Shown one piece after another: positions 1-64,000 of a stretch of DNA of 64,000 bases. The notes under the pieces were generated by a model. It did not search any database, was not told where the DNA came from, and worked only from the letters and a program-made list of their open reading frames with translations. Each line of letters starts with the position of its first letter. The first letter of the stretch is position 1. Made by a program: the position numbers and the translations under genes. Origin of the DNA: Flavobacterium enshiense. Its GTDB lineage: Bacteria > Bacteroidota > Bacteroidia > Flavobacteriales > Flavobacteriaceae. The stretch is from the NCBI RefSeq assembly GCF_022836875.1, contig NZ_CP090376.1, positions 1,674,001 through 1,738,000 on the forward strand, read 5' to 3'.

Positions 1-1098
1 TTGGCCTTGAAAAATTCAAGAGATAAAGATGCAGACCCCAATGCAGCAGTGGCCCAAGCAGCACATGATGTAATCGCCTATTTCTTTGGTAAATTAAACC
101 CGCCTGCTATGGTTACCCCACAGCCGGTACAGGATTATATCAATAACCTACTCAGCCAATCTTTAAATTCCATTGCGGACGGTGAAGCAAAAACAAAGGG
201 CATTGCATTGGGCGCAGCGGCAGCACAAGCTATTATTCAAAACCGAAGCAATGATGGCATAGCCAATGTAATGTTTCCCGTAACTGAAGGAACTCAGCCG
301 GGTCAATATCGTTTTTATTTCCCGTTTACCGTTCCTCCATTTCCGCTTCCTCCACCATTCCAGGGTTTTTATGATTCTCCGGGCTGGGGCGACATCAGCA
401 CTTTTGGCCTTCAGAACAGCACACAGTTTTCTGTACCTGCACCTTACAGTGTAAACAGTGGTAATTACACTGCCGATTATAATGAAGTAAAAAGATTGGG
501 TTGTGCAAACTGCACGGGTATAAACGGACGTACATCCGACCAGGAAGATATTGCCCGGTTCTGGGTGGAAAGTTCCCCTTACGGATGGAATAAAATTGCA
601 AGAACGATCATTGCTCAAAAAAATATGAATGCTTGGAAAGTGGCAAGAGTACTGGCTTTATTACAAATGACAGAAGCCGATGCGTATACTGCCTGCCTGA
701 AAGCAAAAATGATTCACTTTTTCTGGAGGCCGGTAACCGCTATAAACCTTGGAGACAATGATGGCAATCCAAACACAGTTGGTGATCCCGATTGGCAGGT
801 ACTGGTGTTTCCCACACCGCCGGTTGCCGATCATCCATCGGCACATGCAACCGCCGGCGGCGGCGCTGCAGAATTATTGAAACAGGTTTTTGGGAAGGAT
901 GATTTTAGTTTTGCAGCTCAAAGCACTACGCTGCCCAATAAAACCCGAAATTTCGGCAGCTTATCACAGGCAGCAAGAGAAAATTCTTTATCGAGGATTT
1001 ATGTGGGTTATCATTTCCGAAAAGCTTGCATGGATGGTGAAGTTTTAGGCAAAAGCATTGGCAAGTGGATTGCGACCCATTCATTGGCAGAAAATTAA
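1..1098 (+). CDS. Vanadium-dependent haloperoxidase / PAP2-superfamily protein (5' partial)
   Basis: The reading frame is open from the first base, so the gene is cut by the window edge and the TTG at base 1 is probably not its real start. The three pocket motifs of vanadium haloperoxidases are present in order: K236-x6-R243-P, H278-P-S-A-H282 (usual form PSGH) and S331-R332-x5-H338. In this family they bind vanadate and supply the catalytic histidine for halide oxidation. The same pocket serves phosphate chemistry in PAP2 phosphatases, so the actual substrate is open. Its G+C-richer codons (for example around 850-870) differ from the genes to the right and could mean horizontal transfer; that is inference. 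A hairpin terminator follows at 1235. Confidence 0.85.
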   Translation: MALKNSRDKDADPNAAVAQAAHDVIAYFFGKLNPPAMVTPQPVQDYINNLLSQSLNSIADGEAKTKGIALGAAAAQAIIQNRSNDGIANVMFPVTEGTQPGQYRFYFPFTVPPFPLPPPFQGFYDSPGWGDISTFGLQNSTQFSVPAPYSVNSGNYTADYNEVKRLGCANCTGINGRTSDQEDIARFWVESSPYGWNKIARTIIAQKNMNAWKVARVLALLQMTEADAYTACLKAKMIHFFWRPVTAINLGDNDGNPNTVGDPDWQVLVFPTPPVADHPSAHATAGGGAAELLKQVFGKDDFSFAAQSTTLPNKTRNFGSLSQAARENSLSRIYVGYHFRKACMDGEVLGKSIGKWIATHSLAEN

Positions 1099-1234
1099 AT
1101 TCAACATCATCAATCCTGGAGAAAAAAGTTTCCCCCATAGCTCGGATTTACTTCGTCAGTTCGGCTAAAGCCTCGGGTGCACTCGAGCGTAGCGGCAGCC
1201 ATAGGAGTCCGTGCCCAAAAAGAGAGAAAACAAT

Positions 1235-1266
1235 AAATCCTAACTGTAAAAAGTTAGGATTTTCTT
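1235..1266 (+). terminator. Rho-independent terminator after the haloperoxidase gene
   Basis: A perfect 10-bp stem, AAATCCTAAC (1235-1244) with GTTAGGATTT (1253-1262), encloses an 8-nt loop and runs into a T-rich tail. It lies about 140 bases after the haloperoxidase stop codon. Confidence 0.65.
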
Positions 1267-1470
1267 TATCGGGTAATCTCCACTTGCATAAGAATCTTGC
1301 TCGTACTGACAAAGTAAATCCACCAAAACCGAATAAAAACAAAAAAAGCGTTTATAAAATATAAACCATTTTGAAAACCGCAACAAATCATTTTAGAAAT
1401 TGAATTTGAGTAGAATGGAGAACAGGTAAGGTTAGCTCTAGAGATATTTATGAATAATATCGAAATAGTT

Positions 1471-1478
1471 TACCTTTG
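1471..1478 (+). promoter_or_regulatory. Bacteroidetes-type promoter -7 box (TACCTTTG) for the radical SAM gene
   Basis: TACCTTTG matches the Bacteroidetes sigma-70 box TAnnTTTG exactly. It ends 17 bases before the TTG start at 1496, leaving only about ten bases of leader. I see no clear TTG -33 element. Confidence 0.55.
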
Positions 1479-1495
1479 CAAAAAAAAATAATCCC

Positions 1496-3685
1496 TTGAA
1501 TAGCATTCTCTTAATCACGCCACCCTTTACCCAGCTGAATACGCCGTATCCGGCAACGGCTTATTTAAAAGGTTTTCTCAATACCAAAGGCATCCCGTCG
1601 TTTCAGATGGACTTGGGTATCGAGGTGATTCTGGAGTTGTTTTCAAAAGGAGGGCTGACAGGTGTTTTCAATTACGCTGAAACCAATAAAAATAATTTCT
1701 CCGATAACTCGAAGCGCATTTTCAATCTGCAGCACGAGTACATCAAAACCATCGATTCGGTTATTGTTTTTCTGCAGGGACAAAATCCAACGCTAGCCCG
1801 ACAAATCTGTTTGGACGGTTTTCTACCCGAAGCATCGCGTTTCAGTCAGCTCGACGATATGGATTGGGCGTTCGGAACCATGGGAATGCAGGACAAAGCG
1901 AAACACTTGGCGACATTATACCTCGAGGATTTATCCGATTTCATAGTGGAATGCGTCGATGAAAACTTCGGATTCAGCCGCTATGCAGAGCGTCTGGGAA
2001 GAAGTGCCAATTCATTTGACGAATTATACGATTATTTACAAACCGAGCCGACTTATATAGACAAAATCACTTTAAAGATTATTGCCGAAAGAATCACACA
2101 GGTTCAGCCGAAACTGATTTGTTTTTCAGTCCCTTTCCCAGGAAATCTGTACAGTGGTTTTCGTTGTGCTAAACACATCAAAGAAAATTTTCCGGAGATT
2201 AAAGTGGCCATGGGAGGCGGTTTCCCAAATACCGAATTGCGTGAACTGAAAGATATTCGTGTCTTCGAATTCTTTGATTTCATTACTTTGGATGACGGCG
2301 AACTTCCTGTAGAACTTTTATACAACACGATTTGTAATTCCCAACATACCGAGTTCAAAAGAACCTTTACATTGGAGGATAATCAGGTGGTGTATAAAAG
2401 CAACACGCTTCGTCATGACTACAAACATACGGATGTAGGCACACCCGATTACACAGATTTGCTTTTGGATAAATACATTTCCGTAATCGAAATCGCCAAT
2501 CCGATGCACAGCTTGTGGAGCGACGGACGATGGAACAAACTCACCATGGCACACGGATGCTATTGGGGTAAGTGCACCTTCTGCGATATTTCGCTCGATT
2601 ACATCAAAATATACGAACCCATCGCCGCCAAAACGCTGGTGGACCGAATGGAGGAGCTCATCGAACAAACCAAACACAACGGATTCCATTTTGTGGATGA
2701 AGCAGCTCCACCGGCTTTAATGCGTGAAGTGGCACTGGAAATTCTCCGAAGAAATCTTACCGTAACCTGGTGGACGAACATCCGTTTCGAAAAAAGCTTT
2801 ACATCTGATTTATGTGTACTACTGAAAGCTTCCGGATGCATTGCTGTTTCGGGTGGATTGGAAGTTGCCTCCGACCGACTTTTAGCGCTTATTAAGAAAG
2901 GTGTAACGGTAGAACAGGTGGCACAGGTGACGCGAAATTTCACCGAAGCCGGGATCATGGTTCATGCTTATCTGATGTATGGATATCCGACGCAAACGGT
3001 TCAGGAAACAGTGGACAGCCTGGAAATGGTGCGTCAGTTGTTTGAAGTTGGTGTATTGCAGTCCGGTTTCTGGCATCAATTTGCCATGACGGCACATAGT
3101 CCCGTAGGAATGTTCCCGGAGGAATTCGGAGTAGTACCGGATATAAACGACATTACCTTTGCCAACAACGACATTCAGTTTCAGGATAAAACCGGAATCG
3201 ACCACGATAAGTTCAGTTTCGGACTGAAAAAATCGCTGTTCAATTACATGCACGGCATCTGTTTCGATTATCCGCTGCAGGATTGGTTCGATTTCAAGAT
3301 TCCGAGAACAACTATAAAACCGGATTTTATCGTTGATTGTCTTGAAAAGGAAACCAACTTCAATATCAAACCGAATGCTAAAATGGTCTGGATAGGAGGG
3401 AAGCCTATAGTAAACACATTTACGAAAAGCAAAAAAGGAAATTCGTGGGAAATGATGAAAATGACATTCCACGACAAGCGCGAAGTGTCTGAAATCACCA
3501 TTGAGAAAGATAAAGGAATCTGGCTGCAGTCATTGATTGAAAAAGCATCGATAACAAATGACAAAAAAATGACTTTTGCCGAAGTCAAATCCGATTTTGA
3601 GGCTTCCGATCTGGAAGATTTTGAAATGTTCTGGTACTCGAAGCCCATAACAAGCCTGCGTTACGTTGCTTGGGCAACGGTTTAA
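1496..3685 (+). CDS. B12-binding-type radical SAM protein of unknown substrate
   Basis: This 729-residue protein begins with a cobalamin-binding-like (Rossmann) domain whose first strand reads ILLITPPF. That strand justifies the TTG start, which also lies just after a TAnnTTTG box. The radical SAM core follows with cysteines C355, C360 and C363 in the motif HGCYWGKCTFC (spacing C-x4-C-x2-C), the slightly wider spacing seen in several B12-dependent members. Later segments such as SGGLEVASDRLL and YLMYGYPTQT fit the SAM barrel. Such enzymes perform methylations or rearrangements; the substrate cannot be inferred. It stands alone with its own promoter, between a haloperoxidase-like gene and a convergent DUF808 gene. 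No cobalamin riboswitch was recognised upstream. Confidence 0.85.
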   Translation: MNSILLITPPFTQLNTPYPATAYLKGFLNTKGIPSFQMDLGIEVILELFSKGGLTGVFNYAETNKNNFSDNSKRIFNLQHEYIKTIDSVIVFLQGQNPTLARQICLDGFLPEASRFSQLDDMDWAFGTMGMQDKAKHLATLYLEDLSDFIVECVDENFGFSRYAERLGRSANSFDELYDYLQTEPTYIDKITLKIIAERITQVQPKLICFSVPFPGNLYSGFRCAKHIKENFPEIKVAMGGGFPNTELRELKDIRVFEFFDFITLDDGELPVELLYNTICNSQHTEFKRTFTLEDNQVVYKSNTLRHDYKHTDVGTPDYTDLLLDKYISVIEIANPMHSLWSDGRWNKLTMAHGCYWGKCTFCDISLDYIKIYEPIAAKTLVDRMEELIEQTKHNGFHFVDEAAPPALMREVALEILRRNLTVTWWTNIRFEKSFTSDLCVLLKASGCIAVSGGLEVASDRLLALIKKGVTVEQVAQVTRNFTEAGIMVHAYLMYGYPTQTVQETVDSLEMVRQLFEVGVLQSGFWHQFAMTAHSPVGMFPEEFGVVPDINDITFANNDIQFQDKTGIDHDKFSFGLKKSLFNYMHGICFDYPLQDWFDFKIPRTTIKPDFIVDCLEKETNFNIKPNAKMVWIGGKPIVNTFTKSKKGNSWEMMKMTFHDKREVSEITIEKDKGIWLQSLIEKASITNDKKMTFAEVKSDFEASDLEDFEMFWYSKPITSLRYVAWATV

Positions 3686-3702
3686 TTTTTTACTTAAAAG
3701 AA

Positions 3703-3726
3703 AAAATGCCCCTTTAAGAGCATTTT
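3703..3726. terminator. Short bidirectional terminator between convergent genes
   Basis: AAAATGC (3703-3709) pairs with GCATTTT (3720-3726) around a 10-nt loop. Flanking A and T residues could serve both the radical SAM gene and the convergent DUF808 gene. The 7-bp stem is weak. Confidence 0.4.
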
Positions 3727-3747
3727 CATAGTAGATATTTGCGAACC

Positions 3748-4620
3748 TTAATTAGGTTTTACAAGCGATATTGTTTTTTTGCCGATAGTCATAACTATGG
3801 TAGCAGCAATACCTGCTAAAAGGCCGATAGCCGCATCTTTTACGATAGATGGAAGTTGCGGGAACAAATGGTGTAGTTCCTCAATATTATGCACAAAAAT
3901 ACCTCCCGCCACCAAAATAAGAGCCAGGGTACCAATTACAGCAAGCGCTTTTATAACAATTGGCAATGCCTTTACTAATAAATTACCTAAGACAGCCAAA
4001 AAGCCTTTGTCGTTAGTGCGCCTGATTAAGCTGAACCCTGCATCATCCATACGCACAATAAGAGCCACGATTCCGTATACACCTACCGTAGCCAGAAACC
4101 CTACAACAAACACAGTTAAAATTTGTGAAATCAAAGGCTTGTCTAGCACGCTGCCCAAAGCAATGATAACAATCTCTACAGAAAGAATAAAGTCGGTAGT
4201 TATTGCCGATTTTACCTTAGCTTTTTCTTCAGCAGCGGCATCCTCTTCATTAGCCTCTTCAATTACTTCATGTCCCGTTTTTGATCGGTGGAAGAAATAC
4301 TCAATGATTTTCTCTACACCTTCATAAGCCAGATATAATCCACCTAAAATCAAAGCCCACTTTATAGCAATTGGAAAAAAGTAATTTAATAATAAAGCAA
4401 TCGGAATTATAATAAGCTTATTGATGAACGAGCCTTTAGTAATTGCCCAAAGCACCGGCAATTCACGAGATGATAAAAATCCGGTTGCCTTCTCGGCATT
4501 TACTGCCAGATCATCACCAAGAATACCCGCTGTTTTTTGTGTTGCTACTTTACTCGTTACTGCGATGTCGTCCATCAAAGCTGCGATATCATCCAGAACC
4601 GCAAAAAATCCTCCTGCCAT
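3748..4620 (-). CDS. DUF808 (YedI-like) inner-membrane protein
   Basis: The N-terminus MAGGFFAVLDDIAALMDD, followed by KTAGILGDDLAVNAE and ELPVLWAITKGSFINK, is the hallmark of the DUF808/YedI family of multi-pass inner-membrane proteins. The 290-residue length is close to the usual size for the family. Several hydrophobic segments are visible (about residues 70-105, 145-185 and 210-285), separated by a charged Glu/Ala-rich loop near residue 120-135. Its molecular function is unknown. It is monocistronic, with a TATTTTTG promoter box on the minus strand at 4641-4648 and a gene converging from the left. Confidence 0.85.
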   Translation of the reverse strand: MAGGFFAVLDDIAALMDDIAVTSKVATQKTAGILGDDLAVNAEKATGFLSSRELPVLWAITKGSFINKLIIIPIALLLNYFFPIAIKWALILGGLYLAYEGVEKIIEYFFHRSKTGHEVIEEANEEDAAAEEKAKVKSAITTDFILSVEIVIIALGSVLDKPLISQILTVFVVGFLATVGVYGIVALIVRMDDAGFSLIRRTNDKGFLAVLGNLLVKALPIVIKALAVIGTLALILVAGGIFVHNIEELHHLFPQLPSIVKDAAIGLLAGIAATIVMTIGKKTISLVKPN

Positions 4621-4640
4621 AATTGTTTTGGTTTGAGCCG

Positions 4641-4648
4641 CAAAAATA
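4641..4648 (-). promoter_or_regulatory. -7 box (TATTTTTG) for the DUF808 gene
   Basis: An exact TAnnTTTG match on the minus strand ends about 20 bases before the ATG at 4620. No convincing TTG -33 element at standard spacing was seen. Confidence 0.5.
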
Positions 4649-4819
4649 GAACCTTTTCAAAGGATTTGAAAACACACTTTTGGTTTTTGTCTTAATCAGT
4701 CCATTTTTTGCTGACAATTTAATCCGCAAAGAGAATAAAACCATAGTCATAATGATTAGATATAGTGCATGAAAGAACTATAAGAATCTGCTAAATCCGA
4801 ATTCAAAAACAATAGCAAT

Positions 4820-4843
4820 AATCCCCAATTCACATCGGGGATT
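4820..4843 (-). terminator. Possible terminator downstream of the YfbU-like gene
   Basis: AATCCCC (4820-4826) pairs with GGGGATT (4837-4843). On the minus strand the stem is followed by a broken T-rich sequence, so termination is plausible but weak. Confidence 0.35.
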
Positions 4844-4885
4844 TCCTTTGGGTAAAATTAACCGAGTGATGTATGAAAAAAAAAT

Positions 4886-5428
4886 TTACGCATTCATGGT
4901 AACTATTTTTTTAGACGAACTTAAAAGTTCAATCATGCATTTCAAATCTTCCTTGTTTAAATCATATTGATCATTGTCAAGAAGATAATACTGATATTCC
5001 AGCATTTTTCTGTATTTCGACATGGGGAAACTACTGTGGGAATTCAAATACATCCCTTTGTATTCCTTCCATAAGTTCATTCTGTCCACCAAAAAAGTCA
5101 TGTAATGATAATGAGGGTCATTATTGGCATCAAATCCTTCAAATTTTAATTTCTCTAAATCCAGTAATCCTTTTTCTTCTTCCGACAGTAAATGAACGGC
5201 ATCATTAATTCTTCGGAACATTTGCAAGATCTGGCTTGTTTCTTCGCAAATGGCCATCGGAATCTCTTCTGTGGCAACATCGAAAACTTCGAAATACTGT
5301 TCGGTATAGCCATTTTCCAGAATCTCGATTTTGGTTTCGTAATTGTTGTTGTCTCCTATTATTGACAGAATTTTAAATTGGTTGACTAAAATTTGTCTTT
5401 CAGCTACGGTTAAGGTTTCCGGTATCAT
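4886..5428 (-). CDS. yfbU: YfbU family protein
   Basis: This 180-residue cytoplasmic protein resembles Escherichia coli YfbU (UPF0304). Matching segments are ERQILVNQFKIL near the N-terminus, EGFDANNDPHYHYMTFLV in the middle and SKYRKMLEYQYYL near the end. It has no signal peptide or membrane segment. The function of the family is not established. The gene is flanked by possible terminators on both sides and appears monocistronic. The assignment rests on conserved segments recalled from the family, so a profile search would be worthwhile. Confidence 0.7.
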   Translation of the reverse strand: MIPETLTVAERQILVNQFKILSIIGDNNNYETKIEILENGYTEQYFEVFDVATEEIPMAICEETSQILQMFRRINDAVHLLSEEEKGLLDLEKLKFEGFDANNDPHYHYMTFLVDRMNLWKEYKGMYLNSHSSFPMSKYRKMLEYQYYLLDNDQYDLNKEDLKCMIELLSSSKKIVTMNA

Positions 5429-5537
5429 AATTTGAGTGTTTAGTAGTTTTATGCAATACTAGAAACTAGCTGAAAGAATCCGTTGCGGTTTTTCCTCAGT
5501 TAATGTTAAAATGAGTCGGAGTAGTGGGAGTTGAAAT

Positions 5538-5573
5538 AAAAAAATCCCCAACAAACAGAGTTGATGGGGATTT
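5538..5573 (-). terminator. Rho-independent terminator of rimO
   Basis: AAATCCCCA (5542-5550) pairs with TGGGGATTT (5565-5573). Read on the minus strand, the stem is followed directly by a run of seven T, just past the rimO stop codon at 5595. Confidence 0.75.
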
Positions 5574-5594
5574 GGTATATAAATTAAAAGGAAT

Positions 5595-6914
5595 TTATTG
5601 TTGTGCTGGCTCGCCGTAAAGGTCGAACTCTGTAGCATCAGTGATTTTGATGTTTACGAATTCACCTGTTTTTACATAGTGTTGTGTTGCGTCAATCAAA
5701 ACTTCGTTATCTACGTCCGGACTGTCAAATTCGGTTCTTCCCACGAAATGACCTCCTTCTTTTCGGTCGATGATGCATCGGAAAACCTGACCTACTTTCT
5801 CTTGGTTCAAATCCCATGAAATCTGCGATTGAAGTTCCATTATTTCATTGGCACGGGCTTGTTTTACTTCATTTGGAACATCGTCTTCCAACAAATACGC
5901 ATGCGTGTTTTCTTCGTGAGAATAAGCGAAACAACCTAAACGGTCAAACTTCATTTCCTGTACAAAGTCTTTCAGGATGTTGAAATCTTCTTCAGTTTCT
6001 CCCGGATAACCAACGATTAAAGTCGTACGGATTGCCATTCCCGGAACCGCTTCACGGAACTCTTTCAACAATTTCGTGGTTTTTGCCTGAGTCGTACCGC
6101 GACGCATTGATTTCAGGATATTATCTGAAATGTGTTGCAACGGAATATCAATATAATTACAGATTTTCGGTTCGCGCTTCATCAATTCCAATACGTCCAT
6201 CGGGAAACCGGTAGGGAAGGCGTAATGTAAACGAATCCACTCAATACCTTCTACTTTTGCAAGGTTTTCTAATAATTCGGCAAGGTTACGTTTTTTGTAC
6301 AGATCCAAACCGTAATACGTTAAATCCTGAGCAATAAGGATTAATTCTTTTACGCCGTTTTTCGCCAGACCTTCTGCTTCTTTTACCAATTTTTCAATCG
6401 GCTGAGAAACGTGTCCGCCACGCATCAACGGAATCGCACAGAAACTGCACGGACGGTCGCAACCTTCGGCAATTTTTAAATAGGCGTAGTTTTTTGGTGT
6501 CGTCGTTAAACGCTCTCCCAATAATTCGTGCTTATAATCGGCACCCAAAGCTTTCAATAATTGCGGTAATTCAGTAGTACCGAAATATTGGTCCACATTC
6601 GGGATTTCTTTTTCTAAATCGGGTCTGTATCGTTCAGATAAACATCCGGTTACAAAAACTTTGTCAACCAAACCTCTTTCTTTCTTGTCGGCATATTCCA
6701 AAATCATGTTTACCGATTCTGCTTTCGCATTATCAATAAACCCACAAGTATTGATAACGATGATGTTACCTTCTTTTTCCGCAGGTGCCTCGTGCTCAAC
6801 ATCTTTACCGCTGGCTTTTAATTGGCCCATCAGTACTTCGCTGTCATACACGTTTTTTGAACACCCAAGGGTGATTACATTGATTTTGTTTTTCTTTAAT
6901 GACTTGGTTCTCAT
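5595..6914 (-). CDS. rimO: Ribosomal protein S12 methylthiotransferase RimO
   Basis: RimO is a radical SAM enzyme that attaches a methylthio group to an aspartate of ribosomal protein S12. The N-terminal UPF0004 domain shows VITLGCSKNVYDSEVL with C18 and the INTCGFIDNAK segment, which bind the second iron-sulfur cluster. The radical SAM triad is in EGCDRPCSFCAIP (C-x3-C-x2-C, about residues 150-160). The C-terminus carries the TRAM domain (GQVFRCIIDRKEGGHFVGRT). Length, 439 residues, is normal. MRTKSLKKNKINVITLGCSKN is the expected N-terminus. It has its own promoter (6951-6958) and terminator. Confidence 0.96.
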   Translation of the reverse strand: MRTKSLKKNKINVITLGCSKNVYDSEVLMGQLKASGKDVEHEAPAEKEGNIIVINTCGFIDNAKAESVNMILEYADKKERGLVDKVFVTGCLSERYRPDLEKEIPNVDQYFGTTELPQLLKALGADYKHELLGERLTTTPKNYAYLKIAEGCDRPCSFCAIPLMRGGHVSQPIEKLVKEAEGLAKNGVKELILIAQDLTYYGLDLYKKRNLAELLENLAKVEGIEWIRLHYAFPTGFPMDVLELMKREPKICNYIDIPLQHISDNILKSMRRGTTQAKTTKLLKEFREAVPGMAIRTTLIVGYPGETEEDFNILKDFVQEMKFDRLGCFAYSHEENTHAYLLEDDVPNEVKQARANEIMELQSQISWDLNQEKVGQVFRCIIDRKEGGHFVGRTEFDSPDVDNEVLIDATQHYVKTGEFVNIKITDATEFDLYGEPAQQ

Positions 6915-6950
6915 GTAATTATGATGTTTATTTTATTTAAATAAAGTGCG

Positions 6951-6958
6951 CAAAATTA
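6951..6958 (-). promoter_or_regulatory. -7 box (TAATTTTG) for rimO
   Basis: An exact TAnnTTTG match on the minus strand lies about 36 bases upstream of the rimO ATG. No TTG -33 element was seen at standard spacing. Confidence 0.55.
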
Positions 6959-7008
6959 CGCTTTTTATATTTAGGAGCACCATCGTTTGGGAATTTTTTA
7001 AGGGTTTG

Positions 7009-7078
7009 GTCCCGCCATCCGCTATATCTTTTACTTTTTAAAGAAAAAAGTAAAAGGATGCCGCTGCTGTCGGGGCTA
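7009..7078. repeat. Dispersed hairpin repeat, copy 1
   Basis: A TCCCGC-x-ATCCGCT left arm and an AAAGGATgCCGCTGCtgTCGGG right arm flank a perfect 12-bp stem, CTTTTACTTTTT with AAAAAGTAAAAG, separated by a few bases. The same arms with different hairpins recur at 49995-50076 and 61414-61508. Flavobacterial genomes carry many similar intergenic elements, comparable to REP sequences. Confidence 0.65.
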
Positions 7079-7097
7079 AAAACAAAGGTCGGGGAAT

Positions 7098-7122
7098 AAA
7101 AAACCACTCCCGAAAGAGTGGC
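7098..7122 (-). terminator. Rho-independent terminator of the FadL-type gene
   Basis: On the minus strand GCCACTC-loop-GAGTGGT is followed by six T. The stem lies at 7104-7109 and 7116-7121, just after the stop codon at 7148. Confidence 0.75.
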
Positions 7123-7147
7123 TTACGTATTATTATAGGGGCTTTTT

Positions 7148-8674
7148 TTAAAAGCTAAATGTATAGGTCAGGAAGAAGTTGTTGGTTTTTGTTGTAACCG
7201 TGGCTGCATCCGTAAAACTTGATAGCAAATATACCTGCATATCTCTTTGCGAGTAGGCGTAGGCAAAATCAAGTCGGGAGAACCCAAAATCATAACCAAT
7301 CCCTGTGGAGAATCCATGTAGGTCACCAATGGTTTTCTCGTTTTCATACGGACTTTGTTCAAAGCGATATCCTCCTCTCAGGCTGACTTGTTTCATGCGG
7401 TATTCAAATCCAGTTCTAATTTCCGAAGCTTTTCTCAATGAGTTAGACATTAAAGTGTTGACAGAACTGTAAAATATATCGTTTTCCGGTTTATATTTCG
7501 TAGTGGAATAGTCTTTAAGGGTGTAATCAAAACTGATTAACCCTTTTTTGCCAAACAAATAAGTCACACTACCGTTGAATTTTTGAGGAGTATGTAATTT
7601 ATAGCTCGGATAAACATTAACTACTCCAGGGTATGCATAGGCTGCTGATGCTACATTGTTAGGATCACTGTATCTTGATGAAATGTCCTGTGAAAGTTCG
7701 TCTGTAAGATTATACCAGGTAGGTGATTCATATGCAAATCCAACCCTGAATTCTTTGCTTAATTTGGCTATGGCTCCAACGCTTAAAGAAAAACCGCTTC
7801 CATAAGTGTGCATATAATTGTTGAAAACGACACTGTGAAGCGTGTTTCCGGTTAAGTTGTTGGGACCAGAGTTTGATTCATATAAAGAGGAATACTGAAA
7901 ATAATTGTTGAAATGAGAATTCAGATTAATCCCTAAATAAAGTATGTCTTTGTAATCGGTAGCAAAATTAAAACTCAATTTTCCGTTGTATCCCGATGAG
8001 TTAACCATGTTGGTTTGATAATAGGAAGTGTTTCTGGGTACATTTGAGGTATAGGAAGTGTTGTCTGCCGCTGTGGTAACAGGATCAAACATGTAGGCTC
8101 TGTATCCTAACCACGCCTGCTGATCAGGAAAAGGTAAACTTTCATACGGGGCTGTATTTAATACATTTAATTGTATTCCGCCAAGTCCGCCGAATCCGTT
8201 TGCAAAAGAAGTAAAGTATTCACTTATGGAGCGGTTCGGATTTACCCCCTGAGTATAAATGTCATTGTCAAAGTCATTTGTGGTTTCATAGTTGATGGCA
8301 AAAGTGAATCTTTTCCAGTCGCTGTTCGGTTTGGTGTTGTAGAAAACAAAAGCGGCTCCTATTTCGTTGAAATTAAACGTGGTGGTGTTGTCTTTGGCCA
8401 TTCCGCCATAATAATCCGACTTGTTGCTGTTGTTGTATACGCTCATGGTTAACGAAGAAGCATTGCTGTTGAATAACGCTGATCCGGCCGGGTTGACGTT
8501 AATCGCTGACAAATCGCCTCCAACAGCTCCAAAAGCACCGCTCATTCCCCGGAACCGCGCGCTACCCTGAGTGTTGTCTATAGCATAACGTAGTGCCGTC
8601 AAAGGAGTGGGTTCTTGGGCGTTTGCTATTAGTGCTGACAAGAAAAGGGCTGTGTAAAGTAAGTATTTTTTCAT
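7148..8674 (-). CDS. Outer-membrane transport protein, OMPP1/FadL family
   Basis: A 508-residue beta-barrel protein with a cleavable signal peptide (MKKYLLYTALFLSALIANAQ, cleavage probably after ANA). The mature N-terminus carries the family pattern TQGSARFRGMSGAFGAVGGDLSAINVNPAGSALF, which in FadL-like channels forms the plug or hatch. The chain ends in a final Phe (TYTFSF), the usual outer-membrane assembly signal. FadL-type channels move hydrophobic compounds across the outer membrane; the substrate here is unknown. It lies downstream of the Tyr/Gly-rich lipoprotein gene, separated from it by a terminator. Confidence 0.88.
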   Translation of the reverse strand: MKKYLLYTALFLSALIANAQEPTPLTALRYAIDNTQGSARFRGMSGAFGAVGGDLSAINVNPAGSALFNSNASSLTMSVYNNSNKSDYYGGMAKDNTTTFNFNEIGAAFVFYNTKPNSDWKRFTFAINYETTNDFDNDIYTQGVNPNRSISEYFTSFANGFGGLGGIQLNVLNTAPYESLPFPDQQAWLGYRAYMFDPVTTAADNTSYTSNVPRNTSYYQTNMVNSSGYNGKLSFNFATDYKDILYLGINLNSHFNNYFQYSSLYESNSGPNNLTGNTLHSVVFNNYMHTYGSGFSLSVGAIAKLSKEFRVGFAYESPTWYNLTDELSQDISSRYSDPNNVASAAYAYPGVVNVYPSYKLHTPQKFNGSVTYLFGKKGLISFDYTLKDYSTTKYKPENDIFYSSVNTLMSNSLRKASEIRTGFEYRMKQVSLRGGYRFEQSPYENEKTIGDLHGFSTGIGYDFGFSRLDFAYAYSQRDMQVYLLSSFTDAATVTTKTNNFFLTYTFSF

Positions 8675-8696
8675 GACAAATCTGGTTTAAATAGAA

Positions 8697-8730
8697 ATAA
8701 AAACCTAAGCCCAATTGAATGAGCTTAGGT
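8697..8730 (-). terminator. Rho-independent terminator of the Tyr/Gly-rich lipoprotein gene
   Basis: ACCTAAGC (8703-8710) pairs with GCTTAGGT (8723-8730). On the minus strand the stem is followed by TTTTTATTT. Confidence 0.7.
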
Positions 8731-8741
8731 GATTTGAAAAT

Positions 8742-9815
8742 TTATCTTCGGCCTCCGCCGCCACCGCCGCCACCGCCGGAACGACCTCCGCCGCCACCGC
8801 CTCCGTAGCCACCTCCGCCATAACCTCCGGAACTTCTAGGTGAAGAAGGTGTAGAATAGCTTCCTGAACTTCTAGGGGAAGATGGTGTGGAATAGCTTCC
8901 AGAACTTCTCGGGTTTGAGTAACTTCCAGAGCTTCTAGGAGTTGAATAGCTGTCGTTGCTTCTTGGGGTAGAATATTGGTAATTTCGTGGTTGTGTTCCC
9001 TGGCCGTTTCTAGGAGTTGAATATTGTCCGCTGCTTCTTGGGTTGGTGAAGTTTCCGCTTCTAGGCGTTACACTTTGATTGTTTAAACTTGAGTTTGCGC
9101 TTGGGTTGTAATATTGGCCACTGCTTCTTGTGTTACCTCTTGTGCCTGATGTAGCGCTATAATTTCTTCCACCATCAGCTCTGGTGCCTGAAGAATTGTA
9201 TTGCGTTGGATAGCCTCTTCTGTTTCCGTTGGTGTAAGAGTAGCTGCTTCGCCCTCCGCTGTAGGCATAACCGCCTCTTGTGCCGTAAGCATAGTTGCCA
9301 TAATAGCCGCAGTAGCCATAATGGTATCCGTAATAAGGGTAGTAGCAGTATGGGTTGTAATAGCCCCATCCGTAATATGGATAACCCCAGCCCCAGCCCC
9401 AGCTGATGCCCCAGCTCCATCCATAGTAAGGGTAGTACCATCCGTAGCCGGAATACCAGGGATTGTAGTAGCTATCGTAGTAATTTACGGTTACGTTTTT
9501 TGAATTTTCACCCCAACCGGCATAATTATCTTGCTGTTTGTAAACAATGGTGTCGTTGGTGGTGTCTGTAATGGCTCCGCTGTCATTAGGTGAATAATTG
9601 TCTTTATTGGCAGCAAAGTACTCTTTGTATTTGCTGTTTTGTGAAACATTGGCTTCTGTGTATTGATATTGAGGTTTTTCGGAAGAACCGTAAACGCCAT
9701 CATTGTCGTAATATGATGAGTTCTGATAGGAACCACAAGAAGAAGCCAAAAGTCCTACTAGTCCAAATAGTATATAAATGGATAAATTTCGGCCGGATAC
9801 GTATATAGTTTTCAT
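8742..9815 (-). CDS. Tyr/Gly-rich repetitive lipoprotein of unknown function
   Basis: I start it at the ATG at 9815 (MKTIYVSGRN), which puts the lipobox LLASSC in the right place and a promoter box just upstream; an upstream in-frame start at 9848 would sit on that promoter. After the lipidated Cys comes a hydrophilic segment. A strikingly aromatic Tyr/Trp/Gly region follows at about residues 120-180. The tail is built of imperfect repeats of the type SYSTPRSSG and ends in a Gly-rich run with Arg (GGGRSGGGGG...RR). The function is unknown. The composition suggests an extended, possibly surface-exposed and aggregating lipoprotein; that is inference. Coding strand and length (357 residues) are well supported by the lipobox and downstream terminator. 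Confidence 0.75.
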   Translation of the reverse strand: MKTIYVSGRNLSIYILFGLVGLLASSCGSYQNSSYYDNDGVYGSSEKPQYQYTEANVSQNSKYKEYFAANKDNYSPNDSGAITDTTNDTIVYKQQDNYAGWGENSKNVTVNYYDSYYNPWYSGYGWYYPYYGWSWGISWGWGWGYPYYGWGYYNPYCYYPYYGYHYGYCGYYGNYAYGTRGGYAYSGGRSSYSYTNGNRRGYPTQYNSSGTRADGGRNYSATSGTRGNTRSSGQYYNPSANSSLNNQSVTPRSGNFTNPRSSGQYSTPRNGQGTQPRNYQYSTPRSNDSYSTPRSSGSYSNPRSSGSYSTPSSPRSSGSYSTPSSPRSSGGYGGGGYGGGGGGGRSGGGGGGGGGRR

Positions 9816-9845
9816 ATCGATGGTGTTTTTTATTGTTGGACATAA

Positions 9846-9853
9846 CAAAATTA
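9846..9853 (-). promoter_or_regulatory. -7 box (TAATTTTG) for the lipoprotein gene
   Basis: An exact TAnnTTTG match on the minus strand, about 30 bases before the ATG at 9815. It helps decide that start over the in-frame codon at 9848. Confidence 0.5.
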
Positions 9854-9917
9854 GTTAGTTTTGTCGAACTATTTTCATTAAAGTAAGTTAAACAATATTT
9901 GTGCCAAAGTATTAAAA

Positions 9918-11396
9918 ATGAGTAAGAACTTAACGAAGCGATCAGAAGATTATTCCAAGTGGTATAATGAACTGGTTGTAAAAGCAGATTTAGCAGAAAA
10001 TTCCGGAGTAAGAGGTTGTATGGTTATCAAACCGTACGGATATGCAATTTGGGAAAAGATGCAGGGAGAATTAGACCGTATGTTCAAAGAAACAGGTCAC
10101 AGCAATGCGTATTTTCCGTTGTTCGTTCCGAAAAGTATGTTTGAAGCAGAAGAGAAAAATGCCGAAGGATTTGCTAAAGAATGTGCTATTGTTACGCATT
10201 ACAGATTAAAAAACGATCCTGATAACAAAGGGAAATTAATGGTAGACCCAAATGCCAAACTGGAAGAGGAATTAATTGTTCGTCCTACCAGTGAAGCAAT
10301 CATTTGGTCTACTTATAAAGGCTGGGTACAATCCTACAGAGATTTGCCGCTATTGATTAACCAATGGGCAAATGTGGTGCGTTGGGAAATGCGTACACGT
10401 TTGTTTTTGCGTACTGCTGAATTTTTATGGCAGGAAGGACATACAGCGCATGCTACTAAAGAAGAAGCATTGGCGGAATCAGTGCAGATGATGAATGTTT
10501 ATGCTGATTTCGCTCAGAATTTCATGGCTATTCCGGTAATGAAAGGTGTGAAAACCGAAACCGAGCGTTTTGCCGGAGCGGAAGAGACATACTGTATCGA
10601 AGCTTTGATGCAGGACGGGAAAGCACTTCAGGCAGGAACTTCACATTTCTTAGGGCAAAACTTCGCTAAAGCATTTGACGTGAAATTTGCGAATAAAGAA
10701 GGGAGACAGGAGCATGTTTGGGGAACGTCTTGGGGAGTTTCTACCCGTTTAATGGGGGCTTTGGTGATGACGCATTCCGATGATAACGGATTGGTGTTGC
10801 CTCCGAATTTAGCACCTATTCAAGTGGTAATTGTTCCAATTCACAGAACGGAAGAGCAATTAGAAGCAATTTCTGCACAAGTTAGTGAGTTAATGAAGGA
10901 ATTGCGTAAGGTAGGTGTTTCAGTTAAATTTGACGACAGAGATACCCAAAAGCCAGGGTTTAAGTTTGCAGAATGGGAATTGAAAGGAGTGCCCGTTCGT
11001 TTGGCTATAGGTCCTAATGATTTGGAAAACGGAACGTATGAAGTGGCGCGTCGTGATACTTTAACAAAAGAAACGGTTTCTAAAGAAGGGATTGTGGGTC
11101 ATCTTCAGGGTCTGTTGGAGCAAATTCAAAGCGATTTGTTTAATAAAGCATTGAGCTACAGGGATACACATATTACCGAGGTGAATTCGTTTGAGGAATT
11201 CAAGGATGTTTTGGAAAACAAAGGTGGTTTCCTGGCAGCACATTGGGATGGTACTCCAGAGACGGAAGAAAAGATAAAAGAACTTACAAAAGCGACCATT
11301 CGATGTATCGCTTTGGAGCGAAAAGAAGAGGCGGGAAGCTGTGTTTTTACAGGCAAACCATCCTCAGGCAGAGTGCTTTTCGCTAAAGCGTATTAA
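9918..11396 (+). CDS. proS: Prolyl-tRNA synthetase, archaeal/eukaryote-like (type 3)
   Basis: Charges tRNA-Pro with proline in the cytoplasm. The 492-residue length and the opening [25 protein letters not shown] fit the short class II ProRS lacking the large bacterial editing insert. Class II motif 2 is seen in [11 protein letters not shown] with [17 protein letters not shown], and motif 3 in [24 protein letters not shown]. The anticodon-binding domain begins near [14 protein letters not shown], and the C-terminal domain ends in GRVLFAKAY. This ProRS form is common in Bacteroidetes. A weak promoter box (AATATTTG, 9894-9901) lies just upstream. Three tRNA-Glu genes follow under their own promoter. 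Confidence 0.96.
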
Positions 11397-11423
11397 AAAA
11401 AAATAATTTTTTTGAGATAAGTG

Positions 11424-11453
11424 TTGCAAGAATAGAAATTAGTTGTATTTTTG
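11424..11453 (+). promoter_or_regulatory. Full Bacteroidetes promoter for the tRNA-Glu cluster
   Basis: TTG at 11424-11426 and TATTTTTG at 11446-11453 are separated by 19 bases, an excellent match to the TTG-N19-TAnnTTTG consensus of Flavobacterium. It sits 23 bases upstream of the first tRNA. Confidence 0.8.
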
Positions 11454-11476
11454 CAACCGCAATGAAGAAAAAAGAC

Positions 11477-11548
11477 GGCCCGTTCGTCTATCGGTTAGGA
11501 CGCCAGGTTTTCATCCTGGTAAGAGGGGTTCGATTCCCCTACGGGCTA
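11477..11548 (+). tRNA. tRNA-Glu (anticodon TTC), copy 1
   Basis: A 72-nt cloverleaf. The acceptor stem GGCCCGT pairs with ACGGGCT (with a G-U end pair). The anticodon stem CCAGG/CCTGG holds the loop TTTTCAT with anticodon TTC. The T arm is AGGGG-TTCGATT-CCCCT. CCA is not encoded. All 72 bases are identical to the next two copies. Confidence 0.96.
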
Positions 11549-11573
11549 CAACTTTTTTCTTTATTGCTTTACT

Positions 11574-11645
11574 GGCCCGTTCGTCTATCGGTTAGGACGC
11601 CAGGTTTTCATCCTGGTAAGAGGGGTTCGATTCCCCTACGGGCTA
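11574..11645 (+). tRNA. tRNA-Glu (anticodon TTC), copy 2
   Basis: Identical in all 72 positions to copy 1, from which it is separated by 25 bases. No promoter or terminator lies between them, so the three copies are probably processed from one transcript. Confidence 0.96.
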
Positions 11646-11687
11646 CTATTTATTGAAAAATTGGGCAACCAAAGAAATGAGCTTAAC

Positions 11688-11759
11688 GGCCCGTTCGTCT
11701 ATCGGTTAGGACGCCAGGTTTTCATCCTGGTAAGAGGGGTTCGATTCCCCTACGGGCTA
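11688..11759 (+). tRNA. tRNA-Glu (anticodon TTC), copy 3
   Basis: Identical in all 72 positions to copies 1 and 2; the spacer before it is 42 bases. It is the last of the tandem and is followed by a terminator hairpin. Confidence 0.96.
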
Positions 11760-11790
11760 CAAAATTAGTTGTGATTAAGTTTTATAAAAT

Positions 11791-11820
11791 AATGATTCAG
11801 TGTCTCGAATCATTGTTTTA
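11791..11820 (+). terminator. Terminator of the tRNA-Glu cluster
   Basis: AATGATTC (11791-11798) pairs perfectly with GAATCATT (11807-11814) and is followed by GTTTTATT. Confidence 0.6.
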
Positions 11821-11916
11821 TTGGTTAAAACCAAAGTGATTGTTCAGCAATTGTGGGAGGTTTTTCTTTTTTAGCTAATAGTTTAAAATAATTATTACAA
11901 TTAAAAAATTAAAAAA

Positions 11917-12168
11917 ATGGCAAATCATAAGTCAGCTTTAAAAAGAATTAGAAGCAACGAGAAAAAAAGAGTATTAAACAGATACCAACATAAAACTACA
12001 CGTAATGCTATTAAAGCAATCCGTTTAGCAACTGATAAAACTGAAGCATCTGCGAAATTATCTTCTGTAATCTCTATGATTGACAAATTAGCGAAGAAAA
12101 ACATCATCCACGCTAATAAAGCTTCAAACTTAAAATCAAAATTAACAAGACACGTAGCTGCTTTATAG
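11917..12168 (+). CDS. rpsT: 30S ribosomal protein S20
   Basis: An 83-residue, very basic protein that binds 16S rRNA in the small subunit. The N-terminus MANHKSALKRIRSNEKKR and the downstream helix LSSVISMIDKLAKKNIIHANKASNLKSKL are diagnostic of S20. The start is unambiguous. It is monocistronic, with a strong terminator immediately after the stop codon. I did not find a clear TAnnTTTG promoter in the upstream A/T-rich leader. Confidence 0.97.
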   Translation: MANHKSALKRIRSNEKKRVLNRYQHKTTRNAIKAIRLATDKTEASAKLSSVISMIDKLAKKNIIHANKASNLKSKLTRHVAAL

Positions 12169-12191
12169 TAGGCGTTCTTTGAAAAATAATC

Positions 12192-12218
12192 AAGCTCTCA
12201 TCATTGAGAGCTTTTTTT
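12192..12218 (+). terminator. Rho-independent terminator of rpsT
   Basis: A perfect 9-bp stem AAGCTCTCA/TGAGAGCTT (12192-12200, 12205-12213) with a 4-nt loop, followed by a T run. Confidence 0.85.
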
Positions 12219-12287
12219 ATTATTATCAATAGGTTAAAATTTAGCTAACTAGTTCATAGTTAGTATTTTTAATTCAAAAAATAGTTG

Positions 12288-12295
12288 TACTTTTG
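12288..12295 (+). promoter_or_regulatory. -7 box (TACTTTTG) for typA
   Basis: An exact TAnnTTTG match 18 bases before the ATG at 12314. It overlaps an in-frame TTG at 12293, which is therefore not the start codon. Confidence 0.6.
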
Positions 12296-12313
12296 CACCT
12301 TCAAAATTTGTAT

Positions 12314-14113
12314 ATGACTTCAATTAGAAACATCGCGATTATTGCTCACGTTGACCACGGTAAAACAACATTGGTTGACAAAATTATGTATCACTGTCAG
12401 TTATTCCGTGAAAACGAAAACACAGGTGATTTGATCTTGGATAACAACGATTTAGAACGAGAAAGAGGAATTACCATCACTTCTAAAAACGTTTCCGTAA
12501 CTTACAAAGGAACAAAAATCAACATTATCGACACTCCTGGTCACGCCGATTTTGGTGGTGAAGTAGAGCGTGTATTGAATATGGCGGATGGTGTTTGTTT
12601 ATTGGTGGATGCTTTTGAAGGCCCAATGCCACAAACCCGTTTCGTATTGCAAAAAGCGATTGATTTAGGATTAAAGCCATGTGTGGTTATTAATAAAGTA
12701 GATAAAGAAAACTGTACTCCGGAAGAAGTTCATGAGAAAGTTTTCGACTTAATGTTCGAATTAGGCGCTACCGAAGCGCAGTTGGATTTCCCGACAGTGT
12801 ACGGTTCTGCTAAAAATAACTGGATGTCTGATGACTTCAGAAATCAGACTGAAAACATCGAGCCATTATTGGATATGGTTTTAGAGCACGTTCCGGCTCC
12901 GAAAGTATCGGAAGGAACTCCTCAGATGTTAATCACATCTTTAGATTTCTCTTCTTTTACAGGACGTATCGCTATCGGTCGTTTGGAAAGAGGTGTTATG
13001 ACTGAAGGTATGCCAATCTCTTTGGTAAAAAGAGACGGGAAAATCATCAAATCAAGAATTAAGGAATTACACACTTTTGAAGGTCTTGGACGTAAAAAAG
13101 TTACCGAAGTAATTGCTGGAGATATTTGTGCGATTGTTGGTATTGAAGGATTTGAAATTGGAGATACTATTGCTGATTTCGAAAACCCGGAAGCATTAGC
13201 GTCTATCGCCATTGATGAGCCAACCATGAGCATGTTGTTTACGATTAATGATTCGCCATTCTTTGGTAAAGAAGGTAAATTCGTTACTTCAAGACACATT
13301 AAAGATCGTTTGGCTAAAGAATTAGAGAAAAACTTAGCGTTAAGAGTTGGTGATACCGATTCAGCAGATAAATTCATGGTATTCGGTCGTGGTGTATTGC
13401 ACTTATCGGTACTTATTGAAACAATGCGTCGTGAAGGATATGAATTACAGATTGGTCAGCCACAGGTAATCATCAAAGAAGTTGATGGTGTTAAATGTGA
13501 GCCAATTGAGGAATTGACTATCGACTTACCGGAAAACCTTTCTGGTAGAGCAGTAGAATTTGTTTCTGTTCGTAAAGGAGAAATGTTAAGTATGGAAGGT
13601 AAAGGCGATCGTATGATTGTGAAATTCAACATTCCTTCTCGTGGGATCATCGGATTGAGAAATCAATTACTTACCGCTACGGCTGGTGAGGCGATTATGG
13701 CACACCGTTTTATCGGGTACGAACCATTTAAAGGTGAGATTCCAGGAAGAAATAACGGGTCGTTAATCTCTATGGAGAACGGAAAAGCTATTCCTTATTC
13801 TATTGATAAATTACAAGACAGAGGTAAATTCTTCGTTGATCCGAATGAAGATATCTATGAAGGTCAGGTTATTGGTGAAAACACCCGTAGCGATGATATG
13901 ACTGTGAACGTAACTAAGACTAAGAAACTTTCTAACGTTCGTTCGTCTGGTGCTGATGATAAAGCAAGAATTATTCCTGCTATCAAATTCTCATTGGAAG
14001 AAGCATTAGAATACATTCAAAAAGATGAGTATGTTGAGGTAACGCCAAAATCGTTACGTTTACGTAAAATCCATTTGACTGAAAATGACAGAAAACGTTT
14101 CAAGATTGCATAA
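12314..14113 (+). CDS. typA: Ribosome-associated GTPase TypA/BipA
   Basis: A 599-residue translational GTPase of the EF-G/LepA group that acts in ribosome assembly and stress adaptation. The start [20 protein letters not shown] is the standard BipA N-terminus; an in-frame TTG at 12293 falls inside the promoter box and is rejected. GTP-binding motifs are visible: HVDHGKT (residues 12-18), ERERGITI (switch I/G2), [14 protein letters not shown] (G3) and [13 protein letters not shown] (G4). The C-terminal BipA-specific segment includes [23 protein letters not shown]. It is monocistronic with its own promoter and terminator. Confidence 0.96.
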
Positions 14114-14133
14114 TCTTATCGTACTATACAATG

Positions 14134-14164
14134 AAAAGCCACTCAAACGAGTGGCTTTTTTTAT
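14134..14164. terminator. Bidirectional terminator between typA and the YeaQ-like gene
   Basis: AAAAGCCACTC (14134-14144) and GAGTGGCTTTT (14149-14159) form an 11-bp stem around AAAC. It has T tracts on both strands and serves two convergent genes. Confidence 0.85.
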
Positions 14165-14418
14165 TATTTCGGTTTTCCTTTGAAAAGTAGATTTACGATT
14201 GCTAAAATAACAATGGCACCAATGGCACCGGTTAAAATCGCCCCTAAAATACCGGTTCCAAGACTTATCCCAAGCTTACCTAAGAGCCAATATCCTACAA
14301 AACTTCCTAAAATACCAACAACGATATTGCCTAATAATCCCAAACTGCCTCCGCTGAAAATCTGGCTCCCCAACCATCCGGCTATAGCCCCGATGATTAA
14401 TGTCCCTATTAATTCCAT
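14164..14418 (-). CDS. GlsB/YeaQ/YmgE family small membrane protein
   Basis: An 84-residue protein made almost entirely of three hydrophobic, glycine-rich segments. The pattern IIGAIAGWLGSQIFSGGSLGLLGNIVVGILGSFVGYWLLGKLGI is typical of the transglycosylase-associated (YeaQ/GlsB) family. These small inner-membrane proteins are linked to general stress responses, but their mechanism is unknown. The protein ends in a short basic tail, FKGKPK. It is transcribed towards typA and shares the terminator between them. Confidence 0.85.
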   Translation of the reverse strand: MELIGTLIIGAIAGWLGSQIFSGGSLGLLGNIVVGILGSFVGYWLLGKLGISLGTGILGAILTGAIGAIVILAIVNLLFKGKPK

Positions 14419-14506
14419 AATGTATTGGTTTATAAGTTGATAGCTACAAAGTTACCACTATAAATTCACAAAACGATATCATTTATAGTATGAATATTGA
14501 GAAGAC

Positions 14507-16831
14507 TTATCGCTTTAAAGTGAAATGGCCTTTTATATTTCTGCCATTATCCAAGGTAAGGTTAAACCAATAATCATCCGATGGCAATGCAGAATTGTTT
14601 AAAGTACCATTCCATCCATCGTTTAGAGGGAAAATATGTTTTACAAGTTTACCGTAACGATCAAAAATGAAGAGTTTGGAATTTGGATATTCACTGTCAA
14701 GATTTTTAATTGCCCAAATATCATTGTAACCGTCTCCGTTAGGCGTGAAAAACCTCGGGTAATCCAATACAATAATATGTTGAGGTCTAGTGGTGCCGCA
14801 ACCATTTTTATCACGGACAAAAACCTGATATTCTCCAGGTAAAACATTTGTAAAAACATTACTGTCCTGATAAACGACGCCATCTAATGAGAATTCATAA
14901 TTTCCGTTTCCGCTTACATGCACAGTGACAGAATTGTTCATTCCTGAAAAACTGTTTACTTCAATACTTATGATAGTTGCCACTTCCGAAGCAATAACTG
15001 TAAATGTTTTAGAAGTAACGCAATTATCCGCATTGGTAACGGTCACAGTATAATCTTCAGATTCGGAAACCGTTATGGATTGCGCGTTTTGAACAGGTGT
15101 CGTATCCCATGAATAACTGGTATAACCACTCCCGGCATCCAATACTATACTTTCGCCGTTGCAAAGTACAATTGTTTCATCGAGTAAGTTAGGAAAAGAA
15201 TTTACTTTCAGAGTCACAGGAATTATTCCATAACAATCCGGTCCGTTAATAATACGTGCATAAATGGTTTGCTGATTTGCAATTGTATTTGTGAATGGTG
15301 TGTTTAGTTGGTTATTCTCGAGAAGAGCGTCCTGTGAACTTATGAAATATTTAATGATATAATTTGCTGGTAACGAATTGTTAGCAATGATTTGTTGTGA
15401 TATTGCATCTAAATCAAAAGGATGTAAGCCATCTTGTGGTTCAGTTGAATCACAGATAATTACGGGGGCAAGCGGATTTACGGCATTGTTAACTGTTTGA
15501 AGCGTGATGGTGGCATAATCGACAGGACAACCAAACTTATTTTCAACTCGAACTACAATAGTATTTCCCTGGCTGTTTGAATACGATTGAGGATTAGTGA
15601 TTTTATTTTGTTGGTTTTGGGCATCTGTTAAGCTGTGGTAATACCCAGTGATGGATATTACGTTTAATCCTCCCGTAATAGTTTGAGTGGCAGTGTTTAA
15701 ATTAAATGCGCTGATACCATCATTGTTGTCATCACATTGGACTAAAACAGCATCATTTGGTGTAGGGACATATTCAACATTCATATAGCCGCGAACTTTA
15801 CAAGTACCTACATCTGCAAGCAGCATATATACGCCTGCAGAAGCAATGGTATAGGTAGGAGAACTGATATTGATATAACCGGGAATAGGTGTGCCGTTTT
15901 TGTGCCAGGTATAGCTTCGTGTGCCTGGTACAATATAATCTGGTGTTATGGTAAGGGTTTCTCCAGGACAAAGCGGGTTTCCGTTCGCAAATAAACGATC
16001 TTCTCCCATAGCATAATCGTTACTGAAAGTATTACCGCCAATAAAAATAGCCGAATCATAAAGATTATTTGCCTGATCGGCAATAACTAACTTGACATGA
16101 TATGATATTCCGGGTTCTATGTCAGCCTCTGCATTCATAATCTGCGTCTGACCGTTAAAATTGGTGGGATAGATCCTTCCGTTGAAAGCGTCAAAATATT
16201 CAGCATTTGCTGGTGGACATGTTGTTCCAGATCCTCTAACAGTGGTCACTTTTACCGGAATGGTTGTTTTTGGTACAACGCCTAGGTTCTTATAGTTTGG
16301 GGAGCTGTTTTTTTTTATCAGAAGGGCAAATCCATCAGAAGAATTACATTGGTTAGATTTGGGATTTGATAAATATTGTTCTGATGAAAATATGTAATTG
16401 AAACTTACGTAATTGGTCACCGAAACAAAATCAAATTCGACTATGGTGGCATTAACGGTGTTGTTTTCTCCGATGGCTCGCTCCAAGTCTGAATCTCCCG
16501 GCCAGTTTGTAGGTCCTTGACTAAGTAAGGTTGTGTTAGGTCCGACAGCTGATGAAGCTTTGCCGGTGGAAATAATCAACCCATGTCCTAATGGGAATCC
16601 TGAAGAATTTGCGTTAAACCAGGCATAACTTTTTTGTCCATTGCCAAAATTCCATCCAGTAATCGAAACATTTGTCGGTTCCACACAGCTTTCAGTCGAA
16701 AAAAGATCCTTGACCAATTGTGTAGGAGTCTTGGTATTGTCAATGGTAATATATTGCGCATTAGAAGATATACTGAACAATACGAACAGTAGGAGTAATG
16801 GTATTTGATATGGGATATAGGATGTATGCAT
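14507..16831 (-). CDS. T9SS-exported choice-of-anchor-L protein with type B C-terminal sorting domain
   Basis: A 774-residue secreted protein with an N-terminal signal peptide (IPLLLLFVLFSISSNAQ). Residues about 30-260 form a choice-of-anchor-L-type domain (GHGLIISTGKASSAVGPN, VEFDFVSVTNYVSFNYIFSSEQY, DGFALLIKK). Ig- or PKD-like modules follow. The C-terminus (FFTPNGDGYNDIW, LFIFDRYGKLVKH, GWNGTLNNSALPSDDYWF, GHFTLKR) is the gliding-motility-associated type B sorting domain used by the type IX secretion system. It is therefore probably delivered to the cell surface or outside; its ligand is unknown. It is the last gene of a run of four on the minus strand, 15 bases after the ABC permease gene. 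Confidence 0.9.
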   Translation of the reverse strand: MHTSYIPYQIPLLLLFVLFSISSNAQYITIDNTKTPTQLVKDLFSTESCVEPTNVSITGWNFGNGQKSYAWFNANSSGFPLGHGLIISTGKASSAVGPNTTLLSQGPTNWPGDSDLERAIGENNTVNATIVEFDFVSVTNYVSFNYIFSSEQYLSNPKSNQCNSSDGFALLIKKNSSPNYKNLGVVPKTTIPVKVTTVRGSGTTCPPANAEYFDAFNGRIYPTNFNGQTQIMNAEADIEPGISYHVKLVIADQANNLYDSAIFIGGNTFSNDYAMGEDRLFANGNPLCPGETLTITPDYIVPGTRSYTWHKNGTPIPGYINISSPTYTIASAGVYMLLADVGTCKVRGYMNVEYVPTPNDAVLVQCDDNNDGISAFNLNTATQTITGGLNVISITGYYHSLTDAQNQQNKITNPQSYSNSQGNTIVVRVENKFGCPVDYATITLQTVNNAVNPLAPVIICDSTEPQDGLHPFDLDAISQQIIANNSLPANYIIKYFISSQDALLENNQLNTPFTNTIANQQTIYARIINGPDCYGIIPVTLKVNSFPNLLDETIVLCNGESIVLDAGSGYTSYSWDTTPVQNAQSITVSESEDYTVTVTNADNCVTSKTFTVIASEVATIISIEVNSFSGMNNSVTVHVSGNGNYEFSLDGVVYQDSNVFTNVLPGEYQVFVRDKNGCGTTRPQHIIVLDYPRFFTPNGDGYNDIWAIKNLDSEYPNSKLFIFDRYGKLVKHIFPLNDGWNGTLNNSALPSDDYWFNLTLDNGRNIKGHFTLKR

Positions 16832-16846
16832 AGTACCTTAAAGATA

Positions 16847-17683
16847 CTACAAGTCTCTCTTTTTCAGAATTTTAAACGACATAATAACAAAAATAACTGT
16901 CCAAATTAACGCGATGAAGATGGAGGAGAAATGAACATTGTAATCCTTGATGTTTTCCACTCCAATTTGAGTGCTGACTGTTTTAATGAAATTCAACCTA
17001 CTTATGGGTTCTATGATCAGATTGGACATTGATTCAAGAGGGAAAAATTTAAAGATTGTATTGGCTCTGTCGAAATCATCAAATACAAATTTGCCCATTA
17101 TTCCGTAGGTGACTTTTTCTATGAAAAACCAAACCATTAAAAAACCAAGCGCAAATGCAGAACGTTTGATTAATATGCCAAGAAATAGACAGAAAGAGAA
17201 AAAAGCAACCAACTTGATAAAATAAGCCATCAGGTATTCCAGATCCGAAAAAACAATACCTATTTCATTATAGGAAGAAAATGAATAACCTAAGATGAGG
17301 GTAACGATAAAGACAAACACTGTTGAAATTCCGGCAAATAAAAGTACGGTTAGAAATTTTGACAGAATGAATTCTTTTTTACTCATTCCGTCAATAAGAT
17401 TTTGTTTAAGCGTCCCATAGCTGTACTCGTTTGCTATCATCGAAACGATAACAACAGCCAAGAAAAGTTTTAACCACGCCACAAAATAAGTGTTGAAATG
17501 CCAGATGTAAGGGAAATTAAAGATACCGCTATCGGCTGCATTAAATTTAAAAGGGCCTAAATCGAATTTGATCGAGGCAACTAATGAAATAAAGCAGATC
17601 AGTACAAAATAGGTGATGATCAGTACGCGGCTAGCGTGGTTTTTCCAAAGTTTTTGTAATTCTATATTTAAAAGTCGTTTCAT
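16847..17683 (-). CDS. ABC-2 type transporter permease
   Basis: A 278-residue permease with about six hydrophobic segments (near residues 20-40, 65-85, 110-130, 150-170, 175-195 and 250-270). An N-terminal cytoplasmic segment, MKRLLNIELQKLWKNHASRV, is typical of ABC-2 permeases. EYSYGTLKQNLIDGMSKKEFILSK is the recognisable coupling-region motif of the bacitracin-exporter-like class. It is encoded 80 bases after its ATPase partner and directly before the T9SS protein. The exported substrate is unknown. Confidence 0.87.
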   Translation of the reverse strand: MKRLLNIELQKLWKNHASRVLIITYFVLICFISLVASIKFDLGPFKFNAADSGIFNFPYIWHFNTYFVAWLKLFLAVVIVSMIANEYSYGTLKQNLIDGMSKKEFILSKFLTVLLFAGISTVFVFIVTLILGYSFSSYNEIGIVFSDLEYLMAYFIKLVAFFSFCLFLGILIKRSAFALGFLMVWFFIEKVTYGIMGKFVFDDFDRANTIFKFFPLESMSNLIIEPISRLNFIKTVSTQIGVENIKDYNVHFSSIFIALIWTVIFVIMSFKILKKRDL

Positions 17684-17701
17684 TTTTTATTTGGGAATTA
17701 G

Positions 17702-17720
17702 TCCCGAAGGCATATCGGGT
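17702..17720. repeat. Small TCCCGA...TCGGG inverted repeat
   Basis: CCCGA (17703-17707) and TCGGG (17715-17719) face each other between the ABC permease and ATPase genes. It resembles a decayed member of the TCCCGATA/TATCGGGA palindrome family at 49939-50069. Confidence 0.4.
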
Positions 17721-17763
17721 CCATTTTTTTGAATTTGATTAGTTGCTAGTGTAACTCGAATAG

Positions 17764-18660
17764 CTATTGATGATTGGTTAGCTGCAGAAACTGTTCTTCC
17801 AGGCTGTGTTTTCGTTTTACCAAAAGCTGAAGGCTGATATTGTTTTGGAAAAGGTATCGGTTCAAATCGGCAGCTTCCAGCGGTGATTTTAAAAAGACAT
17901 ACAATTTTCCGTCCTCTTCGTCAATTTTGTCAACTGCACTATGGCGTTGAAGCAATGCTTTTAATTCATTATTGTTTTCGGATTGCAATTCAAAAAATCC
18001 TTCGCTGGCCATTATTTCATGCACAGAGCCCGAGTACAGAACTTCTCCTTTTCTTAATACAATTACATGTGTGCATATTTTTTCAACTTCATCTAGAAGG
18101 TGGGAAGCCAATAAAATGGTGGTTCCTAAAGAAGCGATGTGCTTAATGATGTCTCGAATCTGTCTTATTCCCTGCGGATCCAACCCATTGGTAGGTTCAT
18201 CCAGAATGAGTATTTCGGGGTCATTTAATAAGGCAGAGGCAATAGCCAAACGTTGTTTCATCCCTAAAGAAAAAGTTCGAAACGGACTGTCTTTTCGATC
18301 CGATAGGCCAACAACCTCAAGCTTTTCATCAACTTTATCATAATGGATACCTTTGATATCACAAACCAATTTCAGATTTTCCTCAGCTGTCATATAAGGA
18401 TAGAAATTCGGTCTCTCGATGATAGCCCCCACTTTTTTTAAGGCGTGGTGGGTGTCTGTTTTTCCGTCAAACCATTTATAATTTCCCGAAGTTTTGTTGA
18501 CAACATTAAGGATGATTCCCAATGTGGTTGATTTTCCACTTCCGTTCGGACCTAAAATACCATAGACATTTCCTTTTTTTATTTCAAATGAAACATCTTT
18601 TACGGCGTGAATTTTTCCGAATTTTTTATTCAGGTTGTCAATTGTCAGTATAGTTTCCAA
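17764..18660 (-). CDS. ABC transporter ATP-binding protein
   Basis: I start it at the TTG at 18660, giving METILTIDNLNKKFGKIHAVKDVSFEI, the normal beginning of this family. The longer frame back to 18717 adds an unrelated N-terminus. Walker A is LGPNGSGKSTT, the signature is SLGMKQRLAIASALL and Walker B with the D-loop is EILILDEPTNGLDP. The H-loop follows in LLASHLLDEVEKICTHV. The arrangement and the C-terminal extension resemble BcrA-type exporters. It pairs with the permease gene downstream and lies 65 bases after the Omp85-like gene, probably in one operon. Confidence 0.92.
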   Translation of the reverse strand: METILTIDNLNKKFGKIHAVKDVSFEIKKGNVYGILGPNGSGKSTTLGIILNVVNKTSGNYKWFDGKTDTHHALKKVGAIIERPNFYPYMTAEENLKLVCDIKGIHYDKVDEKLEVVGLSDRKDSPFRTFSLGMKQRLAIASALLNDPEILILDEPTNGLDPQGIRQIRDIIKHIASLGTTILLASHLLDEVEKICTHVIVLRKGEVLYSGSVHEIMASEGFFELQSENNNELKALLQRHSAVDKIDEEDGKLYVFLKSPLEAADLNRYLFQNNISLQLLVKRKHSLEEQFLQLTNHQ

Positions 18661-18725
18661 AATAACTTTCTTTAGGTTATTAATAGGACGAACTATTCTA
18701 TAATTTGTTACCGACAAGTTGTAAA

Positions 18726-20576
18726 TTACTGATAAGGTACAATTTCAGGTCGGCCAATCTGAAAATCAGGGAGCCTGATATAGTTGTTTTTGTAGGCATT
18801 CGATCTAAACACCTCATCTCCAACCCCGGGAATGGAAGGATAATAGGCAAATGAAAGAATGAAACTGTTAAAAACCATGTAGTCATTACTGATTATAAAT
18901 CCGACTCCAAATTTTGAATACAATTTACTTTGAAATAATTTTTCGGTTGAACCGCTTAGCATACCGAATTCCATACTATAGAAAGGACTTAGTCTGAATC
19001 CGTACAACTGGCCGGGAACATAAGATTGCGTCTGAAATGTCACCAACATTTTTTTAGAGCCTTTTCGCCTGTCCTCGAAACCTTCAATACCTGAATTACC
19101 ACCTAAACTGATTAAATCACTTTCTGTCTCCAACCGATTATTCCCAATTGTTAATTGCGGTTTTATAAATTGACGAAATTTCCAATTCCCCAATTCGAAT
19201 AATGGTGTGAAATAATTCATTTCGGCATTGAAGGTTGCTTGTTGGTTGCGGTCGTCTTTAAAAAAACTGCCCGCCTCAAAAGTAGCGGCCAGAAATCCGA
19301 AAGTATAATACCCTCCAACCGAATACCTTCCTCCAAAATAATATCGCTTAACGTTGTTTTTATATTCTACACCACCTGTAACGGAATAGGTTTTTCCGAT
19401 TTGAACGTATTCGGGAATTCCGTAATTGAAAAGGTATTTGTCGGCTATATATTGACGGGAAGTAACCCCAATACTCGCCAGGTATAATCTGGAATTGGTG
19501 AAATATCGGATGCTGTCGTAAACTGCGCTTGGACTTTCTGTATATTTTAGGTTGTTAAAGCGAAATGTTGTTACCAGGTTGGTGACGTGTTTTTCCTTTT
19601 TGGTTTTTTTGAAAATCCGGATGGCGTAACCGGCCCAATAATCTTCAGATTCAAGTTTGAAATTGCTGTAAAGGGGGATTCGGTTTATTGCTTTTATGGA
19701 ATCTTTGTAAAAACGCTCATCAAATATGATTCCCCCAGCCCATTTGGTGTAAGCAGAAAAGAAAGGGCGGCTGAAACCGATTGCCTTATAATAATCATTA
19801 TTGTATTTTTTTTCGTACAGAAGTGTAGTACGGATAAAGGTGTTTTTAAAATTGGGAACGATATAGCGCATTTCATATGCATTTTTATTATCCGAAAAAC
19901 GCTGTTTGAAAATGTTCTGAAATTCGTGGCCTAAACCCAAAAAATTGCGTTCGGTTATTTCAAAACTCCCATTTGTTTGCGATAAATAGCCAGAAGGAAT
20001 CAAACTCCAGGAATCCAAAACGGTAATTTCAATATCAATAGAGTCATTGGAATTAGTTGGGATCGGTCTTATGGCAACTTTCCGAATGTATCGCTGCTGC
20101 TGAATTAAACGTTCGGATTCTTTTATCAAGAGTGAATCCAGAAGGTCGTTTTTTTTGAATAATAACTGATTTCGGACGGTCCAGTGCTTTGTTTTAAGAT
20201 GGACTGCATTTCCTTGTCTTTCGAACCATGTTTTGGGATTTTTTTCATAACCATTAATATCAAACCCGAAGGGATCTAAAGTAGTAATGTTAATATTTCG
20301 GATAATTTTACATTGGTAGTATTCGAAATTTATGGTGCGAATTGGAGCACCACCCCTTTTAGCTTTATTTTTTCTATCGGTTGGTTTAAAAAGGAGACGG
20401 TGGAGGAATTTAGTGAATTTTCTTTTTTTGGAATAGTTTTCAATATTGCGGAACATAACTTCTGTTGAGTCCGTTTTTACTTTTGTCGAATCCTTTTTAA
20501 CAGGAACAACCTGTGCAGCTAATGGTTGCCAGAAACAAAAGAGCAGGACTATATATAAAAGCAACTTTTTGCACAT
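18726..20576 (-). CDS. Outer-membrane protein, Omp85/BamA-related with POTRA-like domain
   Basis: A 616-residue protein with signal peptide (LLLYIVLLFCFWQPLAAQ). The N-terminal third contains a POTRA-like stretch (YYQCKIIRNINITTLDPFG, LIKESERLIQQQRYIRKVAIRPI, DSIDIEITVLDSWSLIP). It is followed by many alternating amphipathic strands and a Glu-Phe/Arg-rich region (NSGIEGFEDRRKG). This is the architecture of BamA/TamA/FhaC-like proteins, although the usual terminal Phe is absent (the chain ends PEIVPYQ). Its role could be outer-membrane assembly or translocation; this is inference. It is the first gene of the minus-strand run with the ABC pair and the T9SS-exported protein. Confidence 0.72.
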   Translation of the reverse strand: MCKKLLLYIVLLFCFWQPLAAQVVPVKKDSTKVKTDSTEVMFRNIENYSKKRKFTKFLHRLLFKPTDRKNKAKRGGAPIRTINFEYYQCKIIRNINITTLDPFGFDINGYEKNPKTWFERQGNAVHLKTKHWTVRNQLLFKKNDLLDSLLIKESERLIQQQRYIRKVAIRPIPTNSNDSIDIEITVLDSWSLIPSGYLSQTNGSFEITERNFLGLGHEFQNIFKQRFSDNKNAYEMRYIVPNFKNTFIRTTLLYEKKYNNDYYKAIGFSRPFFSAYTKWAGGIIFDERFYKDSIKAINRIPLYSNFKLESEDYWAGYAIRIFKKTKKEKHVTNLVTTFRFNNLKYTESPSAVYDSIRYFTNSRLYLASIGVTSRQYIADKYLFNYGIPEYVQIGKTYSVTGGVEYKNNVKRYYFGGRYSVGGYYTFGFLAATFEAGSFFKDDRNQQATFNAEMNYFTPLFELGNWKFRQFIKPQLTIGNNRLETESDLISLGGNSGIEGFEDRRKGSKKMLVTFQTQSYVPGQLYGFRLSPFYSMEFGMLSGSTEKLFQSKLYSKFGVGFIISNDYMVFNSFILSFAYYPSIPGVGDEVFRSNAYKNNYIRLPDFQIGRPEIVPYQ

Positions 20577-20643
20577 ATTTTGAAAGTGGGAATCGACTAG
20601 AAAATCAACTAATAAATTTACTCTTTATTGTTCTGATAATCAA

Positions 20644-20674
20644 AAATAAAAAAAGAGGCCTGTTGAGCCTCTTT
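20644..20674 (-). terminator. Rho-independent terminator of the nucleoid-associated protein gene
   Basis: AAAGAGGC (20652-20659) pairs with GCCTCTTT (20667-20674). On the minus strand the stem leads into TTTTTTTATTTTTG, just after the stop codon at 20679. Confidence 0.8.
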
Positions 20675-20678
20675 ACTA

Positions 20679-21737
20679 TTAACTTTTTTGTTCTTTGTTA
20701 AAATATACCAGATAATAATACATCTGCTTTTCTTCATCCCAACCTTTTTCCACAAATTTTTCGGCACTTTCCGGATTGATGAAATCTAATTTAATCTGAA
20801 TGTTCGTATCCAGTTCAATTACGTTTTTCATTTTCTTACGAGCATCCGAAACGGCAGCATTCGCAATAGGGAAGGAAGTCAAATCTTCAATACTGTATTT
20901 TTCTCCTTTGTCTACTTTATAGTTTTTGAATTCCGAAATCAAATCCGGATTGTCAATTACTTCGTTAATGAAATTCGTCTCTTCAAAATTGTCGTTTTTA
21001 GCGAAGTGGTTTACAGCACGGTTCATGAACATCACTTCTTCTTTTTTGTCTTCAGCAGGAAGTACTACTTCTTTAGCAAAGTCCTGACAGAATTTCAGGT
21101 ATTTTTTAGTGATGAAATTCTCATCCTGGAAAGCATCTACCGATAAGAAATGCTCCAACCAGTAGCGTGCATCATAACGGTTACTGTCTACGGTTAAGAT
21201 TTTGTAACCTTCTTCTTTTTTATAGTTGAAGATCAAGCAGCCTTTGTCTAATTTGTTCAGACTGATTCCCTGTTGCAGGATCATGTCTAAATTAGTGTCT
21301 TTCTCTTCAAATTGAAGGAAATCGGCTTTGATTTCACTTTTGAAAACACCGATAGCGTCAACCACATTGTTGTCAATTGAAACATTTGTTAAATAGGTCA
21401 CATACACCTCACCGTTTTTAATGTGCGGATGGTTTGATTGCTCGAACAAGTGCTTCGTAATTTTTTTAGAAACCTCATGTACACTGCCTGGATTAGCGAA
21501 AATCTCATTCGCATAATTATACATTTCGTTATAATCTAAATCCACATCGTGAGCAAACTGAAAGTAATTTTCCTCTTTATCTCTGAAGGGTTTAAAGAAA
21601 AACTCTTTCAAAAGAGGCATAATCTCATCATTCAGGTTATAAGGTTGTTCCGAAAGGAAAATAGCTTCATTGCGGCTCTTGTTTCCAACGCGGTGGATGG
21701 AAAGGTTGTCTATGTGTGTATTAAATAAATTGATCAT
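20679..21737 (-). CDS. Nucleoid-associated protein, NdpA/YejK family
   Basis: A 352-residue cytoplasmic protein matching the 37-kDa nucleoid-associated NdpA family. Visible family segments are the N-terminal IDNLSIHRVGNKSRNEAIFLSEQPYNL, the central VVDAIGVFKSE and LNKLDKGCLIFNY, and the C-terminal DTNIQIKLDFINPES. Members bind the nucleoid, but their exact role is not settled. It starts at the ATG at 21737 and ends at a strong terminator. The gene upstream on the same strand is the acidic pRiA4b ORF-3-like protein, about 110 bases away. Confidence 0.87.
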   Translation of the reverse strand: MINLFNTHIDNLSIHRVGNKSRNEAIFLSEQPYNLNDEIMPLLKEFFFKPFRDKEENYFQFAHDVDLDYNEMYNYANEIFANPGSVHEVSKKITKHLFEQSNHPHIKNGEVYVTYLTNVSIDNNVVDAIGVFKSEIKADFLQFEEKDTNLDMILQQGISLNKLDKGCLIFNYKKEEGYKILTVDSNRYDARYWLEHFLSVDAFQDENFITKKYLKFCQDFAKEVVLPAEDKKEEVMFMNRAVNHFAKNDNFEETNFINEVIDNPDLISEFKNYKVDKGEKYSIEDLTSFPIANAAVSDARKKMKNVIELDTNIQIKLDFINPESAEKFVEKGWDEEKQMYYYLVYFNKEQKS

Positions 21738-21846
21738 TAGGGTAATATTTTAGATGAAAGAACCAAGAAAAAAGAATCGTACTTAAATCTTGGTTCCGTT
21801 AATTTTATTATGGAAAATCTCTTGCTTCCTGTTTCTCGCTTCTGAT

Positions 21847-22398
21847 TTAATTCCAGTTTTCTTCGTAACCAAAATCTTCAAATGAATCATCTCCTTCGAA
21901 CATATCCATGTCTTCTTCGTCGAATTCATCTTCAAAGTCGCCGTAAATGTCGTCGTTGGTAACATCAGCACCTCTAAATCCGCTTGAAGCTGCTTCGGCA
22001 GGTAGTTCACCGTGGGAGAACAATAGTGCAGGATAAGTTTCTCCTTCTTCTTTTTCTTCAATGGCAGCAAGCTCTAAGAAGAACGTCCACATGCTGAAGA
22101 AATCATAGATATACACCATTTTGGTGTTGTCCTTGTGCACTAAATCGTTGATCTTGAAATCAGCCATCGTTTTCATTTCCCCAAGAACATCTCCGGTATC
22201 AAACATCGGGATTTCATCATCTTCATTCCATGTCCAATCGTTTTCACAAGTGAAAAACGAACCTGTTTCCGTACCGTCAAAGCCAAAAGCGTTAACGACA
22301 GCATTGTGTAAATCTTCTAAAGTATCGTCTTCAAGGATTGCAATATCTCTAAAAATGTCTTCCTCGGCATCGAGGATTACTCGGAATTTATAAACCAT
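21847..22398 (-). CDS. Acidic IS1096 TnpR-like / plasmid pRiA4b ORF-3 family protein
   Basis: I place the start at the ATG at 22398 (MVYKFRVILDAEEDIFRDI), because the longer frame begins inside the promoter box at 22423-22430. The pattern IWR-like FRDIAILEDDTLEDLHNAVVNAFGFD, followed by GSFFTCENDW, identifies the pRiA4b ORF-3/IS1096 TnpR-like family. Despite the family name, nothing here looks like a mobile element: no transposase or terminal repeats are present. The C-terminal 40 residues are extremely rich in Asp and Glu (DIYGDFEDEFDEEDMDMFEG). The function is unknown. Confidence 0.8.
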   Translation of the reverse strand: MVYKFRVILDAEEDIFRDIAILEDDTLEDLHNAVVNAFGFDGTETGSFFTCENDWTWNEDDEIPMFDTGDVLGEMKTMADFKINDLVHKDNTKMVYIYDFFSMWTFFLELAAIEEKEEGETYPALLFSHGELPAEAASSGFRGADVTNDDIYGDFEDEFDEEDMDMFEGDDSFEDFGYEENWN

Positions 22399-22422
22399 GA
22401 CCTTATTATTTTTTTGAAAGGT

Positions 22423-22430
22423 CAAAGGTA
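22423..22430 (-). promoter_or_regulatory. -7 box (TACCTTTG) for the pRiA4b ORF-3-like gene
   Basis: An exact TAnnTTTG match on the minus strand, about 25 bases before the ATG at 22398. Confidence 0.55.
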
Positions 22431-22441
22431 ATTATAATTTT

Positions 22442-22462
22442 AGATTTCAGATTTCAGATTTG
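22442..22462. repeat. Short tandem repeat AGATTTC x3
   Basis: Three consecutive near-perfect copies of the heptamer AGATTTC lie in the spacer between the glyoxalase-fold gene and the pRiA4b ORF-3-like gene. There is no obvious function. Confidence 0.5.
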
Positions 22463-22484
22463 CGTTTTGTTGATAAGATTTTAA

Positions 22485-22877
22485 TCAACTCTCGTAGAAT
22501 TCGATAGGCAAATCATCAGGATCTGAGATGAAAAAAAATCGCTTGCCTGTGAATTCGTCGATTCTGATAGTCTCAGCCTCGAGGTTGTTCTGAACCAAAA
22601 AACCTCTGGTATTTTCGATATCATCCACTTCAAAGGCAAGATGGCGTAATCCGGCTGCTTCCGGAAGGGAAACTCGTTTTGGAGGACTCGGAAACGAAAA
22701 TAATTCTACCACATAGTTTCCGTTTAAAGCCAAATCAAGTTTATAGGATTGGCGTTCTTTCCGATATATTTCCTGCAGGATTTCAAGACCTAAAATTTCA
22801 GTATAAAAGTGCTTTGATTTTTCGTAATCGGAACAGATAATCGCGATATGGTGAATTTTATTCAGTTTCAGCATCAT
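22485..22877 (-). CDS. VOC-family (glyoxalase-fold) protein, YaeR/GloA2-like
   Basis: A 130-residue protein of the vicinal oxygen chelate superfamily with two beta-alpha-beta-beta-beta modules. The first begins KIHHIAIICSDYEKSKHFYTEILGLE, with His as likely first metal ligand. The second contains LRHLAFEVDDIENTRGFL and ends in DPDDLPIEFYE, supplying the other His and Glu. YaeR-type proteins are predicted dioxygenases or glyoxalases of unknown substrate. It is the last gene of an operon, starting directly after the HPP gene. The ATG at 22874 is an equally good start. Confidence 0.85.
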   Translation of the reverse strand: MMLKLNKIHHIAIICSDYEKSKHFYTEILGLEILQEIYRKERQSYKLDLALNGNYVVELFSFPSPPKRVSLPEAAGLRHLAFEVDDIENTRGFLVQNNLEAETIRIDEFTGKRFFFISDPDDLPIEFYES

Positions 22878-23486
22878 TTAATTGTCTTGATTCTTTTTGA
22901 GATGACCGGAAATTTTCTTTTTCAGCTTGGTGAACTTCTTACTTGTCGGATATTGACGGTTGGAAGTCATATTGTTGAATATCAAGGCTACTGTTAAAAG
23001 GATCATCGCACCACTCAGCACCGGAGAAATTACGTATAGGTACCCCAGTTTCAAAATGGCGGGCGAACCGGTAACGGCAATCAGTGCAGTAGCACCTCCG
23101 GGTGGATGCAGGGTTTTAGTAATCTGCATCAAAACGATGGATGATGCAACGGCAAGGGCAGAAGCCAGCCAAATCATGTCAGGAAAAAGTTTGGCAGCGG
23201 TAACTCCCACAATGGCAGAAATCACATGCCCGCCAATGAGGTTACGCGGTTGGGCGAGCGGACTTTGAATCACACCATAAACCAAAACACACGACGCACC
23301 AAAGGAACCGATTAAGAAAATGAAATCTTCTCTTGGGAAAATATTGTAGTGTAAATAAGCGATAATCCCCATTCCGACAAAAGCGCCCACAAAAGCCCAA
23401 AAGTGCTCCTTGAAATCAACAAGTGTTTCCTTATACAGTACGTATTTGGCTTTTCGGTAATTGCGTTTGAAGTGTTTTGTAGGCAT
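22878..23486 (-). CDS. HPP family integral membrane protein
   Basis: A 202-residue membrane protein with four predicted transmembrane helices. It carries the family signatures QPRNLIGGH and TLHPPGGATALIAV, the second containing the name-giving HPP. HPP proteins have been linked to nitrite transport in plastids and cyanobacteria, but their role in heterotrophic bacteria is unclear. The C-terminal tail is Lys-rich and cytoplasmic. The gene starts three bases after the ClC gene ends and abuts the glyoxalase-fold gene, so the three form one transcription unit. Confidence 0.88.
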   Translation of the reverse strand: MPTKHFKRNYRKAKYVLYKETLVDFKEHFWAFVGAFVGMGIIAYLHYNIFPREDFIFLIGSFGASCVLVYGVIQSPLAQPRNLIGGHVISAIVGVTAAKLFPDMIWLASALAVASSIVLMQITKTLHPPGGATALIAVTGSPAILKLGYLYVISPVLSGAMILLTVALIFNNMTSNRQYPTSKKFTKLKKKISGHLKKNQDN

Positions 23487-23489
23487 AAA

Positions 23490-24770
23490 TCAGGAAACGG
23501 TTTTTGGCTGGTAACTGTAAACGGTATATGGATAAAGCAACTGCGCTGTGGTTTTGGAAACCAGGCACACGGCTAAAAGTGGTAAAAACAACGTGTAGTT
23601 ATTAATCAATCCGCAAATCAGGAATAAAGCGGTGAAAGGCGCGTGAATGCTGGCACTCAACATCGCAGCCATTCCGATAATCATGAAGTTAAGCGGAATC
23701 ACATCGGCATCAAAATAAGTATTGAGAAGAGATGCGGTTAGTAATCCCAAAAAAGCACCAATGAACATGCTGGGCGCAAATACGCCGCCATCGCCACCGG
23801 AAGCCAAAGTTACCGAAGTGATAATTGGTTTCAGAAGTAAGACGCCAGACATCGTAAGCACAAACGAAGTAGTCAAAACGATAGAATCAGAATTGGAAAA
23901 CAAATCTTTTATAGCGTGATATCCTTCTCCGTATAATTGTGGTAAAACTAATAATGATAGGCTGATTATGGCTGAACCAATCAGGATTTTAGTGGAATGT
24001 TTTTCAATCTGCCCGAATTTCGATTTAATGTAAATTACAGATTTGGTCAGGTACACCGAATTAATTCCCGCCAAAACGCCAAGCAATAAAAAATACGGGA
24101 AAGCATACAGGTGCCAATTGGTGACTGACACTTCAAACAGCGGTTTTTCATCTAAAAGCAAAATGAAACTGTAAGCAACAGCTACCGACAAACTTGTAGT
24201 TAAGGCAAAGGTTTTGGTTACCTTCTTGGAGATTACTTCAAAGGCAAACAAGACTCCTGCAATCGGACTACAGAACAAAGCTGTGATCCCGGCGGCAATT
24301 CCGGCACAAATGAGTTCGGTTTTATGTCTTTTAAAAACATTTTCTTTTTCCTGAGCGACAGAACCAATGGCGGCAGAAGCTACCACAGTAGAGACTTCAA
24401 TTCCGGTTGAGCCTCCAAAAGCAACAGTGAGCAAACCGTTGAAAAAATGGGAAGGGATTTTATAAACCGGAAGTTTTTTGGTTCGGGAACCAGTGCTTTC
24501 AAAAATCTCTTTAATCCCTTTGTTTTCTTTCTTTTTGAACAGATACTGACGCAAAAAATAGATCACAGACAAACCAAAAACCGGAAATACCAGAAAAAAA
24601 ATCCAGTTTGAAGAAGCCTTATGGAAGAGGATTTCCTCATAATGCTCGGTTAAACGCTTTAAGGAAACCGCCATGAATGCACACAGAAAACCAATCAGTA
24701 CAGAAACAATGCTCAGTTTTTGGAATTTGATCAGTTTGTGACTTTTACGAAGCTGTGCGGTTTTGTTCAT
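23490..24770 (-). CDS. ClC-type chloride channel/antiporter
   Basis: A 426-residue ClC-family membrane protein without the C-terminal CBS domains found in some relatives. The second selectivity region reads FGGSTGIEVSTVVASAAIG. Aligned with the usual GREGP motif this is GIEVS, so the gating glutamate appears to be kept. The third motif GGDGGVFAPSMFIGAFLG (GxFxP) is clear. The first motif (GSGIP) is poorly conserved (NKGIKEIFES), so the central serine seems absent. Substrate anion and channel versus exchanger mode are therefore uncertain. It heads a three-gene operon with the HPP and glyoxalase-fold genes, with a promoter box at 24805-24812. Confidence 0.88.
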   Translation of the reverse strand: MNKTAQLRKSHKLIKFQKLSIVSVLIGFLCAFMAVSLKRLTEHYEEILFHKASSNWIFFLVFPVFGLSVIYFLRQYLFKKKENKGIKEIFESTGSRTKKLPVYKIPSHFFNGLLTVAFGGSTGIEVSTVVASAAIGSVAQEKENVFKRHKTELICAGIAAGITALFCSPIAGVLFAFEVISKKVTKTFALTTSLSVAVAYSFILLLDEKPLFEVSVTNWHLYAFPYFLLLGVLAGINSVYLTKSVIYIKSKFGQIEKHSTKILIGSAIISLSLLVLPQLYGEGYHAIKDLFSNSDSIVLTTSFVLTMSGVLLLKPIITSVTLASGGDGGVFAPSMFIGAFLGLLTASLLNTYFDADVIPLNFMIIGMAAMLSASIHAPFTALFLICGLINNYTLFLPLLAVCLVSKTTAQLLYPYTVYSYQPKTVS

Positions 24771-24804
24771 AGGTGTAAGTAATCGTGCAAAGCGGTTTGC
24801 ATCG

Positions 24805-24812
24805 CAAAAATA
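24805..24812 (-). promoter_or_regulatory. -7 box (TATTTTTG) for the ClC/HPP/VOC operon
   Basis: An exact TAnnTTTG match on the minus strand, about 35 bases before the ATG at 24770. Confidence 0.5.
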
Positions 24813-24857
24813 ATTATCGGCTAATGAAAAAATCTTTTCAAAACGTTAAAGTTTAAT

Positions 24858-25220
24858 TCAAAAGTCAGAACATCCAAGGCTTAATTGCTTTTTGATTTTT
24901 GCGGGCAATTTATCTTTCACCAGCGTATATGATTGTGTTACATAGTGTTTCCATTCTTTAGGCGATAAAGTAGTGATGTCTTCCACCAAAACCCATTTGT
25001 AGCGCGCCACATAAGGGGCAGGCTTGAACCCTTTTTGAGTGGAAAGTTCATCAAACTCTTCCGGAGTGACTTTGAACGAAGCAGAAGTGGGTGTTTGGTT
25101 TAATCCGACGACACAAAACATTTTTTCACCTATGCAGAAACACAAATCGTTTTCCCACTTGATATCTTCGGTAACTGACGGTAATGATTTGCAAAGTTGT
25201 TGTAAATCTTCAATATTCAT
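24858..25220 (-). CDS. MmcQ/YjbR family protein
   Basis: A 120-residue cytoplasmic protein of the MmcQ/YjbR (double-wing DNA-binding-like) family. The pattern LCKSLPSVTEDIKWENDLCFCIGEKMFCVV at the N-terminus and KPAPYVARYKWVLVEDITTLSPKEW in the second half are typical. Its cellular role is unknown; DNA binding is proposed for the family from structure. It is encoded three bases after the YciI-like gene, as the second gene of a two-gene operon. Confidence 0.88.
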   Translation of the reverse strand: MNIEDLQQLCKSLPSVTEDIKWENDLCFCIGEKMFCVVGLNQTPTSASFKVTPEEFDELSTQKGFKPAPYVARYKWVLVEDITTLSPKEWKHYVTQSYTLVKDKLPAKIKKQLSLGCSDF

Positions 25221-25223
25221 AGG

Positions 25224-25685
25224 TTACTTAGTTGGTTTGGTTATTTTTTTATGTGTTGAAGGAACCGCCATCAAAGCAGCACTGCAATACCAGGGAGTTA
25301 ATTCCACCTCAAAGATTTTTGCCTTCACAGCGGGATCCGTTTCCACTAATTTTTGTGCTTCTTCCACGGTAGCGCAGTTAAAAATGAATATCCCGCGGTA
25401 ATTACGGTCGTTTTTCATAAATGGGCCGGCTACAATCAGTTTCCCTTCATCGGCAAGACGATTGATGTTAGCCATATGGCCTTCAAAATATTTTGTTTTC
25501 TCTTCTTTCGTCGCAGTTGTGTTAGAACCTGTTTTAAGGATGCAGAAAATATAGGTCTTCATACCGTTGTTGTCTCCTCCTAATTCATTGGCCAGTTTTT
25601 CGTCGTAAGTAACTTCAGTTTTTTGTGCTGAAATTATATTATTACTCAGGGCTACAAGTAGAATAAAGAATAGCTTTTTCATCAT
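25224..25685 (-). CDS. Secreted YciI-like (YCII-related) protein
   Basis: A 153-residue protein with a signal peptide (KKLFFILLVALSNNIISAQ) in front of a YCII-type ferredoxin-like domain. The domain shows FEGHMANINRLADEGKLIVAGPFM and CATVEEAQKLVETDPAVKAKIFEVELTPWY. The first of these contains the conserved His of the family. Most YciI proteins are cytoplasmic, so the signal peptide is a variation. The function is unknown. It is the first gene of an operon with the MmcQ/YjbR gene. The second Met (MKKLF) may be the true start. Confidence 0.82.
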   Translation of the reverse strand: MMKKLFFILLVALSNNIISAQKTEVTYDEKLANELGGDNNGMKTYIFCILKTGSNTTATKEEKTKYFEGHMANINRLADEGKLIVAGPFMKNDRNYRGIFIFNCATVEEAQKLVETDPAVKAKIFEVELTPWYCSAALMAVPSTHKKITKPTK

Positions 25686-25718
25686 ATGGATTTTTAATGA
25701 TGTCTCAAATGTACAAAA

Positions 25719-25756
25719 ACTTAGCTACTTAGCGTCCCAGTCCCTTAGCCCCTTTT
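25719..25756. repeat. CTTAGC-type simple repeat in spacer
   Basis: The spacer contains CTTAGCTACTTAGCGTCCC followed by AGTCCCTTAGCCCC, an imperfect array of CTTAG words. A shorter relative (CAGAGCCTTAGTGCCTTAAA) lies at 30945-30965. Such CTTAG-rich spacers recur in flavobacterial genomes. Confidence 0.4.
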
Positions 25757-25851
25757 AAAAAACAATTCATCCCTAAAAAATAACAATTCGGAATTATTTT
25801 TTGGGTTTTCCGTTTTTTCTTACGCAAATTTGCTCTGTTAAAATTACAGAA

Positions 25852-28005
25852 ATGAAAACCCTTATTACCCTATTAGTTTTTTTATGCAGCATGAGCCTGT
25901 TTTCGCAAACCACGATTTCAGGAAAAGTTTTGGACCAGAAAGGAAAACCTGTTGAAGGAGCTAACGTTTTTATAGAAGGAGCTTATGACGGAGCGACATC
26001 TGATGCAAACGGGGATTTTTCTTTTACAGCATCAGAGAAAGGCAATCAGGTATTGGTAATTACTTTTTTGAGTTTTGAAACGCAGAAAGTTTCAATCGTA
26101 ATTGAAAACTATAAACCGCAAACCATTAAACTTAAAGAAAGTGTGAATACGCTTGATGCCGTTGTGATTTCTGCAGGAACTTTTAAAGCAGGCGACAATT
26201 CGAAAGCAGCGGCTTTAAAACCTTTAGATATTGTTACAACAGCCGGAGCCGCGGGCGACATTATAGGTGCATTGCAAACGTTACCGGGGGCGCAGATTGT
26301 AGGGGAAAGTGGGCGTCTGTTTGTACGCGGTGGCGAATCTGATGAAACGCAGACATACGTAGACGGAATCCGCGTTGCACAACCCTATAATGCTACTGCT
26401 AACAATATTCCGACACGCGGGCGTTTTTCTCCTTTTTTATTCAGTGGTATGACTTTCTCAACAGGCGGTTATTCGGCTGAGTTTGGAGATGCTTTGTCAA
26501 GCGTACTGTTGTTGAATACAATCAACGAAGTGGATAATGAGGAATCGAATTTTTCATTCATGACTGTCGGTCTTGGAGCCAGCAACGTTCAGAAATGGAA
26601 GAAAAGTTCCTTAAGCGTCAATTTGACGTATATCAATTTAGAACCTTATCAGAAAGTTGTTAAACAAAATGTTGATTGGGAAAAGCCATATCAGTCTATG
26701 TCAGGCGAAACGGTATTCCGACAAGGGTTTAACAACGGATTATTTAAATTTTATGCCGCATTTGATTATACGACGTTCAATCTGAATCAGAAGAATGTTA
26801 ATTTTTCCCAACCCATAAACGTGGATACACAAAACAATAATTTTTATACGAATGCCTCCTATAAAGGCAATTTCGGGGCAGGTTGGGGCATTCATGGCGG
26901 AATCAGTTTCGGTTACAATCAAAATAAAAATGAGGTCGACAGAAGCAATCTGAAAAACAGGGAAAATGCATCACACATGAAACTGAAACTTACCAAAAAG
27001 TTCTCAGATAGAGTTCATCTGGCTTTTGGAGGCGATTATTTCATTACCGATTTCGAGGAAAATTACAACGATATCACTTTAGGTGAATTTAAAGATGGGT
27101 ACTACAACAATATAACAGCGGTTTATGCCGAAACGGATATTTTCTTTTCCAAAAAACTGGCAGCCAAATTAGGTCTTCGTGCACTAAACAGTACTCATAT
27201 TGACAAGAGCAGTATAGAACCAAGGATTTCATTGGCTTATAAAACGAGTAAAAACGGACAGGTTTCTTTGGCCTACGGTGATTTTCATCAGAATCCGGTT
27301 CAGAATTACTTGAAATTCCATTCGGATTTCAATTACGAAAAAACATCCCATTATATCCTGAATTACATATATTCTGTAAACGGAAGAACCCTGCGGGCCG
27401 AAGTCTTCTATAAAGATTATTCCGATTTGGTAAAATACGATACTTATACGCCACTATTTAACAGCAACTACAACAACAATGGTTACGGTTACGCAAAAGG
27501 ACTGGATGTTTTTTGGAGAGATAATAAAACAGTTAAACATCTTGATTACTGGATTTCGTATTCTTACATAGACAGCAAACGCGATTATAAGAATTATGAA
27601 ACCAATGTGATACCAAACTTTGTGGCTAATCATACGCTTTCTGTGGTGACTAAATATTGGATAGAAGACTGGAAATCGCAATTGAGTATTACGAACAGTT
27701 TTGCCACCGGACGCCCTTACGATAATCCCAATGAAACAGCATTCATGAACGGAAAGGCTAAAGATTACAATAGTCTGAGTATGAGTTGGGCATATTTGCT
27801 TTCGCCTCAGAAAATTTTGTATTTTTCCGTATCCAATGTGTTGGGAAGGGATAATATCTTCGGATATGACTATGCACTTTCTCCCGACAGCAATGGAGTA
27901 TATCAACGACAAGCCATTACACAGCCTGCAGACCGCTTTTTCTTTATAGGTTTCTTTTGGACAATCAGTAAAGATAAGAGCAAGAATCAGTTGGATAATT
28001 TGTAG
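25852..28005 (+). CDS. TonB-dependent outer-membrane receptor
   Basis: I start it at the ATG at 25852 (MKTLITLLVFLCSMSLFSQ, a signal peptide); the longer frame begins with non-family residues overlapping the likely promoter. The mature protein opens with a carboxypeptidase-regulatory-like domain (TISGKVLDQKGKPVEGANVFIEG). The plug follows (GDIIGALQTLPGAQ, GRLFVRGGESDETQTYVDGIRV), then a beta-barrel ending in FFWTISKDKSKNQLDNL. At 717 residues it is compact for the SusC/TonB receptors of this phylum and has no SusD partner next to it. The substrate is unknown. A near-consensus promoter box (CAAATTTG) is at 25825-25832. Confidence 0.92.
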   Translation: MKTLITLLVFLCSMSLFSQTTISGKVLDQKGKPVEGANVFIEGAYDGATSDANGDFSFTASEKGNQVLVITFLSFETQKVSIVIENYKPQTIKLKESVNTLDAVVISAGTFKAGDNSKAAALKPLDIVTTAGAAGDIIGALQTLPGAQIVGESGRLFVRGGESDETQTYVDGIRVAQPYNATANNIPTRGRFSPFLFSGMTFSTGGYSAEFGDALSSVLLLNTINEVDNEESNFSFMTVGLGASNVQKWKKSSLSVNLTYINLEPYQKVVKQNVDWEKPYQSMSGETVFRQGFNNGLFKFYAAFDYTTFNLNQKNVNFSQPINVDTQNNNFYTNASYKGNFGAGWGIHGGISFGYNQNKNEVDRSNLKNRENASHMKLKLTKKFSDRVHLAFGGDYFITDFEENYNDITLGEFKDGYYNNITAVYAETDIFFSKKLAAKLGLRALNSTHIDKSSIEPRISLAYKTSKNGQVSLAYGDFHQNPVQNYLKFHSDFNYEKTSHYILNYIYSVNGRTLRAEVFYKDYSDLVKYDTYTPLFNSNYNNNGYGYAKGLDVFWRDNKTVKHLDYWISYSYIDSKRDYKNYETNVIPNFVANHTLSVVTKYWIEDWKSQLSITNSFATGRPYDNPNETAFMNGKAKDYNSLSMSWAYLLSPQKILYFSVSNVLGRDNIFGYDYALSPDSNGVYQRQAITQPADRFFFIGFFWTISKDKSKNQLDNL

Positions 28006-28018
28006 GAAAGAGACAAGA

Positions 28019-28046
28019 AGTAAGGGATAAGGGATAAGGGATAAGA
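28019..28046. repeat. Short tandem repeat GGGATAA x3
   Basis: The heptamer GGGATAA is repeated three times in a row, just after the TonB receptor gene. It may be subject to slippage; no function is apparent. Confidence 0.55.
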
Positions 28047-28130
28047 GGGAGGCCCAAAGTTTTAAAAACAGTTCATCCTTGAATTTCGACAGTTCAGTAA
28101 GTATGAATTTTAAAGTAGTAAAAACTGAAA

Positions 28131-28138
28131 TACCTTTG
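28131..28138 (+). promoter_or_regulatory. -7 box (TACCTTTG) for the 28.2-31.7 kb operon
   Basis: An exact TAnnTTTG match about 70 bases before the ATG at 28208. Genes from 28208 to 30860 run in one direction with short gaps or overlaps, so it could serve the whole two-component operon. Confidence 0.55.
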
Positions 28139-28207
28139 GAGTCTTAAATCAGAAGAAGTTTTAATCATCAATAAAAATCAATCATTAATCAACTAAAAAA
28201 GAACATT

Positions 28208-28846
28208 ATGACACGAATTATCACATCATTAGTATTATTTATCTGCAGTTGGGCATTTTCACAATCGTCCGCTACAAGTTCACCCTACGAACAGGGAATG
28301 GGGAAAGCGATGGGTTTATGGAAAGAAGGAAAATCAGCTGAAGCAACTGCCATTTTCGAGCGAATTGCTTCTGTAGAGAAAACAAATTGGCTGCCTAATT
28401 ATTATGTTGCGTTCATCAATACTATCGAAGTTTTTAAATTACAGGACAAGTCGAAAGCTTCTGCATTATTAGACAAAGCACAACAGGCCTTGGACAATGC
28501 CACAGCGGTTAGTCAGAATAACCCAGAGCTGATGGTGGTTCAGGCGCTGATTTACACTGCTTATATTGTTCAGGATCCAATGACCAACGGGATGAAATAT
28601 TCCAGCAAAGCAATGGAACAGTATTACAAAGCACAAGCCCTTGCACCTGAAAACCCAAGAGTTGTTTTCTCTAAGGCTGAATTCGAAATAGGTGGTGCAA
28701 AATATTGGGGAACTGATACAAAGCCTATGTGTGCTGAGGTGGAGCGCTCCCTCGGACTTTTTGCTAAATTTAAGTCAGAGACTGCTTTTCATCCAAGCTG
28801 GGGATTAGATCGCGCTAAAGAGGTTTTGGCTAACTGTGGGAAATAA
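28208..28846 (+). CDS. Periplasmic TPR-like protein of unknown function
   Basis: A 212-residue protein with signal peptide (MTRIITSLVLFICSWAFSQ). It is built of helical, tetratricopeptide-like repeats: YEQGMGKAMGLWKEGKSAEATAIFERIA, then KASALLDKAQQALDNATAVSQNNPEL and a third with YYKAQALAPENPRV. It is probably periplasmic and mediates protein contacts; nothing indicates catalysis. It is the first gene before the LytS-type sensor kinase gene (37-base gap), so it may act in or be controlled by the same signalling unit; that is inference. Confidence 0.72.
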   Translation: MTRIITSLVLFICSWAFSQSSATSSPYEQGMGKAMGLWKEGKSAEATAIFERIASVEKTNWLPNYYVAFINTIEVFKLQDKSKASALLDKAQQALDNATAVSQNNPELMVVQALIYTAYIVQDPMTNGMKYSSKAMEQYYKAQALAPENPRVVFSKAEFEIGGAKYWGTDTKPMCAEVERSLGLFAKFKSETAFHPSWGLDRAKEVLANCGK

Positions 28847-28883
28847 ACGGTCTCAAATCAAAATCTGATAAATTCAGTAATCA

Positions 28884-30221
28884 ATGAATAAGTATCTCAA
28901 AGAATTTTTAAAATCGATTGTTTTAGGACTGATCATATTTGTAGTGCTGATCTTTGTAGGTTTGCTCACAGGTAAAAAGATTGCCTTAGACAACAATCTG
29001 CTGATGAATTTTCAGTATACCTTGTTGTATTCGGTTTGTCTGTACATGGTTAACTCTTTGGTATTTGTTTTTTTAGATAAGGTTTTTACGAATAACAGGT
29101 TTACTTTTAAAAGGATTCTGATTGGATTTTTCAGCTCTTTTGTAGTGTCGGTTTTAACTATCTTCCTTTTGAGGATTTTCGAGGAAGTTGTTATAGAAAT
29201 GGATTCTTTTGAAAGCTTTATAGAAAATGAGAAGGCTTCGGATTATTTAGTGGCCACAATCATGACGTTTATTGTTACGCTGATTTTTCATGTAATATTT
29301 TTTTACCGTTCGTATCAGGAAAACAGGGTTAAAGAACAGAAGATAATCGCTGGAACGGCATCTGCAAAATTTGAAAGCTTAAAAAACCAGATTGATCCGC
29401 ATTTTTTGTTTAACAGTCTGAACGTATTAAGTTCGCTCATTGAGGAAAACCCGGAGAGTGCTCAGAAATTTACATCTTCGCTTTCCAAGATTTATCGCTA
29501 CGTCCTGGAACAACGGGATAAGGAACTGGTGAGTGTTGAGGAAGAGCTGGCTTTTGCCAAAACGTATATGAATTTGCTAAAGATGCGTTTTGAGAACAGT
29601 ATTTTTTACGAATTACCAGAAAAAGTAAATAATCCTGAAGCGAAAGTGGTGCCTTTGTCCTTGCAGTTACTGCTGGAAAATACGGTAAAGCATAATGTTG
29701 TAAGCGAAAAGAAACCTTTACATATACGGATTTTTGAACAAAACAATTGTCTGGTGGTTCAAAACGATTTACAGAAAAAAGAAGTCTTGAAAGACAGGCA
29801 AGGGGTTGGTTTACAGAATATAATCAACCGATACGCAATTCTGACCGAACGTAAAGTCAGTATCAAGCAAACCGAAAAAGAGTTTACGGTAGAATTACCG
29901 TTATTAACGAAACAAATAGGAATTATGTCAACCACATATAAAACAAACGATGATTCGTCCTATTACAGAGCTAAAAAACGGGTGGAAGCCATTCGCGGAT
30001 TTTACGGAAGTCTGATATCGTATTGTGTGGTTATTCCGGCGCTGGTTTTTATCAACCTTTATTTTTCGCCTAAATTTCAATGGTTCTGGTTCCCGATGAT
30101 TGGTTGGGGTATGGGACTTTTTATGCATGGTTTTGGTGTTTTCGGATACGGATCCAGATGGGAAGATCGAAAAATCAGGGAAATACTGAATAAACAGAAT
30201 GACAAACAAAACTGGAAGTAA
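28884..30221 (+). CDS. LytS/YehU-type sensor histidine kinase fused to a C-terminal 2TM domain
   Basis: A 445-residue membrane kinase. Four hydrophobic segments (about residues 10-30, 43-63, 77-100 and 125-147) precede the HisKA_7TM/His_kinase domain. Its phospho-acceptor lies in KNQIDPHFLFNSLN, and the ATP-binding part has PLSLQLLLENTVKHNV and the glycine motif GVGLQNIINRY. After residue about 345 comes an extra 2TM domain (YYRAKKRVEAIRGFYGSL, FPMIGWGMGLFMHGF, EDRKIREIL). The two following genes encode the same 2TM module on its own. A LytTR response regulator lies downstream and is the probable partner. Confidence 0.9.
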   Translation: MNKYLKEFLKSIVLGLIIFVVLIFVGLLTGKKIALDNNLLMNFQYTLLYSVCLYMVNSLVFVFLDKVFTNNRFTFKRILIGFFSSFVVSVLTIFLLRIFEEVVIEMDSFESFIENEKASDYLVATIMTFIVTLIFHVIFFYRSYQENRVKEQKIIAGTASAKFESLKNQIDPHFLFNSLNVLSSLIEENPESAQKFTSSLSKIYRYVLEQRDKELVSVEEELAFAKTYMNLLKMRFENSIFYELPEKVNNPEAKVVPLSLQLLLENTVKHNVVSEKKPLHIRIFEQNNCLVVQNDLQKKEVLKDRQGVGLQNIINRYAILTERKVSIKQTEKEFTVELPLLTKQIGIMSTTYKTNDDSSYYRAKKRVEAIRGFYGSLISYCVVIPALVFINLYFSPKFQWFWFPMIGWGMGLFMHGFGVFGYGSRWEDRKIREILNKQNDKQNWK

Positions 30222-30223
30222 TC

Positions 30224-30547
30224 ATGGAAACAAATTATAACGAAAGAGAACAATTGGAACGAGCAAAAAAAAGAGTCCAGGAAATAAAAGGTTTTTACGG
30301 ACATTTAGCAGTTTATGTCAGTGTGAACATATTCTTTTTGGTAATCAACCTGTTAACATCACCGAAAGATTTATGGTTTTTTTGGCCAATGTTAGGCTGG
30401 GGAATCGGAGTAACCTTTCATGGATTACGTGTTTTTAATTGTATTCCATTTTTCGGGAATGATTGGGAAGAGAAAAAAATACGCGAGTTTATGCGAGAGG
30501 AAGAGCTTCAGAAGATTGAATTAAAAGATCAGCATAATGGAAAATAA
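30224..30547 (+). CDS. Stand-alone 2TM domain protein (first)
   Basis: A 107-residue protein consisting of one 2TM domain. It opens with AKKRVQEIKGFYGHL, has two hydrophobic segments (VYVSVNIFFLVINLL and FFWPMLGWGIGVTFHGL) and closes with EEKKIREFM. The module matches the C-terminal domain of the kinase encoded immediately upstream, only two bases away. It may pair with the kinase in the membrane; the function is unknown. Confidence 0.85.
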   Translation: METNYNEREQLERAKKRVQEIKGFYGHLAVYVSVNIFFLVINLLTSPKDLWFFWPMLGWGIGVTFHGLRVFNCIPFFGNDWEEKKIREFMREEELQKIELKDQHNGK

Positions 30548-30860
30548 TATTGACAATTTCGACGAACGCTACGAAGATGCTCAAAAAAGGGTAAAGCGGT
30601 TAAAAGGTTTTTATTCACACCTGATAATCTATGTCTTGGTAAATATTTTGATTGTTTTTATCAATATTAATAATCTGAAACCGGGAGAGAGCTATTTTCA
30701 ATTTGAAAACTTTTTTACTGCTTTCTTTTGGGGAATTGGTTTGTTGGCACATGCTGTTAGTGTTTTCGGGCATCATTTGATTTTCGGAAAAGAATGGGAA
30801 GAGCGGAAGATCAAAGAGTTCATGGAAAAGGATAAACAGGAGCATGAAAAGTGGGAGTAG
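30537..30860 (+). CDS. Stand-alone 2TM domain protein (second)
   Basis: Another 107-residue 2TM protein, whose start overlaps the end of the preceding gene by 11 bases, indicating translational coupling. It has AQKRVKRLKGFYSHL, two hydrophobic segments, FFWGIGLLAHAVSVFGHH and EERKIKEFM. It is the third 2TM copy in a row. It probably arose by tandem duplication, although the copies are now quite divergent. Confidence 0.85.
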   Translation: MENNIDNFDERYEDAQKRVKRLKGFYSHLIIYVLVNILIVFININNLKPGESYFQFENFFTAFFWGIGLLAHAVSVFGHHLIFGKEWEERKIKEFMEKDKQEHEKWE

Positions 30861-30971
30861 TTTTTGAAGTCAGAAAAAACGGAAGTCAGAAAGTAGAAAA
30901 TCAATAGTATTTAAGACTGTAGGTAAAAAATAAACCTTAACATCTCAGAGCCTTAGTGCCTTAAAGAAGAT

Positions 30972-31739
30972 ATGAACATCATCATAATAGAAGACGAAAA
31001 ACCGGCTGCCCGTTTATTGCAGCGTAAAGTTGAAAAACTCGGATTGAATGTGGCTACTATGCTGCATTCGGTGGAGGAGTCACTGGAATGGTTTCAGAAT
31101 AACCCTCATCCGGATTTAATTTTTCTGGACATTCAGTTGTCTGACGGTTTGTCGTTTGAGATTTTTGAGCACTTCGACAAAGCTCAGCGCCCTATCAAAA
31201 GTGCTGTAATCTTTACCACGGCTTATGATGAATATGCTTTGCGTGCCTTCAAACTAAACAGCATCGATTATCTTTTAAAACCGATTGATGAAGACGATTT
31301 GGAAGTAGCGGTAAACAAATTCAAAGCCCGAAACCAGCCGCAAAACTTGTCGTTGGATTTTGAAATGATTAAGAAGATGCTGGTAAATCCAATCGATAAG
31401 AGTTATAAAAAACGCTTCACGGTTAAAATAGGTCAGCAGTTAAAATTGATTAATGTTGATGAGGTGGAATGTTTCTACAGCGAAAACAAAGGAACCTATC
31501 TGCATACATTAGACAATCGCGATTATCTGTTGGATGGTACCTTAGAGCAATTGGAAGCCGAACTCGATCCGAAGGATTTCTACCGCGTCAGCCGCAAATT
31601 CATTGTTCCGATGAAAGCGATTAAGGAAATTCAACTGCATAGTAATTCACGTTTAAAAGTCCTTCTGCAAACATACAATGACGATGAGGTAATTGTGGCG
31701 AGAGAGCGCGTGAGTGATTTTAAAGAATGGCTGGGGTAA
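30972..31739 (+). CDS. LytTR-family response regulator (LytR/AlgR type)
   Basis: A 255-residue response regulator. The receiver domain has the acidic pair in IIEDE, the phospho-acceptor Asp in PDLIFLDIQLSDG, the switch Thr in IFTTAYDEYALRAF and the conserved Lys in DYLLKPIDEDD. The C-terminal LytTR DNA-binding domain begins KRFTVKIGQQLKLINVDEVECFYSENKGTYLHT and continues to RVSRKFIVPMKAI. It most likely receives phosphate from the LytS-type kinase encoded upstream and controls the same operon or surface genes; the targets are unknown. A 111-base spacer separates it from the 2TM genes. Confidence 0.93.
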   Translation: MNIIIIEDEKPAARLLQRKVEKLGLNVATMLHSVEESLEWFQNNPHPDLIFLDIQLSDGLSFEIFEHFDKAQRPIKSAVIFTTAYDEYALRAFKLNSIDYLLKPIDEDDLEVAVNKFKARNQPQNLSLDFEMIKKMLVNPIDKSYKKRFTVKIGQQLKLINVDEVECFYSENKGTYLHTLDNRDYLLDGTLEQLEAELDPKDFYRVSRKFIVPMKAIKEIQLHSNSRLKVLLQTYNDDEVIVARERVSDFKEWLG

Positions 31740-31744
31740 AAAAA

Positions 31745-31786
31745 TGTTCAAAAGACAATTGAATTACTTTAATCGTCTTTTGAACA
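31745..31786. terminator. Convergent hairpin between the LytTR gene and ctaA
   Basis: A perfect 12-bp inverted repeat, TGTTCAAAAGAC (31745-31756) with GTCTTTTGAACA (31775-31786), lies between converging genes. There is no T tract right after it, so it may act as a weak terminator or RNA-stability element. Confidence 0.5.
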
Positions 31787-31806
31787 CTTAACTATATTAA
31801 AAAGTT

Positions 31807-32829
31807 TTATTTACTAAGGCGATGCAAGGAAAACACCATCGTCGATAACAACGCGAAAGCTACCAGCTGGTGTGCCAGTCCCAACCAAAGCGGAACATGG
31901 AATAATAGCGTGAAAACCCCCAAAGCAAACTGAACGAAAACAATCGCTACCAAAGTTGTTAAGCCTTTTTTCTGAGTAGTGTTCAGAACATATTTTTTAC
32001 TGCGGAAATACAAATACAGCATCAAACCAACCACTACGTATGCTATGGATCGGTGAACGAATTGTACGCCGCTTTTCCCTTCGGTTAGTCTTAATAACCA
32101 CGAATCTTTTTCCAAAACAATACTTTCGTGGAAAAATTGACCGTCATTCATTAATGGCCAGTGATTGTGTATTAATCCGGCATTCAAACCAGCTACAAAT
32201 CCACCGTAAATAATTTGTATGATAAGCACAACCAAGGCGATTCTGGCAATACTGCGCAATGGTTTTATAACTTCAATTTTATTTGGGTAAATCAAATCCA
32301 GCGCTACCCAAAGTGTGTAAGCGAAAGTGATGAAAGCAAAGGTCAAATGCAATGACAAACGGAAATGACTGACATCCGGATTGTCAATTAAACCGCTTTT
32401 CACCATGAACCATCCTAAGAATCCCTGAAACGCACCCATTCCCAAAAGGACAATGCATTTTTTGATAGTTTCCGAAGAAAGTCGTTTTTTGATTAAAAAG
32501 TAAACAAAAGGAATAATGAAAACCATTCCGATGATTCGTCCGATAAAACGATGGAACCATTCCCAGAAATAAATGAATTTATAATCGCTTAAATCAAAAT
32601 CGTTATGTATGTTAATTAGCTGATATTCAGGGAATTTTTTATACTCTTCAAAAGCTTGTTGCCATTTTTCTTCAGTTAACGGAGGAAAGGTGTCGGTGAT
32701 TAAATGCCAGTCAGTCATTGATAAACCGGAGTTGGTCAATCGGGTGATGCCACCAACCATTACCATAATGAACAATAATACACAACCGGATAATAACCAG
32801 ATAATAATGGATTTGTCTTCTTTTCTCAT
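31807..32829 (-). CDS. ctaA: Heme A synthase (CtaA/Cox15)
   Basis: Converts heme O to heme A for cytochrome oxidase, in the cytoplasmic membrane. The 340-residue protein shows the family pattern: VGGITRLTNSGLSMTDWHLI at the first helix, FWEWFHRFIGRIIG with a heme-ligand His, FRLSLHLTFAF, then in the second half GLIHNHWPLMNDG, VQFVHRSIAY and GLAHQLVAFA. About eight transmembrane helices are visible. It has a strong own promoter located behind the upstream cca gene, so it can be transcribed independently. Confidence 0.94.
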   Translation of the reverse strand: MRKEDKSIIIWLLSGCVLLFIMVMVGGITRLTNSGLSMTDWHLITDTFPPLTEEKWQQAFEEYKKFPEYQLINIHNDFDLSDYKFIYFWEWFHRFIGRIIGMVFIIPFVYFLIKKRLSSETIKKCIVLLGMGAFQGFLGWFMVKSGLIDNPDVSHFRLSLHLTFAFITFAYTLWVALDLIYPNKIEVIKPLRSIARIALVVLIIQIIYGGFVAGLNAGLIHNHWPLMNDGQFFHESIVLEKDSWLLRLTEGKSGVQFVHRSIAYVVVGLMLYLYFRSKKYVLNTTQKKGLTTLVAIVFVQFALGVFTLLFHVPLWLGLAHQLVAFALLSTMVFSLHRLSK

Positions 32830-32852
32830 TTCAGATTCAGCGGTATTTGGAG

Positions 32853-32883
32853 CAAAATTATTTTTAATTCAATTAAAATGCAA
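32853..32883 (-). promoter_or_regulatory. Full Bacteroidetes promoter of ctaA
   Basis: On the minus strand TTG (32881-32883) and TAATTTTG (32853-32860) are spaced by 20 bases, close to the consensus TTG-N19-TAnnTTTG. The ATG follows about 24 bases downstream. Confidence 0.75.
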
Positions 32884-32904
32884 TCGGATAGAAGTTAATC
32901 TTTT

Positions 32905-34323
32905 CTATTTTACTTTTTTCAGCCCCATTTTTTCTGCTTTCTTCATTACAAAATCGTAAGCGGCCTGATATTCATTCGGAATTTCACCTTCCAGAATAGC
33001 TTCTTTCACTGCTTCTTTCAAAATTCCTATTTCTCTTGAAGGCTTTAAGTCAAACAATTCCATGATTTCTTCCCCGGTAATAGGAGGCTGGAACACGCGA
33101 ACCCGGTCACGTTCTTCTACTTCAACGATTTTTTCGCGAACAATCTTGAAGTTGTTATGGTACTTCTGGAATTTTTTCGGATTTTTGGTCGTAATGTCAG
33201 CTTCGCATAAAGTCATCAGGCTTTCCACATCTTCTCCTGCATCAAAAACCAAACGTCTAACGGCAGAATCCGTGACAATATCCTCAGCCAACACTATCGG
33301 TCGCGAACTCATCATGACCATTTTCTGAACGAATTTCAGTTTCTGGTTCAAAGGCATATGCAAACGAACAAAAATTTTCTTCGCCATTTTCCCGCCTAAA
33401 AATTCATGGCCGTGGAATGTCCATCCCTGTTTTTTGTTGTAGCGTTTTGTGGGTGCTTTCCCGATGTCGTGCAGCAATGCCGACCATCGTAACCATACGT
33501 CATCGGTATTTGGGCAGATATTATCCACAACTTCCAAAGTATGGTAGAAGTTGTTTTTGTGTGTATGCCCTTCAATTTCCTCCACTTGGTTTAAAGCGGT
33601 TAATTCAGGAAGGATAATGTCAAGCAATCCGGTTTGGTATAGCAAGATGAAACCAACAGAAGGAACTTCAGACATTAGTATTTTATTCAGTTCGTCAACA
33701 ATTCGTTCTCCCGAAATGATATTGATTCTGTCTTTGTTTTTTTTGATGGATGCCAGGGATTCGGCTTCGATATGAAAATTAAGCTGGGAAGCAAAACGAA
33801 TGGCACGCATCATGCGCAACGGATCGTCTGAATAAGTGATATCCGGATCTAAAGGCGTTTTGATGGTTTTGTTTTCCATGTCGGCCAGTCCGTTAAAAGG
33901 ATCCACTAAGTCGCCATATGTTGTCTCATTCAGCGAAAGCGCCAAAGCATTAATGGTAAAATCGCGTCTGTTCTGATCGTCTTCCAGCGTTCCGTTTTCT
34001 ACAATCGGATTACGGCTGTCGCGGTTGTAGCTTTCTTTTCTGGCTCCAACGAATTCAATATCCATGTCTTCATAGCGCAACATTGCCGTTCCGTAGTTTT
34101 TAAAAACCTGGACTTTCGGCTTGTGCGGGATGAGTTCGGATACTTTTAAAGCTAATTCAATGCCGCTGCCCACAGCAACAACGTCGATGTCTTTTTTGTG
34201 GTCTCTTTTTAAAATCAAATCACGTACAAAACCACCAATCACATAACTTTCTACGTTTAGTTCTTTAGCTGCCTGAGCGATGATTCTGAAAATTTTATCC
34301 TGTAATGCTTCTTTGTAATTCAT
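32905..34323 (-). CDS. cca: CCA tRNA nucleotidyltransferase with HD domain
   Basis: Adds or repairs the 3' CCA of tRNAs; needed here because the tRNA genes in this window do not encode CCA. The 472-residue protein has the nucleotidyltransferase signature [11 protein letters not shown] with the catalytic DxD in KDIDVVAVG. The [10 protein letters not shown] motif follows. A C-terminal HD phosphohydrolase-like domain has [17 protein letters not shown]. The region just upstream holds a dispersed repeat and a decayed copy of the yrdC 3' end, see 34340-34498. Confidence 0.94.
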
Positions 34324-34339
34324 TTCAAGGTTCCGTTTT

Positions 34340-34405
34340 TGTCATTTCGACGAAGGAGAAATCTCACGTTTACGTCCGATAGGATTTCGTCTGTACGACA
34401 AATGT
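34340..34405. repeat. Dispersed imperfect palindrome of the GTCATTTCGACGAAGG type
   Basis: The left arm reads GTCATTTCGACGAAGGAG then AAATC. The right half (AGGATTTCGTCTGTACGACA then AATG) is its decayed inverted counterpart. Intact versions of this palindrome are common between genes in flavobacteria. This copy lies between cca and the yrdC remnant. Confidence 0.6.
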
Positions 34406-34409
34406 TATT

Positions 34410-34498
34410 TGCGAATTATCTGCACCAGGCTATCAGAAGTTAATTTAAATGATAGTGGGAGGTTTGCCGCAAATTTTATCGTGGTGCAAATTTACCAC
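34410..34498 (-). pseudogene. Remnant of the 3' end of a Sua5/YrdC gene
   Basis: Bases 34438-34498 match bases 36847-36906 at the 3' end of the intact yrdC gene in about 52 of 61 aligned columns, same orientation; weaker similarity continues to about 34410. Read on the minus strand it gives VVNLHHDKICGKPPTII followed by a stop, against VVNLNQDKICDKPSTII in the intact gene. A one-base insertion breaks the frame afterwards. It sits about 90 bases from cca, the place where an intact yrdC 3' end would lie if the genes between had not been inserted. Confidence 0.85.
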
Positions 34499-34638
34499 TT
34501 TGATAATCGATAACGAAAATTTAAAAGGTTTTTTATTGAATTCATTTTAGATTTATTGCTTGGTTAAGAGTGATACAGCAATAGTTTTTTAAAAAAAAAT
34601 AAATAGTAAAGTTTATCCTCAATAAATAGAATTAATTT

Positions 34639-34646
34639 TAGTTTTG
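34639..34646 (+). promoter_or_regulatory. -7 box (TAGTTTTG) for the 34.7 kb glycosyltransferase
   Basis: An exact TAnnTTTG match about 24 bases before the ATG at 34670, within a very A/T-rich spacer. No TTG -33 element was seen. Confidence 0.45.
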
Positions 34647-34669
34647 TGCTTTAAACTGAAAAATCGACA

Positions 34670-35812
34670 ATGAGCCATATCCTTTATTTTTTTCCGGAAA
34701 ACTTAATGTTACAACGACATGGGAACAATGTCAGGGCATTGGAATTATTGAAATATTTTAAAGACCGAGGCATAAGTGTTGATTTTGTTAGTGCGTCCAG
34801 TGATTTTTTTGCTCAAGGAGGTATAGAATTTCTAAAAGAAGAAGGACTAATAGAGAATGGATATGTTTTAGAAACGCCTTCAAGAAAGAAAAACCAAATT
34901 AAATATATGTTTAAACATTCTTTGCCTAACAAAATTTCTTATTTAAGAAAATACTTCAGGCAGGGAAAGTTGGTTAAAGTCGATCAATTCAGGGACATTT
35001 TAGAAAAGAAGAAATACGATAAGATTGTTATTTCGTATGTTTTTTGGTCACACCTGATAGATAGTAAAGAATTATTGAAAGGAGCCGAGTTAATTATTGA
35101 TACCCACGATTTTATAACAGCACAGTATAAAGAAGAGAAAAAGTTTAAAACAGGCGCTTTTTTAGATAAAGAACTTGAATTACTGAACAAGTTTGATAAG
35201 ATTTTGACCATTTCGGTTGATGAGAAGTATATATTTTCACAGTTTTTAAACAAAGAAGTTATTTGGGCTCCTCATCCAATTGCTTTTAATGGAGCTGTAT
35301 CCAAAAAAGATTACGAGTACGACCTTATTTATGTGGCCAGTGATAATGTTCATAATGTCAAATCCGCAAAATGGTTTTTTGAAAATGTATATCCGTTATT
35401 GAATGAGGAAGTTAAAATTTGCGTAATAGGCAAGGTGTCGGAACATATTGAAGATAAACCGAATATAATTAAGTTGGTGAGTGTTGATGATTTAACCGAT
35501 TATTACAAGAAATCAAAGATTGCAATTTGTCCGATGCTTTCAGGAACAGGACTGAAAATAAAAGTTGTTGAGGCCATGTCTTATGGGCTTCCGGTGGTTT
35601 GTAATGAAAGAGGGTTAGATGGTTTGTCGTCAAAATACAATAACGGATGTTTAGCAACAAATTCTCCATCAGAGTTTGCTGAAAATATACACAAGTTGTT
35701 ATCGGATAACGATTTGTACAACAAGGTATCCGAGCAGTCTGTAAACCATTTTATGCAAAACTACGAGAGAAATGTAGTTTACAAAATGTTGGATTCGATA
35801 TTTATAAATTAA
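34670..35812 (+). CDS. Glycosyltransferase, GT-B fold (GT4-like)
   Basis: A 380-residue cytoplasmic glycosyltransferase. The N-terminal Rossmann domain begins ILYFFPENLMLQRHGNNVRALELLKYFKDRG. The C-terminal domain has DLIYVASDNVHNVKSAKWFF and the donor-binding ending ICPMLSGTGLKIKVVEAMSYGLPVVCNERGLDG, with the E-x7-type glutamate region of GT4 enzymes. It probably adds a sugar to a surface glycan; the sugar is unknown. It is followed ten bases later by a pyruvyl transferase gene. Its last 20 coding bases plus stop recur at 36786. Its base composition is more A/T-rich than the flanking housekeeping genes, in keeping with an acquired locus. Confidence 0.82.
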   Translation: MSHILYFFPENLMLQRHGNNVRALELLKYFKDRGISVDFVSASSDFFAQGGIEFLKEEGLIENGYVLETPSRKKNQIKYMFKHSLPNKISYLRKYFRQGKLVKVDQFRDILEKKKYDKIVISYVFWSHLIDSKELLKGAELIIDTHDFITAQYKEEKKFKTGAFLDKELELLNKFDKILTISVDEKYIFSQFLNKEVIWAPHPIAFNGAVSKKDYEYDLIYVASDNVHNVKSAKWFFENVYPLLNEEVKICVIGKVSEHIEDKPNIIKLVSVDDLTDYYKKSKIAICPMLSGTGLKIKVVEAMSYGLPVVCNERGLDGLSSKYNNGCLATNSPSEFAENIHKLLSDNDLYNKVSEQSVNHFMQNYERNVVYKMLDSIFIN

Positions 35813-35816
35813 ATAA
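35791..35816 (+). repeat. 26-bp direct repeat, copy 1 (3' end of the GT gene)
   Basis: Starts GGATTCGATATTTATAAATT and includes the stop codon of the glycosyltransferase gene. The second copy at 36786-36811 differs in one base. Together they bracket the pyruvyl transferase gene. Confidence 0.8.
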
Positions 35817-35822
35817 AAGTGC

Positions 35823-36710
35823 ATGAAATTAATTTATTATAGTTGTGATAGGGGGAATATCGGCGATGAATTGAATGTCTGGCTCTGGCCAAAAATTTTC
35901 GGTGATAAAATCCTTGAAGAAGGTGATGATACAGCTTTTTTAGGCATTGGTTCTATTCTTCTTGAAAATTCCGACTATATTGAAGAAGCTTCCAAATACA
36001 GCAAAAAAGTTGTTTTTGGGACCGGAGTACGTTCAGTAAGCGAACGGATTGAAATGGACAACAGCTGGTATGTTTCCTTTTTGCGTGGACCATTCAGCTC
36101 GTTACGGCTTAAACAGTCAACTTCTGATTATATTACGGATGGCGCTTATTATGTGGCACTTTTGGATAAATATGAGACATACAGAAATACACCCAAGAAA
36201 TACAAAATCTCTGTGATACCGTATTATCGGTCCATGGATAAAATGGATTGGAAAAAACTTTGTGGTGATTTGGGCTGGCATTTGATTACACCTGAAACAA
36301 TGAACGTGGAACATTTTATTCAAGAAGTGGCAGCCAGCGAATTTGTTATCAGTGAAGCAATGCATGGTGCTATTTTGGCTGATGTTTTGAGGGTTCCCTG
36401 GAAGAGGCTTCGGTTTTATTCCCACCATTATGAGGGAGAGAAAGTTTCCGAATTCAAATGGATGGACTGGCTTTTTTCGATTGAAATATACGATAATCAA
36501 TACTTGGAGATTCCCCAAAAGCGAAAAAAATGGTATCGTAAACTGCTTAAGTTTTACTATGAACAAAAGCACCTTAAAAAAGTAAAAAAACGATTGTCAA
36601 TACACGAATCAGTTCCCTTTTATCTGTCCAGCGAAGCAAGGTTTACAACAATTGTTTCCCAATTGAAAGCTAAAAAAGAAGAATTGATTCGTTATATGAA
36701 CAACAAATAA
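35823..36710 (+). CDS. Polysaccharide pyruvyl transferase family protein
   Basis: A 295-residue enzyme of the CsaB/ExoV family, which transfers pyruvate from phosphoenolpyruvate onto sugars of surface polysaccharides as a ketal. The N-terminus MKLIYYSCDRGNIGDELNVWLWPKIFG carries the GNxGD(E/D)LN motif. The GT-B-like second half has FVISEAMHGAILADVLRVPW, the conserved donor-site motif with its His. It forms a two-gene unit with the preceding glycosyltransferase (10-base gap) and is bracketed by 26-bp repeats. The likely role is adding negative charge to a surface glycan; this is inference. Confidence 0.85.
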   Translation: MKLIYYSCDRGNIGDELNVWLWPKIFGDKILEEGDDTAFLGIGSILLENSDYIEEASKYSKKVVFGTGVRSVSERIEMDNSWYVSFLRGPFSSLRLKQSTSDYITDGAYYVALLDKYETYRNTPKKYKISVIPYYRSMDKMDWKKLCGDLGWHLITPETMNVEHFIQEVAASEFVISEAMHGAILADVLRVPWKRLRFYSHHYEGEKVSEFKWMDWLFSIEIYDNQYLEIPQKRKKWYRKLLKFYYEQKHLKKVKKRLSIHESVPFYLSSEARFTTIVSQLKAKKEELIRYMNNK

Positions 36711-36785
36711 AGTTCACTTACTTTAGATTATTTCGAAAAATCTATGTTTTTGAACCAGGTAATAAGGCAAAGACAGGATCAGGAT

Positions 36786-36811
36786 GGATTTGATATTTAT
36801 AAATTAAATAA
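36786..36811 (+). repeat. 26-bp direct repeat, copy 2 (orphan GT 3' end)
   Basis: It matches 35791-35816 in 25 of 26 bases and ends two bases before the stop codon of the opposing yrdC gene. Reading back in the glycosyltransferase frame, stops soon appear, so only the tail of a gene is duplicated here. Confidence 0.8.
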
Positions 36812-36813
36812 GG

Positions 36814-37374
36814 TTATTTTCGGATGATTTTTACCTGATTGTCATTAGTTAATTTAATGATAGTCGAGGGTTTGTCGCAAATTTTATCCTGGTTTAGATT
36901 TACCACATAGTCAACACCTTTTAAAATTTCCGGACTTATCTCTTTGAAGGACTTCGGAGTAGGTTGCCCGGATATGTTGGCAGAAGTTGAAACTAATGGT
37001 TTTTTCATGCGTTCCATCAGTTTAAAACAAAACGGTTCTGTTACAATTCGCACACCTAAAGTATTGTCCTCTGCTATGATATTTTGAGCTACATTTCGTG
37101 GGTTGTCCAGGATTAGGGTAGTTGGTTTTTCAGATAAATCAAGAATCTGCCAGGCCACTTCGGGTATGTCTTTAAAAACATTGTACATCATTCGCTCTCC
37201 GTTCATTAAAACGATCATGCTTTTACTTTCTTCACGTTGTTTTAAGGCATAGATCTTTTTTACCGCTTCCGGATTAGTCGCATCGCAACCAATGCCCCAA
37301 ACGGTATCTGTAGGATAAAGAATGATTCCGCCATTTTTGATGACTTCGTAAGCGTTGTGGATTTCAGTATTCAT
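36814..37374 (-). CDS. tsaC: L-threonylcarbamoyladenylate synthase, Sua5/YciO/YrdC family
   Basis: Makes the threonylcarbamoyl-AMP needed for the t6A modification of tRNAs that read ANN codons. The 186-residue protein is the short YrdC form without the Sua5 C-terminal domain. Characteristic segments are GGIILYPTDTVWGIGCDATN, KQREESKSMIVLM, LGVRIVTEPF and PLVSTSANISGQPTPKSF. A mutated duplicate of its last about 60-90 bases lies next to cca at 34410-34498. This suggests that the polysaccharide genes between the two were inserted here. Neighbouring cca and yrdC are probably ancestrally adjacent. Confidence 0.94.
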   Translation of the reverse strand: MNTEIHNAYEVIKNGGIILYPTDTVWGIGCDATNPEAVKKIYALKQREESKSMIVLMNGERMMYNVFKDIPEVAWQILDLSEKPTTLILDNPRNVAQNIIAEDNTLGVRIVTEPFCFKLMERMKKPLVSTSANISGQPTPKSFKEISPEILKGVDYVVNLNQDKICDKPSTIIKLTNDNQVKIIRK

Positions 37375-37687
37375 TGCAGTTATTTTTCGTAGTAAAATTA
37401 ATCATTTTATTATAGTTTATTAATAATGAAATCTGCTTTTACAAAAAAACTAAAGACAGTGCTGTTGAGAAAGGTTTCCTTGCGGTAGGGAAATAATAAC
37501 AACTTCATTTTGTCAATTTGAATTAGTTGTAATCGTTTTGCCTATTTCCTTAATCAAATTTCTTATTTTTGTGAAAATTGATTTTTGACAAAAATATAAA
37601 GTCTAAAAGAAACTATCTGTTTATTTATTAATCGGATACAATAGTTTAAATGAAAGTGAATTAGTAGTCCGGTATTGAATTTTTATT
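37375..37687. other. Intergenic spacer before the second glycosyltransferase
   Basis: A 313-base A/T-rich spacer between divergent genes. It contains the promoter for the gene at 37688 (37538-37571) and a short 20-codon frame beginning at 37426 that I do not accept as a gene. Nothing else is recognised. Confidence 0.5.
37538..37571 (+). promoter_or_regulatory. Promoter for the GT4 gene at 37688
   Basis: TTG (37538-37540) and TATTTTTG (37564-37571) are 23 bases apart, slightly wider than usual. The transcript would have a leader of about 110 bases. Confidence 0.5.
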
Positions 37688-38842
37688 ATGGTGCATAAAA
37701 AAAAGATAGTTTTAGATCCCCAAATTTTTAACGACCAGGAATATGGAGGGATTTCAAGATATTATGTTGAGATTTTTTCCAGGGTAAAGCGAAATAGTAA
37801 GGATTTCGAAGTTATAGTACCGGCGCTGTATTCCAAGAATGTTTACCTGGCCGAAAGTGATTTAAATGATTCCAAATCGGCATCTTTTGGGCGCTACATT
37901 GATTTTTTGAATAAAATAGGAATCAGTGTCCGAAAAAAAATTAAAAAAAGAAACAGATCCTTTGCGTTGCAAATAATTGGTTCACAAGACTTCGATTTGT
38001 TTATCCCGACTTATTTTGATCCGTATTTTTTAAATCTAATTGGGGGAAAACCTTTTGTGCTGACAGTTTATGATATGATTCATGAATTGTTTCCTTCCAA
38101 TTTTCCGGATGACACCACAACTGTTAAGAACAAGTTGTTACTGATGGAAAAAGCAACCAAAATAATTGCGGTTTCAAATAATACCAAAAATGACATTCTG
38201 CGTATCTATCCTCATTTGGACGCAAGTAAAATTGAGGTGATTTATCATGGAAATTCAATTGAAATTTATCCTGATGAAAAAATTGATTTACCTCCGAAAT
38301 ACCTTCTTTATGTTGGATCCAGAGAGCATTATAAGAATTTTGGTTTACTCACCGAAGCCATAGAAGAAACTTTGAAAAGTCAGGATGGTTTGGTTTTATT
38401 ATGTGCCGGAGGCGGGGCTTTTAAAGAAAAAGAAAAAGAATTCCTTAAGAGTAAAGGGTTGACAGATAAAGTTCTTCAGTTGCCGTTTAAGGAAAAACAG
38501 TTAGGGAAGATATATCAGAATGCAATCGCCTTTATTTTTCCTTCCGTGTATGAAGGATTTGGGATACCCGTTTTAGAGGCAATGGCATGCGGCTGTCCAA
38601 TAATACTAACAGATAACAGTTCTTTCCCGGAAGTGGCAGGAGATGCCGGTATTTTTTTCAAACTGAATGATAAGGCAGATTTAAGAAGCAAAATAGAAAT
38701 GGTTCTTGCTGATGCTGATTTACGAGAAAAGCACATCCAGAAGGGATTGGAGAGAATAAAAAAATTTAGCTGGGATGAAGCCAGCGCTTCTTGTATAAAG
38801 GTTTATAATGAAGCTATAGTATTGACCCATAAAAATAAATAA
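37688..38842 (+). CDS. Glycosyltransferase family 4
   Basis: A 384-residue GT-B enzyme. N-terminal acceptor domain: KIVLDPQIFNDQEYGGISRYYVEIFSRV, with the YGGISRY segment seen in mannosyltransferase-like GT4 proteins. C-terminal donor domain: PKYLLYVGSREHYKNFGLLTEAI and the E-x7-E motif region PSVYEGFGIPVLEAMACGCPIILTDNSSFPEVAGDAG. It probably transfers a nucleotide-activated hexose such as mannose to a surface glycan; the specificity is a guess. It stands alone, between yrdC and the gmd operon, with its own promoter and a long spacer after it. Confidence 0.9.
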   Translation: MVHKKKIVLDPQIFNDQEYGGISRYYVEIFSRVKRNSKDFEVIVPALYSKNVYLAESDLNDSKSASFGRYIDFLNKIGISVRKKIKKRNRSFALQIIGSQDFDLFIPTYFDPYFLNLIGGKPFVLTVYDMIHELFPSNFPDDTTTVKNKLLLMEKATKIIAVSNNTKNDILRIYPHLDASKIEVIYHGNSIEIYPDEKIDLPPKYLLYVGSREHYKNFGLLTEAIEETLKSQDGLVLLCAGGGAFKEKEKEFLKSKGLTDKVLQLPFKEKQLGKIYQNAIAFIFPSVYEGFGIPVLEAMACGCPIILTDNSSFPEVAGDAGIFFKLNDKADLRSKIEMVLADADLREKHIQKGLERIKKFSWDEASASCIKVYNEAIVLTHKNK

Positions 38843-39304
38843 AGAATTCTTTTTCTGATATTTAACTGGCAGGAAAGAATTCATAGGGTTTTGAATAGAT
38901 CAGAAAAGTAAGATATGACAGGTTGTTTATGACCAGAGTTGGTCCTGGGAAAACAAGGATGTTGAGGTTATTTTGAAAGCGGCGTCTGTATTGCCTATTG
39001 ATTAGGATTGTGAAGTAAAGATGCGTTTCAAAGAAGAAAATTTTGTGCATAAATATGCAGCTTCTTAGGTAATAATCTGTTTTTTGATCTATTAGAGGGA
39101 TTGTCTTTAAAGATGATTGCCTGTCTCAAAATGTTTTTTCTATTTTTGCGATGTATTTGCAGAAGCAGTTTATCATAATAAAATATTTTTTTTAGATAAA
39201 TCAGTTACTGATTAAAAGACTGAAAAGGAATAGATATCAATTAACAACATAAAATTCGTCTTTTTGAGATAATCAACAGATGAATTGTTTTATATAAAAT
39301 TAGT
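38843..39304. other. 462-base spacer before gmd
   Basis: No gene is convincing here. It contains an inverted repeat GAATTCTTT (38844-38852) with AAAGAATTC (38874-38882) just after the GT4 stop codon. This could be a weak terminator without T tract. It also contains the gmd promoter (39117-39148) and a long leader. A 62-codon minus-strand frame at 38862-39050 has no recognisable protein character. Confidence 0.5.
39117..39148 (+). promoter_or_regulatory. Promoter of the gmd-fcl-glycosyltransferase operon
   Basis: TTG (39117-39119) and TATTTTTG (39141-39148) are separated by 21 bases. The predicted transcript has an unusually long leader of about 150 bases before the gmd ATG at 39305. Confidence 0.65.
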
Positions 39305-40396
39305 ATGAAGACAGCCTTAATAACAGGGGTTACAGGACAGGACGGAGCATATTTGGCAGAATTATTACTGTCAAAAGGATATATGGTTCATGGTATTAAA
39401 AGAAGAAGTTCTTTATTTAATACACAGCGCATTGATCATATTTATGAGGATCCGCACATTGAAAACCAGCATTTTAAATTGCACTATGGCGATTTAAGTG
39501 ATTCTACCAATTTGATCAGAATCATTCAGGAAACACAACCTGATGAAATCTACAATTTGGGTGCTATGAGCCACGTAAAAGTTAGTTTCGATACCCCTGA
39601 ATATACGGCAAATGCTGATGGAATCGGAACTTTACGAATTCTGGAAGCCGTTCGTTTACTGGGATTAACCAAGAAAACCAAAATTTATCAGGCATCTACT
39701 TCAGAATTGTACGGATTGGTGCAGGAAGTTCCTCAAAAGGAAACGACTCCTTTCTATCCGCGCTCTCCTTATGCGGTGGCGAAAATGTATGCCTACTGGA
39801 TTACGGTGAATTATCGTGAAGCTTACGATATGTTTGCCTGCAACGGAATTTTATTCAATCACGAGAGTCCACGTCGAGGAGAAACCTTTGTAACCAGAAA
39901 AATTACCAGAGGGGTTGCTCAAATGGCAATGGGAATGCAAGACACACTGTTTATGGGGAATATTGACTCACAGCGTGATTGGGGACATGCCAAAGATTAT
40001 GTGGAAGCTATGTGGCTGATTTTGCAGCAGGAAAAACCGGAAGATTTTGTAATTTCAACAGGTGTAACGACTACCGTTAGAGATTTTATCAGAATGTCCT
40101 TTAAAGAAGTTGGTGTTGAAGTGGCATTTTCCGGAGAAGGTGTCGATGAAGTGGCTGTAGTTGTATCTACTTCTAACCCAGAATACAGTTTTACCGTTGG
40201 TCAAGTGGTTGTGAAAATTGACCCTACTTACTTCAGACCGACCGAGGTGGATTTACTGATTGGCGACAATACGAAAGCAAAAACAAAATTGGGCTGGGAA
40301 CCAAAATATACTTTGGAAATGCTTGTTAAGGAAATGATGGAGGCCGATGTCGAATTGTTTAAAAAAGAAAAACACCTAAAAGCACACGCTAAATAA
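39305..40396 (+). CDS. gmd: GDP-mannose 4,6-dehydratase
   Basis: Catalyses the first step from GDP-D-mannose to GDP-L-fucose, giving GDP-4-keto-6-deoxymannose. The 363-residue short-chain dehydrogenase-like enzyme opens with the NADP-binding motif [16 protein letters not shown] and the GMD signature [16 protein letters not shown]. The catalytic Thr/Ser and Tyr/Lys are in STSELYG and SPYAVAKMY (Y-x3-K). [17 protein letters not shown] is also typical. It is the first gene of a five-gene operon, only two bases before fcl. The product is probably used for fucose-containing surface glycan made by the glycosyltransferases that follow. Confidence 0.97.
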
Positions 40397-40398
40397 TA

Positions 40399-41322
40399 AT
40401 GGAATTACATTCGAAAATTTTTGTAGCCGGACATCGTGGAATGGTGGGTAGTGCCATCGTGGCAAATCTGGAAAGGAAAGGCTACACTAATATTGTTAAA
40501 AGGACTTCGTCTGAATTAGACTTAAGAAATCAAAAAGCGGTTGCCGATTTTTTTGAAGCTGAAAAACCGGAATATGTATTTCTTGCTGCAGCGAAAGTGG
40601 GAGGAATTGTAGCCAATAATACCTACAGAGCCGATTTCATATATGAAAACATGATGATTCAAAATAATGTGATTCATCAGAGTTTTGAAAATGGGGTTAA
40701 AAAACTGATGTTCCTTGGATCGTCTTGTATTTATCCTAAACTGGCGCCGCAACCTTTAAAAGAAGATTATCTTTTAACCGGTTTATTGGAAGAAACCAAC
40801 GAACCTTATGCCATAGCTAAAATTGCAGGAATAAAAATGTGTGACGCTTACCGTGATCAGTACGGCTGTAATTTTATTTCCGTGATGCCAACAAACCTTT
40901 ATGGTTTAAACGATAATTACGATTTAAATAATTCCCATGTATTGCCTGCCTTATTACGTAAATTTCATGAGGCAAAACATAACGACGCACCTGAAGTGAC
41001 CGTTTGGGGAACAGGAACTCCGCTAAGAGAGTTTCTTCATGCCACTGATATGGCGGATGCTTGCGTTTTTCTGATGCAGAATTACAATGAAAAAGGTTTT
41101 GTAAATATTGGATCCGGAAAAGAAATCAGCATACATGATTTAGCTTTTTTGGTGAAAGATATTGTCGGTTTTGAAGGAGAAATTATTTTCGACACCACAA
41201 AACCGGACGGAACACCAAGAAAATTGATGGATGTTAGTAAGCTAAATGATTTAGGCTGGAACTATTCCATCGAATTAAAAGACGGTATTGAAGCTGTTTA
41301 CAAGGAAAAATTTTTGAGCTAA
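40399..41322 (+). CDS. fcl: GDP-L-fucose synthase
   Basis: Epimerase/reductase that converts the Gmd product into GDP-L-fucose with NADPH. The 307-residue enzyme has the dinucleotide motif [11 protein letters not shown] and the family motifs [41 protein letters not shown] and the catalytic [10 protein letters not shown] (Y-x3-K). [12 protein letters not shown] near the end is also conserved. The gene is coupled to gmd and ends exactly where the next glycosyltransferase gene begins. Confidence 0.97.
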
Positions 41323-42141
41323 ATGACGAAAATATCAATAATAACAGTTAATTATAACGATAAAGCCGGTTTAGAGAAAACACTGCAAAGTGTAACATCT
41401 CAGACCCTGAAGGACTTTGAATATGTTGTTATTGACGGAGGAAGCAACGACGGAAGTAAAGAGTTGATAGAAAGCTACGCCGATAAAATTGACTATTGGG
41501 TAAGTGAACCGGATAAAGGGGTTTACAGCGCCATGAATAAAGGTATTAAAGCTGCTACCGGAGAATTTGTGCTCTTTATGAATGGCGGCGATTTGTTTTA
41601 TGACACGCAGGTGCTTGAAAATGTTCAGAAAATGCTGGTACCTGAATATGATATTTATTACGGCGATAATTTTAAGGTGAAAGACAATGCAAAGCGTAAG
41701 AAAACCTACCCTGAACAATTGTCTTTTTCTTTTTTCTATTCCAGTTCATTAAATCATCAGTCTACTTTTATTAGAAGGAAGTTATTTTTTGACCATTTTT
41801 TATACAAAGAGAACTATAAAATTGTAGCTGATTGGGACTTTTTCATTTACACTATCTGTAAGCAGAATGTCCCGTATAAGTACTTAAACTGTACTATCAG
41901 TGAATATGATTTCACAGGTATTTCATCGTCTGAAAAAAGCAGAAATACTATTGCTCAGGAAAAGGAAGCTACTATGAAAATGTATTTTCCATTGTTTGTG
42001 GAGGATTACAAGCAGGTGGCCGAACTGAATTCAAAACGGGTACAGCAGGTTTTTCATATCAAGAACTTTCCGGTAGCCTGGAAAATTTTAAAAAGTACAA
42101 TTAGTGTCCTGTTACTGTTTATTCCTAAAATGAAAAAATGA
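41323..42141 (+). CDS. Glycosyltransferase family 2 (WcaA-like)
   Basis: A 272-residue GT-A enzyme with the family 2 opening SIITVNYNDKAGLEKTLQSVTSQTLKDFEYVVIDGGSNDGSKELIE. Its YWVSEPDKGVYSAMNKGIKAATGEFVLFMNGGDLFYD segment fits the DxD-like donor site (here NGGD, as in colanic acid WcaE/WcaA relatives). The acceptor and sugar are unknown; with gmd and fcl directly upstream a fucosyltransferase is a natural guess. Its start is directly after the fcl stop codon and its end overlaps the next gene by four bases (ATGA). Confidence 0.9.
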   Translation: MTKISIITVNYNDKAGLEKTLQSVTSQTLKDFEYVVIDGGSNDGSKELIESYADKIDYWVSEPDKGVYSAMNKGIKAATGEFVLFMNGGDLFYDTQVLENVQKMLVPEYDIYYGDNFKVKDNAKRKKTYPEQLSFSFFYSSSLNHQSTFIRRKLFFDHFLYKENYKIVADWDFFIYTICKQNVPYKYLNCTISEYDFTGISSSEKSRNTIAQEKEATMKMYFPLFVEDYKQVAELNSKRVQQVFHIKNFPVAWKILKSTISVLLLFIPKMKK

Positions 42142-43037
42142 AAAAGATACAAGTAGGTTTTTTATTGTCGTATGACTACGAATTGCTGAAGAAATCCATT
42201 CCGCCGGTATATAATGACGCGGATACTATTTTTTTGGCCGTTGATAAAGAATACAGAACATGGTCAGGTAATAAATTTTCAATACCTGATGACTTTTTTG
42301 ATTGGCTGAAAGCCTTCGATGTTGATAAGAAGATCGAAATTTACGCCGATAATTTTTACGTTCCGGAGCTGAATGCTATTCAGAATGACACCCGTGAGCG
42401 TCATATGCTCGGAAATAAAATGGGTATCGGTAATTGGCTGGTTCAAATTGATTCCGACGAGATTTTTATCGATTTTAAATCATTTGTCACGAATCTTAGA
42501 AAGTACGATTCATATCTGAAAAACCCGGCACAGAATCCGATTCAGTTTGCCGCTTTTCATGTCAATGTCTATAAATATTTGCCGGAAGGTATTTTGTATA
42601 TCGACAAGCCTTCCAAATTTTTAGTGGCGACCAATTATCCCAACTATAAATACGCTAAAAACACGAAATCGCGAATAGTATATTTCAATTCCTTAGTGTT
42701 ACACGAAGGATTGGCTAGAACCGAGGAGGATTTGAAAGTGAAGTTAGCGAATTGGGGGCATAAGCATGAAATAAACGATACGTTTTTGGACAAATGGAAA
42801 ATGGCCAATGCACAAAATTATAAAGACCTGAAAGATGTCTTTTATCTTGACGCTGATACCTGGCCGTCCGTTGGGTTTTTTCCGTCCAATAATCTTTCTG
42901 AGATTAAGAAAATTGTTGAAAACGACGCAACATTGACCATCCCGGTTACCAAATTGTTTTTCAGGAATTTTGGCCAATGGTTCAAGCATTTATTCAAAAA
43001 GAAAAAAAACGATTTCGAATCTTATTTCGAGTTATAA
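42138..43037 (+). CDS. Putative glycosyltransferase, GT-A-like, poorly characterised
   Basis: A 299-residue protein translationally coupled to the preceding GT2 gene. I do not recognise a named family with certainty. The GT-A-like pattern is a beta-strand start (KIQVGFLLSYDYELLKKSIPPVY), charged loop and a likely metal-binding DxD in NWLVQIDSDEIFIDF. A second part has FLVATNYPNYKYAKNTKSRIVYFNSLVLHEGLART, with a His that could act at the active site. The C-terminus is rich in Lys. Position in the operon supports a role in building the glycan. Confidence 0.65.
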   Translation: MKKIQVGFLLSYDYELLKKSIPPVYNDADTIFLAVDKEYRTWSGNKFSIPDDFFDWLKAFDVDKKIEIYADNFYVPELNAIQNDTRERHMLGNKMGIGNWLVQIDSDEIFIDFKSFVTNLRKYDSYLKNPAQNPIQFAAFHVNVYKYLPEGILYIDKPSKFLVATNYPNYKYAKNTKSRIVYFNSLVLHEGLARTEEDLKVKLANWGHKHEINDTFLDKWKMANAQNYKDLKDVFYLDADTWPSVGFFPSNNLSEIKKIVENDATLTIPVTKLFFRNFGQWFKHLFKKKKNDFESYFEL

Positions 43038-43038
43038 C

Positions 43039-43833
43039 ATGAAACTAAAAACAGCTTTATTAATTTCGACTTACAACTGGCCAGCGGCTCTTAACGTCGT
43101 GCTTAAAAGTGCCGTCTCTCAATCCGTTATGCCGGACGAAATTCTTATTGCTGACGATGGTTCGAAAGAAGAGACAAAAGCCCTGATAGAGTCCTATCAG
43201 CAAAAATGCGTCGTACCCATAAAACATTTCTGGCAGGAAGATTTAGGTTTCCGAAAATCGAGAATCTTAAATCAGGCGGTTGCTGGAACCGATGCCGATT
43301 ATATCATTCAGGTGGATGGTGATTGTATCATGCACGAAAAATTTGTGGAAGACCATATAAAAGCATGTGTAAAAGAGGCTTATTTATATGGAGCACGTGT
43401 AAATATTCTTCCGGATTTTGTGGCTGAAGTGCTGGAAAAAGAAATTGTTTCGTTTGGGTATTTTTCAAAAGAAATCAAAAATAAATCCAGATCGTTGCAC
43501 ATTCCTTTTTTTGCCTCTTTTTATAAAGTACATAAAGCATATTCCGATAAGTTCAGAGGATGCAATGTGTCTTTCTGGAGAAAAGATTTTATCGAGATCA
43601 ACGGCTATAATGAAGACTATGAAGGCTGGGGCAGAGAAGATTCCGATTTGGTAATAAGAATGGGAAATAAAGGCGTAAAAGCTAAAAGACTTCGTTATGC
43701 CGGTATCGTCTTTCATATTCATCACAAAATTAATTCAAGGGCTAATTTTGAAAAAAATGATGAAATGCAGAATCAAACGATTGCCAATAAAGTGGTTTGG
43801 ATAGAAAACGGCGCCGATAAATACCTGAAATAA
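43039..43833 (+). CDS. Glycosyltransferase family 2 with C-terminal galactosyltransferase-like domain
   Basis: I start it at the ATG at 43039 (MKLKTALLISTYNWPAALNVVL), one base after the preceding gene. The donor domain shows EILIADDGSKEETKALIESYQQ and the metal site IIQVDGDCIMHEKF. The C-terminal part GCNVSFWRKDFIEINGYNEDYEGWGREDSDLVIRMGNKG is the Glyco_transf_7C-like region seen in chondroitin-polymerase-type enzymes. At 264 residues it is a single-domain form. It ends the gmd operon and abuts the opposing WaaE-like gene with no spacer. A divergent paralogue is encoded at 46164. Confidence 0.9.
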   Translation: MKLKTALLISTYNWPAALNVVLKSAVSQSVMPDEILIADDGSKEETKALIESYQQKCVVPIKHFWQEDLGFRKSRILNQAVAGTDADYIIQVDGDCIMHEKFVEDHIKACVKEAYLYGARVNILPDFVAEVLEKEIVSFGYFSKEIKNKSRSLHIPFFASFYKVHKAYSDKFRGCNVSFWRKDFIEINGYNEDYEGWGREDSDLVIRMGNKGVKAKRLRYAGIVFHIHHKINSRANFEKNDEMQNQTIANKVVWIENGADKYLK

Positions 43834-44589
43834 TTATTCCAGTTTTCGATACATCATCCAGAGCTGCAAATACCTTTTGAAAACCGAAAAAGCGTGTACA
43901 TAGGCCAGTACGAATCCTTCTTTACCATCTAAAATTCCCAAACGATAGAAATATTGCCAAAGAAAACGGTATTTTGGACGTATGAAAAAATGATAGGCAT
44001 TGGGCTTTTTGTTCTTAAGATAAAGACTTTCCGCCTGTAGTTTGCTGTATAAATTGAGCTTGTTGTTGTAATTGTCGAAACTTCTGTAACTGAAATGGTT
44101 AACCCTTTCTTTTAGGAAGCCTACCTTGCCATTGGCGGCAATAACTTCGTGAACAAGATTTCCGTTGTATTGACAGTACTTTTTATTGAAAACACGAATT
44201 GCCTTATCAGATTGCCATCCACCATACTTGATGTGCTTTCCCATGAAATGAAAGTTTCGCTTCGTATAATAGGCGACAATATCAGAAGATGAGGTAGTAA
44301 CAGATAAAATTTCTGCTTCTAATTCGGGAGTAACAATTTCATCTAAATCAAAAAAAATAATCCAATCGTTTTTAGACTGACTGATGGCAAAATTGCGTTG
44401 GTTGGAAAAATCGTCAAAATCCCTTTGAATAACCTTTACACCAAGACTTTTTGCAATTTCTGCCGTTTTATCGGCGCTGTTGGAGTCAACAAAAATAATC
44501 TCATCAGCAAAAGATAAACTTTCAACATACCGTTTTACATTTTCTTCTTCATTTAAGGTAATCGCTAATGCTGTTATTTTTGGTGTCAA
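43834..44589 (-). CDS. Glycosyltransferase family 2, WaaE/KdtX-like
   Basis: A 252-residue LPS-core-type GT2 enzyme. I favour the TTG start at 44589 (MTPKITALAITLNEEENVKRYVESL); the longer frame from 44628 begins inside a promoter box. The donor site reads DEIIFVDSNSADKTAEIAKSLGVKV and DWIIFFDLDEIVTPEL (DxD). The tail RPKYRFLWQYFYRLGILDGKEGFVLAYVHAFSVFKRYLQ is the WaaE signature. WaaE adds beta-glucose to the inner LPS core in enterobacteria; here the acceptor is unknown. It overlaps nothing but abuts the convergent gene at 43833. A paralogue is encoded at 45373-46110. Confidence 0.88.
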   Translation of the reverse strand: MTPKITALAITLNEEENVKRYVESLSFADEIIFVDSNSADKTAEIAKSLGVKVIQRDFDDFSNQRNFAISQSKNDWIIFFDLDEIVTPELEAEILSVTTSSSDIVAYYTKRNFHFMGKHIKYGGWQSDKAIRVFNKKYCQYNGNLVHEVIAANGKVGFLKERVNHFSYRSFDNYNNKLNLYSKLQAESLYLKNKKPNAYHFFIRPKYRFLWQYFYRLGILDGKEGFVLAYVHAFSVFKRYLQLWMMYRKLE

Positions 44590-44625
44590 ATTATTTAGAG
44601 ATGTATTTTTTGATGTATATAGAAG

Positions 44626-44633
44626 CAAATGTA
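44626..44633 (-). promoter_or_regulatory. -7 box (TACATTTG) for the WaaE-like gene
   Basis: An exact TAnnTTTG match on the minus strand. It overlaps an in-frame TTG at 44628 and so argues for the downstream start at 44589. Confidence 0.5.
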
Positions 44634-44670
44634 ATAATTTTACAATTATTTACTAATATAAAATAACGAA

Positions 44671-45381
44671 ATGACACGACTACCAATTTTAATGTACCAT
44701 AACGTTTCTGAAGAAGAGAAAAAGAGTAGGGGACTTATAATTTCTGCTGCAAAGTTAGAGAGTCAATTTCGTTATTTAACCGAGAATAAGTACATAAGTT
44801 ATCATTTGTCGGAATTGGAAACCAAGAGCCAGCTGCCAAAGAAAAGCATCATAATTACTTTTGATGATGTTACGGAAAATCAATTGATCTATGCCGTACC
44901 ATTATTGAAGAAATACAATTTAAAAGCAACATTTTTCGTGCCTTTTGCCTACGTTGATAAAACGGATATGTGGAATGATGGTAGCGAGAAAATCATGAGT
45001 TATGAACAATTGAGAAATCTTCCTGAAATCATTGAATTGGGTCTGCATTCTTATGCTCATAAAAAATATGACTCCCTTTCTGAATTGGAAATTAATAATG
45101 ATTTCGAAAAATGCTTCAAATGTATCGAAGAGCACAATCTTAAAGTTTATAGCGCTGTTGCTTATCCTTATGGTAATTTTCCCAAAAAAGAGCCTGAAAA
45201 ATCCAAATTCAAGACAAATTTGAAGCAGAACGATATTAAAATGGGATTGCGGATTGGTAACAAAATCAACAAATTTCCGTTTAAAAATCCGTTTGAAATT
45301 ATGCGTATTGATGTAAAAGGAGAGGACAGTCTGCTGAAATTCAAACTGAAACTGCGTTTCGGTAAACTGAAATTATTTTAA
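44671..45381 (+). CDS. Polysaccharide deacetylase (NodB homology, CE4)
   Basis: A 236-residue carbohydrate esterase family 4 protein expected to remove N- or O-acetyl groups from a sugar. NodB motif 1 is ITFDDVTENQL, holding the base and metal Asp pair; the usual Gly after it is Val. Motif 2 is LGLHSYAH (H-x3-H metal ligands) and motif 3 AYPYGNF. No signal peptide is seen, suggesting action on a cytoplasmic lipid-linked intermediate. It lies in the centre of a mirror arrangement of paired glycosyltransferases, and its last nine bases overlap the end of the opposing gene. Confidence 0.88.
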   Translation: MTRLPILMYHNVSEEEKKSRGLIISAAKLESQFRYLTENKYISYHLSELETKSQLPKKSIIITFDDVTENQLIYAVPLLKKYNLKATFFVPFAYVDKTDMWNDGSEKIMSYEQLRNLPEIIELGLHSYAHKKYDSLSELEINNDFEKCFKCIEEHNLKVYSAVAYPYGNFPKKEPEKSKFKTNLKQNDIKMGLRIGNKINKFPFKNPFEIMRIDVKGEDSLLKFKLKLRFGKLKLF

Positions 45382-46110
45382 GCCTTTCTGAATCAGGAGC
45401 ATTTTTGCATAACGTGAAAAGACCCCGTAAGCATTAACACTTGCCAGTGCTAACCCCGGGACACCGTCCATAAATCCTCTTTTTAAAATATAGGACGAAA
45501 AAAAGCGGTATAAAGGTTTAAAGAATAAGTGAAAATATGTGACTTTTTTACCTTTTTGAATCGAAGTGTTGGCCTGAAACCAAGCATAAGAGTCTTTTTT
45601 CTGCAGCAAATGAAACAAGCCTTTATAGGTGTAATGCAGCATGAAATTTTTCAATTGTCCGATACTACCCGGTACATTTAGTTTTTCATGTACATCACCG
45701 GTAAAGTGAATGTTGTTGTTTCTTACCAGTCTTACCACACGATCAACTTTATGGTATAAAAAGCGGTTCATGTAGAAATGAGGGAAATTGATTTTATAGC
45801 CGCCGTGTTTTCCTGAAGCCATAACTTCAAGAATTTCGAATTTAAGTTTTTGGCTTACCCTTTCGTCTCCGTCAATGAAAAGTACCCAATCTCCAGTTGC
45901 CTCTTTGATGGCGTGGTTTTTCTGGCTGGAAAAGTTGTCAAACTTTCGTTCCAAAACCTTACAGCCTAATGAGATGGCTTTTTCTTTGGTTCCGTCACTG
46001 CTGAACGAATCTATGACAATAATTTCATCAGCAAAATCTACTGATTTCACTGCATCTTCAATATAGTCAATCTCATTATAGGTGGGGATAATAACCGAAA
46101 GCGTACTCAT
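45373..46110 (-). CDS. Glycosyltransferase family 2, WaaE-like (second copy)
   Basis: Start at the ATG at 46110 (MSTLSVIIPTYNEIDYIEDAVKSV), 245 residues. The donor motif is DEIIVIDSFSSDGTKEKAISLGCKV and the metal site is DWVLFIDGDERVSQKL. HEKLNVPGSIGQLKN and the tail LYRFFSSYILKRGFMDGVPGLALASVNAYGVFSRYAKML match the WaaE family. It is paralogous to the enzyme at 43834-44589 but clearly diverged. It probably acts at another position of the same glycan. Its end overlaps the convergent deacetylase gene by nine bases. Confidence 0.9.
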   Translation of the reverse strand: MSTLSVIIPTYNEIDYIEDAVKSVDFADEIIVIDSFSSDGTKEKAISLGCKVLERKFDNFSSQKNHAIKEATGDWVLFIDGDERVSQKLKFEILEVMASGKHGGYKINFPHFYMNRFLYHKVDRVVRLVRNNNIHFTGDVHEKLNVPGSIGQLKNFMLHYTYKGLFHLLQKKDSYAWFQANTSIQKGKKVTYFHLFFKPLYRFFSSYILKRGFMDGVPGLALASVNAYGVFSRYAKMLLIQKGLK

Positions 46111-46148
46111 TATTTTTAATTGGGAAAACAAATTTAACAAAATTAGGT

Positions 46149-46156
46149 TACCTTTG
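46149..46156 (+). promoter_or_regulatory. -7 box (TACCTTTG) for the GT2 gene at 46164
   Basis: An exact TAnnTTTG match that ends only seven bases before the ATG. With transcription starting about seven bases downstream of the box the mRNA would be leaderless or nearly so. Confidence 0.6.
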
Positions 46157-46163
46157 CAGCATT

Positions 46164-46982
46164 ATGCAAAAGAATATTTCAGTTGTAATTAGTACATACA
46201 ATTCACCTGAATGGCTTAAAAAAGTAATTTGGGGGTATAACACACAGACCTATCGTAACTTCGAGATGGTTATCGCAGATGACGGCTCACGTCAGGACAC
46301 ATTCGATTTGATCGAAGAAATGAAAAAGGAAGTGTTCTATCCGATTATCCATGTGTGGCATGAAGACAACGGTTTTCAAAAATCACAAATTTTAAACAAA
46401 GCTATTTTAGCCTGTACAACCGATTATATCATGATGTCCGACGGGGATTGCATTCCGCGCCCGGATTTTGTGGAACAGCACATTAAATTCAGGGAAGAAG
46501 GCTATTTCCTTTCCGGAGGGTATCACAAACTGCCAATGGATTTATCGAAAAACATCACCAAAGAAGATATTTATTCCGGTAAATGTTTTGATGTAAATTG
46601 GTTAAAGAAGAACGGAATGGAATCCTCTTTTAAAAACCAGAAAGTTGATGCTGTGGGTATGAAAAGCTGGTTTTTAAATTTGCTGACGCCTACAACACCA
46701 AGTTGGAACGGACATAATGCTTCGGGCTGGAAAAAGGATATTGTTGCCATCAATGGTTTTGACGAACGCATGCAATATGGCGGTCAGGACAGAGAGTTAG
46801 GGGAACGTTTGGTTAACTACGGAATCAAGCCGAAACAAATCCGCTATAGTACGGTTTGCCTGCATTTGGATCACCCAAGAGGTTATGCCACTCCGGAATC
46901 CATCAATAAGAATAAAAACATCCGTAAAGAAACCAAGGATCTGAAGAAAAAATGGACCGATTTCGGAATCGTTAAAAAATAG
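46164..46982 (+). CDS. Glycosyltransferase family 2 with C-terminal galactosyltransferase-like domain (second copy)
   Basis: A 272-residue enzyme: NISVVISTYNSPEWLKKVIWGYNTQTYRNFEMVIADDGSRQDTFDLIEEM, then a metal-binding DYIMMSDGDCIPRPDFVEQH. The C-terminal part is GHNASGWKKDIVAINGFDERMQYGGQDRELGERLVNYGIK. It is a paralogue of the protein encoded at 43039-43833. It has its own promoter with almost no leader, and a strong hairpin terminator follows the stop codon. Acceptor and donor are unknown. Confidence 0.9.
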   Translation: MQKNISVVISTYNSPEWLKKVIWGYNTQTYRNFEMVIADDGSRQDTFDLIEEMKKEVFYPIIHVWHEDNGFQKSQILNKAILACTTDYIMMSDGDCIPRPDFVEQHIKFREEGYFLSGGYHKLPMDLSKNITKEDIYSGKCFDVNWLKKNGMESSFKNQKVDAVGMKSWFLNLLTPTTPSWNGHNASGWKKDIVAINGFDERMQYGGQDRELGERLVNYGIKPKQIRYSTVCLHLDHPRGYATPESINKNKNIRKETKDLKKKWTDFGIVKK

Positions 46983-47000
46983 TTGCTAGGTTATAAAAGT

Positions 47001-47033
47001 AAAAGCTCCAAATTCAATATTTGGAGCTTTTTT
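47001..47033. terminator. Bidirectional terminator between the GT2 and GT9 genes
   Basis: A perfect 13-bp stem, AAAAGCTCCAAAT (47001-47013) and ATTTGGAGCTTTT (47019-47031), with a 5-nt loop and T tracts on both strands. Confidence 0.85.
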
Positions 47034-47042
47034 ATTTCTGTC

Positions 47043-48104
47043 TTATAAATTATTTTGCAGGAATTTATCCAATTCAGGTAAAATCATTTCCGGAGTCAGT
47101 TGTTTGTATAGTTCGTCCGGATTTTTTTCAATTTTCTTGCGCTCTTCAAAAGTAAAACTATCGAATAGATCCGGTTTCATTTCCAGTAAATGTACCGAAT
47201 GATGGAATTTGCCGTCTTCAAAACTGGCCCAATGATCTTTGTTTACATAAGGCGAGAAAATCGTAAAAGTAGGCTTGTTCAACGCTTTTGCAATATGGAC
47301 TGTTCCGCCTTCATTGGAGACCAATGCAGTGGATTGCGACATTAATTTGACAAAATCCCGAATACTTTGCGCATAAATATCCACTATGATGTTGCTTTTG
47401 TTTTTGCACATTTCGTAGATTTTCATGGCTTCGACTTTCTGATGCGGCGCATAATTGAAAAGAATGTTTACATCATACTTCTCAGAAATGAAATCAACCA
47501 TCTCAGCAACATATTCATATGGCATCGATTTTTGCGGAGTGCTTCCCAATACGCCAAGGACGATTACTTTTTTGTCGGCATACTTTCCTAACAAATCTTC
47601 TTTTTTCTCTGCTTCGGATAAAAAGATTTTCGGCTCATAGTTAATCGGTTCAAAATCGCCGACCTGATTTAGTAAATGAATGCGGTCTTCAATAGCTTTA
47701 CCACAGATTTTGGTTTTTTCTTTTGAGATTTCAACCGGGTTGGTGTAGTAGCCCCAATTTCCGAATTTCTTACGGCTTTTATGACCGATGGTCTGTTTGG
47801 CTCCGGAGAATTTACAAATGATACGGCTCTGTGTTTTGGAATACGGATCAAAAATGACATCGTATTTTTCCTTTTGGATCTGACGAATCAGTTTCAACAA
47901 AACAGGGAATTTTTTCAGTTCTTTGTCATTGATGGAAATGATCTTATCAATGTTCGGATTGTTCTCGATCACACCGTGCGTAAAATCATAGGCCATGAAA
48001 TGAACTTCACTGTCGGGGTATTTTGCCTTGAAATTATTGGCTATCACCGAACTGATCAATACATCTCCGATTCGCTTGTTTTGTATGATTAAAACTTTCT
48101 TCAT
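47043..48104 (-). CDS. Glycosyltransferase family 9 (heptosyltransferase-like)
   Basis: A 353-residue GT-B enzyme of the ADP-heptose:LPS heptosyltransferase family. The N-terminus KVLIIQNKRIGDVLISSVIANNFKAKYPDSEV has the conserved (R)IGD motif with the catalytic Asp. The C-terminal domain shows VIVLGVLGSTPQKSMPYEYVAEM and LVSNEGGTVHIAKALNKPTFTIFSP, the usual nucleotide-sugar site (family form SNDxGxxHxAAA). It points to an LPS inner-core role for this part of the locus. Whether the donor is ADP-heptose is not known, and no heptose-synthesis genes are in the window. Confidence 0.92.
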   Translation of the reverse strand: MKKVLIIQNKRIGDVLISSVIANNFKAKYPDSEVHFMAYDFTHGVIENNPNIDKIISINDKELKKFPVLLKLIRQIQKEKYDVIFDPYSKTQSRIICKFSGAKQTIGHKSRKKFGNWGYYTNPVEISKEKTKICGKAIEDRIHLLNQVGDFEPINYEPKIFLSEAEKKEDLLGKYADKKVIVLGVLGSTPQKSMPYEYVAEMVDFISEKYDVNILFNYAPHQKVEAMKIYEMCKNKSNIIVDIYAQSIRDFVKLMSQSTALVSNEGGTVHIAKALNKPTFTIFSPYVNKDHWASFEDGKFHHSVHLLEMKPDLFDSFTFEERKKIEKNPDELYKQLTPEMILPELDKFLQNNL

Positions 48105-48166
48105 AAAACTAATTCTTGGTGCAAAGTACTATTTTTTATACTTTTAAACCAAAATTATTTACCTCA

Positions 48167-48922
48167 GTGAGAATTACCATCCATCCGAAATATGCATCCC
48201 AAAAAAACGCTGTACTGCAATTAGTTATGGCTTTTTTTGACGAAGGAGACCTGATTGTGAAAGGTGCCCGGAATACCATCAAATCAAATGTGTTGGGTGA
48301 AAAAAAGGTAAATATCAAATACTTCAAGAAACCCAGCTTCATTAAATCGGTTATTTATTCGTTTTTTAGAAGCACAAAAGCCAAACGTTCGTATGATTAT
48401 GCCAACTATCTGCTTCAGCATAACATTCCGACACCTTTTCCGATAGCTTATTTAGAAAAAAGAAACGGATTAGGATTGATTGGGGACAGTTACTATGTAA
48501 GCCAGCAAATCGATTATGATTTTACCATTCGTGAGTTGATTCACGATCCGTTATTTCCCGAGCGAAATATAATCTTGGAGCAGTTTGCCGAGTTTACCTT
48601 CAAAATGCACGAAGCCAATGTGAATTTTTTGGACCATTCACCCGGGAATACCCTGATAGTAAAAAAAGGAGCAGGCGAGTATGAGTTCTTTCTGATTGAT
48701 TTGAACAGAATGAAATTCGAATCCATGTCGACCGAAGCCCGAATGGACAATTTCAAAAAAATGTGGCTTTCCAAAACCATGGTAAAGGTCATCGCTCAAA
48801 AGTATGCCGAATTAACCAATCAGTCAGAAGAAAAGCTACATGCCTTACTTTTAGAAAAAACCTTGGATTTCAAGCGGAAAATAACCAAAAAGAAATGGTT
48901 AAAACGTAAACTGAAACGCTAA
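48167..48922 (+). CDS. InaA/KdkA-like lipopolysaccharide kinase
   Basis: A protein-kinase-like small-molecule kinase (about 251 residues) expected to phosphorylate a sugar such as Kdo of the LPS inner core. Start choice is difficult: no ATG fits. GTG at 48167 gives MRITIHPKYASQ, like related proteins, but GTG at 48119 is also possible. Kinase features are the LIVKGARNTIKSN strand, the N-lobe INVKYFKKPS-type segment, the catalytic loop LDHSPGNTLI (HxDxxxGN-like, with D and N) and the metal-binding LIDLNRMKF (DFG-like). It is divergent from the GT9 gene, which shares the spacer, and ends at a strong terminator. Confidence 0.78.
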   Translation: MRITIHPKYASQKNAVLQLVMAFFDEGDLIVKGARNTIKSNVLGEKKVNIKYFKKPSFIKSVIYSFFRSTKAKRSYDYANYLLQHNIPTPFPIAYLEKRNGLGLIGDSYYVSQQIDYDFTIRELIHDPLFPERNIILEQFAEFTFKMHEANVNFLDHSPGNTLIVKKGAGEYEFFLIDLNRMKFESMSTEARMDNFKKMWLSKTMVKVIAQKYAELTNQSEEKLHALLLEKTLDFKRKITKKKWLKRKLKR

Positions 48923-48927
48923 TAAAT

Positions 48928-48958
48928 AAAAAAGCTCCGGAGTTATCCGGAGCTTTTT
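48928..48958. terminator. Bidirectional terminator between the kinase gene and dapD
   Basis: AAAAAGCTCCGG (48929-48940) and CCGGAGCTTTTT (48947-48958) make a 12-bp stem with a 6-nt loop, flanked by A and T tracts on both sides. Confidence 0.87.
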
Positions 48959-48982
48959 CGTTTTGATTATAACGAATGGTTC

Positions 48983-49798
48983 TTAAACCGCCACATCATA
49001 TTCACGCAACGCATTGTTCAACGACGTTTTCAAATCCGTTGAAGGTTTACGTTTTCCAATGATTAAAGCACAAGGAACCTGGAATTCTCCTGCTGCGAAT
49101 TTTTTAGTATAACTTCCCGGAATTACTACCGAACGTGCCGGAACAATACCTTTCATCTCAACCGGCTCATCACCAGTAACGTCGATGATTTTAGTAGATG
49201 CTGTTAAACAAACATTTGCTCCTAAAACCGCTTCCGTTTCCACGCGAACACCTTCAACCACGATACAACGCGAACCGATGAAAGCACCGTCCTCGATAAT
49301 TACCGGAGCTGCCTGTAATGGTTCCAATACACCACCGATACCAACACCACCGCTCAAGTGTACGTTTTTACCAATCTGAGCACAGCTTCCCACAGTTGCC
49401 CACGTGTCTACCATCGTACCTTCATCTACATACGCACCGATATTTACATAACTCGGCATTAAAATCACACCGTTTGAAATATAAGAACCATAACGTGCTA
49501 CAGCATTAGGAACCACGCGGATACCTTTTTCAGCATAGTTGCGTTTTAAAAGCATTTTGTCGTGGTATTCGAAAATACCTGCTTCCCAAGTTTCCATTTT
49601 CTGGATAGGGAAATACATTACTACTGCTTTCTTTACCCATTCGTTCACTTGCCATCCGCCTTCAACAGGTTCTGCAACACGCAGTTTCCCTGAATCCAAC
49701 AATTCGATAACTTCTCTGATCGCTTTCTGGGTGCTTTCTTCCTGTAATAAAGCTCTGTTATCCCAAGCTTGTTCTATGATAGTCTGTAAAGTGCTCAT
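48983..49798 (-). CDS. dapD: Tetrahydrodipicolinate N-succinyltransferase
   Basis: Transfers succinyl from succinyl-CoA to tetrahydrodipicolinate in the diaminopimelate/lysine pathway. The start at the ATG at 49798 (MSTLQTIIEQAWDNRALLQ) is the normal DapD N-terminus; the longer frame reaches into the promoter. The 271-residue length is typical. A left-handed beta-helix of hexapeptide repeats runs from about RVVPNAVARYGSYISNGVILMPSYVNIGAYVDEGTMVDTWATVG to GVRVETEAVLGANVCL. Promoter box TATCTTTG is at 49826-49833 on the minus strand. Confidence 0.96.
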   Translation of the reverse strand: MSTLQTIIEQAWDNRALLQEESTQKAIREVIELLDSGKLRVAEPVEGGWQVNEWVKKAVVMYFPIQKMETWEAGIFEYHDKMLLKRNYAEKGIRVVPNAVARYGSYISNGVILMPSYVNIGAYVDEGTMVDTWATVGSCAQIGKNVHLSGGVGIGGVLEPLQAAPVIIEDGAFIGSRCIVVEGVRVETEAVLGANVCLTASTKIIDVTGDEPVEMKGIVPARSVVIPGSYTKKFAAGEFQVPCALIIGKRKPSTDLKTSLNNALREYDVAV

Positions 49799-49825
49799 AT
49801 TGTAATTATTGTAATTAATTTTTGG

Positions 49826-49833
49826 CAAAGATA
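49826..49833 (-). promoter_or_regulatory. -7 box (TATCTTTG) for dapD
   Basis: An exact TAnnTTTG match on the minus strand, about 27 bases before the ATG at 49798. Confidence 0.55.
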
Positions 49834-49930
49834 CGAGGATTTGACGAAAAGTCGGAATTCGAAATCCGAAAGTCACAAGGCAAAGTCCGAATGTTAAATT
49901 TTCAACGAAATCATTTTTGGGATTTTTTGG

Positions 49931-50076
49931 AGCGAATGTCCCGATAGCTATCGGGATGGGCTTTATTTGTATCCCGATACTTATCGGGACTTGTTCCCGC
50001 TTTCCGTTTCAATCTTTCATTGCAAGTTTGCAATGAAAGGATTTTCACTGCTCCCGATAGCTATCGGGACTGGGCT
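49931..50076. repeat. Compound dispersed hairpin repeat with three TCCCGATA palindromes
   Basis: Three near-identical palindromes occur: TCCCGATAGCTATCGGGA at 49939-49956, TCCCGATA-CT-TATCGGGA at 49972-49989, and the first sequence again at 50052-50069. Between the last two lies copy 2 of the dispersed hairpin repeat: TCCCGCtttCCG (from 49995), a stem CTTTCATTGCA/TGCAATGAAAG, and AAAGGATTttCACTGCTcCCGAT. This fills most of the 346-base spacer between dapD and the methyltransferase gene; no gene is present. Confidence 0.8.
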
Positions 50077-50144
50077 ATGGAGGGAACCATTTTTGCATTT
50101 GTTATCTTTCTGAAATGTTGTAAATTGGTGGAAAATCAAAATCA

Positions 50145-50885
50145 ATGAAAGATTATTTTTCCGTCAATTCGAAAGGATATTCCCAATTCCGTCCCCGATA
50201 TCCGGAGGAAATGATTCGCGAAATTGTTTCCTTAGTAAAAGATAAAAATACAGCATTGGATGTGGCAACTGGCAATGGTCAGGTAGCAGTCAAACTGTCG
50301 GAGTTTTTTCAAACGGTTTATGGTACCGATATAAGCGAAAATCAACTGAGTCAGGCACCTGAAATTCAAAATGTCATCTATAAAAAAATGCCTGGTGAGA
50401 ACACCGATTTCACTGACCATCAATTCGATTTAATTACGGTTGCGCAAGCCATTCATTGGTTTGATTTTGATGTCTTTTACAAGGAAGTTTATAGAATTTT
50501 AAAACCGGAAGGCGTTTTCGCAGTAATGGGTTACGGTTTTTTCTCCACCAATAAAGATTCGGATAAAATATTGTGGCGGTTGTATGAAGATATAGTAGGG
50601 TTGTATTGGGATCCGGAACGGGACTATCTTACGCAGGAATATCAAACGATTCCGTTTCCGTTCGAGGAAATAGTGAATAAGAAATTTACGGAATCTTACA
50701 CTTGGTCGTTCGAACAGTTAATTGGATATCTGGAAACCTGGTCGGCCACAACAAATTACAAGAAAGCAAACAACAATGAAAATCCAATCGATATTGTTCG
50801 AGAAGAATTAAAAACGTCTTGGGAAAAAGGGAATAAGAAAGTGGCTTTTCCGATGTTTTTGAGGATTGGAAAATTAAAACCGTAA
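50145..50885 (+). CDS. Class I SAM-dependent methyltransferase
   Basis: A 246-residue cytoplasmic methyltransferase. SAM-binding motif I is TALDVATGNGQVAVKLSEFF, with motif II near VYGTDISENQL. FDLITVAQAIHWFDFDVFYKEVYRILKPEGVFAVMGYG is the downstream motif IV/post-motif seen in the Methyltransf_11 group (trans-aconitate or UbiE-like enzymes). The substrate is unknown. The stop codon overlaps the promoter box of ruvX. Confidence 0.9.
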   Translation: MKDYFSVNSKGYSQFRPRYPEEMIREIVSLVKDKNTALDVATGNGQVAVKLSEFFQTVYGTDISENQLSQAPEIQNVIYKKMPGENTDFTDHQFDLITVAQAIHWFDFDVFYKEVYRILKPEGVFAVMGYGFFSTNKDSDKILWRLYEDIVGLYWDPERDYLTQEYQTIPFPFEEIVNKKFTESYTWSFEQLIGYLETWSATTNYKKANNNENPIDIVREELKTSWEKGNKKVAFPMFLRIGKLKP

Positions 50886-50890
50886 CTTTG
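50859..50890 (+). promoter_or_regulatory. Promoter of ruvX
   Basis: TTG (50859-50861) and TAACTTTG (50883-50890) are 21 bases apart. The -7 box overlaps the methyltransferase stop codon and lies 15 bases before the ruvX ATG. Confidence 0.65.
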
Positions 50891-50905
50891 TAAAAAAAAA
50901 ATAAA

Positions 50906-51322
50906 ATGCCAAGAATTCTCGCTATAGACTACGGTATGAAACGCACCGGGATTGCCGTTACCGATGAAATGCAAATCATCGCTTCGGGGCTGACCACTAT
51001 TCCTTCAGAAACTGTAATCACTTTTTTAAAAGACTATTTCGCAAAAGAGAATGTTGCTAAAGTACTTATCGGGGAGCCGAAACAAATGAATGGGCAACCG
51101 TCTGAAAGTGCGCCACTTATAGAATCCTTCGTTGTTGAATTCAAATCGGCTTTTCCGGAAATGGTTCTGGAGCGTGTGGACGAGCGTTTTACCTCAAAAA
51201 TGGCATTTCAAACGATGATTGACAGCGGACTCAAAAAGAAGCAGCGTCAAAATAAAGCGCTGATTGATGAGATTTCCGCAACAATTATGCTTCAGGATTA
51301 TCTATCCCGAAAAATGTTTTAA
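50906..51322 (+). CDS. ruvX: Holliday junction resolvase-like RuvX (YqgF)
   Basis: A 138-residue RNase H-fold nuclease of the YqgF family, involved in pre-16S rRNA processing and proposed as a Holliday junction resolvase. Diagnostic motifs: ILAIDYGMKRTGIAVTD with the first catalytic Asp, KVLIGEPKQMNGQPSESA, MVLERVDERFTSKMA with the second acidic residue, and ALIDEISATIMLQDYL with the last. Length is normal. Transcribed from its own promoter, which is embedded in the 3' end of the methyltransferase gene. Confidence 0.94.
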   Translation: MPRILAIDYGMKRTGIAVTDEMQIIASGLTTIPSETVITFLKDYFAKENVAKVLIGEPKQMNGQPSESAPLIESFVVEFKSAFPEMVLERVDERFTSKMAFQTMIDSGLKKKQRQNKALIDEISATIMLQDYLSRKMF

Positions 51323-51401
51323 CTTTTGTTTAAAATTTCCTAAAAATGATTTTTTGTCAGTAAACCGCTGAAAATTAAGATAAATTTTGCATCGTAAGAC
51401 G

Positions 51402-51409
51402 TAAATTTG
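51402..51409 (+). promoter_or_regulatory. -7 box (TAAATTTG) for mqo
   Basis: An exact TAnnTTTG match about 18 bases before the mqo ATG at 51427. Other A/T-rich partial boxes lie nearby (51381-51389), so the active box is not certain. Confidence 0.5.
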
Positions 51410-51426
51410 CACTTTAAAATTTTGCA

Positions 51427-52938
51427 ATGACAACACAACACAAATCAGAAGCAGATGTAGTTTTAATTGGGGCCGGAATTATGAGTGCCACTTTGGGATT
51501 ACTGCTGAAAGAACTTCAGCCAAATTTAAAAATCGAAATTTTTGAACGTTTAGATATAGCTGCTGCCGAAAGCTCCGATGCATGGAATAATGCTGGAACT
51601 GGTCATGCTGCTTTTTGTGAGCTGAACTATACTCCCGAAAAGGGTGATGGTTCTATCGATACTTCTAAGGCGGTGAAAATCGTTGAGGCTTTTGAAGTTT
51701 CACGTCAGTTTTGGTCTTATCTGGTTGAGAAAGGTTTGTTGAACAATCCGGAAAATTTTATAAAAAGTGTACCCCATATGAGTTTTGTTTGGGGCGAAAA
51801 AAATACAAAGTACCTTAAAAAACGTTTCGACGCTTTACAGGAATTCCACCTTTTCAAGGATATGGAATACACGGAAGACCCTGAAAGAATTAAAGAATGG
51901 GCTCCGCTTATCATGGAAGGCCGTAAAGGTGCTAAGAAATTAGCAGCTACTACGATGCGTTTCGGAACAGATGTGAACTTCGGTGAATTAACCCGAAGCA
52001 TTTTCAGATACCTAGAAACATTGGATGGTGTACAGTTACATTTCAATCATGATGTGCGCAAGCTTAGACAATACAATGACGGACCTTGGAGGGTGAGAGT
52101 TAATGATCTTAGCACAGGAATTAAAAAACGTGTTAAAGCGAAGTTTGTTTTTATAGGTGCAGGAGGAGGATCCCTTTTATTGTTGGAAAAAGCCAATATC
52201 CCTGAAGGAGCAGGTTTTGGTGGTTTCCCTGTGAGCGGGCAATGGTTAAGATGTACCAACGAAGAGCTGATTGAAAAACACCAGGCAAAAGTATATGGAA
52301 AGGCAGCGGTTGGAGCTCCGCCAATGTCAGTTCCCCATATCGATACACGAATGATCGACGGTAAAAAAGCGTTGTTGTTCGGACCGTATGCAGGATTTTC
52401 AACGAAATTCTTAAAGAGTGGTTCGTATTTAGATTTGGCAAAATCCATTAAACCAGGTAATATCAAACCAATGCTTGGTGCCGGAATCAGCAATATTCCG
52501 TTGACAAAATATTTAATTGAGCAGGTAATGCAATCGCCGGATGACCGAATGAAAGCATTGCGTGAATATTTGCCGGATGCGAAAAAAGAAGACTGGGTAT
52601 TGGAAAATGCCGGTCAGCGTGTTCAGGTAATCAAAAAAGATAAAAACGGTAAAGGAGTTTTAGAATTCGGTACTGAAGTGGTAAATGCTGCTGATGGTTC
52701 TTTGGCGGTTCTGCTTGGGGCTTCTCCGGGGGCTTCCACAGCGGTTTCTATCATGTTGGATTTGATCGGGCGTTGTTTCAAAGAAGAATTAGCTTCTCCG
52801 GAATGGCAAGGTAAACTGAAAGAAATGATTCCTTCTTATGGTCAAAAATTAAACGAAAATCCTCAGTTGGCGGACGAACTTCGTCACAAAACAGGAACAA
52901 TACTGAAATTGAAAGATTTGACTAAGTCTTCAATCTAA
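51427..52938 (+). CDS. mqo: Malate:quinone oxidoreductase
   Basis: A membrane-associated FAD enzyme that oxidises malate to oxaloacetate and passes electrons to quinone, replacing or backing up NAD malate dehydrogenase in the TCA cycle. The 503-residue protein has the FAD motif [22 protein letters not shown]. Family segments follow: [45 protein letters not shown] and [17 protein letters not shown]. Start and length are normal. It is monocistronic, with a terminator shared with the convergent FUSC gene. Confidence 0.96.
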
Positions 52939-52944
52939 AAAAAT

Positions 52945-52977
52945 AAAGGCGAACCAATTAGGGACGCCTTTTTTTAT
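52945..52977. terminator. Terminator between mqo and the FUSC gene
   Basis: AAAGGCG (52945-52951) pairs with CGCCTTT (52965-52971), with a long loop and a run of seven T on the plus strand. A-rich sequence on the other side may let it work in both directions. Confidence 0.7.
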
Positions 52978-55190
52978 TCGTTTGTATTTAGGTTCTTTAT
53001 CTCTTTCAATAAATTTTCAGATAGGTTAATCAGCCAGATTAATTGGTCAATTACAAGTTGCGCTTCTTCCATCTTCAGTTGAAAATCTTCCTCATTAATG
53101 CTCTTGCGTTTTAATTCCTGATAACGGATGTTTTTCAGTTCTATAAAACTCAAATCCAATCGTTCTTTTTCATCGCTTGTTAGCGCCGAGTCTTTTCTTT
53201 TTCCGTTGAGGGTTTCAATGGCTAAATCTAAATTACGGATAACGGTATCAGTTACTATGTTAAATGCTTCGGAAGCTTCAGTGGTTTTATGCGACTGTAC
53301 ATAGGTACCCAACGATGCAGCTGAGGAGAGCAGTGTATGGTTAAGTACAACGGTTTTGTAAACATTTGCTATGTTTTTCTGCTTTGATTTCGGTTCCTGT
53401 TTCATCCTTTGGAACGAAGCCATCAGATTCCCGATTTCAATGAAAGCCTGTTTGCGGGATAATTTATATTCTGTGGTGGTTTCTCCTTTTTGGTTGTAAA
53501 AAAGGGTGATTTCCCTCAGGTAATTCCGGTTGGCGCCAATCGATTTCTCGAGGTGATTGCTGAGTTTTAAAAATTCCCAGGAAGGCCAAAGGAAGTAATT
53601 GCCTAAAAAAGCCAGCACAGCTCCAAATAGTGTGTCTAAAATTCGGTATTGAATAACTTCAGTTACATTTGGTGAAAGCATTCCGTAAATGAAAATCACA
53701 TTGATGGTTACGAATGTAGCCCCTATTTTATAATCGATTTGCGAATAGATAAAACCTAAAATCATTGCAATAACCGATAACGTTCCTAAAACATAATTAT
53801 TACTCACAAAGTAAAGTATACCAAATGCAATTATTCCTCCAATGATAGTTCCGAAAATCCGATGGAAAGAGCGTTGTTTTGTTAAACCGTAACCGGGACG
53901 CATGATGACCACAATAGTCAGCAAAATCCAATAACCATTTTGAAGCGGAAGCAGTTTTCCAATAATAAAACCTGCAAGAATGGTTAATGACAGGCGTAAA
54001 GAATGCCTGAAAGCAGTGGATGAAAAACTCATATTTTCAGCCAATACGCGAAGACGGTAATTTTGAGGTGTCAGGAACTTTTCTATTTCCTTGTGTTTGT
54101 GACTGAACTCTTCCAGATTAAGGTATCCGGCCAGTGCCTTTTCGATAATTTTAATTTTCTCCACCTGTCTTTCGGCATAGTGCTGCATATTTTTCAGCAT
54201 CAAAAGACCTTCCGGGGTGGCGGTTGTGCCTATTTCGGTTTTGTATTGTTCGATAATCTGCTGCAATTTTTCCAAATCGTGGATCAGGGTGTGTTCCGGA
54301 GTGTATTTTGTATTGTTTTGAAGACTCTGTGACAGTTTTTTAAGCGTTGCCGCCATGTCATAAGCGAGGTTCTGATAGGTTCGTAATGTTTTCGGATGAT
54401 TGTCGAAACGCTGATGTAATTCGTCGTGATTGAATGAAAATGAAAGCGAAATTTCCAATATTTCCACCAAATTGGTGAAGACAATCAGCATTTTTCGATT
54501 TTGGTTTGAATTGCTCGAATTGATGGTGTTTTGGAATAAAAACTCACGAATACTTTCGTGAATTGTATTTATTTCCACCTGAATTTCAAGTTGTTCTTCA
54601 GTTATTTTGGATTTATCGGCATCAGTATTCCATAAATCTCCACGAAGCTTTAAATATTTTGAGGTTAGTCGCAAACAATCGGCAATCTGTAATTCCATAT
54701 AACGGTGCGGCCGGAGGAAATGAAAAAGCAACGAAATGAAAAGGTAAAACAAACCTCCAAGTAAAATATATAGGGTATGTTCAATAAGTTGCGATCCTTT
54801 ATAGGAATGACTGAAAGCAAGCGAAACAGTCATCAGACAGACAAAAGAAACCATACTGGCCCTCTGTCCGTACACAGAAATCATCGAAAAAAAGAATAAT
54901 AAAACCAATAATATCGGATATACGATAATAGGGCTGTCCTGAATAAAACCGAGTGTTAATGTTGTGGTCGTGATTAGGAAAACAGCAATAAGAATACCTC
55001 TTATTTTATGGCTTAAACTGCCCGGTACATCGCTGGGGAAAGTAAGTAAAGCTCCGATGGCAATGGCAAAACCTTCCTTAAAATGATCAAATTGCGACAA
55101 AATAATTACGGGAAGTGCACAGGCAATAGTCACTTTTAAAGCGTTGGCGAAGTTGGTGTTGTCTGTATGTTTTTTAATTTTTTGAATCAT
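52974..55190 (-). CDS. FUSC-family (YccS/YhfK-like) inner-membrane protein
   Basis: I favour the ATG at 55190 (MIQKIKKHTDNTNFANALKVTIACALPVI), 738 residues; an in-frame region up to 55295 adds a tail not expected in the family. The architecture is the YccS type: about six membrane helices (residues 20-170), a long cytoplasmic helical domain, a second set of helices (SLRLSLTILAGFIIGKLLPLQNGYWILLTIVVIMRPGYGLTKQRSFHRIFGTIIGG...), and a C-terminal helical domain. The GYWILLT-VMRP-y-t-RxxxRxxGTxxG motif is the FUSC hallmark. Relatives export aromatic acids or similar compounds; the substrate here is unknown. Confidence 0.88.
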   Translation of the reverse strand: MIQKIKKHTDNTNFANALKVTIACALPVIILSQFDHFKEGFAIAIGALLTFPSDVPGSLSHKIRGILIAVFLITTTTLTLGFIQDSPIIVYPILLVLLFFFSMISVYGQRASMVSFVCLMTVSLAFSHSYKGSQLIEHTLYILLGGLFYLFISLLFHFLRPHRYMELQIADCLRLTSKYLKLRGDLWNTDADKSKITEEQLEIQVEINTIHESIREFLFQNTINSSNSNQNRKMLIVFTNLVEILEISLSFSFNHDELHQRFDNHPKTLRTYQNLAYDMAATLKKLSQSLQNNTKYTPEHTLIHDLEKLQQIIEQYKTEIGTTATPEGLLMLKNMQHYAERQVEKIKIIEKALAGYLNLEEFSHKHKEIEKFLTPQNYRLRVLAENMSFSSTAFRHSLRLSLTILAGFIIGKLLPLQNGYWILLTIVVIMRPGYGLTKQRSFHRIFGTIIGGIIAFGILYFVSNNYVLGTLSVIAMILGFIYSQIDYKIGATFVTINVIFIYGMLSPNVTEVIQYRILDTLFGAVLAFLGNYFLWPSWEFLKLSNHLEKSIGANRNYLREITLFYNQKGETTTEYKLSRKQAFIEIGNLMASFQRMKQEPKSKQKNIANVYKTVVLNHTLLSSAASLGTYVQSHKTTEASEAFNIVTDTVIRNLDLAIETLNGKRKDSALTSDEKERLDLSFIELKNIRYQELKRKSINEEDFQLKMEEAQLVIDQLIWLINLSENLLKEIKNLNTNE

Positions 55191-55318
55191 GACGGATTTC
55201 AACAGTACTAGGGTATTTTGGGCGGGAAAACCGACTATAAATTTAAGAATCATTTCACATATTCTGTTTAAAAAAAGCCAAAAGCGTTGAAACACTGTCA
55301 GAATCCCTACTTTTTGAT

Positions 55319-55326
55319 TATTTTTG
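55319..55326 (+). promoter_or_regulatory. -7 box (TATTTTTG) for def
   Basis: An exact TAnnTTTG match about 23 bases before the def ATG. No TTG at standard distance was seen. Confidence 0.55.
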
Positions 55327-55348
55327 CGGCATAACTAAGTTTCGAAAC

Positions 55349-55936
55349 ATGATTTTACCAATTATAGGATATGGCGATCCGGTGCTTCGCAAAATGGGCG
55401 AGGAGATTTCTACAGATTATCCGAATCTTAAGGAGACCATTGCTAATATGTATGAGACAATGTACAATGCTTATGGCGTTGGATTAGCAGCACCGCAGGT
55501 AGGTTTGGCGATTCGTCTTTTTATTGTTGACTGCGAACCTTTCGGCGACAGCGATGATTTGTCAAAAGAAGAAGCAGAGCAATTAAAAGGTTTCAAAAAA
55601 ACTTTCATCAATGCTAAAATTCTTAAAGAAGAAGGCGAGGAATGGGGTTTTAATGAAGGCTGTTTAAGCATTCCGGAAGTTCGTGAAGATGTTTTCCGTC
55701 ATGAACAAATCACAATCGAATATTACGACGAAGATTTTAATAAGAAAACGGAAGTGTATGATGGTTTGATTGCCAGAGTAATTCAGCACGAATACGATCA
55801 TATTGAAGGGATTTTGTTTACTGACAGGATATCTTCACTTAAGAAACGTTTAATATCAAAGAAATTACAAAACATCATGGAAGGGAAAACCCGTCCGGAT
55901 TATAAAATGAAATTTGTTGCCAAAAAAGGCAGATAA
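55349..55936 (+). CDS. def: Peptide deformylase
   Basis: Removes the formyl group from the initiator methionine of new proteins. The 195-residue metalloenzyme has all three motifs in order: GVGLAAPQVG (about residue 44-53), EGCLSIP (with the metal Cys) and QHEYDH (two metal His and the catalytic Glu). An insert between the first two motifs (EPFGDSDDLSKEEAEQLKGF) is common in Bacteroidetes deformylases. The neighbours DUF5606 and mazG downstream are the usual flavobacterial context. Confidence 0.97.
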   Translation: MILPIIGYGDPVLRKMGEEISTDYPNLKETIANMYETMYNAYGVGLAAPQVGLAIRLFIVDCEPFGDSDDLSKEEAEQLKGFKKTFINAKILKEEGEEWGFNEGCLSIPEVREDVFRHEQITIEYYDEDFNKKTEVYDGLIARVIQHEYDHIEGILFTDRISSLKKRLISKKLQNIMEGKTRPDYKMKFVAKKGR

Positions 55937-56010
55937 TTTTTGTTTTTCAACGTAAAGATTAGATATTTGTCATCCTTATAAAATAATATACACAATACAT
56001 ACAATACACA

Positions 56011-56433
56011 ATGAGCATAGAAAGAATATTATCGATTTCAGGTAAACCGGGATTATACGATTTAAAATTGCAAACAAGAACAGGTTTCGTTGCCGAGTCA
56101 TTAATCGACGGTAAAAAAATCACTGTTGGAATGCGTAGCAACGTAAGTTTGTTGTCCGAAATTTCAATTTATACTTATAACGAAGAAGTACGTTTATCTG
56201 AAGTTTTCAGAAGAATAGCTGAAAAAGAAGATAATGGTCCTGCAATGTCTCACAAAGAAGATAATGCTAAGCAGGCAGCTTATTTCAGAGAAATTCTACC
56301 GGAATACGATGAGGAAAGAGTATATGGTTCCGATATTAAAAAAGTATTGAACTGGTACAACATGCTTCAGGCAAAAGGATTGATTTCTAAAGAAGTTCCT
56401 GCTCCTGCTGAAGCGGCTAAAACTGAAGAATAA
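56011..56433 (+). CDS. DUF5606 domain protein
   Basis: A 140-residue cytoplasmic protein typical of Bacteroidetes and usually encoded between def and mazG, as here. Conserved opening: MSIERILSISGKPGLYDLKLQTRTGFVAESL, then KITVGMRSNVSLLSEISIYTYNEEVRLSEVFRRI. The C-terminal tail is Ala/Glu/Pro-rich and poorly conserved. No enzymatic motif is visible and the function is unknown. The constant neighbourhood suggests a link to translation or nucleotide quality control; that is inference. Confidence 0.88.
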   Translation: MSIERILSISGKPGLYDLKLQTRTGFVAESLIDGKKITVGMRSNVSLLSEISIYTYNEEVRLSEVFRRIAEKEDNGPAMSHKEDNAKQAAYFREILPEYDEERVYGSDIKKVLNWYNMLQAKGLISKEVPAPAEAAKTEE

Positions 56434-56456
56434 ATCTTAAAAAAGATACTGTAAAT

Positions 56457-56492
56457 AAATCCTGTCCTTGTTGGGCGGGATTTCTTATTTTT
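56457..56492 (+). terminator. Terminator after the DUF5606 gene
   Basis: An 11-bp stem with two G-U pairs, AAATCCTGTCC (56457-56467) and GGGCGGGATTT (56473-56483), followed by CTTATTTTTA. Confidence 0.6.
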
Positions 56493-56509
56493 ACACAAAT
56501 TCTAAAACA

Positions 56510-57283
56510 ATGAACACACGTCAGCAACAATTGGACGCTTTTGGCCGATTACTGGATATCATGGACGATTTACGTGAAAAATGTCCGTGGGATAAAAAGC
56601 AAACGCTCGAAAGTCTACGTCATTTAACCATTGAAGAAGTCTATGAATTGGGCGATGCGATTCTGGATAACGATTTGGATGAAATCAAAAAGGAGTTAGG
56701 CGATGTGTTGCTGCATATTGTTTTTTATTCCAAGATCGGAAGCGAAAAACAGGCTTTTGATATAGCCGATGTTGCGAATTCCATTTGTGATAAGCTGATT
56801 GACCGTCATCCGCATATTTACGGTGATGTGGTTGTTGAAAATGAAGAACAAGTCAAACAAAACTGGGAAAAACTAAAACTTAAAGAAGGTAAAAAATCAG
56901 TTTTGGAAGGTGTTCCGAAGAGTCTGCCTGCCTTGGTAAAAGCGAGTCGCATTCAGGACAAAGTAAAAGGAGTTGGTTTCGACTGGGAAGAACCGCATCA
57001 GGTTTGGGAGAAAGTTCAGGAGGAATTAGCCGAATTGCAGCATGAAGTTGAAAATGCCAATCATGATAAAATAGAAGCCGAATTTGGCGATGTTTTGTTC
57101 TCCATGATAAATTATGCGCGGTTTTTGAAAATCAACCCGGAGGATGCCTTAGAGCGTACTAATAAGAAGTTTATGAAGCGTTTCATGTATCTGGAAAGCA
57201 AAGCGAATGAAATAGGGAAGCAGCTTTCGGATATGACTTTAGCTGAAATGGATGTGTTTTGGGAGGAAGCTAAGAAGTTATAA
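56510..57283 (+). CDS. mazG: Nucleoside triphosphate pyrophosphohydrolase MazG
   Basis: Hydrolyses (d)NTPs to NMP and pyrophosphate, cleaning aberrant nucleotides and affecting ppGpp levels. The start MNTRQQQLDAFGRLLDIMDDLREKCPWDKKQT at 56510 is the usual N-terminus; the longer frame lies in the terminator. Two MazG domains are visible: the first with EEVYELGDAI and EIKKELGDVLLHIVFYSKI (EExxE-E/DxxD), the second with EELAELQHEV and KIEAEFGDVLFSMINYARF. The length of 257 residues is normal. Confidence 0.95.
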   Translation: MNTRQQQLDAFGRLLDIMDDLREKCPWDKKQTLESLRHLTIEEVYELGDAILDNDLDEIKKELGDVLLHIVFYSKIGSEKQAFDIADVANSICDKLIDRHPHIYGDVVVENEEQVKQNWEKLKLKEGKKSVLEGVPKSLPALVKASRIQDKVKGVGFDWEEPHQVWEKVQEELAELQHEVENANHDKIEAEFGDVLFSMINYARFLKINPEDALERTNKKFMKRFMYLESKANEIGKQLSDMTLAEMDVFWEEAKKL

Positions 57284-57299
57284 GTTATAAAGGAAAAAT

Positions 57300-57617
57300 A
57301 TGATAGCAAAAACACCTGAACCACCTTATTATGCTGTAATTTTTACTTCTGAAAGATCGGAAGTCGAAGAAGGCTATTCCCAAACGGCAGATCGAATGGT
57401 AGAATTGGCCAGTCAGCAACGCGGATTTTTGGGAGTGGAATCGGCAAGAAATGAAATCGGAATTACGGTTTCGTATTGGAAAGATCTTGAATCCATTAAA
57501 AACTGGAAAATGGATGCCGAACATACCATTGCCCGTGAAAAAGGCAGAACCGATTGGTATAATGAATTTAAAGTACGAATCGCTAAAGTGGAGCGCGATT
57601 ATGATTTTACAAAATAA
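57300..57617 (+). CDS. ABM-fold (antibiotic biosynthesis monooxygenase-like) protein
   Basis: A 105-residue dimeric alpha/beta-barrel type protein of the YgiN/HmoA group. The family pattern is YYAVIFTSERSEVEEGYSQTADRMVELASQQRGFLGVESARNEIGITVSYWKDLESIKNWKMDAEHTIAREKG, with the conserved W-x6-H element. Members include heme-degrading and quinone monooxygenases, but many have no known reaction. It is 16 bases after mazG and ten bases before the next secreted-protein gene, probably one operon. Confidence 0.88.
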   Translation: MIAKTPEPPYYAVIFTSERSEVEEGYSQTADRMVELASQQRGFLGVESARNEIGITVSYWKDLESIKNWKMDAEHTIAREKGRTDWYNEFKVRIAKVERDYDFTK

Positions 57618-57627
57618 TAAAGCAGGA

Positions 57628-58764
57628 ATGAAAAAAATAACCCTTTTATTACTATTGATTACCAATGCGGTAGTAGCTCAAAAAGCTGTTAAAGTTACCG
57701 AGCAGACTTTAAAAATTAAACCGAATTCAACCGAAGAATTGGTTTTTGGCTTTACGGAAGGCGACCGCATCATATTTACTTTTTCGGAAGAAGATGGTAA
57801 AAAGATAAGCGAAGTTTCCGTTGCCGAATATCCTGATAATACCAAATTTAAGGTAGTGGATGATAAAAAGGTGAAGAAGCAAGAAATCGTGGTGATTCAC
57901 AAATCGGCTTACCAGTTCAAATTCAAAAATGAGAGTACTGAATGGAGAACTGTTTCGGTGTTAATCCAGCGTATTCCTCCGGGTGATGCTGCAGCTAATT
58001 TCGATACTGCTGTAAAATGGGTGACCGTACAGGACACAACGTGGAATTCGGTAACCAAAGATGTGGTTTTAGGATATGATACACTGATGGTTCAGAAAAT
58101 GAGAAAAGCAGTGGCTTATGAGAAGAAATACGAAGAAATGGTTTTGGATAAAAGTCAGCGCGTGAATGCAAAAACTACTTTGGATACCAATACAACCAAT
58201 GTGTATTTTACCTTACCAAAAAACCTGATTACTGAAAATGAAACCAAAAAAGTCGTTGCCTGGGCTTATTGGGTTGGCGTAGGGAAGGAAAGCAGTGAAT
58301 ACTGGAACCAAAACCGTAAAATGATTGTGGGAGCAGTTCAAGGTGTGGCGAGTTATTTTTCAACACCTTTGGGCGGACTCGCGGCAGGGGCAATCACGAA
58401 CCTGGCCTTGCCTTCAAACGGTGAGGATGTGGAATATGCGTTGGTTAATGAAGAAAACAAAAAACTATACCTGGAGGGAAAACCAATCAAATCCTTCGAT
58501 TTTGGGAAAGGAGTGGCTACATTTAAAAAATTCACAGAAAGTAACATGCTTCAGGGCCGTTACTTCGTAATGCTGAAAAACGATAACTACGTTCAGTCAA
58601 TAGATGTTAACGTGAAAGTTTCGGCTATAATCGAACATAAAAAGTTTAAAGATGAAAACTACATGGATTTGCAGGTTACGCCTCGAATTACGAAAAAAAT
58701 AGTGTCTGAGCCAACAATTACAACACGCAAAGTGTTAGTGACTTGGGATTATGGCCGAAAGTAA
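57628..58764 (+). CDS. Secreted protein of unknown function
   Basis: I start it at the ATG at 57628 (MKKITLLLLLITNAVVAQKAVKV, a signal peptide with cleavage after VVA or VVAQ); the long frame back to 57451 runs through the previous gene. The 378-residue mature protein has beta-rich N-terminal sequence (TEELVFGFTEGDRIIFTFSEEDG), a central QRVNAKTTLDTNTTNVYFTLPKN and a glycine-rich hydrophobic stretch (VQGVASYFSTPLGGLAAGAITNLALP). The end is TITTRKVLVTWDYGRK. No known family or catalytic motif was recognised. It is probably periplasmic or outer-membrane associated. It is convergent with the OsmC gene three bases away. Confidence 0.75.
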   Translation: MKKITLLLLLITNAVVAQKAVKVTEQTLKIKPNSTEELVFGFTEGDRIIFTFSEEDGKKISEVSVAEYPDNTKFKVVDDKKVKKQEIVVIHKSAYQFKFKNESTEWRTVSVLIQRIPPGDAAANFDTAVKWVTVQDTTWNSVTKDVVLGYDTLMVQKMRKAVAYEKKYEEMVLDKSQRVNAKTTLDTNTTNVYFTLPKNLITENETKKVVAWAYWVGVGKESSEYWNQNRKMIVGAVQGVASYFSTPLGGLAAGAITNLALPSNGEDVEYALVNEENKKLYLEGKPIKSFDFGKGVATFKKFTESNMLQGRYFVMLKNDNYVQSIDVNVKVSAIIEHKKFKDENYMDLQVTPRITKKIVSEPTITTRKVLVTWDYGRK

Positions 58765-58767
58765 ATT

Positions 58768-59274
58768 TTAAAGGTTCATGATTTTTGAATCTACCTTTAC
58801 ACTGTTTATCAACGTTTGGTAAACGACACAGTAACGTTCGGTCAATTTTAAAAGCGTCTGGATTTTTTCATCGCTTTCGTTTGTTTTGATCTCAAAAATC
58901 AATCGTATTTGCTTGAAACCAACCGGAACATCTCTTGAAATTCCGAGCGTTCCTCTAAAGTCCAAATCGCCTTCGGCTTTAACAATACCTTCAGTTAGAT
59001 TGATTTCCAATGCTGTTGCAACAGCGCTGAGGGTAACTCCTGCACAGGCAACTAACGATTCGAGCAACATGTCTCCGGAACATAATTGAAAACCCGTTCC
59101 GCCTGTTGCGGGATGAAGACCTGCTTCTGATATCCTTAACCCTGTTTCGATTTTACACGAAATATTTTCGCCAATATTTCCCTTTGCTTTTAAGGTTATC
59201 AAAGCAGCATCACCATCCTTGGTATATTTCTCTTTTAAGGGAGTTTGCAGTTTTTTTAATTCCTCGCTGTTCAT
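58768..59274 (-). CDS. OsmC family peroxide-resistance protein
   Basis: A 168-residue OsmC/Ohr-type protein that reduces organic or fatty-acid hydroperoxides through paired cysteines. The first reactive Cys is in LLESLVACAGVTLSAVA and the second in LLKLTERYCVVYQTLI. KIETGLRISEAGLHPATGGTGFQLCSGDMLLESL contains the usual substrate-side residues. It is cytoplasmic. It lies alone on the minus strand after the DUF349 gene and its terminator. Confidence 0.88.
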   Translation of the reverse strand: MNSEELKKLQTPLKEKYTKDGDAALITLKAKGNIGENISCKIETGLRISEAGLHPATGGTGFQLCSGDMLLESLVACAGVTLSAVATALEINLTEGIVKAEGDLDFRGTLGISRDVPVGFKQIRLIFEIKTNESDEKIQTLLKLTERYCVVYQTLINSVKVDSKIMNL

Positions 59275-59310
59275 AAGATGAGTTGGATTTTTAAAATCGA
59301 ATTGACGTAA

Positions 59311-59347
59311 AAAAAAACCGCAACTTATTATATAAGATGCGGTTTTT
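59311..59347 (-). terminator. Strong terminator of the DUF349 gene
   Basis: AAAAACCGCA (59313-59322) pairs with TGCGGTTTTT (59338-59347), extended inside by CTTAT/ATAAG. On the minus strand it ends in a long T run, just after the stop codon at 59361. Confidence 0.85.
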
Positions 59348-59360
59348 ATTTTTGTTCTGC

Positions 59361-61259
59361 CTATTCCTGTTTAAGGCTTCGAATCTGTTTTAGTTTCTCT
59401 TTCCAGGTTTTCAATTCTTCTTTATGACGGTCAATGCTTTTTTGAACTTCTCTTACAAACGGATTTTCATCTTTTGTTTTCTTGCCGCTGCTGATAAACT
59501 GAATGTTGTTTTCTAACTGGATGATTTCTCCCTGCATTTCCTCAATCTTACGCATAATGTAGATTTGCTCGTTTTGCAGTTGTCGTGTATCCTCATTTCC
59601 TGAAAGCTGCTCCAAACGGTTACTGAACTTCGCCATTTCGGCATCTTTCTTAGATAAGCTCAGTTTGTCAAATAAAGCATCCAGTATCTTGTTGAATTTA
59701 CCTTCAATATGACGTCTTACATGAGGTACTTTACCGAATGTTTTCCAGGTTTCAATATGTTTTTTAATAGCATCTAAATCGGTTTTGTGCTCACCTGTCA
59801 ATTGAAAATCCTTTAAGATATCCAAATACTCTTTTTTCTTGTCGAAAGCTTCCAATTCCTCATTGCTTACCTCATTACGTTTCTCATGCATTCTGTCGAA
59901 GTAATGATTGCAGGCATCTTTAAAATCCTTCCAAACGCTGTCGGAATATTTTTTAGGTACGTGGCCAATTTTTTTCCATTCTTCCTGAATTTGCTTCATG
60001 ATTGGTGTTGTGACATTAAAATCATCGCTTTCCTGCAACGATTTTGCTTTTTCCACCAAGGCCATTTTTTTGTTCAGGTTGTCCTGCTGGTCTTTTTTGA
60101 TGTCCTTGTAAAATGCATTTTTTTGTGCGTTGAAATTACGGACGGCATCTTTAAAGGCAGTCCAGGTAGCTTCATTAACCTCCAAAGGCACTTTTCCGGC
60201 TTGCATAAATGCAGAACGAAGGGCTTCTATTCTTTCGATTTGGCCTTGCCAAGCGCTGTGAGCGGCTACTTGTTCGTTGGCAATGGCTTCTATCTGTGCA
60301 ATGATTTCTTTTTTCTTAACCAGATTCTCCACTTCAATTTCTCTTGCTTTATTGAAAATAGCTTCGCGTTTGTCGTGTAGATGTTTGGTCAGTTCGCTGA
60401 AGCGGTTCCACAATTCTTCGCGGTGTTCACGGGAAACAGGTCCGATTTCTTCTTTCCAGATTTTATGCAATGATTGTAATTCGCGGAAAGCTTTCGGTAC
60501 ATCTTCCTCATTGATCAACTCTTCCACACGGGCTATGATTTTCGATTTTAATTCATAGTTGTGTTTAAAGTCAAGGTCGCGTGCTTCACGGTCTAAGTGT
60601 AAATGATCGTAAAAACGTTCAATGTGGAAGTGGAAATTGTTCCAAACGTGATTGTATTTGTCGCGAGGAATCGGTCCGGCATTTTTCCAGCGTTCACGAA
60701 GTTCATTTACCGTTTTCAACATTTCCTGCATGTTTTCGCCGGAATTATCGATAACATTTTTCAGTTCTTCGATGATGGCTAAACGTAAATCCAAATTGTG
60801 TTTAAGACTGTTCTGCATTTGTTTAAAATGCTGGTTTTTCTGGTCTTTATACAGATTGTAAATCGTATCGAATTTGTGTTTTAGTGGGAAATGGTATTCG
60901 AATCCGCTAGTGTCGCCATTGTTTTCATGACTGTACTCATCGCGCTTTTCCTCAATAAAATGATGGTATTTCGCCATGAATTCTTTTTTGATTTCTTCAA
61001 CGTGATTGCGGATTGAAAGTAATTTTTCGTTGGTAACCAATTTGTGTAGTTCAGAGGTTAGCTCATCCATCGACATGGCCTCATAGTTCAGCATCGGAAT
61101 GTCATGCCCTTCACTGATGCTTTCGTCTTCGTTTTCTTCTGCGTTCGAACTTTCAATCGCCTCTATAGCAGATTGATTTGTGGTTTGAGCAGTTTCCTCT
61201 TGTGTAATTTGCTCCTGTCCTTCTGCCTGTGGCAGGTTATCATTCTTTTCTTCTAACAT
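59361..61259 (-). CDS. DUF349 repeat protein
   Basis: A 632-residue, highly charged, almost entirely helical protein with several DUF349 repeats of about 75-80 residues. Visible copies include LRERWKNAGPIPRDKYNHVWNNFHFHIERFYDHL, LHKIWKEEIGPVSREHREELWNRFSELTKHLHDK, MQAGKVPLEVNEATWTAFKDAVRNFNAQKNAFY and EEWKKIGHVPKKYSDSVWKDFKDACNHYFDRM, plus ETWKTFGKVPHVRRHIEGKFNKILDALFDKL. The N-terminal 60 residues are acidic and disordered. Members are linked to translation or RNA-binding in some bacteria, but the function is not firm. It is conserved across Flavobacteriia. Confidence 0.9.
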   Translation of the reverse strand: MLEEKNDNLPQAEGQEQITQEETAQTTNQSAIEAIESSNAEENEDESISEGHDIPMLNYEAMSMDELTSELHKLVTNEKLLSIRNHVEEIKKEFMAKYHHFIEEKRDEYSHENNGDTSGFEYHFPLKHKFDTIYNLYKDQKNQHFKQMQNSLKHNLDLRLAIIEELKNVIDNSGENMQEMLKTVNELRERWKNAGPIPRDKYNHVWNNFHFHIERFYDHLHLDREARDLDFKHNYELKSKIIARVEELINEEDVPKAFRELQSLHKIWKEEIGPVSREHREELWNRFSELTKHLHDKREAIFNKAREIEVENLVKKKEIIAQIEAIANEQVAAHSAWQGQIERIEALRSAFMQAGKVPLEVNEATWTAFKDAVRNFNAQKNAFYKDIKKDQQDNLNKKMALVEKAKSLQESDDFNVTTPIMKQIQEEWKKIGHVPKKYSDSVWKDFKDACNHYFDRMHEKRNEVSNEELEAFDKKKEYLDILKDFQLTGEHKTDLDAIKKHIETWKTFGKVPHVRRHIEGKFNKILDALFDKLSLSKKDAEMAKFSNRLEQLSGNEDTRQLQNEQIYIMRKIEEMQGEIIQLENNIQFISSGKKTKDENPFVREVQKSIDRHKEELKTWKEKLKQIRSLKQE

Positions 61260-61561
61260 TGTAAATAATGCTTAAGTTTAACAAAATTGAGCCGAAAGAT
61301 ACTAAAGCATGCCGATAATTCAAAGGAAAACCGGTTAAATGAACAGATTTTTCTGTTTAAATGATAATTGTTTTGGAAGGGTAGCGAATGGTTTGTGCGT
61401 GTTTGGTTTCCATGTTCCCGCTGTGCGCTCCAATCTTTTATTTTTTTGTAGTATTAATTCTATGAATTGAAAAAAATAAAAGGATTTTCGCTTCCATCGG
61501 GGCTGTTTGAGGGAAGTTTTTGCTTTTCGGTAAAATTTGTGATTTTTATAAAAAAAAACAA
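61260..61561. other. 302-base spacer between the DUF349 gene and aroE
   Basis: No gene. The central part is copy 3 of the dispersed hairpin repeat (61414-61508), followed by A/T-rich sequence. A near-promoter sequence (CAATTTTG on the minus strand, about 61281-61288) may serve the DUF349 gene. Confidence 0.5.
61414..61508. repeat. Dispersed hairpin repeat, copy 3
   Basis: TTCCCGCtgtGCGctcCAATC (from 61415) and AAAGGATTttCGCttcCATCGGGG flank a 13-bp perfect stem, CTTTTATTTTTTT with AAAAAAATAAAAG, with a 20-base loop containing AATTC/GAATT. The arms match copies at 7009 and 49995. Confidence 0.7.
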
Positions 61562-62326
61562 CTATTTATTCCAGATTTCCCAAGCTTTTTCGGCCTGGAA
61601 AACCAGCATGTCATAACCGTTTTTGGTCGTAGCGCCATTTTCTTTAGCTAAACGTAAAAATTTGGTTTCTTCCGGGTTGTAAATCAAATCGAAAGCGATG
61701 TGGTTTTCGGTAAACAAAGAATAATCCAAGGGAGGACAATCATCTGTGTTTGGCGAAGTACCAACAGGTGTGGTATTGATGATGATTTGGTATTCGGAAA
61801 AAAGTTCCTGAGTCAGTTCCTCGTATGAAAACTGGTATTCTGTTGGGTTTCGGGAAACAAAATCATACTCGATATGCATTTTTCGCAAAGCATAAGCTAC
61901 GGCTTTGCTGGCTCCTCCGGTACCGAGTATTAATGCTCTTTTATGTTGTTTTTTTAATAAAGGACTCAATGCTTTTTTAAATCCATAAAAATCAGAGTTG
62001 TAACCTTTTAAATCACCATTTTTTGAAACTTTGATTACGTTGACCGCCCCAATGATTTCGGCGTTTTTTGATAAAGTCGTCAGATAAGGCAGCACCGCTT
62101 CTTTGTAAGGAATAGTAACATTCAGGCCTTTCAGGTTTTTGATATTGCCGAGGATTGTAGGTAATTCCTCAATAGAGGCGATGTCGAAATTTTTATACGA
62201 ATAATGTGTGAAATTGATTTTTTCAAATTTCTCCGTAAAGTATTTTTTGGAAAACGAATAGCTTATATTCTTTCCAATTAATCCAAACTTCTTCTTTTTC
62301 GGTTTTTTTGCCTTTTTCGATTTCAT
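61562..62326 (-). CDS. aroE: Shikimate dehydrogenase
   Basis: Reduces 3-dehydroshikimate to shikimate with NADPH in aromatic amino-acid synthesis. The 254-residue enzyme has substrate residues NISYSFSKKYFTEKF (S-x-S motif), GLNVTIPYKEAVLPYL (catalytic Lys), IGAVNVIKV and GYNSDFYGFKKAL (catalytic Asp), and the NADP motif LILGTGGASKAVAYAL. The C-terminal NGYDMLVFQAEKAWEIW is conserved. An unusual lysine-rich N-terminal extension (KSKKAKKPKKKK) precedes the usual start FGLIGKNI; no alternative start codon was found downstream. The TPR gene upstream is separated by a terminator. Confidence 0.94.
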   Translation of the reverse strand: MKSKKAKKPKKKKFGLIGKNISYSFSKKYFTEKFEKINFTHYSYKNFDIASIEELPTILGNIKNLKGLNVTIPYKEAVLPYLTTLSKNAEIIGAVNVIKVSKNGDLKGYNSDFYGFKKALSPLLKKQHKRALILGTGGASKAVAYALRKMHIEYDFVSRNPTEYQFSYEELTQELFSEYQIIINTTPVGTSPNTDDCPPLDYSLFTENHIAFDLIYNPEETKFLRLAKENGATTKNGYDMLVFQAEKAWEIWNK

Positions 62327-62361
62327 TTTTATTCGTGTAAAAGTTTGAAGATTTTATGCTA

Positions 62362-62394
62362 TAAAAAACGGTCAATTAGATTCTAATTGACCGT
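62362..62394 (-). terminator. Rho-independent terminator of the TPR gene
   Basis: ACGGTCAATTA (62368-62378) and TAATTGACCGT (62384-62394) form an 11-bp stem. On the minus strand it is followed by TTTTTTATAGC. Confidence 0.85.
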
Positions 62395-62423
62395 AAAGTT
62401 AATAGTAAAATGTTGTATTTGGT

Positions 62424-63830
62424 TTACTCTTCGTTTGCTTTTTTATGTTTTTCAACAGCATTCTGAACAATTTTTCGGTTCCAGATTACCGGGAATAGTT
62501 CTTCCAGCAGTGTTCTGTTTTCGAAATTCTGTCTCAATCCGTTGGCAAGGTGGAATTTTCCTTTGGTATCATCCTGAAGCATAAAATACAAGCCTGCTAA
62601 ACGATATTCCACTTCATATTCTTCAGGGAAATATTCTGATGCCTGTAAAAGTGTTTGGACGGCGCTTTCAAATTCACCCAGGAATTGTAAAATATCTGCC
62701 CAGAATAACCAGGTGTCTAATTCATAATCGCCATATTCCACTGCTTTTCGGTAACCATATTCTGCTTCTTCAAAGAAATGCAACGCTCTGTTGATTGTGG
62801 CATATCTTTTCCAGTACAGTTTGTTTTCATTATCAATTCCCAAGGCTTTATTTACATAGTATAAGGCCTTTTGGAAATTTTTAAGACGAATGTAAAAGTC
62901 GGTTATGGCAATCCAGGCCTTGTCCAACAAAGGATCTTCGTGAACGGTTTTTAAATAGAACTGCAGTGCTAATTCGGTGTTGCCTAATTTTTCATGACAT
63001 TTACCTACGCGTAATAAAGCGAAAGAGGTAGCGTCATCCAGTTCCATGGTAACCATATAACAGTCAATGGCTTCCTGATATTTTTTCAGTTTTTCAAGGG
63101 CTTTTGCTTTTTCAAGATAAGCGCCAAGGAAATTTTCATCAATCAGGGTAGCATAATCGAAAGCACGAACAGCCTGGTCATAATCCTTTATGGTATAATA
63201 TTGACGTCCAAGTTGGTGCCATGCGACTTCACTGTAAGGGTTTCGGTCTATAAAACTGTTCAGGAATAAAATAGCTTCGTTGTTCTGGTCTAAGAAGTCA
63301 AAGCAATATACTACGTTGTACAGGGCGGAATGATCGTCTAAATCTTCGTCCAGACATTTAATAAAGTTTTCCTTCGCCAGTTCCAATTCGTCCATGAATA
63401 AATATTCCATACCGATTAAGGAATAAACATCCACATAATCGTCGGTATATTTCAGTGCATATTTTAGTAATTCAACGGCTTTTTCATGTTCATCCCTTTT
63501 CGAGTGAATATTTGCCTTTAGAATATAAATTTCTTCGTTTGTAGGTTCGAGAGCATATAACTCATTCAGCATTTTTTCAGCTATGTCGAGTTTGTCCTCA
63601 AATATTAAAAGTTCTACTTGAACCAACTTCAAACCAGTTGATTTGGGGTGTTGTTCTAAGCCTAATTTTAAAGCCTTTTTGGCCAAGTTTATTCTGCCCG
63701 TGTCGAGATAGTGAAGAATGATGTCTTCAAACTCTTCAGAGTCAAAGAAGAATACCTTGTTGGTTTTCAACATAGATTCAAACTTTGATAAGGATAAACT
63801 GTTTTCCTCTTCCTCGTTACTCAAATACAT
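62424..63830 (-). CDS. Tetratricopeptide repeat protein
   Basis: A 468-residue cytoplasmic protein of about twelve tandem TPR motifs. Clear examples are YDQAVRAFDYATLIDENFLGAYLEKAKALEKLKKYQEAIDCYMVTMELD, NTELALQFYLKTVHEDPLLDKAWIAITDFYIRLKNFQKALYYVNKALGID and FESAVQTLLQASEYFPEEYEVEYRLAGLYFMLQDD. The N-terminal 20 residues are acidic and serine-rich. It has no signal peptide or catalytic motif, so it is presumably a scaffold. It is conserved in flavobacteria near aroE. It ends at a strong terminator. Confidence 0.88.
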   Translation of the reverse strand: MYLSNEEEENSLSLSKFESMLKTNKVFFFDSEEFEDIILHYLDTGRINLAKKALKLGLEQHPKSTGLKLVQVELLIFEDKLDIAEKMLNELYALEPTNEEIYILKANIHSKRDEHEKAVELLKYALKYTDDYVDVYSLIGMEYLFMDELELAKENFIKCLDEDLDDHSALYNVVYCFDFLDQNNEAILFLNSFIDRNPYSEVAWHQLGRQYYTIKDYDQAVRAFDYATLIDENFLGAYLEKAKALEKLKKYQEAIDCYMVTMELDDATSFALLRVGKCHEKLGNTELALQFYLKTVHEDPLLDKAWIAITDFYIRLKNFQKALYYVNKALGIDNENKLYWKRYATINRALHFFEEAEYGYRKAVEYGDYELDTWLFWADILQFLGEFESAVQTLLQASEYFPEEYEVEYRLAGLYFMLQDDTKGKFHLANGLRQNFENRTLLEELFPVIWNRKIVQNAVEKHKKANEE

Positions 63831-63944
63831 ACTCCACTTGTTTAAAATTATCCTTATTAAAATTACTAAAGGTTTTAAACCTTTTAGAGATGAACGTTTT
63901 TATGTTGTAAACAATATTATTAACAATTGATTTTTAGCTTTTTG

Positions 63945-64000
63945 CTATTGGTTTTCAGTTGTTTTTGATTGTTCCTCGCTCATTAATTCCTCCATCACTT
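63945..64000 (-). CDS. 3' end of a gene entering from the right edge
   Basis: On the minus strand a frame open from the window edge reads VMEELMSEEQSKTTENQ and stops at 63945. The acidic, polar tail looks like a real C-terminus, and the direction matches the TPR gene about 115 bases further on. Too little is visible to name it. A DUF368-type membrane protein would fit the usual flavobacterial neighbourhood of aroE and this TPR gene, but that is only a guess. Confidence 0.4.
   Translation of the reverse strand, partial: VMEELMSEEQSKTTENQ

Follow-up and report, generated by a model that had tools for sequence, protein, structure and literature searches.

Why does a broken copy of one gene's end persist beside another gene? 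The question is raised by a locus of Flavobacterium enshiense in which the tRNA nucleotidyltransferase gene cca is preceded by a fossil of the 3' end of yrdC, while the intact yrdC lies farther upstream. The window that we analysed is a stretch of 64,000 nucleotides of this genome. On its minus strand it carries cca (32905..34323; an ORF of 472 aa with the Pfam domains PolyA_pol, PolyA_pol_RNAbd, and HD), the fossil (34405..34498), and the intact yrdC of the Sua5/YciO/YrdC family (36814..37374; 186 aa, PF01300). Two genes lie between the copies of the yrdC tail, on the plus strand: GT1, assigned by Pfam to the group 1 glycosyltransferases (34670..35812), and PT (35823..36710), whose assignment to the polysaccharide pyruvyl transferase family is marginal (Pfam score 26.3, cut-off 25.3). 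A preliminary description of the window had placed the fossil beside cca, with genes of the opposite orientation between the two copies, and this layout stands: the stop of the fossil is 81 nt upstream of the start of cca (spacer 34324..34404, minus strand).

We aligned the minus strand of 34324-34669 with yrdC and its downstream spacer. The best local alignment has 98 columns (34401-34498), 77.6% identity, one gap, and a score of 84 (P about 1e-13; the maximum of 2000 dinucleotide shuffles is 37). The match had previously been put at about 52 of 61 columns; it is real, but that figure describes the better half of a longer similarity. The fossil contains the final 30 codons of yrdC and the TAA, and the alignment extends through the stop and a few bases past it. 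One extra base in the fossil is responsible for the frame break and the stops, both of which had been recognised; on either side of this base, the fossil reads VVNLHHDKICGKPPTII and KLTSDSLVQIIRK, the latter closed by the stop. In the other direction the similarity may continue, over an unscored stretch, to about 34520 (GAyTAT, then an insertion of CAAA). A DNA search of the whole genome (3,251,289 bases in a single contig, E up to 1) returned no third copy.

The comparison with relatives shows the arrangement from which this locus derives. Within the stretch of sequence covered for each locus, a same-strand cca lies downstream of yrdC in 76 of 80 loci. The gap between them is at most 940 nt in 75 of these and 1494 nt in F. 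enshiense DK69; the remaining four loci belong to the F. pectinovorum-saccharophilum group and have cca elsewhere in the genome. Adjacency is the ancestral state, and DNA entered between yrdC and cca in the enshiense lineage, as the preliminary description had proposed. The order in DK69 is yrdC, GT1 (antisense), fossil, and cca, without PT, and therefore both GT1 and the fossil predate the split of the two enshiense strains. It had further been proposed that the interval between cca and yrdC is a landing site for surface-glycan genes. We did not find different glycan genes in this gap across the relatives: DK69 alone among the 76 loci has one, and the proposal is not supported on this count. 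The glycan locus of the genus is instead found 5' of yrdC, in the direction of dapD; both dapD, on the 5' side, and glycan-gene homologues are found in 41 of the 80 loci, the full 10 kb upstream of yrdC being available in 71. Gaps longer than 200 nt number 33. One is that of DK69, with GT1, 31 contain a GxxExxY-like ORF (identified by eye; the one tested matches PF13366), and one (L040) has no ORF of 60 aa. Genes of this GxxExxY-like (PDDEXK_3) type are recurrent in the gap, being present in 31 of the 76 loci. Two of the loci come from records titled Limnohabitans and Rhizobium MAGs (L036 and L058) and fall among Flavobacterium in the trees; these contigs are probably misassigned. DK69 also has, upstream of yrdC, an additional ORF of 306 aa that looks by eye like a glycosyltransferase (L032, 7515-8543), and the corresponding part of the window (38842-39305) contains no ORF that reaches 80 aa.

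GT1 is common to the window and DK69, with 83% amino acid identity. Codons with synonymous differences between the two strains amount to 80 of 381 in GT1, 99 of 472 in cca, 33 of 187 in yrdC, 72 of 364 in GMD, and 51 of 385 in GT2. A swap of GT1 alleles between the strains is not supported, since the synonymous divergence of GT1 is about that of the neighbouring genes. Its amino acid-changing codons (65) exceed those of the five neighbours compared, the next being GT2 with 28, which suggests fast or relaxed evolution of GT1. PT is absent from DK69 and was found at E 1e-20 in 2 of 398 genomes of the genus, namely that of the window and one with 44% identity. It is flanked by a 27-bp repeat on the plus strand, of which the left copy (35791..35817) is the 3' end of GT1 including its stop and the right copy (36786..36812; 26/27 identical, shuffle P about 8e-7) is a second gene-end scar in the interval between PT and yrdC. 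Since GT1 directly abuts yrdC in DK69, PT came in, or left, with this second duplication of a gene end.

The fossil itself contains a candidate promoter box, TAAATTTG (34487..34494, minus strand), with the consensus TAnnTTTG. In F. psychrophilum, for which a map of transcript starts has been published, TAnnTTTG is the mapped -7 box of sigma-A and is placed at -12 to -5 relative to the start (PMC9723704). In the 3' end of yrdC, the box is formed by the codons GTA-AAT-TTG. It is found at this place in 74 of 80 yrdC genes (79 loci and the window), and the six genes without it are those of the two enshiense strains and of the four loci without cca. We then enlarged the set to 136 distinct yrdC genes, after the removal of ten further rows (duplicates, second copies, and truncated genes); one of the 80 loci (L083) was dropped from the yrdC alignments by the length filter. 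The box is present in 102 of 103 genes linked to cca, in none of 31 unlinked genes, and in neither of the two intact enshiense copies. Its position is nt -89 in 101 of the 103 linked genes, and in 102 it lies within the tail window; the linked exception in the genus is L018. Below 70% identity, the box is missing from 3 of 7 linked genes; the comparison that gave this count included L021, a gene of unknown linkage. The losses trace to two separation events, and therefore the 31 unlinked genes are not independent. Four of these loci were classed as unlinked on a basis of 10 kb, and in the others the 1.5 kb downstream contain no cca and the gene has a separate place, frequently on a different contig where the assembly is a draft.

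Codon usage shows at which level this stretch is constrained. In the 103 linked genes, the codons are GAC in 102, TAT in 102, GTA in 101, AAT in 100, and TTG in 101. TTG is found in none of the 31 unlinked genes, which encode the leucine at the box by TTA, CTA, CTG, or CTT, and GAC, the codon of the Asp residue ahead of the box, is found in one. The residues at the box are still Val (31/31), Asn (22/31), and Leu (31/31) in the unlinked genes, whereas GTA-AAT-TTG is nearly fixed only in the linked ones, so the constraint acts on the DNA. The box window has the lowest entropy of the 167 windows of six codons in the linked genes, and the windows with the largest rise in entropy from linked to unlinked genes are also at the box. 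Directly after V-N-L, 87 of 103 linked genes encode His, 29 of 31 unlinked genes encode Tyr or Asn, and both enshiense copies encode Asn. A consensus at a fixed place, together with a codon constraint that depends on a downstream cca, points to a promoter embedded in yrdC. Another TAnnTTTG nearer to cca is present in 3 of 43 linked loci with gaps of up to 140 nt. Promoters may also have a -33 element of the TTG type. We identified no canonical -33 element upstream of the box; a ATTATAAAAGG-like sequence, which is not of that type, is common there in linked genes and in the remnants of the unlinked clade described below, and the fossils of both enshiense strains have changes in the sequence that precedes the box.

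In enshiense, the box has parted from the intact gene. Both fossils, in the window and in DK69, have kept TAAATTTG, and one changed base has destroyed it in the intact yrdC, where TAAATCTA replaces it (36895..36902, minus strand, in the window). At sites 10, 13, and 68, the fossils keep the base common to nine relatives and both intact copies have changed. In both strains, the box of the fossil is the sole TAnnTTTG on the strand of cca between cca and GT1, a space of 346 nt with a divergent gene in front. The predicted transcript of cca would start near 34482 (minus strand), with a 5' leader of about 159 nt. GT1 is preceded on its own strand by a separate TAnnTTTG box, TAGTTTTG (34639..34646), whose counterpart in DK69 is TAGCTTTG, at the same distance from the gene.

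The second lineage in which yrdC and cca have separated shows a parallel outcome. In the unlinked clade, all 31 distinct sequences upstream of cca (from 33 loci) have one core consisting of C or G followed by TATGTTGTAAATTTGC. The 36-nt element around this core reads as a remnant of yrdC, IIKGIFYVVNLH and variants, without a stop in 27 of 31. Scores against the linked-yrdC consensus are 29-45 for the 33 loci, and the maximum of 660 shuffles of equal length is 26. In 26 of the 33 loci, 78-88 nt separate the start of the remnant from cca; in the other 7, where all or part of a GxxExxY gene intervenes, the distance is 310-556 nt. Another TAnnTTTG within 300 nt is found in only 1 of the 31 regions. 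Hence, in both separated lineages a piece of yrdC with the promoter box is found beside cca, which indicates that this piece went with cca; the yrdC left behind has lost the box.

We consider it very probable that the fossil is the retained promoter of cca, and that the split of the two genes required a doubling of the stretch that holds both the C-terminus of yrdC and this promoter. The Flavobacterium cca promoter would lie within the last 30 codons of the upstream yrdC, so that the same bases both encode a C-terminus and act as promoter. A glycosyltransferase gene of opposite orientation would have entered between yrdC and cca before the window strain and DK69 diverged. The separation would have survived because the shared stretch was doubled, with one copy remaining with yrdC as code and the other with cca as promoter. 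The promoter copy would then have lost its reading frame, becoming the fossil, and kept its -7 box, and the coding copy, freed from promoter duty, would have lost the box. The orientation of the insert matters in this scheme. A same-strand insert, such as the GxxExxY gene, needs no second copy because transcription can pass through it, whereas GT1 on the opposite strand would cut off cca unless the stretch were doubled; this would account for the presence of a fossil next to GT1 and for its descent from the end of yrdC. The sequences show the duplication, the ancestral adjacency, the distribution of the box, and its loss and retention; from these we infer that the box drives cca and that a recombination step lies behind the duplication. 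Read-through from a more distant promoter, in antisense to both GT1 and PT, might serve cca instead.

The order of events could have been different without any change in the role of the fossil. The tail of yrdC might have been duplicated in tandem beside cca, with GT1 inserted into the pair later. We regard this origin, which concerns only how the duplication arose and is compatible with a promoter function, as possible and rather unlikely. The tandem route is available to enshiense, since Flavobacterium sp. UMI-01 and a congener have a tandem duplication of the yrdC tail and the start of a GxxExxY gene (L109, 10562-11500; L184, L185). In a census of yrdC-tail protein matches across 398 genomes of the genus, at least 382 have a match and at least 7 have two, and since the frameshifted fossil of DK69 (G238, one match) was missed, this is an undercount. 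Among the genomes with two matches, UMI-01 (G037) and G298 carry the tandem duplication and one is that of the window. The second match in G118 is weak (38%) and was not counted, and the double tails of G014, G172, and G362 are open copies on different contigs, which we read as assembly mixtures. A single enshiense clade for both tails, as expected if they were duplicated in place, is not rejected (Approximately Unbiased [AU] test, p 0.175). Site patterns lean the other way, although not significantly: the fossil agrees with F. limnosediminis against the intact tail at 9 sites and with the intact tail against F. limnosediminis at 3, and with the more distant SM15 as reference the count reverses (9 versus 13). 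The divergence and the site patterns together lean towards two tails from different lineages that were brought together.

Such a meeting of lineages is what the preliminary description had in mind. In a fuller version of that reading, incoming DNA with its own yrdC 3' end would have recombined into the resident yrdC, with an illegitimate join on the other side, and the old tail would have remained as a passive scar. The two copies are in the order that this predicts. The divergence between the fossil and the intact tail (21-23%) exceeds that of each from the sister species (15-20%), and the two enshiense fossils have no indel in common. The gene-end repeat beside PT is a second case of this form. 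Moreover, the final 43 nt of the spacer can be aligned, up to the base that precedes the ATG, with the sequence between yrdC and cca in F. cauense (score 54), whereas five other relatives score 10-16 against the same part. This match suggests that the fossil is the resident tail at its original position, with the caveats that 26 nt of the spacer resemble a dispersed repeat present in 6 of the 80 loci and that the tail tree separates the fossil from F. cauense and its sisters. Their grouping has the lowest AU p of the set (0.078), which speaks weakly against the fossil as the native tail.

The foreign origin of the end now carried by the intact yrdC was settled neither way. Nearest-neighbour identities, gene trees of the body (79 rows) and of the tail (24 rows from close relatives, about 93 bases), and AU tests gave no decision: the grouping of the intact tail with the sister species has an AU p of 0.22. 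In the body tree, the window and DK69 stand apart from the group of F. cauense, F. limnosediminis, and F. saliperosum, which cca joins firmly; a wholly foreign yrdC was nevertheless set aside, as a native body is not rejected (AU p 0.32). These trees thus show no foreign origin, and a passive scar would not lead one to expect a box that both fossils retain and both intact copies have lost, nor the similar remnant in each of the 31 distinct regions upstream of cca in the other separated clade. As a full account we find it improbable, although the same recombination may be how the duplication arose and is compatible with a promoter role. The fossil can still be called an old tail of resident appearance; the plain word scar is incomplete, since the piece carries a promoter box under strong constraint, and this constraint explains why this part of yrdC was kept.

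If the fossil is kept for cca, the conserved stretch could be, or could include, another element acting at the DNA or RNA level, such as a regulator site, an RNA leader, or a processing site. Conservation does extend beyond the -7 box, to GACTATG upstream and CAyCrCGA downstream. Its core, however, is the exact sigma-A -7 box of the genus, the only one on the strand of cca in the 346 nt upstream of the enshiense gene, and we give a different cis element in place of a promoter little chance. Integrases at tRNA genes restore the gene and displace its old end, and a site-specific element at the yrdC 3' end would give the same topology of restored gene end, insert, and displaced end; this can hardly be the case here, since no integrase was seen among the ORFs of the insert (those compared with Pfam are the two full-length ones, GT1 and PT), the two tails are identical over 13 bp at most and share no identical att core, and the other separated clade has its remnant without a glycan insert at cca.

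A third fossil of the yrdC tail is present in F. odoriferum. It has 142 nt (L049, 4857-4998), lies inside the glycan locus, keeps GACTATGTTGTAAATTTG, and ends just before a same-strand glycosyltransferase gene, of which it may have become the promoter. It is closest to the yrdC tail of strain BAL38 (85.7%), and the gene adjoining it has an 83% homologue in BAL38 that adjoins yrdC. We take the fossil and its neighbour as a sign of the transfer of a glycan block.

Promoters within genes and operons are well known, with the promoter of a downstream gene placed inside the preceding one. The yrdC/cca pair is alike in that this promoter sits towards the 3' end of the preceding gene; it differs in offering two natural splits of coding and promoter duty, in which the promoter copy is a broken gene end. 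In the minimal mobile elements of Neisseria, variable genes lie between two conserved flanking genes. The likeness ends with the conserved flanks, since the yrdC-cca gap is usually empty or holds one GxxExxY-like gene, and a glycan gene is found there only in enshiense. We found no open-access paper that treats cca, yrdC, and Flavobacterium together. Displaced gene ends have been described in other systems. For rhs genes, one study reports C-terminal displacement and arrays of dissociated C-terminal 'tips' that differ in sequence (PMC2935791). There too an acquired end takes the place of a gene's own 3' end, which stays behind, but the tips described differ from one another, unlike the yrdC fossil, which is the end of the same protein and has likely kept a regulatory site. 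For displaced effector ends of the Vibrio type VI secretion system (T6SS), homology-facilitated illegitimate recombination has been proposed, in which one homologous anchor with one illegitimate join can leave old gene parts behind (PMC5361080). For yrdC/cca, this mechanism is at most a candidate; the sequence evidence on donor and resident is inconclusive.

What appeared to be a scar is thus likely a regulatory element. On balance, we think it probable that the C-terminus of yrdC, a tRNA-modification protein, and the promoter of cca, which encodes a tRNA-maturation enzyme, were split twice by duplication and partition of duties, and that the cca promoter constrains the yrdC protein sequence itself; gene ends with dual duty would then act as a brake on changes of gene order and leave 'pseudogene' promoters behind when the brake is overcome. 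The locus is a natural experiment on overlapping functions: where the neighbour has gone, codon choice and part of the protein relax, and where yrdC and cca are driven apart, the stretch that they share is duplicated. From the box, a start of cca transcription can be predicted throughout the genus. Conservation of gene order can stem from such dual-duty gene ends, and short gene-end fossils beside conserved genes may often be promoters of this kind.
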